Assembly: GCA_016782405.1 (NCBI GenBank)
Contig: JADHYO010000002.1
Coordinates: 1-41,093 of the forward strand
Reading direction: 5' to 3'
Source of the DNA: Candidatus Aenigmatarchaeota archaeon
GTDB lineage: Archaea; Aenigmatarchaeota; Aenigmatarchaeia; QMZP01
Length of the DNA: 41,093 bases
Of this stretch, positions 1-41,093 are shown piece after piece. The first letter of the stretch is position 1. Each line of letters opens with the position of its first letter. A model generated the notes under the pieces. The model saw only the letters and a list, made by a program, of their open reading frames with translations, was not told the origin of the DNA and searched no databases. The position numbers and the translations under genes are program-made.

Positions 1-1
1 A

Positions 2-346
2 GACTCACAACCAACTGACAACCTAAAAGAGCGGCAGGGAATGGTCCAGCGCTTTGCTAAAAAACTTGGCTGTACATTCCTGCTGAAAGGCAATGTTGAC
101 ATTATATCAGACGGAAAAACTACAGCAGTGAACAAGACCGGCAACCCTCAAATGACTGCAGGCGGAACCGGTGATGTTCTAGCAGGTATTGCAGGAGCCC
201 TCCTCGCCCGCGGCACCACCCCATTCGAGGCAGCGTGCGCAGCCGCCTGGATTAACGGGTCAGCCGGAGACTTGGCAGCCAAAGAATACGGGGAAAGTTT
301 AATGGCAGAAAACGTGTTAGAAAAAATACATCAGGTGTTGAAATGA
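2..346 (+). CDS. nnrD: NAD(P)H-hydrate dehydratase, C-terminal part (5' truncated by window edge)
   Basis: Frame is open from nt 2 (DSQPTDNLKERQGM...); contains NKTGNPQMTAGGTGDVLAGIAGALLARG, the YjeF C-terminal/ADP-dependent dehydratase signature. Confidence 0.85.
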   Translation, partial: DSQPTDNLKERQGMVQRFAKKLGCTFLLKGNVDIISDGKTTAVNKTGNPQMTAGGTGDVLAGIAGALLARGTTPFEAACAAAWINGSAGDLAAKEYGESLMAENVLEKIHQVLK

Positions 347-1662
347 AAACAAACATTATTATAATGGGAGCAGCTGGTAGAGATTTCCACAACCACAACG
401 TCTTCTTCAGAAGAAACCATTATTACAACGTGGTCTGCTTCACTGCAACCCAAATACCGAATATTTCTGGCAGAACATACCCAAAAGAGCTAGCAGGCAC
501 CCACTACCCAAAAGGCATCCCAATATACCCAGAGGAGCAGCTCTCAAAGCTAATAAAAAAATTCAAAGTAGACCAAGTAATCCTTGCCTACTCAGACCTT
601 CCTTTTTCAGAGGTTATGCACAAAGCCTCCTTAGTAAATGCGGCTGGTGCAGACTTCCGCCTAATGGGACCAGAACATACAATGATCAAATCCAGAAAGC
701 CAGTAATTGCCGTGAATGCTGTAAGAACAGGCTGCGGAAAATCCCAAACTACCCGCTATATAGCAGACATCCTCCGTTCTCGAGGGAAAAGAGTGGTTGT
801 GGTTCGGCATGCCATGCCTTATGGTTCCCTTCTGAAACAAGTCTGCCAGCGCTTTGAAACTTACGAAGACCTAAACAAACACAACGTCACCAGAGAGGAG
901 GCAGAGGAATACGAACCTTTAATTGAAATGGGGCTTGTTGTTTATGCCGGGGTGGATTATGAAAAAATCCTGAGGGCAGCTGAGAAAGAAGCGGATTACA
1001 TAATTTTTGACGGGGGCAATAATGACACAAGCTTCTTCAAACCAGACATCCAGATCACCCTAACAGATCCTCACCGCCCAGGTCATGAAATATCATACTA
1101 TCCAGGCGAGACAAACCTCCGCATGGCCGATGTTATAATAATAAACAAAATAAAAACCGCAAGGAAAAAAGGAATCAAAACAGTCCGAGACAACATAAAA
1201 AAATACAACCCAACCGCAGTCGTCATAGAAGCCCAGTCAGAAATAACAGTGAACAACCCTTCCCTCCTTCGCAATCGCCGCGTCCTAGTAGTTGAAGATG
1301 GTCCCACCCTAACCCATGGGGGAATGCCATATGGCGCAGGTACAATAGCAGCGAAGCGATACAACGCAAAAATAATGAACCCAAGACCCCATCTCTCAGG
1401 TTCCCTAAAAGATGTATTCAAAAAATACCCACACCTCGGCAACGTTCTCCCTGCAATGGGCTACAGTCCTCAGCAGGTGTGGGAGCTGGAATCGACAATA
1501 AACAAAACCCCGTGCGATGCTGTTGTCTCAGGCACCCCAATAGACCTCAGGCGAATAATCAGAGCAAAGAAACCAATCGCCCGCATTCGTTACGAACTCA
1601 AAGAGTTGGGAAAGCCCCGCCTGGAAACCATCCTGAAAAAATTCACCAAACCCAAACACTGA
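343..1662 (+). CDS. cyclic 2,3-diphosphoglycerate synthetase-like P-loop protein
   Basis: 439 aa; IIIMGAAGRDFHNHNVFFR start, P-loop-like RTGCGKSQTTRYI, FDGGNNDTSFFKPD; ATGA overlap with the upstream gene. Confidence 0.75.
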   Translation: MKTNIIIMGAAGRDFHNHNVFFRRNHYYNVVCFTATQIPNISGRTYPKELAGTHYPKGIPIYPEEQLSKLIKKFKVDQVILAYSDLPFSEVMHKASLVNAAGADFRLMGPEHTMIKSRKPVIAVNAVRTGCGKSQTTRYIADILRSRGKRVVVVRHAMPYGSLLKQVCQRFETYEDLNKHNVTREEAEEYEPLIEMGLVVYAGVDYEKILRAAEKEADYIIFDGGNNDTSFFKPDIQITLTDPHRPGHEISYYPGETNLRMADVIIINKIKTARKKGIKTVRDNIKKYNPTAVVIEAQSEITVNNPSLLRNRRVLVVEDGPTLTHGGMPYGAGTIAAKRYNAKIMNPRPHLSGSLKDVFKKYPHLGNVLPAMGYSPQQVWELESTINKTPCDAVVSGTPIDLRRIIRAKKPIARIRYELKELGKPRLETILKKFTKPKH

Positions 1663-2125
1663 TGTTAAGCAGTCCCCCAGTCTCATTAACTGCAATCCTT
1701 TTGATGTGGCTAGCACTCACGTTCCCTGGTAATGAAGGTCCTGTTGGCGGCTTACAATCCAGTCTTGTCTCAGGGGGATCCAACCAGTCAATCTTTAACC
1801 TCACATTATACATACCAAAAGGTTTGTCATCAAGATTAAGCGAGCTGAGTAATTTAGGGTAATTTTCATCAACCAAACAAAAATCTTTCAGGGCAGCAAT
1901 CCTCACTTCATCTAACACAGGCCAATCCTTTTCAACCCCAATAACCCCGCTTTTTGTTTTGAGTAATGCCTCAGAAGCAGCAACCGCCTTGTTCTCAAGG
2001 CTGTACGCAAAATAATTCCCTGTGAAAATGGATATGTTGGTATTAAGCGAGTTCAATGTGAACAACACGATGCCCATGAAAACAACCACAGCAATAACGA
2101 ATTCAAAAACCAATTGCCCTTTCAT
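1643..2125 (-). CDS. archaeal pilin-like protein (class III type signal)
   Basis: 160 aa; starts MKGQLVFEFVIAVVVFMGIVLFTLN, a short KGQ..EF + hydrophobic helix typical of archaeal pilins. Confidence 0.55.
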   Translation of the reverse strand: MKGQLVFEFVIAVVVFMGIVLFTLNSLNTNISIFTGNYFAYSLENKAVAASEALLKTKSGVIGVEKDWPVLDEVRIAALKDFCLVDENYPKLLSSLNLDDKPFGMYNVRLKIDWLDPPETRLDCKPPTGPSLPGNVSASHIKRIAVNETGGLLNISVWVW

Positions 2126-2170
2126 CTATATTCACCTACTTATTTATTCTTCAGAATTTAATAATAATGA

Positions 2171-3136
2171 ATGAACAAGCTTCTCCCCCTCTTAGCGCTG
2201 GCACTCCCTCTAATTGTCTCTGGTTGTACTTTACCAGGGGGCATTGACATTCCCTGGCTCTGGGGCGGAACAATATCAATGGAAAACGACATTGTTGTCA
2301 TAAAATCCATCCAGGCGATACCATCAACAGTCACAGCCCCCCAACAAGTTAGGTTAATAGTTGACATCCAAAATCAGGGCTCCCATGATTTCTCTGGAAA
2401 TGCTGGAGAAGGCACGAGCGAAAAAATAAAAGTGGACCTCTACGATCACTGCGAAGGCTTGTTCAAAAAGAGTGATATCACTAGAACATGTGAGGGCAGC
2501 AGTGTTAGTGGAGAAACCGAATGTGAGATTGACAAAATACTCCCAAAGGAAATCAAGCAAATAGTTTGGACACTCAAACCAGATGAAAACACAAAACTAA
2601 TCACACCATGCACACTAAAGGTCTCAGTCACATACCCATACAAGACCACAGGCCTCACATCAGTTAATTACATCGGTTCCCAGGAATACGCAAACCAGCT
2701 TGCCCGAGGCACATTCCGCGCAGTCTCATCAACCAATTCCCTAGGAGAGGGTCCTGTCAAGGCATGGTTTGAAATTAAGGACCAGCAGCCAATTGTCTGC
2801 ACCACAGGAACCCCTTCACCCATTCCGGTAACCCTAAACATCCAAAACAAGGGAGCAGGCTTTGTGGATAAGGATGATGTGAAAATAACAGATACAAACA
2901 TATTTGTCGAGCCATTCAATGCCAAGACAGATGGATGTTCATTCAAAAAAAATTATGACGAAAAAAAACCAGAAAAACTTATCCAAAAAAGCAGAACACT
3001 CCCCTGCAATATCATGCAGCTCACAGATACAGATGTCCCAAAAGAAACCACCCGTCACATCAAAGTGGAAACTGAGTATAAGTACGAATTCAGGGATGAC
3101 GTCAAGGTTACAGTCAATCCCCAACCAAAAACCTAA
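2171..3136 (+). CDS. putative lipoprotein with CARDB/Ig-like extracellular region
   Basis: Signal peptide and lipobox LIVSGC; repeated QNQGSH/QNKGAGF-type segments; paralogous to the next two ORFs. Confidence 0.6.
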   Translation: MNKLLPLLALALPLIVSGCTLPGGIDIPWLWGGTISMENDIVVIKSIQAIPSTVTAPQQVRLIVDIQNQGSHDFSGNAGEGTSEKIKVDLYDHCEGLFKKSDITRTCEGSSVSGETECEIDKILPKEIKQIVWTLKPDENTKLITPCTLKVSVTYPYKTTGLTSVNYIGSQEYANQLARGTFRAVSSTNSLGEGPVKAWFEIKDQQPIVCTTGTPSPIPVTLNIQNKGAGFVDKDDVKITDTNIFVEPFNAKTDGCSFKKNYDEKKPEKLIQKSRTLPCNIMQLTDTDVPKETTRHIKVETEYKYEFRDDVKVTVNPQPKT

Positions 3137-3175
3137 AAGCAAACATATAAATGTGGTAATACAAATATAATGTAG

Positions 3176-4156
3176 ATGCGCATGCTGTCTTCCAAAATCT
3201 GCCTGCTTGTATTATCCTTACTACCTCTAATCGCAATCTCTGGTTGCACTAGCAGCGGGGGTGGAATAGGCCCGGGCGTTGTGATTCTTTCATGGGAACC
3301 AGAGCTCTCCCAAGTTTATTCCAACGAGAATGTTGACCTCTTGGTAAAGGTCCAAAACCAGGGAGAATCCAGAGCAAAAAATGTAATAGCAGAAATCACA
3401 AATATTGATCTTGTTGAATGGGGTGGTCTATTCCAGGAACAAGTTCAGTTAGGTCAGCTAATCCCAGCTGACGAAGTCTCAAGTACCCCAGGAGAAACCA
3501 AAACATCCCAATTCCAAAACCTAAGGGCGCCAATACTTTCAAAGGGTCAGTCATTTGACTACCAACCTACTGTAAGGGTTTCCTACGACTACAGAACAGT
3601 TGCCCAGAAGCCAATCACAATTGTTGACCAGATCGAGCTGGTAAGAATCCAACAACAAGGTAATACCTTGCCGAGCAAGGTTACAACATATTCCTCAGGC
3701 CCATTAACTGTCGAAATAGTGATGGGCAATTACGTCAAGACGTCAAGCAGATTTGGGATGGGTGGAGAAACGTATGACATCTTCCCTGTCCAGATAAAAA
3801 TAACAAACAATCTCTGGGGCTCTGGTGGTTCTGTAATACCAATGGGCATTGGTGGAATGGGAGGCGGATTCGGCACCGGACAGTATGATTACCCTGTCCT
3901 TGTTAAAGTAACCCCACCAACAGGCACAAACTTCATCTTCTCTGGCTACGGGGACGATTGCTCTTCCTTCCAGTTCACCACAGAGCTCTTCAAAGGAAAG
4001 GAAGCAGAAGTAACCTGCGAGCTTGAGGTCACATCACCGCCAACAGCAAGATCAGAATCCCTCCTCCAGGTGGAGCTTGACTACCGCTACTTTGTCGACA
4101 GTGTAACAAACCTCAGGGTGCTTGGAACCAAAGAAGCAGGCACTTTCGGATTCTAA
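3176..4156 (+). CDS. putative lipoprotein, paralog of neighbours
   Basis: Lipobox AISGC; VDLLVKVQNQGESRAKNV; TATA-like acatataaat upstream. Confidence 0.6.
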   Translation: MRMLSSKICLLVLSLLPLIAISGCTSSGGGIGPGVVILSWEPELSQVYSNENVDLLVKVQNQGESRAKNVIAEITNIDLVEWGGLFQEQVQLGQLIPADEVSSTPGETKTSQFQNLRAPILSKGQSFDYQPTVRVSYDYRTVAQKPITIVDQIELVRIQQQGNTLPSKVTTYSSGPLTVEIVMGNYVKTSSRFGMGGETYDIFPVQIKITNNLWGSGGSVIPMGIGGMGGGFGTGQYDYPVLVKVTPPTGTNFIFSGYGDDCSSFQFTTELFKGKEAEVTCELEVTSPPTARSESLLQVELDYRYFVDSVTNLRVLGTKEAGTFGF

Positions 4157-4189
4157 ACATATAAATTCTGCGGGTAACATATATTTTAT

Positions 4190-5107
4190 ATGCAGAAGAT
4201 TGCAGTCCTGCCCATACTGGCAGTTTTAATTGTCTCTGGATGTGTTTCAACCGTTGGGGGCAATGGTGTTATAATTGAAAACTTTGAACCTGACTTTGCT
4301 GACGCCTTCGGCGGCGAAAAAATAACATTCCAGGCAAAAATCCGCAACACAGGCTCTGTTGGTGCCAAGGATGTCCATGCCCACGTAATAGGCCTTGGTG
4401 AGTGGGGCGCCGGTACCACGGGCGGAGCAAAAAGCGATAAAATCGAAATGGACTGTAATGGTAAAAAAGGTGTAACACTATTACCACCCCAGCCTGATTT
4501 TGGCACAACCGGTGAGGTTGCGGTCTGCTCCCTCCTCATACAAGCACCAACCCCCCCTAAAGGCCTCCCAGTAACATACCAACCAGGCCTGCGTGTTTAT
4601 TACAAATACAGCAGCAGTGTAATAAAATCAATCAATGTCGGCTCCCAACAAGAACTCAGAAGAATACAAAACACCGGCGCAGCCCTACCCACAGAAACTG
4701 TGTCCCAAACCTCAGGTCCTGTAGCAATAACAGTGGTGAGCAAAGGTCCAATCCGAATGTTTGGCAGCGAAGTGGAGTTCCCTGTTGAAATTACAGTCTC
4801 CAATGTCGGCGGCGGTGTTGTCTGCAGCTCTAATTGTGATGACAAAGGCTCAAACTGGAACAGAATAAAAATCTCAACAGAATTTAGCGGAAAGCAAATC
4901 AATGACTGCAGCAAGGAATTCACACTTTTCCGCGGCCAGTCAAACACAATCGTCTGTAAGCTGAAAATCAGCGATGCCCCAACAAGCGGAGTTATCCAAA
5001 AGTCCGTAAGTGTGGAAGCATCAAACTACGGATACTTCATTGACTCTGCCACTTCAGTCGAGGTCAACCCATCCCTGGCACCATCCAGCGGTGTAACCGA
5101 CCCCTGA
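4190..5107 (+). CDS. putative lipoprotein, paralog of neighbours
   Basis: Lipobox LIVSGC; ITFQAKIRNTGSVGAKDV; same organisation as the preceding two ORFs. Confidence 0.6.
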   Translation: MQKIAVLPILAVLIVSGCVSTVGGNGVIIENFEPDFADAFGGEKITFQAKIRNTGSVGAKDVHAHVIGLGEWGAGTTGGAKSDKIEMDCNGKKGVTLLPPQPDFGTTGEVAVCSLLIQAPTPPKGLPVTYQPGLRVYYKYSSSVIKSINVGSQQELRRIQNTGAALPTETVSQTSGPVAITVVSKGPIRMFGSEVEFPVEITVSNVGGGVVCSSNCDDKGSNWNRIKISTEFSGKQINDCSKEFTLFRGQSNTIVCKLKISDAPTSGVIQKSVSVEASNYGYFIDSATSVEVNPSLAPSSGVTDP

Positions 5108-5108
5108 A

Positions 5109-6422
5109 CTAAAACTCCCCAAGCGTCTTCTGCTTCTTCCCAGCCTTCCGCTTCTTCTTGAAGTCAAGAACAGAGTGCTGCTTCTTCCCCTGTTTTTCCG
5201 GCCTTTTTTCAGGACTCTTCATTTTGGCGCCTTCGAGAACAGGCTCCCCATACACCCCGTCAAACCCCGGATTCACTTTAACCCTTCCATCCCGCACATC
5301 TAGGATAGCCTTTGCGATCTTTTTGTCTGTTGCTTTCTCCAGCTCCTTTTTGCCAGCGTCCAGCAGCACTGTAAACTCGTTCCCAAAAGCATTCGTAAGC
5401 TTGTAGTAAGTCTCCCACGTCTTTTTAGAGAATGGTTGCCCCCCCTGCACCAATGTAATTATCTCAGAAAGTGGTATCAGGCGCTTGAATGGTTTAGCCC
5501 CGTCAGGCTTGAACCCTTCAGGACGGTCAGCAAGCTCCTCAACCCTATGTTCAACCCCGATAGTCAGCTCCTTTTTACAAACAGGGCAGATACTATCAAC
5601 CTTCATCGCTTCTTTAGGACTCATAACAATATTGCAGTTTCTATGACCGTCCCAATGATACTTCCCCTCTTCAGCAAAGAATTCAAAAGTCTCTTTCAAT
5701 CCCACCCCTGTCCTTATAGCATTGATTATGTTGGCATAACTCAATTCCACATCAAAAACAGTGGCTTCCCTCCCCAAGCGGTGGGGCCAAAAACTGTGTG
5801 CATCTGAGAAGGAAACCATCTGGATTTTGTCAAGCGCGCTTAACCTCCAGTTCATGTCAGGGGTACTGCTTAAACCTGTCTCAATTGCATGAATATGTTT
5901 CGCCTGATCACCATAACACTCCTCAATGGAGTCAAAGCCAGATTTGGACCCAAAACAGCTCATCCAGCTTGTCCATACGTGCGCAGGTATAACCTCAATG
6001 TGTTTGTCAATCCCGCGCATCATCTCCACTAGCTCTATACAGGAAAACCCAAATATAGGCCGGCCGTCATAATCCAACCTCCCCCTATTTCCAAGCGCCT
6101 CTGTTATCTGGTCCACAACCTCCAAACTTGGTGCTAAAATAACATTGTGAACCCTCCTACCTTTCCCACCCTGTGTAAAAAAATTCGCAATTTCCGTGGA
6201 TGGTAAAAAATGAAACCCTGTTTTGCTTTTCAAAATCCCAGACCCATCATCAGTCAATTCAGCTTTGATTTCAGAAATCCATTTCGGGTGTGTGAAATCG
6301 GTTGTCCCCAAAAGGGAAACCCCCTTTAACCTTGCATACTTTTCCAAGTTCTCCAGTGTGATGTTTTTAGAGCACGCAGCAGAGAATCTGGAGTGCAAGT
6401 GCAAATCAGCGATAATTTTCAT
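5109..6422 (-). CDS. PHP-domain deaminated-DNA endonuclease (EndoQ-like)
   Basis: MKIIADLHLHSRFS PHP motif, HVWTSWMSCFGSKSGFDSIEECYG, FSDAHS, CPVC zinc motif. Internal Met at 6422 is the more likely start than 6458. Confidence 0.8.
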   Translation of the reverse strand: MKIIADLHLHSRFSAACSKNITLENLEKYARLKGVSLLGTTDFTHPKWISEIKAELTDDGSGILKSKTGFHFLPSTEIANFFTQGGKGRRVHNVILAPSLEVVDQITEALGNRGRLDYDGRPIFGFSCIELVEMMRGIDKHIEVIPAHVWTSWMSCFGSKSGFDSIEECYGDQAKHIHAIETGLSSTPDMNWRLSALDKIQMVSFSDAHSFWPHRLGREATVFDVELSYANIINAIRTGVGLKETFEFFAEEGKYHWDGHRNCNIVMSPKEAMKVDSICPVCKKELTIGVEHRVEELADRPEGFKPDGAKPFKRLIPLSEIITLVQGGQPFSKKTWETYYKLTNAFGNEFTVLLDAGKKELEKATDKKIAKAILDVRDGRVKVNPGFDGVYGEPVLEGAKMKSPEKRPEKQGKKQHSVLDFKKKRKAGKKQKTLGEF

Positions 6423-6459
6423 GTGATTTTCTTGGATCGAAGAATTAAATCCTTGCATT

Positions 6460-7662
6460 TTAGGAGGACTTCTTTTTCATTGCTTTCAATTGACGTTCGT
6501 ACTTCTCCACCCACTTCTCTGCGTCCTCCACACCTTTCTGGGAGTTACCAACCCCGCAGGTGTTTCCAACCCCGACAATCAAAACCTTACTCCCTTTCTT
6601 CACGTTTTCCAAGCTCCTCCCAATACTCTCAATCACCTTTGGATACGCGCTTATAATCGCCCTTTTAAGTGGTTCAATAGCCTCTTCAGATGACATCTTA
6701 ACAATAATAGAATCAAGCGGAATCCCACTCTTCACTGCAGCCTCTTCAATATAATTCCTCTCAACCCCTATACCTCCCATTGCCACGCCAACACCTTCAG
6801 CCACGCTTCCTGTCTTCTCTCCCTCAAGCTTCGCAGCTGCATCAATAGAAATAATCTTTTGGATCTTGTGCTCCTTCATTAGGTTGTGGATAGCAAGCCC
6901 AGGCCTGCCCAATCTGCCTCCAGGGCCCTTCGCTTTCATAAGGAAAACATCCCTACCATCCATCTCCTTCCTTGAAAGTATAATATCCTCATCCACTTCC
7001 CTCGTCTTCCCGCTCCCAATAAGCCTAGCTACAACATATGGCCCTAAAGCGTCCCCAATAGGCATCCCCTTTGCCATTACCTTTGTGCCCTTGAAAATAG
7101 AGCGCGCCATCCGCTCCACGAGCGGAAGCTGCATCTGCAATATCATTGCAATCTGGAATGATTTAGTCTTCTTAACAATCTCCACATAATGGCGGACAAC
7201 CTTTGTTATTTCATACAAAGTAATTCCCCCAGCCAGCCCCATCTCTATATGGGTCCGCTTCTCCTCAGGCATTTTCGGGGCAACCTGCCCAACAAAATAC
7301 CGGAACCGTTCCCGCTGCCCTTTCACAAGATGTTCTATTTTCCTCACTATCCCCTGTGTGTCCAGGGAAACAGGGCTAATCATAAAGAAATCATAAAACC
7401 TTCCCACAGAATCCCTAATCCTCTTGTCTGGTTTGGGTGAAATCTCCTTCATAATTATAACCTTTGACTCATTTGACATGGTCTCCAAGTCCTTGACCGT
7501 CTTCTCAAGCTTCCACATAATCTGAATGAGCATAATCCTTGGGTAAAATAGGAAAAATACCACTAACAAGACAAACGAAAGTACAAATGATAATGGGTTC
7601 CCATCAAGACCAAGACCAAACTGGAACAGAACATTCTCTACAGGCATAAACATCACTCGCAA
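6460..7662 (-). CDS. archaeal membrane-anchored conserved protein (DUF1512-like)
   Basis: N-terminal TM then a long conserved-looking soluble region (IIMKEISPKPDKRIRDSVGRFYDFFMISPVSLDTQGIVRK; GVGNTCGVGNSQKG). Family assignment from recall. Confidence 0.6.
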   Translation of the reverse strand: MRVMFMPVENVLFQFGLGLDGNPLSFVLSFVLLVVFFLFYPRIMLIQIMWKLEKTVKDLETMSNESKVIIMKEISPKPDKRIRDSVGRFYDFFMISPVSLDTQGIVRKIEHLVKGQRERFRYFVGQVAPKMPEEKRTHIEMGLAGGITLYEITKVVRHYVEIVKKTKSFQIAMILQMQLPLVERMARSIFKGTKVMAKGMPIGDALGPYVVARLIGSGKTREVDEDIILSRKEMDGRDVFLMKAKGPGGRLGRPGLAIHNLMKEHKIQKIISIDAAAKLEGEKTGSVAEGVGVAMGGIGVERNYIEEAAVKSGIPLDSIIVKMSSEEAIEPLKRAIISAYPKVIESIGRSLENVKKGSKVLIVGVGNTCGVGNSQKGVEDAEKWVEKYERQLKAMKKKSS

Positions 7663-7714
7663 TTAACATAATATTGCACTGTTAATATAAATATACAGAT
7701 TCTAAAAAAGAAGT

Positions 7715-8281
7715 ATGCTTGACTGGAAAATCCTTGCAGCTTCCATAGCAGCACTGCTTTTCATCTCGTCCATATTTATTGGTGGTCTTGGCATCCGTGA
7801 CACGTTCTCAGGTATTATAGAAAAAATAAGTGAATACCTGGACACCTCACCATTCACTGGAATGATTCCAGCCGCTGCCCCCAGCGGTGGTAGCGGAGAG
7901 GTCACAATCCTTTTGTCCCCACCTGAACTAACACTTGTCCCAGACTCACCCACCACGCTAAAATCTGGCGAAACCGTGTTCAGTGGTTTCGAGGGCCAAA
8001 TCACCCTAAACCTCCCAGACAAAACAGTGGCTCTGTCCTCAGGTTCCCTGGAAATCACATTCCCTCTTCAATCCCTAGAGCTGGAATCCCTAGAAATCAA
8101 CTCGCTCTCCCTCGAAGGCATTCCCATGGAAATCAAGCCTGAAATCTCAACAGATTCCGGCAACCTCCAACTACAAGGCTTCACAGGCTCTGCCACCGCC
8201 ACCCCCGAGGGCCTCGAGCTCACCGGCAAGGTCTCCAGCCTCCGCGTCACTATCGGAGACCTCAACTTCGAGCTAGTCTAG
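7715..8281 (+). CDS. hypothetical membrane-anchored protein
   Basis: 188 aa, N-terminal TM followed by beta-rich repetitive Leu/Ser/Glu segment. Confidence 0.5.
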   Translation: MLDWKILAASIAALLFISSIFIGGLGIRDTFSGIIEKISEYLDTSPFTGMIPAAAPSGGSGEVTILLSPPELTLVPDSPTTLKSGETVFSGFEGQITLNLPDKTVALSSGSLEITFPLQSLELESLEINSLSLEGIPMEIKPEISTDSGNLQLQGFTGSATATPEGLELTGKVSSLRVTIGDLNFELV

Positions 8282-8335
8282 TTTTTAAAAACTCCCTTGT
8301 TTAATATCTATCATGCCTCGGTAGCTCAGTAGGTA

Positions 8336-8363
8336 CCTCCTGCAAAAGCAGGTGAGCTTTAAA
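8336..8363 (+). other. putative 28-nt D-arm intron in tRNA-Asn
   Basis: Sits between D-loop AGTAGGTA and the D-stem 3' strand GAGC; contains hairpin CCTGC-AAAA-GCAGG. Possible relaxed BHB: exon TAGG with intron TTTA (two G-U), bulges TA^C and AA^G. Confidence 0.65.
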
Positions 8364-8379
8364 GAGCACACGGCTGTTA

Positions 8380-8393
8380 CATTTATGGCAGAC
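8380..8393 (+). other. 14-nt anticodon-loop intron (37/38) in tRNA-Asn
   Basis: CTGTTA^CATTTATGGCAGAC^A; central helix CTGT:GCAG, bulges TA^C and AC^A. Confidence 0.8.
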
Positions 8394-8439
8394 ACCGTGT
8401 TGTCGTAGGTTCGAGCCCTACCCGAGGCGCTTATCCAAC

Positions 8440-9258
8440 CTAAGGAAAACCAAGCTCAAGTTGAATGGGGAAATGGTCTGATGGGCTTTGCTCCTTGCCG
8501 TCCTTTCTTTTGTATGTTGAATTCATCACCGAATAATTCTTAAGAAAAGGCTTCAGTCCAGGGGAAACAAAGAAATGATCTATCTGTGGGCTCTGCGCCC
8601 AGCCTAGCCAGTTGGCGTGCGTCGGCTGCTTGTTCCCAAAATGCCCAGCAGCGTCAATAAAATACTTGCTAAGTTCCTTACCACAACCAGCCACATCCAC
8701 ATTCCTCCCAGGGAGAATGTCTGTATTCATATCCCCGAACAGTATAATCCCGTCTTTGTACTGTTCAGGAAACTGTTTTTTGAGCAAACCCATCAACGCA
8801 GCACCTTCCTTTTTCTTGTGTTTCTGGTCCATTGTTGGATCAAGATGTGTGCAGATCAAAATCAATCGTTTCTCCCCAACAACAACCCTTGCCCACACAT
8901 AAGTTGACCACAAATTATTCCCCTTCATCGCAGTCCCGTTGTCCTCAATCTTTCCCCATCCCTGCTCCTCAACAGTGATCCTGGGGGAAACTGCAAGCAC
9001 ATTTATGATCCCCCAGTAAGGCTCGTGTGATTCAGGATAAGCAATAATATTGTAATCCCCACCAAAAGCCCTGGAGAACTGCCCCAAGTTATCAGCTGTA
9101 AACTCCTGTAACCCAAAAACATCTGCTTTTGCCTTTTTGATAACAGAAAAAACCTTTTCCTTGCGGTATTTCCAAGCCACAAGCGGATCTTTATAGCGTT
9201 CAATCACACCTTTATGGTCAGCCAGCACGTTATACGAAAGCAATTTCAGTGAATGCAT
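8440..9258 (-). CDS. endonuclease/exonuclease/phosphatase (EEP) family protein
   Basis: LLSYNVLADHKG, GLQEF, CTHLDP, LFGDMNTD, SDHFPIQLEL motifs. Confidence 0.8.
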   Translation of the reverse strand: MHSLKLLSYNVLADHKGVIERYKDPLVAWKYRKEKVFSVIKKAKADVFGLQEFTADNLGQFSRAFGGDYNIIAYPESHEPYWGIINVLAVSPRITVEEQGWGKIEDNGTAMKGNNLWSTYVWARVVVGEKRLILICTHLDPTMDQKHKKKEGAALMGLLKKQFPEQYKDGIILFGDMNTDILPGRNVDVAGCGKELSKYFIDAAGHFGNKQPTHANWLGWAQSPQIDHFFVSPGLKPFLKNYSVMNSTYKRKDGKEQSPSDHFPIQLELGFP

Positions 9259-9393
9259 ACCAATCCCTTATCCATTTCTACGCACCAAACCCTTAAATTG
9301 CTTCCCCTAACCCCTTGCTTTTTAATATATTCAGCCAAATCAATTACATTAAACAGTGGGGCGGTAGCTCAATGGGAGAGCACCAGACTGAAG

Positions 9394-9408
9394 CCTTTTT
9401 AGGTTGAA
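9394..9408 (+). other. 15-nt anticodon-loop intron (37/38) in tRNA-Phe
   Basis: CTGAAG^CCTTTTTAGGTTGAA^A TCTGG; removal gives loop CTGAAGA. Only weak BHB complementarity visible. Confidence 0.75.
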
Positions 9409-9424
9409 ATCTGGGTGTTGTGAG

Positions 9425-9453
9425 AAGGTGAAAGGAAACTCTCACCTCACAAA
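9425..9453 (+). other. 29-nt T-arm intron (between positions 53 and 54) in tRNA-Phe
   Basis: Complete 3-4-3 BHB: inner helix AGGTGA:TCACCT, bulge AG^A, 4-bp helix TGTG:CACA, bulge AA^T. Confidence 0.85.
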
Positions 9454-9460
9454 TTCGATA

Positions 9461-9491
9461 CCTTAACGGAGAAATCCGTTATCGAGAAACT
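9461..9491 (+). other. 31-nt T-loop 3'-side intron in tRNA-Phe (boundaries +/-2 nt)
   Basis: Lies between TTCGATA and CTCAC; contains hairpin ACGGA-GAAA-TCCGT flanked by TCGATA:TATCGA. Exact splice junction not determined; length 31 nt in all 7-nt-loop solutions. Confidence 0.65.
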
Positions 9492-10240
9492 CTCACCCGT
9501 CCCACTTGTTTTTTAATTATTGATTCTGAGTATAGTTGAACCTTACCTTTAGCGTAAATGTCTCTACATCTTGCCACTTTTAGTAAATGTTTTGGGTTAT
9601 TAAAACCTATCAATTTCATCCATTTTTCTAAATTTCTTTTTCCGTTCAGATCTATTTTATACCCAACATGTTTTTTCCCAGTGCCATCATCAACTATATC
9701 AACATATCTACAAAATGAAAACCCCAAACAATTCAACTCAAATGCAACTTGCTGTATAATGGTTTCACTTTTCAATTTCATGGTTATGGTTGGATAATAT
9801 TTGTATTTTTTATGCCTCTTCTTGAGAGCCAAAGAACCATCGGTATCGTATAAACCCCTAACAAACGGTACTATAAATTTTTTATTTTTTAGTATTATTT
9901 CAGGAATTTTTATATCATTCTTTGGACCTATATTCATTCCCACATCTTTCAGAAAATTAAATAAACCCTTTGATTGGCACCTAACAAAGATAACATTCTG
10001 ATCATTTCTCTGAAAAAGGGTAACATTCATATTGAAGAGTACTTTAAACAATGGAATAATCTTAGACTCAAAGTGAGCTCTATCGTTTATAGAATGACCA
10101 ACAATCTCTATCAACCTTCTTCGTTTATTTTTAGGATCAGTGAAGTCATAAACAGAACCATCACCAATTAAAATCCCTAGAAATTCAGCAAATTCAGGCG
10201 TCATCTTCTTTGGTAATTTCAATTTCATCGCCTTGTTCAT
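9479..10240 (-). CDS. free-standing LAGLIDADG homing endonuclease
   Basis: 253 aa; two dodecapeptide-type motifs FAEFLGILIGDGSV and FVRGLYDTDGSL. 3' end overlaps tRNA-Phe by 26 nt, antisense. Confidence 0.88.
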   Translation of the reverse strand: MNKAMKLKLPKKMTPEFAEFLGILIGDGSVYDFTDPKNKRRRLIEIVGHSINDRAHFESKIIPLFKVLFNMNVTLFQRNDQNVIFVRCQSKGLFNFLKDVGMNIGPKNDIKIPEIILKNKKFIVPFVRGLYDTDGSLALKKRHKKYKYYPTITMKLKSETIIQQVAFELNCLGFSFCRYVDIVDDGTGKKHVGYKIDLNGKRNLEKWMKLIGFNNPKHLLKVARCRDIYAKGKVQLYSESIIKKQVGRVRVSR

Positions 10241-10324
10241 TACGCTTAAATGTGGGGTATATTTTAATTTGAATTTTCATCACCTTATAGATTTCTAAAC
10301 TATATATATTATAGTGCTTTAACC

Positions 10325-10333
10325 TTTATAAAG
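10325..10333 (+). promoter_or_regulatory. candidate archaeal TATA box for the wHTH-endA-rps17e cluster
   Basis: TTTATAAAG about 31 nt upstream of the ATG at 10356. Confidence 0.5.
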
Positions 10334-10355
10334 ATTTCTATGGTATAGTATACAT

Positions 10356-10562
10356 ATGCCCAAGAAAAAGGATTTCCCCCCAGACAGATATCAAGAGGAA
10401 ATACTGAAGATTCTCAAGGAAGAGCCTTTCATGTCCACATCAGAAATCTGCCACAAACTGAATATGGGATACGAAACAGGGCTTAAATACACAAACCAAC
10501 TATTCAATATAAACAGGATAAAACTAAAGAAAGTAGGTAATAGAAGATTTTGGTATTTGTGA
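10356..10562 (+). CDS. small winged-helix DNA-binding protein
   Basis: 68 aa; YQEEILKILKEEPFMSTSEICHKLNMGYETGLKYTNQLFNINRIKLKKVGNRRFWYL reads as a compact wHTH. Confidence 0.6.
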   Translation: MPKKKDFPPDRYQEEILKILKEEPFMSTSEICHKLNMGYETGLKYTNQLFNINRIKLKKVGNRRFWYL

Positions 10563-10566
10563 TACC

Positions 10567-11145
10567 ATGCCAAAGAAAATCCCCGAAAAAGAAGCGAAGG
10601 CAAAGTATGCCAAGGAGAAACCAGCAGCCGCAAGGCTGCTCACCAACAAGGTTTTTGTCCCCAAGAACTTCGATCCTTTACTGGAAAAGAATTATGGCAA
10701 ACATTTGAGAGGTGGCCTAGAGCTCGGTCTTGTTGAAGCCCTCTATTTGCTAGAAAAAGGAAAAATAAACATTTCCAAGGAAGGAAAAAAAGTCACGTTC
10801 CAAAAGCTGTTAGAACATGCCCTGAAAAAAGACAAAAGAATCCACGAGAAGCTGGCGGTATATAGCGACCTCCGCGACCGCGGACTTGTAGTCAAGACAG
10901 GCTTCAAATTCGGTTGCGACTTCCGCGTTTACCAGCGAGGCGTCGGGGTTAAGCGCGGTCCAAAAGCCCCAGGAGAACATACAAAATGGATTGTCTACGC
11001 TGTCCCTGAAGATTACAAATGTTCCTTCCAGGAACTATCCCGTGCCGTTAGATTGGCACATTCAATCCGGGCTAGAATGTTGTGGGCACTTGTTGATAAT
11101 GAGGCTGATGTCACATTCTTCGAAGTGATGCGTCTCAAACCTTAA
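10567..11145 (+). CDS. endA: tRNA-splicing endonuclease subunit
   Basis: 192 aa; KFGCDFRVYQRG, EHTKWIVYAV, SRAVRLAHSIRARMLWALVDNEADVTFFEVMRLKP; EndA C-terminal domain. Confidence 0.88.
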   Translation: MPKKIPEKEAKAKYAKEKPAAARLLTNKVFVPKNFDPLLEKNYGKHLRGGLELGLVEALYLLEKGKINISKEGKKVTFQKLLEHALKKDKRIHEKLAVYSDLRDRGLVVKTGFKFGCDFRVYQRGVGVKRGPKAPGEHTKWIVYAVPEDYKCSFQELSRAVRLAHSIRARMLWALVDNEADVTFFEVMRLKP

Positions 11146-11169
11146 AAAACCTTATGAGAGGAAAACGTT

Positions 11170-11370
11170 ATGGGAAGAATAAAAAGCGTTGCTATCAAGA
11201 CACTGGGAAACGACCTAATAGCCAAACACGGCAAGCGTTTCTCAGATAATTTTGATACAAATAAGAAGGTCCTAAGGGAAGTGAAGCCAATAGAATCAAA
11301 GTATGTTCGCAACGTCCTCGCCGGTTATATTACCAGAAGGGTCCAGATATTGAAGAGAAGGGAAATCTGA
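11170..11370 (+). CDS. rps17e: 30S ribosomal protein S17e
   Basis: MGRIKSVAIKTLGNDLIAKHGKRFSDNFDTNKKVL...KYVRNVLAGYITRRVQ. Confidence 0.9.
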   Translation: MGRIKSVAIKTLGNDLIAKHGKRFSDNFDTNKKVLREVKPIESKYVRNVLAGYITRRVQILKRREI

Positions 11371-11399
11371 TTTTTATTCCTGCACACCAATATAAACAC

Positions 11400-12485
11400 A
11401 TGAACCTTCTTGACATCGCCAAACCCGCCCCCATAATCCAGTGGGATGAGTCAGTATCAAAGGCAGCCTCCAGTATGCAGCGGCAAGGTGTGCAGGATGC
11501 ATTTGTTTTTCAAGGAAAAGAACTGAAAGGAATGCTGAGCGCCGCGGACCTGGTAAAAAGGAATGTCAACAACCCTGACCGCGTCCAGATCTCAGGTCTG
11601 AAAGGTTTAGTTAGGCCAGTCAACACCTTCCCAATGGAAGCAGATGTTGCAGAGCTGCTCCGCTTCCTCCTGCTCCATGACATTACTTCTGTTCCCCTGA
11701 AAAGCGGCAAGAAATACTACATAATACCAAAGCTCAGACTGCTCTCTCTTATAGGCAGGGATATCCTGAAAGGCAAGAAAGCATCTGACGTAATGTTTTT
11801 CCCCTACACTATTTCACCAGAAGACCAGCTCTCAGTGGCGCACTCAATAATGAGGCAATCCAGTGTCCGCAGACTGGTAATACTGAAAAATAGAAGGGCA
11901 GAAGGAATAGTTGAAACCATGGACATTCTCAAAACAGATATTAACAAAAAAAGAATGCGCGCAGGGGAGAAAGTTGGGGAAAAAATTGCGTTAAAGGGAA
12001 TACCCGCATCCTCCCTCATGCAGAAGGTGTTCCTAAAGGTCAGTCCCCAGGAACCCCTGGAGAACGTAGTGAAAAAAATGCTCTCCTCAGGAGCCACCAC
12101 AGTAGTAGTCGAGGACGAGAAGTTCCTCGGGATTATAACCCCTGCCACTATACTGAAGCTTGCTGGCAGGAAGGTAGCCGGCGTCTATGTCAGCATTTCA
12201 GGCCAGCAGAAAGAGGGCCCATTCATCCGGGCTGTAATAGATGAGCAGCTCCGGAACGAAATCAAGAAGCTGGGGAAGTTCATCCCAATCGATTACCTGG
12301 CATTCCATATAGACCGCTACAAAGAAAAGGGGAAGCGGGTGAAGTATTCACTGAAAGCCCGCTTAATAACAGAGAAGGGAATGTTTTTTGCTGATGACCA
12401 CGCCTGGGACATTACCCAGGCAGTGAGTGGGGTTTTGGCAAAACTCGAGAGAGAAGTAATCAAAAGAAAAGAGCGTCACAGGTGA
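11400..12485 (+). CDS. multi-CBS-domain protein
   Basis: Repeated CBS-like units (SSMQRQGVQDAFVF..., HSIMRQSSVRRLVIL..., LSSGATTVVVEDEKFLGIITPATIL). Confidence 0.75.
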   Translation: MNLLDIAKPAPIIQWDESVSKAASSMQRQGVQDAFVFQGKELKGMLSAADLVKRNVNNPDRVQISGLKGLVRPVNTFPMEADVAELLRFLLLHDITSVPLKSGKKYYIIPKLRLLSLIGRDILKGKKASDVMFFPYTISPEDQLSVAHSIMRQSSVRRLVILKNRRAEGIVETMDILKTDINKKRMRAGEKVGEKIALKGIPASSLMQKVFLKVSPQEPLENVVKKMLSSGATTVVVEDEKFLGIITPATILKLAGRKVAGVYVSISGQQKEGPFIRAVIDEQLRNEIKKLGKFIPIDYLAFHIDRYKEKGKRVKYSLKARLITEKGMFFADDHAWDITQAVSGVLAKLEREVIKRKERHR

Positions 12486-12559
12486 CTGGCACACATTTAT
12501 AAAGCCTTGCCCTTATTAACCTTATTAATAAACACAAAAAACCCTGTTGTAATGTTCAG

Positions 12560-13060
12560 GTGATTATGAAAATAAAAGAGCCCTATTCTACTGTGTTATA
12601 TATTGTTCTAGGCGTGTTGCTTGCCTTTGGGATAAACCAAGGCCTGGCCCTAGCACTTTCAACAGACCTCCCCATTGTTGCAGTGGAATCAAAGTCCATG
12701 CTCCCCACATTTGATCAAGGAGACGTCCTCTTCCTCCAGGGTCAGCCATCCTATGAAATCGGTGACATCATCGTATTCACTCCAACACCAGGAGCAACCC
12801 CAGTAGTCCACAGAATAATAATAATCAACCCTGACGGTACCTATCAAACCAAAGGCGATGCCAACAGAAGCCAGCTCCCGTTTGAAAAGGAAATCCACAT
12901 TGAACAAATCCACGGTAAAGTAGTCCTTATAGCCCCTTACCTGGGATGGGTAAAGATAGGAATCACCCAATACATAGTCCCTAACATACTTGCCCTTGCA
13001 GGGATAGTAGTATTTCTATACTTAATGATAATCGGTATTAGAAAAGTGTGGAGGTCATAA
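12560..13060 (+). CDS. type I signal peptidase (ER/Sec11-like)
   Basis: SKSMLPTFDQGDVLF, VVHRIIIINPDGTYQTKGDANRS. Confidence 0.88.
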   Translation: MIMKIKEPYSTVLYIVLGVLLAFGINQGLALALSTDLPIVAVESKSMLPTFDQGDVLFLQGQPSYEIGDIIVFTPTPGATPVVHRIIIINPDGTYQTKGDANRSQLPFEKEIHIEQIHGKVVLIAPYLGWVKIGITQYIVPNILALAGIVVFLYLMIIGIRKVWRS

Positions 13061-13061
13061 A

Positions 13062-13388
13062 ATGGATTTCTGTAAAAAATGCGGCTCACTTATGATCGGG
13101 AAGGAAATAAATAAAAAGACAGTGCTAGTGTGCAGAAGTTGTGGTTTCACACTCAAGAAATACCGCCCACTCAAAATCCAGGAAATTATTACAAAAACCC
13201 CACTGGAAAGCGAAGTTGTTATTATTGAAAAAAACGAAGAATTCCTCCCAACAACCAAGGCAGAGTGCCCAAAGTGCAGAAACAAACAAGCCCTCTGGTG
13301 GCTCCAGCAGACCCGCTCAGCTGATGAAGCACCAACACTCTTCCTCAGGTGCGTAAAATGCCGCCACTCCTGGCGTGAGTATGGTTAA
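13062..13388 (+). CDS. tfs: transcription factor S (TFIIS/RPC10-like)
   Basis: Two zinc ribbons; CPKC..ALWWLQQTRSADEAPTLFLRCVKCRHSWREYG. Confidence 0.92.
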   Translation: MDFCKKCGSLMIGKEINKKTVLVCRSCGFTLKKYRPLKIQEIITKTPLESEVVIIEKNEEFLPTTKAECPKCRNKQALWWLQQTRSADEAPTLFLRCVKCRHSWREYG

Positions 13389-13392
13389 CACA

Positions 13393-14409
13393 TCACAAAA
13401 ATATCAAGAACCCAATCAAGCAAATCAAAATCTCAATTCCTATTAGTCTTATTGTGATACCCTTCTCAGTATACTTCCCCTTCCTAAGGAAGAAATGTGT
13501 AAGCGAGTAAATGTGCTGGTAGCGCGACTTCAATGTTCCGTCCTCCTGAAGAATACCAAGAGAGGAAACCGCAAACCTTCCCCTTAGTTTTAGGAATGCC
13601 TCAATAATCCAGGGAATGTAAATGAAAATCCCAAACTTCTCGGCATTACCGATAATAACAGCAGTGACAAACCCAGCCCCTATAAGATATGTCAAGGAAT
13701 CGCCAGGGAGGATTCTTGCAGGATACCAGTTATATGCCAAGAAAGCCAATAGCGCAGCCGCCAAACCGAAGGAAATAACAGCACCCTCGACACGCCCTGC
13801 AAGGAAGAGATAAATCCCGAGAGAAATACTGGCCACTAGGCCCAGCCCAGCCTCCAGACCATTAAACCCTGCAAGCATGTTATTGACATTGCTAACAACA
13901 ATCACTGCAATAGGTACAAAAACAAGCGGAAACAGAATACCAACATCCACTGCCCCAATAAAAGGAAGAACAAGATCACTCGCACCTGCTGAAATAACCA
14001 TCAATGGGACAGCCCCAGCCAAGGTCATAACAGGTTTCACCCACTGCCTCAGACCAAGGCGATATTCGTTAGTTCCAGTCCTCGCTATTTTTTGAGTTTG
14101 CTTGATGTTGAGATCATCCAGAATCCCCACCAGAGAAATGATAAGTATGGTAGAGGATGCAGCCAACAGTATAGTAAGATTGGCTGGCCCTTTGAGAAGA
14201 AACGTATTCAACGCAATATAAACCATCATCCCAGCCAGAAGCCCAAAAGCCACTGGAAGGCCGCCAGAGCTGGGCAGCAGTGGCTTCCCTTCCTTTTGTT
14301 GGTCAATCCCCACAATGTTTGAGCTCTTCAGGAATTCCATGAACCTTGGAACAACCACAAGCCCAGAGAAAAACGATACCACAAACACCAGTATAATAAC
14401 CTCTATCAT
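13393..14409 (-). CDS. MraY/GPT-family polyprenyl-phosphate GlcNAc-1-P transferase
   Basis: Multi-TM; GILDDL, NNMLAGFNGLEAG, PGDSLTYLIGA motifs. Confidence 0.85.
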   Translation of the reverse strand: MIEVIILVFVVSFFSGLVVVPRFMEFLKSSNIVGIDQQKEGKPLLPSSGGLPVAFGLLAGMMVYIALNTFLLKGPANLTILLAASSTILIISLVGILDDLNIKQTQKIARTGTNEYRLGLRQWVKPVMTLAGAVPLMVISAGASDLVLPFIGAVDVGILFPLVFVPIAVIVVSNVNNMLAGFNGLEAGLGLVASISLGIYLFLAGRVEGAVISFGLAAALLAFLAYNWYPARILPGDSLTYLIGAGFVTAVIIGNAEKFGIFIYIPWIIEAFLKLRGRFAVSSLGILQEDGTLKSRYQHIYSLTHFFLRKGKYTEKGITIRLIGIEILICLIGFLIFL

Positions 14410-14454
14410 ACCAGTATTGTTGCCTATTGTTATTATAAATATTTATCCAATTCG

Positions 14455-15699
14455 CTAGTCGACAATTCGCGGTTTGGGGAGAGGTACAATGAACCTTCCC
14501 TTGAAGCCCTTCGCCCTAATCTTGGGTATGAGCTCATCTGCAATGTGCCAGGAAAAAAGAAGTGCAAAATCAGGTTGGTCCTCATATAACTTGGATTCAT
14601 CTAACACAGGAATAATTGTCCCAGGAATATACTTCCCTATCTTATGTGATCCCTGGATCTCCAAAACACAGTCCACAGTTCCGTCATCAAGCCCAACATA
14701 ATTAATTAGTGTGCTTGCCCTAGAAGGTGCCCCAATACCATACACCTTCTTCCCCTCCTTCTTAATCCCCATTAGAAGCGTTTGCAATTCAAGCTTAGAG
14801 ACAACAACCTTCTCCTTAAATGCCCGAAGATCCTCTATTCCAAGGCGCTCTTCCCCAAGCAGCGTGGAAACGCTCCCCTGAACAGGATACTTCCCCTTCC
14901 GCGCAGCATACACCCTAATAGAACCCCCATGAGTGGGAATTTTCTTTGCATGAATAATTTCCATTCCATGCTTTCCCAGCAGAAAATTAAGACTCTCGAG
15001 AGAATAGTACCTCAAGTGCTCATGATAAATAGTGTCATACTGAAGCGTTTCCACCAGTGAAACCAGGTAGTGTGACTCAGAAATGAAAACCCCATCATCA
15101 GCAAGAATCATCAACACACTCTCAACAATATCATTCACATTCTCAATATGTGCAAACACATTCGTTGCTGTCACCAACTTCGCTTTTCCATGTTCTGAAA
15201 TAATTTTAGATGCAACATCCTTAGTGAAATAATCAAAAATCGTTGGAATCCCCCTATCCACAGCAATCTGTCCAATTTTCTCAGGAGTGACCCCAAGCAC
15301 CTTATGAGAAGTGAAATTGCTTAAAAGGTTCCCGTCATTAGACCCAACATCAACAACCAAATCCTCAGCCTTCAGGGGAATGATTGTCGTGCATTCCTTA
15401 TACAGTTCAGCAAAGTTGTCTCTCAAAATCTTTGTTGTGCTGCTGGTGTAAGGGTATTCAGGAGGAAAAAGAATAGCAGAATCCACAATCAGCCCAAGCT
15501 GGACCAAAGAACAGTTCGGGCAACGCAGCAGTTGCGCGGGGTAGCTTGGCTGCTCCCTGGGTTTCTGACCAATAGCGTGCATCTCATTTACTGGTGGCAA
15601 ATAACCAAGAAACAAGACCGATTCCAGCTGCGTGGAACCGCACACCTGGCATTGCCCCACCACAACACTTGATCCAGTCTTAAATGTTAATTCAGTCAT
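14455..15699 (-). CDS. class I SAM C-methyltransferase with N-terminal zinc-binding domain
   Basis: CQVCGST...CPNCSLVQLG then VVDVGSNDGNLL; C-terminal YGIGAPSRASTLINY. Confidence 0.82.
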   Translation of the reverse strand: MTELTFKTGSSVVVGQCQVCGSTQLESVLFLGYLPPVNEMHAIGQKPREQPSYPAQLLRCPNCSLVQLGLIVDSAILFPPEYPYTSSTTKILRDNFAELYKECTTIIPLKAEDLVVDVGSNDGNLLSNFTSHKVLGVTPEKIGQIAVDRGIPTIFDYFTKDVASKIISEHGKAKLVTATNVFAHIENVNDIVESVLMILADDGVFISESHYLVSLVETLQYDTIYHEHLRYYSLESLNFLLGKHGMEIIHAKKIPTHGGSIRVYAARKGKYPVQGSVSTLLGEERLGIEDLRAFKEKVVVSKLELQTLLMGIKKEGKKVYGIGAPSRASTLINYVGLDDGTVDCVLEIQGSHKIGKYIPGTIIPVLDESKLYEDQPDFALLFSWHIADELIPKIRAKGFKGRFIVPLPKPRIVD

Positions 15700-16654
15700 T
15701 CAGCCCTCCGGCTTTGTCAGCATTATGATCATACCATTCAACAGTTCGAGCCAGCCCTTCCTTTAGAGAGACAGTTGGCTCAAATCCAGTCAACTTCCTA
15801 AGCTTGGTGATGTCAGGACATCTCCTCAATGTCCCCCCCTTGGCAGCAGGCCCTGGAACAATTTCGATTTCCTTCCCGAAACATCTTCCAACCTCCTTGG
15901 CAACCTCCTCCATGCTGATCTCGTCCATTGTCCCAATATGATAAATCCCCAGATGCTCACCCTTTTCCAAAAGCCCGACAAGAGCTTCAACAAAATCATC
16001 AATAAAAATAAACGATCTGGTCTCCTTACCTGTCCCCTGTATCTGAAACTGCTTCCCCTCCAAGCTCCTCATCCTCAGTATAAACTGGGGGATAACATGT
16101 TCCCTTCCCATATCCGGTCCATATACATTATGAGGCCTGAAAATAACAATACGGTCAAAGTGCTTCCGTCCAAAATTAATAGCCATCAACTCGCTGATGA
16201 TCTTCCCACCGCAATAGGAATACCTAGGATTAAGTGGATCAGGAACAGATAACGGAACATCCTCTGGTGTGGGTATAATTGGGGGACTCTGATACACCTC
16301 AGAGCTAGATGCAAGAATAAGCTCCTTCACCCCAGCTTTCATGCACCCGTCAATAACATTCATCATCCCTTTTACACCAACATCCAAAACAAGATCAGGC
16401 TTTGTATAGAAAAACTCAGTACCGTTCACAAAGGCAAGATGAATAACACTATCAACTCCTTTGCATGCCTTCGCAACTGCTTCGGAATTCCTAATATCAC
16501 CTTGCACAACTTCAACCTCAACATCATGCAATCTTTCCTTTGATCCCCTCAAATCATTATCAATAACCCTCACGGAATGACCATCTCTAACCAAACGCTT
16601 CACAAGAGCGCTTCCTATAAACCCAGTTCCCCCAGTTACAAGATATTTAGTCAT
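15692..16654 (-). CDS. NAD-dependent epimerase/dehydratase
   Basis: VTGGTGFIGSALVKRL; SSSEVYQ...YSYCGGK. Confidence 0.85.
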   Translation of the reverse strand: MTKYLVTGGTGFIGSALVKRLVRDGHSVRVIDNDLRGSKERLHDVEVEVVQGDIRNSEAVAKACKGVDSVIHLAFVNGTEFFYTKPDLVLDVGVKGMMNVIDGCMKAGVKELILASSSEVYQSPPIIPTPEDVPLSVPDPLNPRYSYCGGKIISELMAINFGRKHFDRIVIFRPHNVYGPDMGREHVIPQFILRMRSLEGKQFQIQGTGKETRSFIFIDDFVEALVGLLEKGEHLGIYHIGTMDEISMEEVAKEVGRCFGKEIEIVPGPAAKGGTLRRCPDITKLRKLTGFEPTVSLKEGLARTVEWYDHNADKAGGLND

Positions 16655-16691
16655 ACAAAGTCATACCCTTTAATATTTTTAACAGTTTCCC

Positions 16692-17420
16692 CTATTTTCC
16701 ACGCAGTATCTTGATCCCGTGCAAAAACCACTTGAAGTATTCCCATGTCCATGCCCTAAACTTGAATGTTGATGCCCCCCCATACATGCGATTGATAGAT
16801 ATTATAGGAATCTCACCCATCCTCAATCCAACAAGCTGAGCCTTTATACTCATCTCAAAACCAACCAACCACCCCACTGGCCTGGCATCCAGCTCTATCC
16901 TCCCAAACACAGAACGCCTAAACATCTTGAAGCCAACAGTAGAATCAGTCAGCTTCGAGCCAGCAAGATGATAAAAAAGCTTGTTCGCTACGCGAGAAAA
17001 CATTCCCCCAATAAAAGATCCGCCATGAACCCTACCACCATCACTGTACCGCGTACCGCTCACAAAGTCATGCCCCTTATCCATGTGCGATATCATCTTA
17101 CCAATAGAGAAAAGTGGCCCAAAATCATCTGCCACAGTGATAAAAACATATTCCCCTTTAGCCGATTCCACTCCAGCCTTCACAGCGTTCGCAACCCCCC
17201 TCCCAAGTTTATTATGAACACACCTCACTTGTGGATACCCTTTCAACGCCTTCACAACGGGAATGCTGTCATCAACCTCATCATCATGAACAACCAAAAC
17301 CTCATGGGGAACATCAACAATAGCCTTCATCACATTCAATGTCTTTTGTAGCACTTCGCCTTCATTCCGAACAGGCATCAAAATAGTCAGCTTCGTCTTG
17401 CTCATTTCATCCCCTCCCAC
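16692..17420 (-). CDS. glycosyltransferase family 2
   Basis: LTILMPVRNEGEVLQKTL, VADDFGPL, FVSGTRYSDGG. Confidence 0.82.
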   Translation of the reverse strand: MGGDEMSKTKLTILMPVRNEGEVLQKTLNVMKAIVDVPHEVLVVHDDEVDDSIPVVKALKGYPQVRCVHNKLGRGVANAVKAGVESAKGEYVFITVADDFGPLFSIGKMISHMDKGHDFVSGTRYSDGGRVHGGSFIGGMFSRVANKLFYHLAGSKLTDSTVGFKMFRRSVFGRIELDARPVGWLVGFEMSIKAQLVGLRMGEIPIISINRMYGGASTFKFRAWTWEYFKWFLHGIKILRGK

Positions 17421-18127
17421 AGCCTACAATCCATTGAACTATCCCTTGCCAACGGAGCCGGCGACTGGCGCAAAACATCCTCAAATGTGCAAGCTTTTAG
17501 AGAGTGTTTGTGCTCCTTATACACATCAAAATCAGATCTCCTCTCCCCGCCGATATTAACAGTCCCCACAAAATCATTATGAACCATTTTTACAATAGCC
17601 TCCACAATCTGGTGAATTGTGATCTGAGAGGAATATTTATCTGTAGCAGAATCCTCAAATCTTATGTCACTGGGGTCAAAAAAACTAGTCCTAATAACGC
17701 AGTGATTGGTAAGCAATTTCACAGCGCTTTCAGCCCCCAACTTTGTCCAACCATACACATTATAAGGCCTGGTCTCATCCGTTTCCGAATAGTTGCCCCT
17801 TGTCCCAGGATACACCCCATCTGTTGAAATGTGAACAAACCTTGCCTCAGTACCAAGAACACCCATCACAAGATTTCCAGTCCCCATCACATTTGTCCTA
17901 AAGGCATTCCCAGGATCAGCCTCACACTCACCCATCCGCGCCAATGCAGCACAATGAACAATAGCATCAAACTCGTGTTCAGATAAGAACGACTTAACAC
18001 TTTCTGGTTTTGTGATATCCATCTCATCCCTTTTCGGGGCAACCAATCCTGGCAAGCCGCCTGAAGAAATTATAGCCTTTCCAAGCTTTCCAGTCCCACC
18101 AGTCAATAATATGCTCATTCCACTCAC
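17402..18127 (-). CDS. SDR-type sugar nucleotide reductase (RmlD-like)
   Basis: SILLTGGTGKLGKAI, HISTDGVYPG, YNVYGWTKLGAE. Confidence 0.8.
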   Translation of the reverse strand: MSGMSILLTGGTGKLGKAIISSGGLPGLVAPKRDEMDITKPESVKSFLSEHEFDAIVHCAALARMGECEADPGNAFRTNVMGTGNLVMGVLGTEARFVHISTDGVYPGTRGNYSETDETRPYNVYGWTKLGAESAVKLLTNHCVIRTSFFDPSDIRFEDSATDKYSSQITIHQIVEAIVKMVHNDFVGTVNIGGERRSDFDVYKEHKHSLKACTFEDVLRQSPAPLARDSSMDCRLWEGMK

Positions 18128-18186
18128 TCTCTGTGCTTATCTTCAAAAAATGATTATAAAATATAAAAAGCAGTTGGTAGCAAGCA

Positions 18187-19380
18187 CTAGGTTTTATTCC
18201 CGGACTTTATCACACCCCAAAGGTCCACAACCTCAGTCCCTTCAGGTATATCAAGATCCCTATAGGCTGAATGAGGAACCCCAACAACAACAACATCACT
18301 TTCCTTGACAAGTTCCTCCTTTGAAACAAAATCCGGATTCTTCGCGTGTTCATCAGAGTAATACACCTTCGCCCCATGGAACCGCAGTATCTTTCCAATC
18401 TTGAATGAAAGTGAATCCCTCACATCATCTATATTTGCCTTGAAACTCATCCCCAGAATACCCACCTTAGTCTTGCTCAGATCATACTGTTTCCTAAGAT
18501 TTTCAACCACAAAATTCGGCAGGCCCTCATTAATCATCATTGCCGCATGACCTAGCATGAAATTGTTGCTGTTGAATGCTGCCAGCTGCATTGTGTCCTT
18601 CAAGAGGCATGGACCAGCAGCAAAACCAGACTTGGGAAGAGTGTGAGCTCGCTCATAACCGTCCCTCATGGCGCGCCTAATTTTATCATAATCAGCTCCG
18701 AAGTTATGTGCAATCATGTAGAACTGGTTGGCAATCGCAAACTGTATATATCTCCAAGCATTTGCGAACAGCTTGATAAGCTCTGCCTCCCTCATGGTAG
18801 TCTTTATTATCTTGGGCGAAATAACACTGAACAGCCCGGACGCCTCCTCAATAGCCTTATCACTCAGGCCGGCAATAATCTGCGGAAGCTCGTTCAACTC
18901 CTTCACAGCATACCCCTGCACAATCCTTTCAGCACAATAAGCTATATGCCACTCCCCATCACCCAACAGCTTAAGCACCTGCCCACATGTGTTGGGATAT
19001 ACAGTACTGCGTATGATTATAATGTGCTCCGGTGTAATGTGTTTCTTCAACTCAGCAAAAAATTCAAGGAACTGGCGCGTCTTTGGGTTAAGATATTCAT
19101 CAACAGGGGTTCCAATAGCAACAATCACAAACTTAGCCTTTGAAACATCGTTAATATCATGCGAAACAGCAAGCTTCCCTTCATCAAGCACCTTCTTGAG
19201 GACGGGTTCAGCCCCATACTCTATAAATGGCATCTCACCCCTCATCACCATCTCACCTTTCTCTTTGTCAGTGTCATACAAACATACCTTCTTACCCTTA
19301 TCAGCAAAAACAATTCCAAGTGGGAGGCCTACATGACCTAACCCACCAACAATCACAATATCATAAACCATGCTGTCCAT
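18187..19380 (-). CDS. UDP-glucose/GDP-mannose dehydrogenase family protein
   Basis: IVIVGGLGHVGLPLGIVFADKGKKV; IAIGTPVDE; RSTVYPNTC; GMSFKANIDDVRDS. Confidence 0.85.
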   Translation of the reverse strand: MDSMVYDIVIVGGLGHVGLPLGIVFADKGKKVCLYDTDKEKGEMVMRGEMPFIEYGAEPVLKKVLDEGKLAVSHDINDVSKAKFVIVAIGTPVDEYLNPKTRQFLEFFAELKKHITPEHIIIIRSTVYPNTCGQVLKLLGDGEWHIAYCAERIVQGYAVKELNELPQIIAGLSDKAIEEASGLFSVISPKIIKTTMREAELIKLFANAWRYIQFAIANQFYMIAHNFGADYDKIRRAMRDGYERAHTLPKSGFAAGPCLLKDTMQLAAFNSNNFMLGHAAMMINEGLPNFVVENLRKQYDLSKTKVGILGMSFKANIDDVRDSLSFKIGKILRFHGAKVYYSDEHAKNPDFVSKEELVKESDVVVVGVPHSAYRDLDIPEGTEVVDLWGVIKSGNKT

Positions 19381-19531
19381 ATAACCACCTATATAATCAC
19401 CGGATTAATTTTAAATACAAAGCCCCAAGTCAGGGTTCATTCCCCTTCCCGCTCCTCAAATAACCCAGCTTCCATAATCAACCTAAGAGGAAGACAATTT
19501 AAAACTTAAGATTGTTCCACTATAATCTATT

Positions 19532-20479
19532 ATGCGCATCTCAAAGCTGCTGCCGCTAATAGGAATCGCAATATTCATCTACTTACTGCTTAACATAGAC
19601 CTCCCAAAGGTCGCTGATATTCTCCTAAGGACAAGCATACTATTTTTCAGCGTTGCAATTGTAATCACACTGGTAGACATAGTACTGAAAGCGTTCAAGT
19701 GGCAGCTGATATTCAATTCCTACAGCATCCCAGTCAAATTTTCCCGCTTCCTCAGCTCCTGGATTGTAGGACTCTCCCTTAGCATGATTACCCCAGGGAA
19801 GGTGGGAGACTTTGCAAAAGCCTACTACCTCAGGGATAAAGCCCCTCTAGGCAAGGGCCTAACCACAGTCATGGCAGACCGCATAATAGACCTGCTCACA
19901 CTTTTCGTATTAGCTATCATAGGACTCTCAATCTTTGCTACAATGTACACCCAGGACAATGCCCTCCTAATAACAACATATGCACTGTTCGCCGCATTTG
20001 TCCTTGTCATAATAATATTCTCCAAAAAGAGCATAGCCTCTGCAATACTTCGGCCATTCTACCGCCGCCTTGTCCCGGAGAAAAAGAAAGAAAAACTAAA
20101 GTCAATCTATAATGATTTTTACGCAGGCATAGGACTAATCCTTGGGAAGAAAAAACTGCTTACAGTAGTAGTACTAATAACATTCCTAATATGGTTCGGA
20201 ACAATCATGGTAATCTATTTCATCTCCCTTTCTTTAGGGTTTGAAATACCATTACATTTCCTTCTGATAGTCATCCCAATCATAACACTGCTAGAGGCCC
20301 TGCCAATCTCTTTCTCTGGAGTCGGAACTAGAGACGCAACCATGATTTTCTTCTTTGGTTTCATTGGAATAAGTGCAGAGGCCTCTGTTTCCATATCACT
20401 ACTCTACTTGCTGACAAGTTATATTTTTGTCTTTATTGGTTTCCTGATATGGTACAAAAACCCTATCCAGCGCAGCTAA
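19532..20479 (+). CDS. lysylphosphatidylglycerol synthetase TM-type / AglD-like membrane protein
   Basis: Multi-TM; SLSMITPGKVGDFAKAYYLRD, PISFSGVGTRDATMIFFF. Confidence 0.8.
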   Translation: MRISKLLPLIGIAIFIYLLLNIDLPKVADILLRTSILFFSVAIVITLVDIVLKAFKWQLIFNSYSIPVKFSRFLSSWIVGLSLSMITPGKVGDFAKAYYLRDKAPLGKGLTTVMADRIIDLLTLFVLAIIGLSIFATMYTQDNALLITTYALFAAFVLVIIIFSKKSIASAILRPFYRRLVPEKKKEKLKSIYNDFYAGIGLILGKKKLLTVVVLITFLIWFGTIMVIYFISLSLGFEIPLHFLLIVIPIITLLEALPISFSGVGTRDATMIFFFGFIGISAEASVSISLLYLLTSYIFVFIGFLIWYKNPIQRS

Positions 20480-20829
20480 TCTTTGAGCTCAAGCTCGCTG
20501 TCCTGTACATATTCCAATCCACGCTTAAGCGCCAGATAAGCCTTCTCAAGCTCAACCCCCATGTCAGCTGCGTGATCCAGCCTGGAAATCATCCCCTCTT
20601 TAATTAGTGTGAAGTATATCTCTATTGGGTGCTTCCCAGTAATCTTGGCCCTGAGTTTGTGATCATTTGTACAAAAACCAACCTCAATGGTTCCATCCTG
20701 GTGGTTCACCCTGATAAGAAAATAACCATTTGGATCAAGGACCCATTCACCGCGCTCAGCCTGAAACTCCTTCATCCCTTCTGCCACAGAAATGTCCCAC
20801 CATTTTCCAGCTATCTTTTCCTCTCCCAT
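20476..20829 (-). CDS. conserved hypothetical protein (DUF4346-like)
   Basis: 117 aa; WVLDPNGYFLIRVNHQDGTIEVGF, ISRLDHAADMGVELEKAYLAL. Family from recall. Confidence 0.5.
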   Translation of the reverse strand: MGEEKIAGKWWDISVAEGMKEFQAERGEWVLDPNGYFLIRVNHQDGTIEVGFCTNDHKLRAKITGKHPIEIYFTLIKEGMISRLDHAADMGVELEKAYLALKRGLEYVQDSELELKD

Positions 20830-20920
20830 GAGAATCCCTTAGTATGATACAACCTGTTATATTTATATGCTTTGCCCCAAACCCGGCAATTCTTTATAAG
20901 CTGGAACAAATACTAAAACC

Positions 20921-21853
20921 ATGAAGCTAGTCATTACCATCCCCGCTTACAATGAGGAAGAAACAATAGGCAAAGTCATTGACGAAATCCCGAAGAAAAT
21001 CAAGGGAATCAAAAAAATCCGTGTGCTGGTCATTGACGACGGATCCTCAGACAGTACAGCAAGTGTTGCAAAAAAGAAGGGGGCCACAGTCCTTCGTAAT
21101 AAGAAGAACCTTGGCCTCGCCACAACATTCAAGCGTGGCCTTGAAAAAGCCCTGGACATGGGAGCAGATATAATTGTTAATACAGATGCAGATCTCCAGT
21201 ACAACCAACAACAAATCCCCGCTCTGGTAGCCCCTGTTCTTGCCGGCGAAGCTGACCTGGTTTTAGGCTCCCGCTTCCGTGGCAGTATTGAGTATATGCC
21301 TCTCCAGAAAAAATGGGGCAACCGCCTAAGCAGTTGGATAGTAAGAAGGGTCTCAGGTCTCCCAATATCAGATGCACAAACAGGCTTCCGAGCATTTTCC
21401 AGGGAAGCAGCCTTGCGGATGAACATCCAGTCCACATACACATATACCCAAGAAACCATCCTCCAGGCAGCAGCAGCAAATTTGGTAGTAAAAGAAATCC
21501 CAATTGAATTCCGAAAACGCGAGGGAAGTTCCCGCCTAATTTCAGGCATTTTAAACTACGCAGCCCGCGCTGGAGCAACCCTCGTAATAGGATATCTAAA
21601 TCACAAACCGCTTCGCGTTTTTCTTGGCGTTGGCGGACTTTTCTTCCTGGCAGGCTTTATCCTTGGCATGAAAGTCCTCCTTCACTTTATTGCAACTGGT
21701 CTGGTCTCCCCATTCATCCCTACAGCAATACTAACAGCCATACTCCTCATCTTCGGCTTCCAAATAATCATGATAGGACTACTTGCAGAGATGATAAAAA
21801 ACAAGAGAAGCATTGAGGAAGAAATCTTATACAGGATGAAAGCAGGCAAGTAA
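20921..21853 (+). CDS. glycosyltransferase family 2 (dolichol-phosphate sugar synthase-like) with C-terminal TMs
   Basis: VITIPAYNEEETIGKVI, VIDDGSSDST, NTDADLQY, GSRF. Confidence 0.87.
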   Translation: MKLVITIPAYNEEETIGKVIDEIPKKIKGIKKIRVLVIDDGSSDSTASVAKKKGATVLRNKKNLGLATTFKRGLEKALDMGADIIVNTDADLQYNQQQIPALVAPVLAGEADLVLGSRFRGSIEYMPLQKKWGNRLSSWIVRRVSGLPISDAQTGFRAFSREAALRMNIQSTYTYTQETILQAAAANLVVKEIPIEFRKREGSSRLISGILNYAARAGATLVIGYLNHKPLRVFLGVGGLFFLAGFILGMKVLLHFIATGLVSPFIPTAILTAILLIFGFQIIMIGLLAEMIKNKRSIEEEILYRMKAGK

Positions 21854-21942
21854 ACAGTTTAATCAGTGAAACCCCTTGGGGGAACCATTTTATATTCATT
21901 GCAACCAGAAAACACTATGCACACTTCAGTCGCAAAGAGGAT

Positions 21943-23391
21943 TTGGTCATGAAGCTTGAAAAAATAACAAACCGCCCAGAAGAAATAGTAATTATTTCAG
22001 TTATAATTTTCATCCTCATCTACACGTTCACATTCCCTTCATACTTTGCTTCTGTTGATGAGCACGAATACATCAGAAACGCGTTCCTCCTGCAGAAAGG
22101 AACCCTCACAGAACCAGAACCAACAAATGTGTGCACAGGTCGTTTCAATGGCGAAGGTTGGGTATCCCAATATTTTATCGGGCGCTCAATATTCCTCATC
22201 CCATTTACCTGGCTCGGTTTTGGTGTAGTGATGCTCTCTGGCCTCATTATACACCTGCTTAATCTCCTGCTTGTGTACAAAATATTCCCAAGACTTGGTC
22301 ATTCCCCACTATATTCACTCCTTTACCTGCTCTTCCCTGCGTTTCTATGGGAAGCAAGAACACTGAACAGCGAGCTTCTGGTCTTGACAGCGATCCTTGC
22401 AGGTGTATATTTTTATCTTTCTAACAAACCCCGTTCCTTGGCCATTTCAGGCTTGTTTTTCACACTTGCTCTCCTGGTGAGGCAGGAAGCTGCCCTCATA
22501 GCAGCAGTATTTCTCTTAATCCCACTTATTCAGGATAGAAAGAAGTTCCTCTTCATGCTCCTTGGTGTTATCCCAGCAGCAGTCCTGCTTCTAGGAGTAA
22601 ACCAGCTCTTTTATGGCGGTCTTGTCTCATCAGGCTACGGAAACCCGCTACTGTTTGCTCTAAACATTGGCACAAAGGATATTTTCCTCCTCAATATCGG
22701 AAAGTTCATCATACTGTTGGCAGTGGCCTATCCCCTGATGATTTTATCACCATTTGTCACAAAGAGTCCAATAAGAAAAGAGGTCATCCTCTCCACAGCT
22801 GCGTATATCATATTCTATGCCCAGAACGCCTCTGTGTGGATATACCCATTCCTCCACCCCACTGCTGTAACTGGTCAGTTGCGCTACCTCATTCCTGTTA
22901 TAGGACTCCTCATCCTCACATATCCCCCGCTATTTGAGCGTGCCCTCAACAAGATCCGATTGCCCCCAAAGGCAGTTCTCCTCTCCCTGGCAGGAGTGTT
23001 ATTCCTGGCAGCCATTGTAGCATCCTCCATTCACGCCTCATTCCTGGATGGGAGATACGCAACATTCCAGGCAATCCACGAAAACACAGAACCCAACTCC
23101 CTGTTGATAGGCAGCTCTGATGACTGCAACTACGTATTGAACAATCTCTTTGACAGAAGAGCATACCTTGACGTGGGTAACGAGCAAATAAACAGCTTTC
23201 TCAGCCAATATGAAAACATCTATGTGCTTGACATCAGCTACACAACAGTTGATTACTCCTCTTCAAGAGGCCAGCTCATCTCCAAAGAGCGCGCACAAAT
23301 CAGCGACTTCCTGGAATTCCATAAGGATGAGCTTGAACTGGTATTCGAATCAGAAGAGCCCAACCATGTGAGAATATACCGCTTCACCTGA
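21943..23391 (+). CDS. GT-C fold membrane glycosyltransferase (PMT/ArnT-like)
   Basis: Multi-TM with early acidic motif ASVDEHEYIRNAFLL. ATG at 21949 is an alternative start. Confidence 0.65.
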   Translation: MVMKLEKITNRPEEIVIISVIIFILIYTFTFPSYFASVDEHEYIRNAFLLQKGTLTEPEPTNVCTGRFNGEGWVSQYFIGRSIFLIPFTWLGFGVVMLSGLIIHLLNLLLVYKIFPRLGHSPLYSLLYLLFPAFLWEARTLNSELLVLTAILAGVYFYLSNKPRSLAISGLFFTLALLVRQEAALIAAVFLLIPLIQDRKKFLFMLLGVIPAAVLLLGVNQLFYGGLVSSGYGNPLLFALNIGTKDIFLLNIGKFIILLAVAYPLMILSPFVTKSPIRKEVILSTAAYIIFYAQNASVWIYPFLHPTAVTGQLRYLIPVIGLLILTYPPLFERALNKIRLPPKAVLLSLAGVLFLAAIVASSIHASFLDGRYATFQAIHENTEPNSLLIGSSDDCNYVLNNLFDRRAYLDVGNEQINSFLSQYENIYVLDISYTTVDYSSSRGQLISKERAQISDFLEFHKDELELVFESEEPNHVRIYRFT

Positions 23392-23457
23392 AACTTTTTT
23401 AGTGTTTAACGAGTTTAGAAAAGAAGCATTTATAAAATTGAATATTATAGAAATCCT

Positions 23458-24897
23458 ATGGAACCCCCCATCAAAGTGGCCTTCCTAAGCCTTGTCAAGG
23501 AAAAAACAATATACCTCCTGGGAAATGTCACACTTGCAACCCACCTGAGGGAAAAGACTGGAGCAGAGGTCAGGATTATTGATGCAAACTGGGAAGATGT
23601 GCTGGAATCTATAAAGGAATACAAACCAGACATAGTCTGCCTCTCTGCCATCTCCCTTTCCTACCCAGAAGCAGTCTCCACTGCAGAAAAAATAAAGGAA
23701 TTTTCAGATGCAATAACCGTTATCGGTGGAATCCACATCTCAACATTCCCAAAATCACTCAAGAAATGCTTTGATGTCGGTGTGGTCGGAGAGGCAGAAA
23801 AAACATTCGAGGAACTGGTGAACATCTGCACCAAGAATAATCAATTTTCCACCAAGCTTCTAAAAGAGTTGAAAGGAACAATCTACCACAGCATCGAGGG
23901 AAAATTAATCATAAACAAGAAGCGTGAACTAATTGAGAACCTTGACGAAATACCTGTTCCTGACCTAGGACTCCTTGACCCACGTTACTTCAGTAAGCGG
24001 GACCTCCACACATTCAAGGGTCGCTCGGGCGTCCAGGCATCACTAGTCTCATCAAGGGGCTGCGCTTTCCAATGCGCCTTCTGCGCTTCCCCAATTTTCT
24101 GGGAAAAGAGAATGCGCTCCTTCTCTGTCCCTCGGGTAGTGAAGGAAATCAAGGAATATCATGATCGTTTTGGGGTGGACCATATCCAGGCATATGACGA
24201 TATATTCCCAATAACCAAGAAGCGGATGCTCGAGTTGATCGATGAAATGGAACGCCAGGGAATACTTGGAAAAATAAGGTTTGCAATCCAGACCAGGGTC
24301 CATATGATTGATGAGGAATTTTGTGGGATATTGAAGCGCCTGGGAGTTGAAACAATAAGCTTTGGGTTCGAGAGTGGCAGTGAAAGAATGCTCCGCCTGC
24401 TGAAAACTGGCCCAACATCAGTGGAGCGCGGTAGACAGTCAGCATCCCTCTGCAAGAAGTGGGGATTCAGTGTTTATGGTAGTTTCATCATCGGGAACCC
24501 TGAAGAAAAGCTGGAGGATATCCAGCAGACCTTCAGTTTCATCAAGAAGCTATCTGAAATGGGCGTTGATGGTATTGACTGTTTTATCTCTTCCCCATTC
24601 CCAGGAACCCCCCATTGGAAATATGCAGTGGATAATGGTCTAATCAAACATGACTACGATACCAACCCCCCAGACTTCTATTCACCTGAAAACGCCTACC
24701 TCTCAGACAAGACCATACCAAGGGAGCAACTGACAGGGATATACAACGAAATTATGGCATACCTTTCTGCACGCAGCCAGCGACGCTCAATAAAATCCAT
24801 TCTCCTCTACCCAAAAGAACCCCGGAAAAAAACACTGAAAAGAGCAGCAGCAAATCCACGCGAGACCCTAAGAAGGATAATCTACCATATGAAGTGA
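23458..24897 (+). CDS. B12-binding-domain radical SAM protein
   Basis: N-terminal cobalamin-binding-like region; SSRGCAFQCAFCASP cluster motif. Confidence 0.87.
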   Translation: MEPPIKVAFLSLVKEKTIYLLGNVTLATHLREKTGAEVRIIDANWEDVLESIKEYKPDIVCLSAISLSYPEAVSTAEKIKEFSDAITVIGGIHISTFPKSLKKCFDVGVVGEAEKTFEELVNICTKNNQFSTKLLKELKGTIYHSIEGKLIINKKRELIENLDEIPVPDLGLLDPRYFSKRDLHTFKGRSGVQASLVSSRGCAFQCAFCASPIFWEKRMRSFSVPRVVKEIKEYHDRFGVDHIQAYDDIFPITKKRMLELIDEMERQGILGKIRFAIQTRVHMIDEEFCGILKRLGVETISFGFESGSERMLRLLKTGPTSVERGRQSASLCKKWGFSVYGSFIIGNPEEKLEDIQQTFSFIKKLSEMGVDGIDCFISSPFPGTPHWKYAVDNGLIKHDYDTNPPDFYSPENAYLSDKTIPREQLTGIYNEIMAYLSARSQRRSIKSILLYPKEPRKKTLKRAAANPRETLRRIIYHMK

Positions 24898-24943
24898 TTC
24901 CGGGAAACGAATTTAAAAACCAGCCACAAGCATCACTGATGTT

Positions 24944-25924
24944 ATGAAAATACTACTCACAAACCAGCAAACCAGTTCAGTGAAGGGTGGAACTGAAATA
25001 TTCAGTTCTCACTTAAAAAAAGCGTTCCCTGACCTTGAAATCATTGACACCAGGCCTTTCAGGCAACCAAAACCATCCCCAATTTTCAAGGAGCCAATCC
25101 TTGCCAAGCGCCTGGGCAATCACATCCTCGAATCCGGCCTGGCCCCAGAAGCAATCTTCACCAACGGAATGTTCAGCTGGAACCTGAAAACGTCTGCCCC
25201 TGTGATAAACATCCAGCACGGAACCTTAGCAGCATTTTCTGAGGCAGCGCTCCCCAAAACATCGCTGGCATACTGGCGAACCCGCTATGTTTATGCCCGC
25301 TACGAGAAGCGCGCAGCCCAAAACGCCAGCTTAGTGACTTCAAATTCACATTTCACTGCTGCCAATGTCCGGCGCCACTACAACTGCAACAGCACAGTAA
25401 TCCACAACGCAATCAATACTGATCTCATCCGCCCTATCCCAAAGAAACGGGCAAGGAAGCCCCTTTCCCTCGAAGGCCATGTTGGGATATTTGTGGGTCG
25501 CCCTGATCAAACTAAGGGCTTTGACGTTGTGCAGTCACTGGCCCGTAGCCTCCCGGAAACCACATTCCTCTGTGTATTCCCCTTCCCCTATCCAGAACAA
25601 CTACCCAACATCAGGGTATTATCAAACATTGAGCCCAAGAACATTGGAACCCTATATTCAGCAGCTGACTTCTGTGTAAACCCCTCCCGCTTCGATGGTT
25701 TTGGCTACGCCCCAATCGAAGCCTTAGCCTGCAATACCCCTGTTATTGCCAGCAATGTGGGGGTGTTCAAAGACATGGAGATAGAAGGCAGTTGGATAGC
25801 AAATACCCCACAAGACTATCCCAAACTTATCAAAAACCTCCCAGAAAAAATAACGTCCCGTCCCTTCATAAGGAAAACATTCCCCCTAAAAAAATTCATT
25901 AAAAATTACAGGAACATGATCTAG
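24944..25924 (+). CDS. glycosyltransferase family 4-like
   Basis: GIFVGRPDQTKGFDVV, PSRFDGFGYAPIEALACNTPVIAS. Confidence 0.82.
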   Translation: MKILLTNQQTSSVKGGTEIFSSHLKKAFPDLEIIDTRPFRQPKPSPIFKEPILAKRLGNHILESGLAPEAIFTNGMFSWNLKTSAPVINIQHGTLAAFSEAALPKTSLAYWRTRYVYARYEKRAAQNASLVTSNSHFTAANVRRHYNCNSTVIHNAINTDLIRPIPKKRARKPLSLEGHVGIFVGRPDQTKGFDVVQSLARSLPETTFLCVFPFPYPEQLPNIRVLSNIEPKNIGTLYSAADFCVNPSRFDGFGYAPIEALACNTPVIASNVGVFKDMEIEGSWIANTPQDYPKLIKNLPEKITSRPFIRKTFPLKKFIKNYRNMI

Positions 25925-26033
25925 CAACCAACACATCAACAATAAACAAGAACAGGAAGTACCTTTTTATATATAACCTTCATAGTATTATGAAAAAACA
26001 GAGCCCCATCATCAGTAAAAGGGTGATTAGATT

Positions 26034-26990
26034 ATGTATGATTTGAAAGGAAAAAACGTAATGGTGACTGGCGCAAGTGGTTTTACTGGTTACCATCTTT
26101 GCAATGAGTTGGTTAAGGAAGGGGCCAATATAATAGCTTTTGTTCGAGGGAGCAGCGATATAAATGGCATTAAGGATTTGAATGGGGTTAAAATAGTGTA
26201 TGGGGACATGACAGACATTTCCAGCATATACAGAGCAATAAAGTATTCCAATACTGAGTTTGTTTTCAATTGCGCTGCAGTAGTTCCTGTAATGGGAGCA
26301 AGAGACATTCCAATGAACACTGTGGCTGTTAATACTCAGGGGGTTTTCAATCTTTCTTGGATATGCAGCGAACTTGATGTTAAGAGGATTGTTCAAATTT
26401 CAACATGCCACATATATGGCAATCATCCAGAGTCAGAGCTCCCTTTGACAGAGGAAGCCACACCAACACCCGAAGACATTTATTCCTCATCAAAATTTAG
26501 CGGAGAAATTATGTTGAAACATTTCATAAACAACGGGTTAGATGCTGTAATTACAAGAGCATTCAATCTCTTTGGTGCAAAGCAACGATCTGAATTCTTT
26601 ATACCAGAAGTCATTAAGCAGGTGGCCGAAGAAAAGAAAAAAGAACTTGTTGTTGGAAACATAACAACAACAAGGGATTATACATACGCCCCAGAGATTG
26701 TCAGGGGATATATCATGGCCATGAAGATGGGTAAGGTTGGTAATATTTACCAATTCTGTTCTGGTAATGAAATTAAAATGAGTGCTTTGATCGATAAGAT
26801 AATTGAGGCACTAAACGAGGTGACAAAGCAGAATTACCAACCTGAAATAATCTCAAGAAACCCAAGGAAGAACGACATCAATAGAATGTACGGCACCTAC
26901 AAGAAAGCTAAGAACGAGTTTGGGTGGGAACCTGAAATAAGTCTGGAGGATGGTCTAAGGAAAACAATAAGTGAAACTTATGTGGGGTAA
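26034..26990 (+). CDS. NAD-dependent epimerase / GDP-mannose 4,6-dehydratase-like
   Basis: VMVTGASGFTGYHLCNEL; YSSSKFSGE. Confidence 0.85.
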   Translation: MYDLKGKNVMVTGASGFTGYHLCNELVKEGANIIAFVRGSSDINGIKDLNGVKIVYGDMTDISSIYRAIKYSNTEFVFNCAAVVPVMGARDIPMNTVAVNTQGVFNLSWICSELDVKRIVQISTCHIYGNHPESELPLTEEATPTPEDIYSSSKFSGEIMLKHFINNGLDAVITRAFNLFGAKQRSEFFIPEVIKQVAEEKKKELVVGNITTTRDYTYAPEIVRGYIMAMKMGKVGNIYQFCSGNEIKMSALIDKIIEALNEVTKQNYQPEIISRNPRKNDINRMYGTYKKAKNEFGWEPEISLEDGLRKTISETYVG

Positions 26991-26992
26991 AA

Positions 26993-27994
26993 ATGAGAGA
27001 AATTGGCAGGTTTACAGCAGTTGGGATATTGTCCACTGCTATTTCTTGGGTCATATTCCTGATGTTCTCTGACATCATAGGCTTCCCGGCTGTTATAGTT
27101 GCGATGGCATACACCCCATTTAATTTTTTGTGGCGATTCTATGCTGAGAAGAAATGGGTTTTCAGGCCACCGAAAGAAGGAAATAACTCAATCATTGGTT
27201 TATTCGATACTATAAACAGTGGTATTCGAGCCTACTCAATAGAGCTACACAAAGAAATAGGTGGGGAGCGGATAGATTTCAGCCGATTATATTTTAAATA
27301 TAAAGGTGAGAAAGATTGTTTCAGGTCAAGCGACAAAAGAATTTCATTCCTAAGACCAATGGTCATACCAAAGGGGGACAAAGTATATTTCAATATTTAT
27401 GATTCCAGAATTACACTTGCTGCCCTTCCCACATTACTTATTAGCAAGTTCTTAGGGAAAAGAATAATAGGGATAGCCCACCATACCAGCAACAGGAAAG
27501 TGGTGTTTATAGAGAACACCCCCTTCAATAAAGTGTTCCCAAACTTCATTTTCGATGAATACATAACACACAAAAAAGGAGTAGTTATAAACAACAAGAA
27601 AACAACATTTCGGGATATGTCGGTGGGTTATAAAAAAATATCGTTAAGTAAAAACGCTTGCAGAAAAATGCTTAAAATCCCGGAAAATGCTAATGTTACT
27701 CTAATATTCGGTCACATACGGCCATACAAGAACATAGAGAAATTCGCTGAATGGTTTGTTAACAATGCAAAAAAAGGTGATATGCTGTTGATTGCTGGAA
27801 AGAAATGGTATGATATAAAGCTCCCGGTAAGTAATAAGATCGAAATAAGAGACACGTTCGTTCCAGACAACGAAGTGCCGATGTACTTCAATGCTGCGGA
27901 CAATGTAGCAATACCCTATGATAAGCGGGAATCTGCATTGTACTACCTGTCAAAAAAATACAAAAAAAAGGTAATTGAAGGAAATTTGCATTAG
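26993..27994 (+). CDS. mosaic ORF: GtrA-like N-terminal half + GT4-like glycosyltransferase lacking a normal C-terminus
   Basis: Residues about 1-55 GtrA-like (RFTAVGILSTAISW...NFLWRFYAEKKWVFR); then FGHIRPYKNIEKFAEWF, ADNVAIPYDKRESALYYLS, then an abrupt end. Confidence 0.55.
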   Translation: MREIGRFTAVGILSTAISWVIFLMFSDIIGFPAVIVAMAYTPFNFLWRFYAEKKWVFRPPKEGNNSIIGLFDTINSGIRAYSIELHKEIGGERIDFSRLYFKYKGEKDCFRSSDKRISFLRPMVIPKGDKVYFNIYDSRITLAALPTLLISKFLGKRIIGIAHHTSNRKVVFIENTPFNKVFPNFIFDEYITHKKGVVINNKKTTFRDMSVGYKKISLSKNACRKMLKIPENANVTLIFGHIRPYKNIEKFAEWFVNNAKKGDMLLIAGKKWYDIKLPVSNKIEIRDTFVPDNEVPMYFNAADNVAIPYDKRESALYYLSKKYKKKVIEGNLH

Positions 27995-28001
27995 GCGTGT
28001 A

Positions 28002-28074
28002 TTCTGCCCCAGTTATTGTCGGTTTCCGTAGATGCGAACACCACCACGGGTTGAACGCCCTGTTTTTAAAGAGT
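28002..28074 (-). pseudogene. relic of an acetyltransferase 5' end
   Basis: Imperfect copy of 29151-29228 (shared blocks agttattgt, gtagatgcgaacaccac, ctgtttttaaaga); minus-strand translation LFKNR...TITGAE matches the intact gene but is frameshifted. Confidence 0.7.
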
Positions 28075-28080
28075 TAATTC

Positions 28081-28743
28081 TCACACTTTACTCTTACCCA
28101 CTTTCAAAATATAGAAGTAATTATATGTATTTTCTTTGTACCTATACTGCCTTACTATTTTGATATTATTGTAGTTTAATACGTCCTCTAAGTTCTGCTT
28201 GGTTGTTTTTTCCAACTCCCAGAAGTGATATTTAGATTTAGGGTTGTGATTTCTTATCGGGAGTTCTACTATGAAATTCATCTTTGGTGTCAAAAATCTA
28301 TATGCCTGAGTACAGACCGGGAGGCTGACAATAATGTAGTTCGAATAGTGCCTTAACTTTTCAAAAAGTTGTGAAATATGACTAAATGGCATATGCTCTA
28401 GGACCTCGAATAAGCAAACCACATCAAACTTTTTTGAACTTTCAAAACCTCTAATATCGGAGATTATGTCTGGATTTCTGTTCTTGTCAACATCTAGTGT
28501 TGTCACTTCTATCCCCGCTGACTTCAGATAGTTGCTAAGGAAGCCTGTCCCTATTCCAACTTCGAGTACGCTTTTTGGTTTCAAATTGACTATTTCTCTT
28601 ATTTGTTTCCAGTAAGATTTGAACTTGTTTAAGTCATCATACTTCACTATATCAATAGAGTCATTTGAAATATTACTTGGCTTTGTTGTAATCCTCCCAT
28701 TATCTTCATCTACTTTCAGTTTCCAATTAAGGGTATTGGTCAT
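28081..28743 (-). CDS. class I SAM-dependent methyltransferase
   Basis: PKSVLEVGIGTGFLSNYLKSAGIEVTTLDVD; FEVLEHMPF. Confidence 0.82.
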   Translation of the reverse strand: MTNTLNWKLKVDEDNGRITTKPSNISNDSIDIVKYDDLNKFKSYWKQIREIVNLKPKSVLEVGIGTGFLSNYLKSAGIEVTTLDVDKNRNPDIISDIRGFESSKKFDVVCLFEVLEHMPFSHISQLFEKLRHYSNYIIVSLPVCTQAYRFLTPKMNFIVELPIRNHNPKSKYHFWELEKTTKQNLEDVLNYNNIKIVRQYRYKENTYNYFYILKVGKSKV

Positions 28744-29240
28744 TCCTTCCCCCTGAGTGGGAGTCCAAATTCACCACAGAATGCTTTCATTCTTTTTAGT
28801 TTAAAATAATGCTCTTTATCTCGGTATTTCAGAATCTTGCAATTGTCCCCTACTATAGCCAATGGCGGTATTTCCCCATGCACGTTCACACCTAGAGCTA
28901 TTATCACACCTTCACCTATTTGAGTTCCTGGGGAGATATTTACATTCATTCCTATCCAGACATTTTCACATATTGTTACATGTTTTAAGATCAGGTTCTC
29001 ATCAAAAGGTAATAGACCCCCTTCGTAAACATGACTATTTGAGTATATTGTGACATTTCTGCTGATTTTTGTGTTGTCCACTATTAATCCACCTTTAGCA
29101 GCTATCCAAGCACCTTCAGCTATAACCACATTGTCCCCTATTTCCATGTCTTCTGCTCCAGTTATTGTTGATTTCCCGTAGATGCGAACACCACTACCAC
29201 AGGATTTGAACATCCTGTTTTTAAAGATTTTTATGGCCAT
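28740..29240 (-). CDS. hexapeptide-repeat acyltransferase
   Basis: Left-handed beta-helix hexad repeats: ISRNVTIYSNSHVYEGG, ICENVWIGMNVNISPGTQIGEGVIIALGVNV. Confidence 0.82.
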   Translation of the reverse strand: MAIKIFKNRMFKSCGSGVRIYGKSTITGAEDMEIGDNVVIAEGAWIAAKGGLIVDNTKISRNVTIYSNSHVYEGGLLPFDENLILKHVTICENVWIGMNVNISPGTQIGEGVIIALGVNVHGEIPPLAIVGDNCKILKYRDKEHYFKLKRMKAFCGEFGLPLRGKE

Positions 29241-29472
29241 GATTTGGTCTCCCTTTCCAATATCACTTGATTCATCAGGTCTTTAATATCTGGCTCTGAT
29301 ATCAATCCCTGGATTTTTAAAATAATTAATTTTACTCTTTAAAACAAACACATAATTTCAAGTGGGGTCTGAAAGGTTTCTAATCAGTATCATAGCAGCC
29401 TACTCATAATGACTTGGGTAAAAAATGTCTTTAGGGCTTAAATATTTAAGCACCAACGCTTTTGATTAAGCC

Positions 29473-30624
29473 ATGAAAATAGCAATAAATGCACCTTTTA
29501 GTGATCCTATAAAGGGAGCGGTCGTAATAAGAATCAATAGCTGGAGGGAACATTTCGAAAGAAATGGCTGCACCGTGGATATTTTAACCCCCTACAAACA
29601 CAGGACCCATAATGACGCCCAAAAAAGAATAATAAGATATAAAAACGAAATTGATTTGATTGCAGTTATAATAAAAAACAAATATGATGTTATTATCGGA
29701 ACCTCTCCACCAATGACCCACTCCTTCGTATCGATGATTGTCTCCAAATTAACTGGGAAAATGTTTATTCTTGATGTGAGGGATATATGGACTAATTCAT
29801 TGAAACAATTAAAACAAAAGTCAACAAGAAGCATTAAATTCAACATATATTCCTTGATTGAAAAGCTATGTTACAAATTCTCAGATAAAATATTTATTGT
29901 GGAATCCTTTATGTCGGATATAATAGTAAAAAAAACTCCAATAAAAAGAGACAAGATAATACTCGTCCCACACGGATCTAATAGCGAGCTTTTAAAAAGG
30001 GTACCCAAAGAAGCAGATAAAATTAGGAAAAAACTAGGAATCCCAAGAAAAGCGCCGGTTCTTGTATATTGTGGTGGTATGGGGGATGAAGATTTGGAAA
30101 TGATGCTCAAAAACATCTCTACACCAATTCTTGAAAAGAACGATGTTCACATACTATTCATTATAGCCATCCATAAGAACATAGTCTCTGACAACTTGTT
30201 AAATGGCATTTTAGAAATTGTGAAGAGTAGAAAAATCAAGAATTTCCATTTGGTAAAAAATATTGAGTATTCCAATGTTTGTAATTATCTTTCAGTTGGT
30301 GATATAGCATTGCAACCACTCAGAGATTCACTAAAGGAGTACACTACGCAAAAAACTTATGATTATATGGCTTGCGAATTACCCATTTTTACAAGGGCTT
30401 CCCCACAGGGGAACCTGAAAAAGCTTATGGATAAATATGACATTGGTTATTTTGCATCTGATTGGGATGAATTCAATAAAAATCTGGTGATAGCGCTCCG
30501 GGAAAAGAATAAATCCAGAAAAAAAGGAATTACAGGAAGAAAGATAATAAAATCCAAATTCTCCAGGACCCTCTCCACTAAAATCGCCTTAAAAGAAGTT
30601 CAGGATCAGCTTAAATCCTTTTAA
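29473..30624 (+). CDS. glycosyltransferase family 4
   Basis: MKIAINAPFSDPIKGAVVIRI..., PVLVYCGGMGDEDLEMML, YDYMACELPIFTRA. Confidence 0.8.
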   Translation: MKIAINAPFSDPIKGAVVIRINSWREHFERNGCTVDILTPYKHRTHNDAQKRIIRYKNEIDLIAVIIKNKYDVIIGTSPPMTHSFVSMIVSKLTGKMFILDVRDIWTNSLKQLKQKSTRSIKFNIYSLIEKLCYKFSDKIFIVESFMSDIIVKKTPIKRDKIILVPHGSNSELLKRVPKEADKIRKKLGIPRKAPVLVYCGGMGDEDLEMMLKNISTPILEKNDVHILFIIAIHKNIVSDNLLNGILEIVKSRKIKNFHLVKNIEYSNVCNYLSVGDIALQPLRDSLKEYTTQKTYDYMACELPIFTRASPQGNLKKLMDKYDIGYFASDWDEFNKNLVIALREKNKSRKKGITGRKIIKSKFSRTLSTKIALKEVQDQLKSF

Positions 30625-30635
30625 TATTGACGAGT

Positions 30636-30716
30636 ATGATAAAATACTGCAAAGGGTGCGAAATATTCAGAAAAAAGCGCTGGGATAAGAGCAAGTGGTT
30701 CAAGGTTGTGAAATGA
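30636..30716 (+). CDS. possible 26-aa CxxC microprotein
   Basis: MIKYCKGCEIFRKKRWDKSKWFKVVK*; its TGA overlaps the ATG at 30713 of the next gene (ATGA). Confidence 0.35.
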   Translation: MIKYCKGCEIFRKKRWDKSKWFKVVK

Positions 30717-31585
30717 ACATGAAAACCAGATTGGGGGTTACAGGCAGCGGTGGATTCGTCGGATCACATCTTAAAAACAATTCCAGTAGCTTTCCTTCAG
30801 TTGAAAGTGTCGAGTGTTTTGATAGTAAAAATGCCAGCTTGTTCGATATTGAATCAATTAAACCTTTTGTTAAGGACAAGAATGTGATATTCCACATTGC
30901 CGGCGCTACCAAGGCGGAGCCCGACGAATTAATGAAAGTGAATCTCCTAGGAACAGGAAATCTCCTGGAAGCAGTGAGAAAATATTCTGAAAACAAAGTC
31001 AAAATAATATTCACGTCATCTTGTTATGTTTACGCCCCAACCAAAACCCCATCCAAAATCAATGAAAACAGCGCTCTTGCCCCCCAGAACATTTATGGTC
31101 TGACAAAAAAATTCGCAGAAGAGTTGCTTGAGAAATACCATAGAGATTATGGAATTGACTTCCTTACACTAAGGCTCACCAACACATATGGTCCACTGTG
31201 CTACCCAAACAAGCAATCCATCGTAGCAACAATAATAGATTCCACACTTAGAAGCAAACATTTTACAATTCATGGCGATGGTAGCAGAATGATAGACCTG
31301 ATATTTGTGAAGGATATTATCGAGGCATTTTCAAAATCACTATCATACAATGGGAAGAAGAAGATTTTCAACATATGTACCGGCAACCCTGTATCAATAA
31401 GCGATATTATAGCTCTAACTGAAAAAATCACCAATAGCAAGCTCAAAACACAGTGCCAAAAACAACCATCCTCTGGTTTTTTGATATCTGACCCCGACCT
31501 TGCAGCAAAAGAACTTGGTTTTTCCTCATCCACAACCCTGGAAGACGGTCTATCTCAAACAATTAAATGGCTAGAACAAATATGA
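30713..31585 (+). CDS. NAD-dependent epimerase/dehydratase
   Basis: LGVTGSGGFVGSHL; SSCYVYAP...NIYGLTKKFAEE. ATG at 30713 preferred to the upstream GTG at 30695. Confidence 0.85.
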   Translation: MNMKTRLGVTGSGGFVGSHLKNNSSSFPSVESVECFDSKNASLFDIESIKPFVKDKNVIFHIAGATKAEPDELMKVNLLGTGNLLEAVRKYSENKVKIIFTSSCYVYAPTKTPSKINENSALAPQNIYGLTKKFAEELLEKYHRDYGIDFLTLRLTNTYGPLCYPNKQSIVATIIDSTLRSKHFTIHGDGSRMIDLIFVKDIIEAFSKSLSYNGKKKIFNICTGNPVSISDIIALTEKITNSKLKTQCQKQPSSGFLISDPDLAAKELGFSSSTTLEDGLSQTIKWLEQI

Positions 31586-31695
31586 TATATTAGAAACAGG
31601 GTAAACAAATTAAAGGCCCGCAATACAGTAAAGAAACCACGGTTAGGGCTGGGAATATATAATTGAACAGATGTAAACGTTTATAGTGTGGTAAC

Positions 31696-33030
31696 ATGTC
31701 ATTGCAAGGAAAATTATTCAGGCTTGCATCATACAGTGTCGTGGATATCGCGGCTTTAAAAATACTAAGCGGGGTTATTTTTATCATATTGGCGCGTCTT
31801 TTGCCGCGTGCGGATATTGGTATAATTGGCCTTGTTGCTGGGTATCTCACTTTATTTCGGTTTCTTTCCATAACCCCAGAAAGTATATTGTTTAGGGATT
31901 TCCCGAAAATAAAAAATCAGTTGAATGAATATCTTAGCGCATTTATTGTTTTTTGGGCTATCAGAACTGCTCTCATACTGGCTCTTGGTGGGGTATTTGC
32001 CTATATAATGTCATTTTATTACGGGGGCACGGTTCTTCCTTTATATCTATTCGGAGCTGTTGTCGTCTTGTGCCTTGGGTATTTCCAGAGCATAGTAAAG
32101 GAAACACATTACGTGAATTTTATGCAAAAAGCTGTTACAAAGATTAACGTAGTCTTAATGATAATTCAGCTTTCATTGGTCAGCCTTCTATTTTTTGAAC
32201 CAAACATTTTACTCTATCTAGGAATACTTCTCTTTGTGAATATTTCAAGTGTTTTTGTTTGGTATTTTATTCTCAAAAAGAATTTCAATTTTTCCTTCAT
32301 CATCACCAAAGACACTTTTAATAAAATTAAGCATAGTATAATGGATTTCTCGTTATGGCAAAATATGAGCGGGTCAATTACCTACCTTATTTATAATATC
32401 GATACTCTAATACTTGGATTTTTCGTGTCACTTGAAGTTATTGGGAACTATACCATTGCCTTGACAATTGCCAATTTCTTCTTTATAGTTCCGCAAATAA
32501 TTCAGAAGTCATTCACTGTTGGGTTTTCAAATATAGAAAATAAACTTATAATCAACAAGGCGCTTTCTGTGTTCCTCAGATACGCATTATTCTTTAGCGT
32601 TCTGCAACTAGTTTTGTTTGTATTCTTCGGCAATATACTAGTCAGCATCTTTACTGCCACGCATGTAGAAATTATTTTCTGGTATTCACTAATTATTATC
32701 GCTGGTATCAGTATTTTCAATGTTTTCAGGCCACTCAATTCACTTATTGCAGTAAAAACATCATTCAGAAAGGCGTTTTTCCTTGTTTATTTGCCATCTG
32801 GTATCGCTTCTATTATTGTTTATATAACGTTTACATCAATGTTCGGTGCTATCGGGACTGCCTGGGGAAATATAGTTGCATATTCCTTCTTCACATTGTT
32901 CCTTCTTGTATACGTTAAGAAAAACCTTGACCTATCTTTGCATATCCACACAATAACAAGCGAGGAGAAAGATGTCTTAAGGAAACTGTTTGGGCGCAAA
33001 ACCAATGATCACCCTGCAGAAAAGGATTAA
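31696..33030 (+). CDS. polysaccharide/lipid-linked oligosaccharide flippase (Wzx-like)
   Basis: Multi-TM, oligosaccharide flippase-like N-terminus ASYSVVDIAALKILSGVIFIILARLLPRADIGIIGL. Confidence 0.82.
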   Translation: MSLQGKLFRLASYSVVDIAALKILSGVIFIILARLLPRADIGIIGLVAGYLTLFRFLSITPESILFRDFPKIKNQLNEYLSAFIVFWAIRTALILALGGVFAYIMSFYYGGTVLPLYLFGAVVVLCLGYFQSIVKETHYVNFMQKAVTKINVVLMIIQLSLVSLLFFEPNILLYLGILLFVNISSVFVWYFILKKNFNFSFIITKDTFNKIKHSIMDFSLWQNMSGSITYLIYNIDTLILGFFVSLEVIGNYTIALTIANFFFIVPQIIQKSFTVGFSNIENKLIINKALSVFLRYALFFSVLQLVLFVFFGNILVSIFTATHVEIIFWYSLIIIAGISIFNVFRPLNSLIAVKTSFRKAFFLVYLPSGIASIIVYITFTSMFGAIGTAWGNIVAYSFFTLFLLVYVKKNLDLSLHIHTITSEEKDVLRKLFGRKTNDHPAEKD

Positions 33031-33129
33031 TTCAACCCATCTTTATCAGAAATATGATCAACATTTAACCACACCATTTCGATAATAGCGTGTATTTGAA
33101 TATAATCAACTATTCTTCAATGGTGTTGT

Positions 33130-33840
33130 ATGAAAGATGTTATGAAAATTGCAGATAGTATTGAAGGGTGGTTAAGCCCAAATGAAAAAACATTTCTCTA
33201 TAATGTTGCAAAAAACTGCTCAGGTAAGGGGGTCATTGTTGAGATTGGTTCATGGAAAGGAAAATCAACAGTGTTGCTCGCAAAAGGATCAGAAGCGGGT
33301 AAAAGGATCGCGGTCCATTCTATAGATCCTCACACAGGAAGCCCTGAACATATAAAGCGGTATGGAAAGGTCAATACGTTCAACGAGTTCAATCGGAATA
33401 TCAAGAAGGCAGGTGTGGCAAGTATTGTAAAGCCTTTAAGAAAAACATCAGAACATGCGCATGATAATTGGAAACACCCCATTGAACTCTTATGGGTTGA
33501 TGGGTCTCACGAATATGATATGGTCCTCCTGGATTTTCAGCTCTGGGAGCCAAATCTCGTGAGCGGCGGCGTCATCGCGTTCCATGACACCACACTTCAT
33601 GAAGGGACAAGAAAATTCATTCAAAACAACTTTTTTCAGTCAAAGAATTTTACTGGAATCCGGCTGCTGGATTCAATCATTTATGCAAAAAAGGTTGACC
33701 ATCTTACCTTCTCTCAGAAAATGGGAAATTACGTGCAACGCGTTAGGTTCAGGACGCATATTTTTATAGACTCCCTACCATACCCCATCCGGAAGGTTGG
33801 TGTCTTTCTCTTTGGGAAGAGGAAAAATCCTATTGTTTAA
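33130..33840 (+). CDS. class I SAM methyltransferase (Methyltransf_24-like)
   Basis: VIVEIGSWKGKSTVLLAKG; LLWVDGSHEYDMVLLDFQLW; AFHDT. Confidence 0.8.
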   Translation: MKDVMKIADSIEGWLSPNEKTFLYNVAKNCSGKGVIVEIGSWKGKSTVLLAKGSEAGKRIAVHSIDPHTGSPEHIKRYGKVNTFNEFNRNIKKAGVASIVKPLRKTSEHAHDNWKHPIELLWVDGSHEYDMVLLDFQLWEPNLVSGGVIAFHDTTLHEGTRKFIQNNFFQSKNFTGIRLLDSIIYAKKVDHLTFSQKMGNYVQRVRFRTHIFIDSLPYPIRKVGVFLFGKRKNPIV

Positions 33841-35284
33841 CAGTCTTGGGAACCCGAGACTCTGTTCTGTGAATAATCCGTTTCCGCGTATTATTTATCC
33901 GTTCGAATAAATCATCATTGACAATGTTGCTCTGATATAAAACTGATAATATCTTTCCAGGAACCCCATAACGCTGGCGGAGGAGCTTAATTTTATATCG
34001 CTTTCGAACAATGCTTCTGATTGCTTTTGATTTCTCCAGCATAATTTTTTGCTGCTGAACAGGAAGTTTATCAGTCTCAATAACCGGCACATTATGTTTT
34101 TTGTCTATTGAATTCATGTATTCTTTTGGACTGTCTATGAGCATCTTCTTTTTGACCATCTCATCGTAAAGCTCTGTGCCTGGGTACGGCATGGTTATGC
34201 TGAAGATGACGTCTTTGACTGGGTATTTCAGCGCAAACTTGAATGAGTCCTCAATATCTTCAACATTCTCTTCTGGAAGACAAATAATAAAAAATAAAAC
34301 CACATCCAACCCCACACATATTGCATCCTTGATAGATTGGTCTATCTGTTCCATGGTCTCTCCTTTCTTTATTGATTGCAATGTTTTGTTGTTCCCGCCA
34401 TCAACACCGTAAGAGACAGACACCCATCCCGCATCCTTCATTTTTTGCAGTAACTCCTTGTCCACCCTATCTGCACGGACACCGTTAGGTGTTGCCATTT
34501 CAACTTTCATGCCTCTCTGGATAATGAGGTCGCATATCTTTTTTGCCCGTTCTTTGTGAAGGGTGAAGTTGTCGTCAATAATCTCGAATCGTTTCCATCC
34601 CCGTTCATACCAGTAGCTAATCTCTTCCAATACATTTTCAGGGCTCCTTGCTCGCCACCATCGACCAAGGACAGTGGAAACAGAACAGAATGTGCATCGC
34701 TCTGGACAGCCCCTGGAAGAAATAATGTAGCGGGCTGGATACCAGTATTTATCCAGCTCAAATTTACTGTATTTAGGGAAGGGGATTTCATCAAGATTAA
34801 TTATTGTGGGTTTGGAAGGGTTGAATATAACCTTCCCTCCCTTTCGGTACATTAACCCGTTTATGTTTTTGAATGGTTTTCCCAAACACAAATCCTTGAT
34901 TACTTCCTCCCCTTCGCGGTGAACCCCGAAATCAATTTCCTTGCACTGTTTCAAGACCGCATCCTGGTAAACCGAAAGGTGTGAACCCCCTGTAAGTATC
35001 TTTGCGTCAGGGAATTGTTTCTTGATTTTCTTAATGATTTCATAGGTTCGCTTATATGAAAATGTCTTCATACCCATCCCAATTAAATCAGGCTTGAATT
35101 TCTGTATTCTCTCGAGGACAGCATGAACATCATAACCAAGGTTCATATCAAGAACATCATATTCAATATTGTTCGTCTCAAGTATCTGGGCCATGTAGCC
35201 TAGACCTGCTTCTGGAGTATCGCCGCCTTTATAAAAACCGTCTTTATAAGAAACTGATATCAAGAGGACATTATTAAATCTCAT
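33830..35284 (-). CDS. B12-binding-domain radical SAM protein
   Basis: ISSRGCPERCTFCSVSTVLG; N-terminal cobalamin-binding-like region. Confidence 0.88.
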   Translation of the reverse strand: MRFNNVLLISVSYKDGFYKGGDTPEAGLGYMAQILETNNIEYDVLDMNLGYDVHAVLERIQKFKPDLIGMGMKTFSYKRTYEIIKKIKKQFPDAKILTGGSHLSVYQDAVLKQCKEIDFGVHREGEEVIKDLCLGKPFKNINGLMYRKGGKVIFNPSKPTIINLDEIPFPKYSKFELDKYWYPARYIISSRGCPERCTFCSVSTVLGRWWRARSPENVLEEISYWYERGWKRFEIIDDNFTLHKERAKKICDLIIQRGMKVEMATPNGVRADRVDKELLQKMKDAGWVSVSYGVDGGNNKTLQSIKKGETMEQIDQSIKDAICVGLDVVLFFIICLPEENVEDIEDSFKFALKYPVKDVIFSITMPYPGTELYDEMVKKKMLIDSPKEYMNSIDKKHNVPVIETDKLPVQQQKIMLEKSKAIRSIVRKRYKIKLLRQRYGVPGKILSVLYQSNIVNDDLFERINNTRKRIIHRTESRVPKTVKQ

Positions 35285-35439
35285 AGTTATGGTGATTTCA
35301 AATATTTAAATGTTTAGTCTTTACTTTCTGTGTTATGTTTTTAGGTTGATTAAAGAAGAAAAAAATAATATGAATCAGAAACTTCTAGGCAATCTTTCCA
35401 GGGAATTGTGGAAATACTGGCTTGTCTACTAGAAACAGT

Positions 35440-36495
35440 CTACAGTGAATAGACACTCTCCCATTTCTCCATCACATGTGGCCAGTCATACTTCCTTGCT
35501 TCCTCTCTAGCTCGTTTCCTGAGCAAAGTCATATCCTTCCCGAGTATTTCTAAAATCTGCCCCGCAGCTTTCTCTGGGTTCCTGTAGTCAACCAGGAAAC
35601 CTTTCCCATTTAGGATGTCATTGTATGTAGGCAACGGGCTCACAAGAGGAACACAGCCAGATGCCATCCCCTCAAGCACAGAAATCCCAAACCCTTCATA
35701 CTCAGATGCAGAGGCAAAAAACCCAGCATTGGCAAGCAGCCCGAACTTCTCCTCCTGGGAAACGTCCCCAGCAAAAACAATATTATCCTCAAACCCCTCA
35801 ACCATTCCCCTCAACTGCCCAATCTCTCCGCCCCCAACAATAGTAAGCCTCACCCCCTTGTCCATTTCCGCAACCCTTCTGAAGGTTTTTACAAGCAAAT
35901 CTATCCTCTTGTTCGGAGCAAACCTTCCAACTGAAACAATCCCTTTCCCACACTTCTTACCTACCCTAAACTGTTGGGAATCAATCCCATTGGGGATGTG
36001 TTCCACCCTACCTGACACACAGGAAAACCTTTCAAAATCCTGCCTACTCACAGCCACCACACGCTCCACTGCCTGAAGGGAAAGGCGGGCTGCTGTTTGG
36101 AAATGCAACCTCTTAAGCAATCCAAGCTTCTTTGTATGGAAAAATCCCCCGTGTGTGGAAAGTATAATTCTTTTCCTGTGAATACACTTTGTCGCGGCAA
36201 TCATATCCAGGAAGTAACCCATACCGTGTACATGTACAACATCATATCCCTTCAACTTACTAAGTACACCCCTCCCAACCTTGTAATACTTCAAATCCAG
36301 AAACGGGACCCTGGAAATTTTAATGCCTTGATGCTCACCCTCACATGGGAGGTGGTTCCCGTCAGGGCAGCGATTCAGGCACAACACATCTGAGGTGTGG
36401 CCCCGCTTCCTCAACTGAATACAAAGGTCAAGCACGTGCCTTTCTATACCACCCACACATGGATGAAAATGATTGGTTACGTGCAGGATTTTCAT
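35440..36495 (-). CDS. glycosyltransferase family 4
   Basis: MKILHVTNHFHPCVGGIERHVLDL; VGRFAPNKRIDLLV; EYEGFGISVLEGMASGCVPL. Confidence 0.9.
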   Translation of the reverse strand: MKILHVTNHFHPCVGGIERHVLDLCIQLRKRGHTSDVLCLNRCPDGNHLPCEGEHQGIKISRVPFLDLKYYKVGRGVLSKLKGYDVVHVHGMGYFLDMIAATKCIHRKRIILSTHGGFFHTKKLGLLKRLHFQTAARLSLQAVERVVAVSRQDFERFSCVSGRVEHIPNGIDSQQFRVGKKCGKGIVSVGRFAPNKRIDLLVKTFRRVAEMDKGVRLTIVGGGEIGQLRGMVEGFEDNIVFAGDVSQEEKFGLLANAGFFASASEYEGFGISVLEGMASGCVPLVSPLPTYNDILNGKGFLVDYRNPEKAAGQILEILGKDMTLLRKRAREEARKYDWPHVMEKWESVYSL

Positions 36496-37448
36496 GATCC
36501 CCTCCTGATAAACCCTTCGATCAGTCCCATGATAAACACCAGCGACCTTAACTGTAACACAGCAGGCGAGGCAAGCCCTGCCAGTTTGTCTCTCTTGAAA
36601 GCCCAGAAAGAAAATGGCAAAGTGGCAGCGACAATAAGAACGTACATTGCCACAGCGAACAGAAAAGCAGCCTCAAAAAATACAGATACAACCAGTGAAA
36701 TGAAGAGTATACCAAACAACCCAATCTGAAGCTTCAGCCCCTGCGTTGTATATGAGTCTCTCACCATCTTGCTCTTATGTTTTTTATACAGCAGCACCCG
36801 CCAGTAAGCCCTCCAAAATTTAACTCTCAGGTATTCTGATAGTGATGATGGGTGCATGTGGCTCACAAGTGCCTGCGGGTTGAAGACCAGCTTGTATCCC
36901 TCCTTGGAGAGTCGGTAAGAGAACTCAGTATCCTCCCCAGACGCCAAGGGAAAAGACTCATCAAATCCACCAAGCCTGCTAAAAACCTCTTTTCTATAAC
37001 CAGCAGAATATGTCCCTATAAAGTCCACATCCCCGAAACGTTTCATCCTTTCATACCGCTCCGCTATTTCCACTTGGCTGAATCGTGCCATCAGCTCTTT
37101 TTGCTCGGTTTGGTATGCCCCCTGAACCCCCCAAATCCCTAAATCCGCGAAGGGTTCCACCATCCTGGAAACCCAGTCCATCGCAGGGATGCAATCAGCG
37201 TCAGTGAAAAGCACAATCTCCCCAGAAGCCTTCCCCACCCCCATATTCCTTGCCGCAGCAGGCCCGCGCCTCCCCTGAGATATCAACTTCACGTCAAATC
37301 CCCTCACAATATCCACAGTCCTGTCAGTAGACCCGTTATCCACAACAATAATTTCCTTCTCCCCCATGTAGTCCTGGTTGAGTAGCGCATCTAAACATTT
37401 CCCAACACTACCTTCCCCATTATACACAGGAACAATAACGCTTATCAT
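36492..37448 (-). CDS. glycosyltransferase family 2 with C-terminal TMs
   Basis: MISVIVPVYNGEGSVGKCLDALL; VDNGSTDRT; DADCIP. Internal Met at 37448 preferred as start. Confidence 0.88.
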   Translation of the reverse strand: MISVIVPVYNGEGSVGKCLDALLNQDYMGEKEIIVVDNGSTDRTVDIVRGFDVKLISQGRRGPAAARNMGVGKASGEIVLFTDADCIPAMDWVSRMVEPFADLGIWGVQGAYQTEQKELMARFSQVEIAERYERMKRFGDVDFIGTYSAGYRKEVFSRLGGFDESFPLASGEDTEFSYRLSKEGYKLVFNPQALVSHMHPSSLSEYLRVKFWRAYWRVLLYKKHKSKMVRDSYTTQGLKLQIGLFGILFISLVVSVFFEAAFLFAVAMYVLIVAATLPFSFWAFKRDKLAGLASPAVLQLRSLVFIMGLIEGFIRRGS

Positions 37449-38005
37449 ATAGACCTCGCAACAACCGCCATCTGCTCCCTGAGCCCTGGAGGAAGAAAAC
37501 AATGCATCAGCTTCCTTAGCGGGTAGAACCATTTGTGACTGCTACCTTCTGAGGATTCCTCTGTGTAAGGGAATGTTGCCCATCTCTCCACAAGGAACCC
37601 ATACTTTCCAAGCAGTGAAAAAAGTTCACCCTTACTAAAAAGTGACAAATGTGCGGGTTTCTCATACGACCTAAACACCCTATTGATAAGAGATTTTCTG
37701 TTAGGTGTGGTTATCACAAGAACCCCTTTTCTCCTAAGTACCCTGCGACCTTCCTTAAGAAAAAGTTCAGGCCTCTCCAAGTGCTCTATAAGCTCCCCAG
37801 CTAGCAAGGAATCAAATGTCCTATCCTTAAACGGCATGTGCGTTGCATCTGCTTTCACCACTCTTCCCCCAGGTCTCTTTATAACAGTATCAATACCCAC
37901 AACATCCCTTTCTTTACCAATCTCTTGGTGCAACGGCCCAACAGAGTGCCCCACATCAAGAACCCTTCCCTCAAGAGCCTTCCTAACAAAGCAGGTGCGT
38001 GACAT
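37445..38005 (-). CDS. class I SAM methyltransferase
   Basis: GRVLDVGHSVGPLHQEIG; LLAGELIEHLERP. Start at internal Met (MSRTC) likely. Confidence 0.8.
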   Translation of the reverse strand: MSRTCFVRKALEGRVLDVGHSVGPLHQEIGKERDVVGIDTVIKRPGGRVVKADATHMPFKDRTFDSLLAGELIEHLERPELFLKEGRRVLRRKGVLVITTPNRKSLINRVFRSYEKPAHLSLFSKGELFSLLGKYGFLVERWATFPYTEESSEGSSHKWFYPLRKLMHCFLPPGLREQMAVVARSI

Positions 38006-38049
38006 ACAAACAACTTCCACTATATATATAAGAACCTTTTCCCAGAACA

Positions 38050-40896
38050 CTATGCCTTGCTCTTCCTTTCTGTGACATGCTTAACAAGGTGTTTGAAAAG
38101 AACCTTTCCCCCCTTCACAATTCTCACCGCCTCCCGAGGGTTGGTAGCAGCTTGTTTCGCCATTTTCCCCAGGAACCTGGGATTTGTATAAAAATCAAGG
38201 CGCGCCTTGTTGCACCACTGAACAAGCTCATTAGCCTGGAGCCCTGGCCTGCTCACAGTAGACTTGTGAAGCCCCTCTGGGGTTATCCACTCCCTCCATT
38301 CATTAGTCTCCAAATAATTATTCTGCTGCGCCCATTCAAATGCAGCTGTTCCAGGATAAACCATCAAAGGATAGAACTGTGCAGAATTTGGATTCAGCTC
38401 TTTTGCAAACCCAATTGTGGCTTGCATACTCTCTCTGGTGTCAGTGGGGAGCCCCATAATAAAGCACCCATTAATAAGTAGCCCAGCCCTCTTGGCATTG
38501 TCCATGAACTGCTGCTGCATCCCCCTGGTCTGTCCCTTAGTCACTGCATTCAGACTGGACTGTGCAGAGGATTCAAACCCAACACACATCAACCTGCATC
38601 GAGCCTCCCTCATTTTCTGCATTGTCTCCAGGTCAGTATTAACCCTGGCATTGCACGACCATCCCACTCGAACGTCCCTGCCAATTAACTCATCACAAAG
38701 CCCAATTGTCCTCTTCTTGTCTGCTGGGAAAGTGTCATCCTCCACCATCACTTCATTGACAAATGGAAGCTTCTCCTGGATATATTCAAACTCATCAGCT
38801 GAATTCTTTATTGAACGAGGTCTGTAGGATCTTTGCGACGGAATGTTGCAGTTGCTCACAGCAACCCCATGAATAGTGTACGAGTGTGAATCCTTGACAG
38901 AAAAATTATAAACATATCCATTATATGGCCTTTTTGACACTTTGGTGATGGGTGCAAAAATATATTTGTCTACTCTTTTCCATTTTTTGGATTTTGAAAC
39001 CTTCTTTTTATCAAGGGTAAAGAGATTTCCAAGCAGGGAGTTCAGTCTCTCTTTGGCATTTCCAAAAACCCAAACATCATATCTGTCGTGCTTTGACTTG
39101 ATAACCCTTCCATTTATATTGCTTTCATACTTTCCTTTTTTGGTTACCTGTAAAGAGTGGTAGAAACCCATCCTATTCAAAATAAGTTGTAATTGCTCTG
39201 CAAGTATTTTTGAAGTGGTGTTGAAGCCTATCCTCTTGGGAATCTTGTATCCATCCCCTCTCATATAACCGGTCAGGATACTGATTTGTTTGTCCTCTGG
39301 AAGATGTAACCATCCCCAGGGAATTTTTTTGTTAGATGCCCCTGTCCCAAAAAGTTTTTCAAAAAGGGTGGCAACAAGAGCGGAGTGAACGCTTATTTGG
39401 TATGCTGTTATGGTGTCAGAAATCATACAACCCAACCCAAAATACATTTTCACCAACTTTTTGATATCCTCCAGGTATTCTGTTTCATTCTTATTGAAGG
39501 TGAAAACAAGAACCTTGGAATTCGGCCGTGATTTGAGTTTGTGTACATGACCTTCAGCCAGATAGTAACCAAAAAGCCGTAACAGGCCAGAATCCAGCTT
39601 GAGTCTCCTGGGGACAGGTTTTTTTGAGTAGGTGTACCTCACATCATCCTCCCCAATATGCAAAGCATATTCATGATATGTTATTCTCTGATAACCCTTT
39701 GCTATTTTACTCACAGTCTTGCGGTCGATGCCGCACAATATTGCCGTCTTTTTCATGGAATAGCCCCGCTTCAAAAGGGTTGCTGCTTTCTTGATGTCAC
39801 ACTCTTTCACCCTTGAGGTTTTTTTATGCTTGGATGTGGGTGTTCCTACGATTTCCACTACATCAATAACCCCAATATCCTTAGTCTTGCGTATCCGCGG
39901 CAGAGCAACATAATCCCCAACTGAGAGATTATCAGCCCTGATGGGAGAGGGCTCTTTTCCTTCACGGGAAGCATAAAGTTTGTGATTTGGGGTTAACTCT
40001 AGATGGGAAGGGATTCCTTGAACTTTCAAGACAACAATATCCCCTGTGAATTCCCTCTTCATAACAGCATCAATATTATGGAATTCACCATCATGAGAAA
40101 GAACCCTTGGCATATTCTTGCCATCAATATTGACAACACCACCTGTTTTCAGTCCAGTCCCCTCAATAAGTCTCCCTATGGAATGCATTCCCTTATCTGT
40201 TATCACAGGCATTTCAGGAGTTAAGCAAAAAGCGCATCTATACGGGCAGCCTCTTGCTGTGAGAATCTGGATTTCAGGCCACGTGACAGAAGCATAAAAA
40301 TATTTCTTTATCCCTTCCTTACCAAAATGTTTCAAGTAAATTTCAGAAACAAACGGAAGCGAGTCCAAATCATCTATCAGGCCAGCGTCCTTATTATCCA
40401 CTATCCCCTTCCCGTCCCTGAAAGAAAGCCCCTTAACCTTGTGCAGCTCCTTACCATCCCTGAGGCTCCTTGCCAACCCCCTAACAACAAAATCATACTC
40501 CCCCCTGCACACTGAATCAATTTCACGCCCCATTTTAAAACATTCCTCAGACATGTTAGTGGGAAATGTACCAACCAAGCTGACATGTGCCCCAGCAACC
40601 ACACCCTTAATCTTACCAGCAACATCAATATCATTCCTTATACTCGGCGTGGACGTGTCAATCACAACTAAGTCCGGCGAAAATTCCTTGGCAAAAGCAA
40701 TAGTCTCTTCCCGCCCCCACCCCCTAGCCACAGCATCAATCAACCTAACATCAAATCCATCCTTCTCCAAAGCGCCGGCAGCATACGCAAGATAGTAAGG
40801 CTGGTAAAGTGTTCCACTCTTGGCAACACATGGGGAGCGGGACTGACGCGAATATTTTGGCAGGAATGGTGGGTTGAGTGCAAGTATCTTAAACAT
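38050..40896 (-). CDS. B12-binding-domain radical SAM protein interrupted by an intein
   Basis: Host reads ARGCPYRCAF | C...N | CNIPSQRSYRPRS; extein 489 aa, similar in size to the other two radical SAM proteins in the window. Confidence 0.9.
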   Translation of the reverse strand: MFKILALNPPFLPKYSRQSRSPCVAKSGTLYQPYYLAYAAGALEKDGFDVRLIDAVARGWGREETIAFAKEFSPDLVVIDTSTPSIRNDIDVAGKIKGVVAGAHVSLVGTFPTNMSEECFKMGREIDSVCRGEYDFVVRGLARSLRDGKELHKVKGLSFRDGKGIVDNKDAGLIDDLDSLPFVSEIYLKHFGKEGIKKYFYASVTWPEIQILTARGCPYRCAFCLTPEMPVITDKGMHSIGRLIEGTGLKTGGVVNIDGKNMPRVLSHDGEFHNIDAVMKREFTGDIVVLKVQGIPSHLELTPNHKLYASREGKEPSPIRADNLSVGDYVALPRIRKTKDIGVIDVVEIVGTPTSKHKKTSRVKECDIKKAATLLKRGYSMKKTAILCGIDRKTVSKIAKGYQRITYHEYALHIGEDDVRYTYSKKPVPRRLKLDSGLLRLFGYYLAEGHVHKLKSRPNSKVLVFTFNKNETEYLEDIKKLVKMYFGLGCMISDTITAYQISVHSALVATLFEKLFGTGASNKKIPWGWLHLPEDKQISILTGYMRGDGYKIPKRIGFNTTSKILAEQLQLILNRMGFYHSLQVTKKGKYESNINGRVIKSKHDRYDVWVFGNAKERLNSLLGNLFTLDKKKVSKSKKWKRVDKYIFAPITKVSKRPYNGYVYNFSVKDSHSYTIHGVAVSNCNIPSQRSYRPRSIKNSADEFEYIQEKLPFVNEVMVEDDTFPADKKRTIGLCDELIGRDVRVGWSCNARVNTDLETMQKMREARCRLMCVGFESSAQSSLNAVTKGQTRGMQQQFMDNAKRAGLLINGCFIMGLPTDTRESMQATIGFAKELNPNSAQFYPLMVYPGTAAFEWAQQNNYLETNEWREWITPEGLHKSTVSRPGLQANELVQWCNKARLDFYTNPRFLGKMAKQAATNPREAVRIVKGGKVLFKHLVKHVTERKSKA
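38851..40227 (-). mobile_element. intein (459 aa) with LAGLIDADG endonuclease and HTH segment
   Basis: Starts CLTPEMPVITDKG (block A), TPNHKLYAS (block B), endonuclease motifs LFGYYLAEGHV and ILTGYMRGDGY, block F YNFSVKDSHSYTIHGVAVSN, then +1 Cys. HTH: KRGYSMKKTAILCGIDRKTVSKI. Confidence 0.92.
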
Positions 40897-40948
40897 AGAT
40901 TCACCTGAACCCTCTTTTTCTGTTCAGTTTTTTAAAGGTATTCCCCAA

Positions 40949-41092
40949 TCATCCCGTTCTGTATACATAAAAATTCTTATAAGAAAACACATGATCCTCG
41001 AGCATTGGAAATTCCTCAGAATTCACCACAATATATTCAACATCAATCCCCTCCAAACATTCAACGCATTTCTCACTGAAAATCTTTTTGTA
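40949..41092 (-). CDS. C-terminal fragment of an unidentified protein running off the window
   Basis: Minus strand open frame YKKIFSEKCVECLEGIDVEYIVVNSEEFPMLEDHVFSYKNFYVYRTG*. Confidence 0.4.
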   Translation of the reverse strand, partial: YKKIFSEKCVECLEGIDVEYIVVNSEEFPMLEDHVFSYKNFYVYRTG

Positions 41093-41093
41093 T

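Follow-up and report, generated by a model that had tools for sequence, protein, structure and literature searches.

The window, the whole 41,093-nt stretch of DNA analyzed here, belongs to the metagenome-assembled genome (MAG) of a Candidatus Aenigmatarchaeota archaeon (DPANN), which comprises 625 kb in 28 contigs and is 65% complete. It carries a block made up of tRNA-Asn, tRNA-Phe, and endA, with a LAGLIDADG_3 gene inserted between tRNA-Phe and endA. The features of this block are as follows, with the basis for each call in parentheses.

8315-8429, plus strand: tRNA-Asn(GTT), interrupted twice, once in the D-loop and once at 37/38; the first gene of the tRNA-Asn/tRNA-Phe/endA block
9321-9330, plus strand: TATA-like sequence TTTAATATAT, 28 to 37 nt upstream of tRNA-Phe, which we take to be an archaeal box A (read directly)
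9358-9393, plus strand: tRNA-Phe(GAA) exon 1, tRNA positions 1 to 37 (cloverleaf after splicing)
9394-9408, plus strand: intron 1, 15 nt, at 37/38, relaxed BHB motif (2/4 central pairs; G37 kept, as in relatives)
9409-9424, plus strand: tRNA-Phe exon 2, positions 38 to 53 (cloverleaf)
9425-9453, plus strand: intron 2, 29 nt, at 53/54, BHB motif, the bulges being AG^A and AA^U (all 4 of 4 central pairs formed; inner helix of 6 bp)
9454-9459, plus strand: 6-nt micro-exon TTCGAT, T-loop positions 54 to 59 (cloverleaf; also in relatives G017 and G019)
9460-9490, plus strand: intron 3, 31 nt, at 59/60, bulges AU^A and AC^U (3/4 central pairs; position conserved)
9491-9504, plus strand: tRNA-Phe exon 4, positions 60 to 73, with A73 (cloverleaf)
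9509-9514, plus strand: terminator-like T-run 3' of tRNA-Phe (read directly)
9479-10240, minus strand: LAGLIDADG_3 homing-endonuclease-like gene, 253 aa (ORF; PF14528, E 6e-7; PDB 2dch, E 8e-4; homologues)
10356-10562, plus strand: small 68-aa ORF directly 5' of endA (read from the sequence)
10567-11145, plus strand: endA, tRNA splicing endonuclease, 192 aa (PF01974, E 5e-27; TIGR00324; PDB 1a79, E 2e-30)

Folding showed that the tRNA-Phe(GAA) gene at 9358-9504 gives a perfect 72-nt cloverleaf only with three introns removed, at 37/38 (9394-9408), 53/54 (9425-9453), and 59/60 (9460-9490). With the introns in lower case, the gene reads GGGGCGGTAGCTCAATGGGAGAGCACCAGACTGAAG cctttttaggttgaa ATCTGGGTGTTGTGAG aaggtgaaaggaaactctcacctcacaaa TTCGAT accttaacggagaaatccgttatcgagaaac TCTCACCCGTCCCA. 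The spliced tRNA has a 7-bp acceptor stem (GGGGCGG/CCGTCCC, including one G-U pair), a 4-bp D stem, and 5-bp anticodon and T stems, and it carries anticodon GAA, G37, and A73. The original prediction of three introns and a spliced 72-nt tRNA was thus borne out, both by the full cloverleaf and by relatives with the same layout; likewise, the proposed T-loop micro-exon between introns 2 and 3 proved to be the 6-nt TTCGAT, the same in G017 and G019. Neither ARAGORN nor Rfam at its gathering score called a tRNA in the window; the Rfam tRNA model scored tRNA-Phe at 24 bits against a 29-bit cut-off, with the 3' end misplaced, because the introns interrupt the gene. The four exons are collinear inside 147 nt, which sets the gene apart from split or permuted tRNAs; rather, it is a three-intron tRNA with three separate introns in one gene, an arrangement conserved in G017.

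In the archaeal endonuclease structure, nucleotides 13 to 15 make up the bulge, and cleavage takes place at the phosphate of nucleotide 15 (PMC12397907). In agreement with this, we placed each cut after the second nucleotide of a 3-nt bulge. Against a BHB motif with 3-nt bulges and a 4-bp central helix, intron 2 formed all four pairs, while introns 3 and 1 were relaxed, with three and two pairs, respectively. The central helix of intron 2 (UGUG/CACA, followed by the 6-bp inner helix) lies at positions set by the tRNA alone, and none of 100,000 shuffles equaled the motif. Identical geometry was found in seven 53/54 introns, namely, those of tRNA-Phe in the window, G017, G019, G014, GW2011_AR5 (L150), and JACPDL010000002 (L152) and that of tRNA-Ile in the same genome as the window. 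Moreover, the central helix covaries among the seven, with pair 50 being U-A, G-C, C-G, or U-G. Shared geometry together with covariation indicates a selected structure, not chance or misassembly. For intron 1, the position and the 3' end, GAA^A, are the same in G017. The motif of intron 3 is weak in the window taken alone (P = 0.07), and the call therefore leans on comparison: the 59/60 intron of G017 has 3/4 central pairs plus 7 further pairs (P = 0.0001), and introns at this position are also present in G019, AR5, and L152 and in several other tRNAs of the genome to which the window belongs. The predicted coordinates of introns 1 and 2 stood, whereas the boundary proposed for intron 3, about 9461-9491 with a T-loop of TTCGATA, was one base off and was dropped. 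The bulge cut rule, the 59/60 introns of other tRNAs in the window's genome, and the G017 and G019 genes all place this intron at 9460-9490, so that T60 falls in the last exon and the T-loop is TTCGATT.

The double T-arm layout (53/54 plus 59/60) is shared by G017 and G019, which represent two other genera of the same family, and by the more distant GW2011_AR5 and JACPDL010000002, both of which have the micro-exon TTCAAA. G017 (JACQOD010000113.1) has the identical three-intron set, and the introns of G019 are at 9/10, 53/54, and 59/60. A three-intron gene in G017 and the T-arm pair in G019 exclude a sequencing or assembly artefact. Elsewhere, intron content differs. In G014, the 53/54 intron is the sole T-arm intron; tRNA-Phe of G004 (L261, G004:C65) has five introns (9/10, 30/31, 37/38, 43/44, and 59/60), each with 3 to 4 of 4 central pairs, and their removal leaves a perfect 72-nt cloverleaf; UBA10154 (L165) and AR5 (L150) have four introns each, some with weak motifs; and the remaining relatives have one, two, or zero. 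G022, from the genus of G017, has no T-arm introns in tRNA-Phe. Introns at tRNA-Phe are thus gained and lost rapidly. As separate observations, most of the tRNA-Phe genes with a 9/10 intron (L250, L261, L262, L266, and L273) have a second acceptor-like sequence, GGG[AG]CG[AG], about 10 nt upstream, and one relative assembled as one contig encodes a bacterial-looking tRNA-Phe(GAA) with A37 (L067, G020:C1:912273) in addition to the archaeal tRNA-Phe.

Genes with several introns are frequent among the tRNAs of this lineage, and introns are widespread in the host genome itself. By hand count, there are at least 30 in about 25 tRNA genes, plus several genes recognized by their T-loop introns, and tRNA-Thr(GGT) and tRNA-Pro(GGG) have three each. 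The 37/38 intron of tRNA-Val(CAC) (G000:C9:4538-4629) and the 59/60 intron of tRNA-Ala(CGC) (G000:C16:22026-22094) share a stretch of 69 nt at 100% identity, which we read, from the sequences, as a recent intron transposition. A related sequence, CACCCTTTT...GGCTGCACC, turns up in many other tRNA introns of this genome. The three tRNA-Phe introns are not members of this family, and no copies of them were found elsewhere in the genome.

The order tRNA-Asn, tRNA-Phe, endA is kept in many of the relatives examined. Besides the endA product, which is of the alpha type, the genome encodes a second splicing endonuclease of the epsilon2 type (G000:C20:15838-16632); many relatives have both types, and some have only one. 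As is characteristic of EndA introns, taking them out of the sequence leaves a complete tRNA, and an endonuclease is encoded (window 10567-11145 and C20:15838-16632). Separately, the aligned Aenigmatarchaeota alpha-type EndA proteins (the window and L125 to L165) have an alanine where a lysine of METJA, presumably K156, aligns (HSIRARM versus HSVRKKL), with the Tyr and His kept.

Altogether, these data make it highly probable, as far as sequence can tell, that 9358-9504 is a functional tRNA-Phe(GAA) gene with three EndA-type BHB introns that would be cut by EndA and/or the epsilon2-type enzyme and joined by RtcB, intron 2 leaving before intron 3. A dead tRNA-Phe, broken by T-arm or homing-endonuclease insertion, with another, intact tRNA-Phe taking over its role, is improbable. 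Such a reading could appeal to the foreign-looking ORF overlapping the 3' end of the gene and to the 35% of the genome that is missing; however, all stems are intact after splicing, and A73, G37, box A, and the T-run are in place. In addition, the intron motifs covary, other genera have the same layout, and synteny marks the gene as the orthologous tRNA-Phe. The search for another tRNA-Phe(GAA), which the original prediction had called for, found none in the 65% of the genome covered, regex scan matches being non-tRNA only.

Still less probable is one larger T-arm insertion, with another choice of exons, in place of two introns. The weak intron 3 motif of this genome, considered alone, would allow it. 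Nonetheless, TTCGA, which is required for the T-loop, occurs within the gene only at 9454-9458, and the CTCAC adjoining the acceptor strand is the copy at 9492-9496. Furthermore, each T-arm intron also occurs without the other: many other tRNAs have a 59/60 intron by itself, and the 53/54 intron is alone in tRNA-Ile and, within the T-arm, in tRNA-Phe of G014. Group I introns do occur in Aenigmarchaeota rRNA genes (PMC6125680; L198), but self-splicing of this kind for any of the three introns is refuted by their lengths: a catalytic core takes up about 250 nt, and they measure only 15, 29, and 31 nt. No group I Rfam match was obtained in the window.

For the functional three-intron gene, transcription and splicing can be envisaged from the gene sequence as follows. 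The product of endA, whose gene lies 1 kb downstream, and/or the epsilon2-type enzyme would presumably cut each bulge after its second nucleotide, and RtcB, as the likely ligase, would join all exons, the 6-nt micro-exon of the T-loop among them. The intron 2 motif would occupy T48 to G51, part of the T-stem, so that the T-stem could form only once intron 2 has left. Intron 3 would in turn rely on the T-stem for its outer helix, which makes it probable that intron 2 leaves first and intron 3 second, while removal of intron 1 would be independent of the other two. The predicted fold of the unspliced precursor had a multibranched T-arm. Counting against the reading given here are the fold computed without intron 2, from which the T-stem was absent, and the imperfect motifs of introns 1 and 3.

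The LAGLIDADG_3 gene meets tRNA-Phe tail to tail: its last codons run antisense across the 3' end of the tRNA, with the stop codon falling within intron 3. The translated product has two LAGLIDADG-like motifs, FLGILIGDG and FVRGLYDTDG. No LAGLIDADG gene is present at the tRNA-Phe/endA site of G017. The closest homologue, in G019 (58% identity), ends exactly at the 3' end of a tRNA-Phe with both T-arm introns. Among 69 homologous loci picked by similarity, with intein-length ORFs left out (L181 to L249), a tRNA found by Rfam or scripted search lies within 120 nt of the gene or overlaps it in 39, and 2 more were recognized by eye (about 41/69); 6 loci are in 23S rRNA, and some homologues take their stop codon from the abutting tRNA. 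For 29 loci, flanks of up to 1.5 kb were covered; only five tRNAs were present there at larger distances, a density from which about 0.4 tRNAs would be expected so close. In G135 (L203, G135:C2, endonuclease gene at 9424-10023, minus strand), the endonuclease ORF sits inside a 638-nt BHB intron located at 30/31 of tRNA-Phe(GAA) and extends through both tRNA exons; the motif of this intron forms 4/4 central pairs together with 12 bp of inner helix. We know of no earlier archaeal tRNA BHB intron bearing a homing endonuclease gene, and the open-access literature yielded no report of one. Integration of the LAGLIDADG gene in the manner of a tyrosine-recombinase element was rejected, as a search on the far side of the gene for the tRNA 3'-end remnant that it predicts found none.

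We tentatively propose that a family of LAGLIDADG homing endonucleases targeting tRNA genes may spread and maintain tRNA introns in Aenigmatarchaeota, although we consider this less likely than not. An enzyme encoded beside the tRNA, as in the window, or within a BHB intron, as in G135, would cut intron-free alleles; repair would then copy the endonuclease gene together with the hairpin introns, masking the target. In this scenario, what is co-converted and gives protection would be, for tRNA-Phe, its T-arm introns. For 16S rRNA introns, it is established that a neighboring endonuclease brings about co-conversion of a small hairpin intron (PMC4496867), which offers, by analogy, a hypothetical model for the travel of T-arm introns. 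Like the archaeal 16S/23S rRNA BHB introns (PMC4496867), those described here are small hairpin introns near a LAGLIDADG gene; unlike them, they reside in a tRNA, and the LAGLIDADG gene of the window is outside the introns, antisense, and convergent.

In Thermoproteales (Pyrobaculum and Thermofilum), tRNAs carry up to three BHB introns (PMC3218864, PMC4390854, PMC8450103); for archaeal tRNA genes in general, up to three introns each are reported, with Thermoproteales averaging 0.84 introns per gene (PMC8450103). The tRNA-Phe gene resembles these in having EndA-type introns at canonical and noncanonical positions, up to three per gene, and closely spaced introns leaving in sequence have been described there (PMC8450103). 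It differs in its phylum, Aenigmatarchaeota, in the T-arm intron pair around a 6-nt T-loop exon found in several genera, in the linkage of endA to the tRNA, and in an enzyme set of alpha plus epsilon2 types where Thermoproteales have (alpha beta)2, and its relatives reach four and five introns. A tri-intron tRNA-Ile of the eukaryotic alga Cyanidioschyzon merolae (PMC9602550) likewise has three introns with one in the T-arm, the others being in the D-arm and anticodon arm, in contrast to two in the T-arm here. We regard the tRNA-Phe gene as a new-lineage variant of the EndA-spliced multi-intron tRNAs known from Thermoproteales. The open-access literature searched contained no report of four-intron archaeal tRNAs or of DPANN multi-intron tRNAs. 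To our knowledge, no multi-intron BHB tRNA-Phe was known before from Aenigmatarchaeota.

Intron-riddled tRNA genes have been regarded as chiefly a Thermoproteales trait. The present data place a distant, reduced DPANN lineage in the same intron-rich state, in which a 6-nt exon of the T-loop recurs between two introns, and imply that standard tRNA finders overlook essential tRNAs in such genomes. Furthermore, the tRNA-Phe genes of relatives with up to five introns, the 69-nt intron identity, and the homing endonucleases attached to tRNAs make the mechanism of intron gain directly testable.
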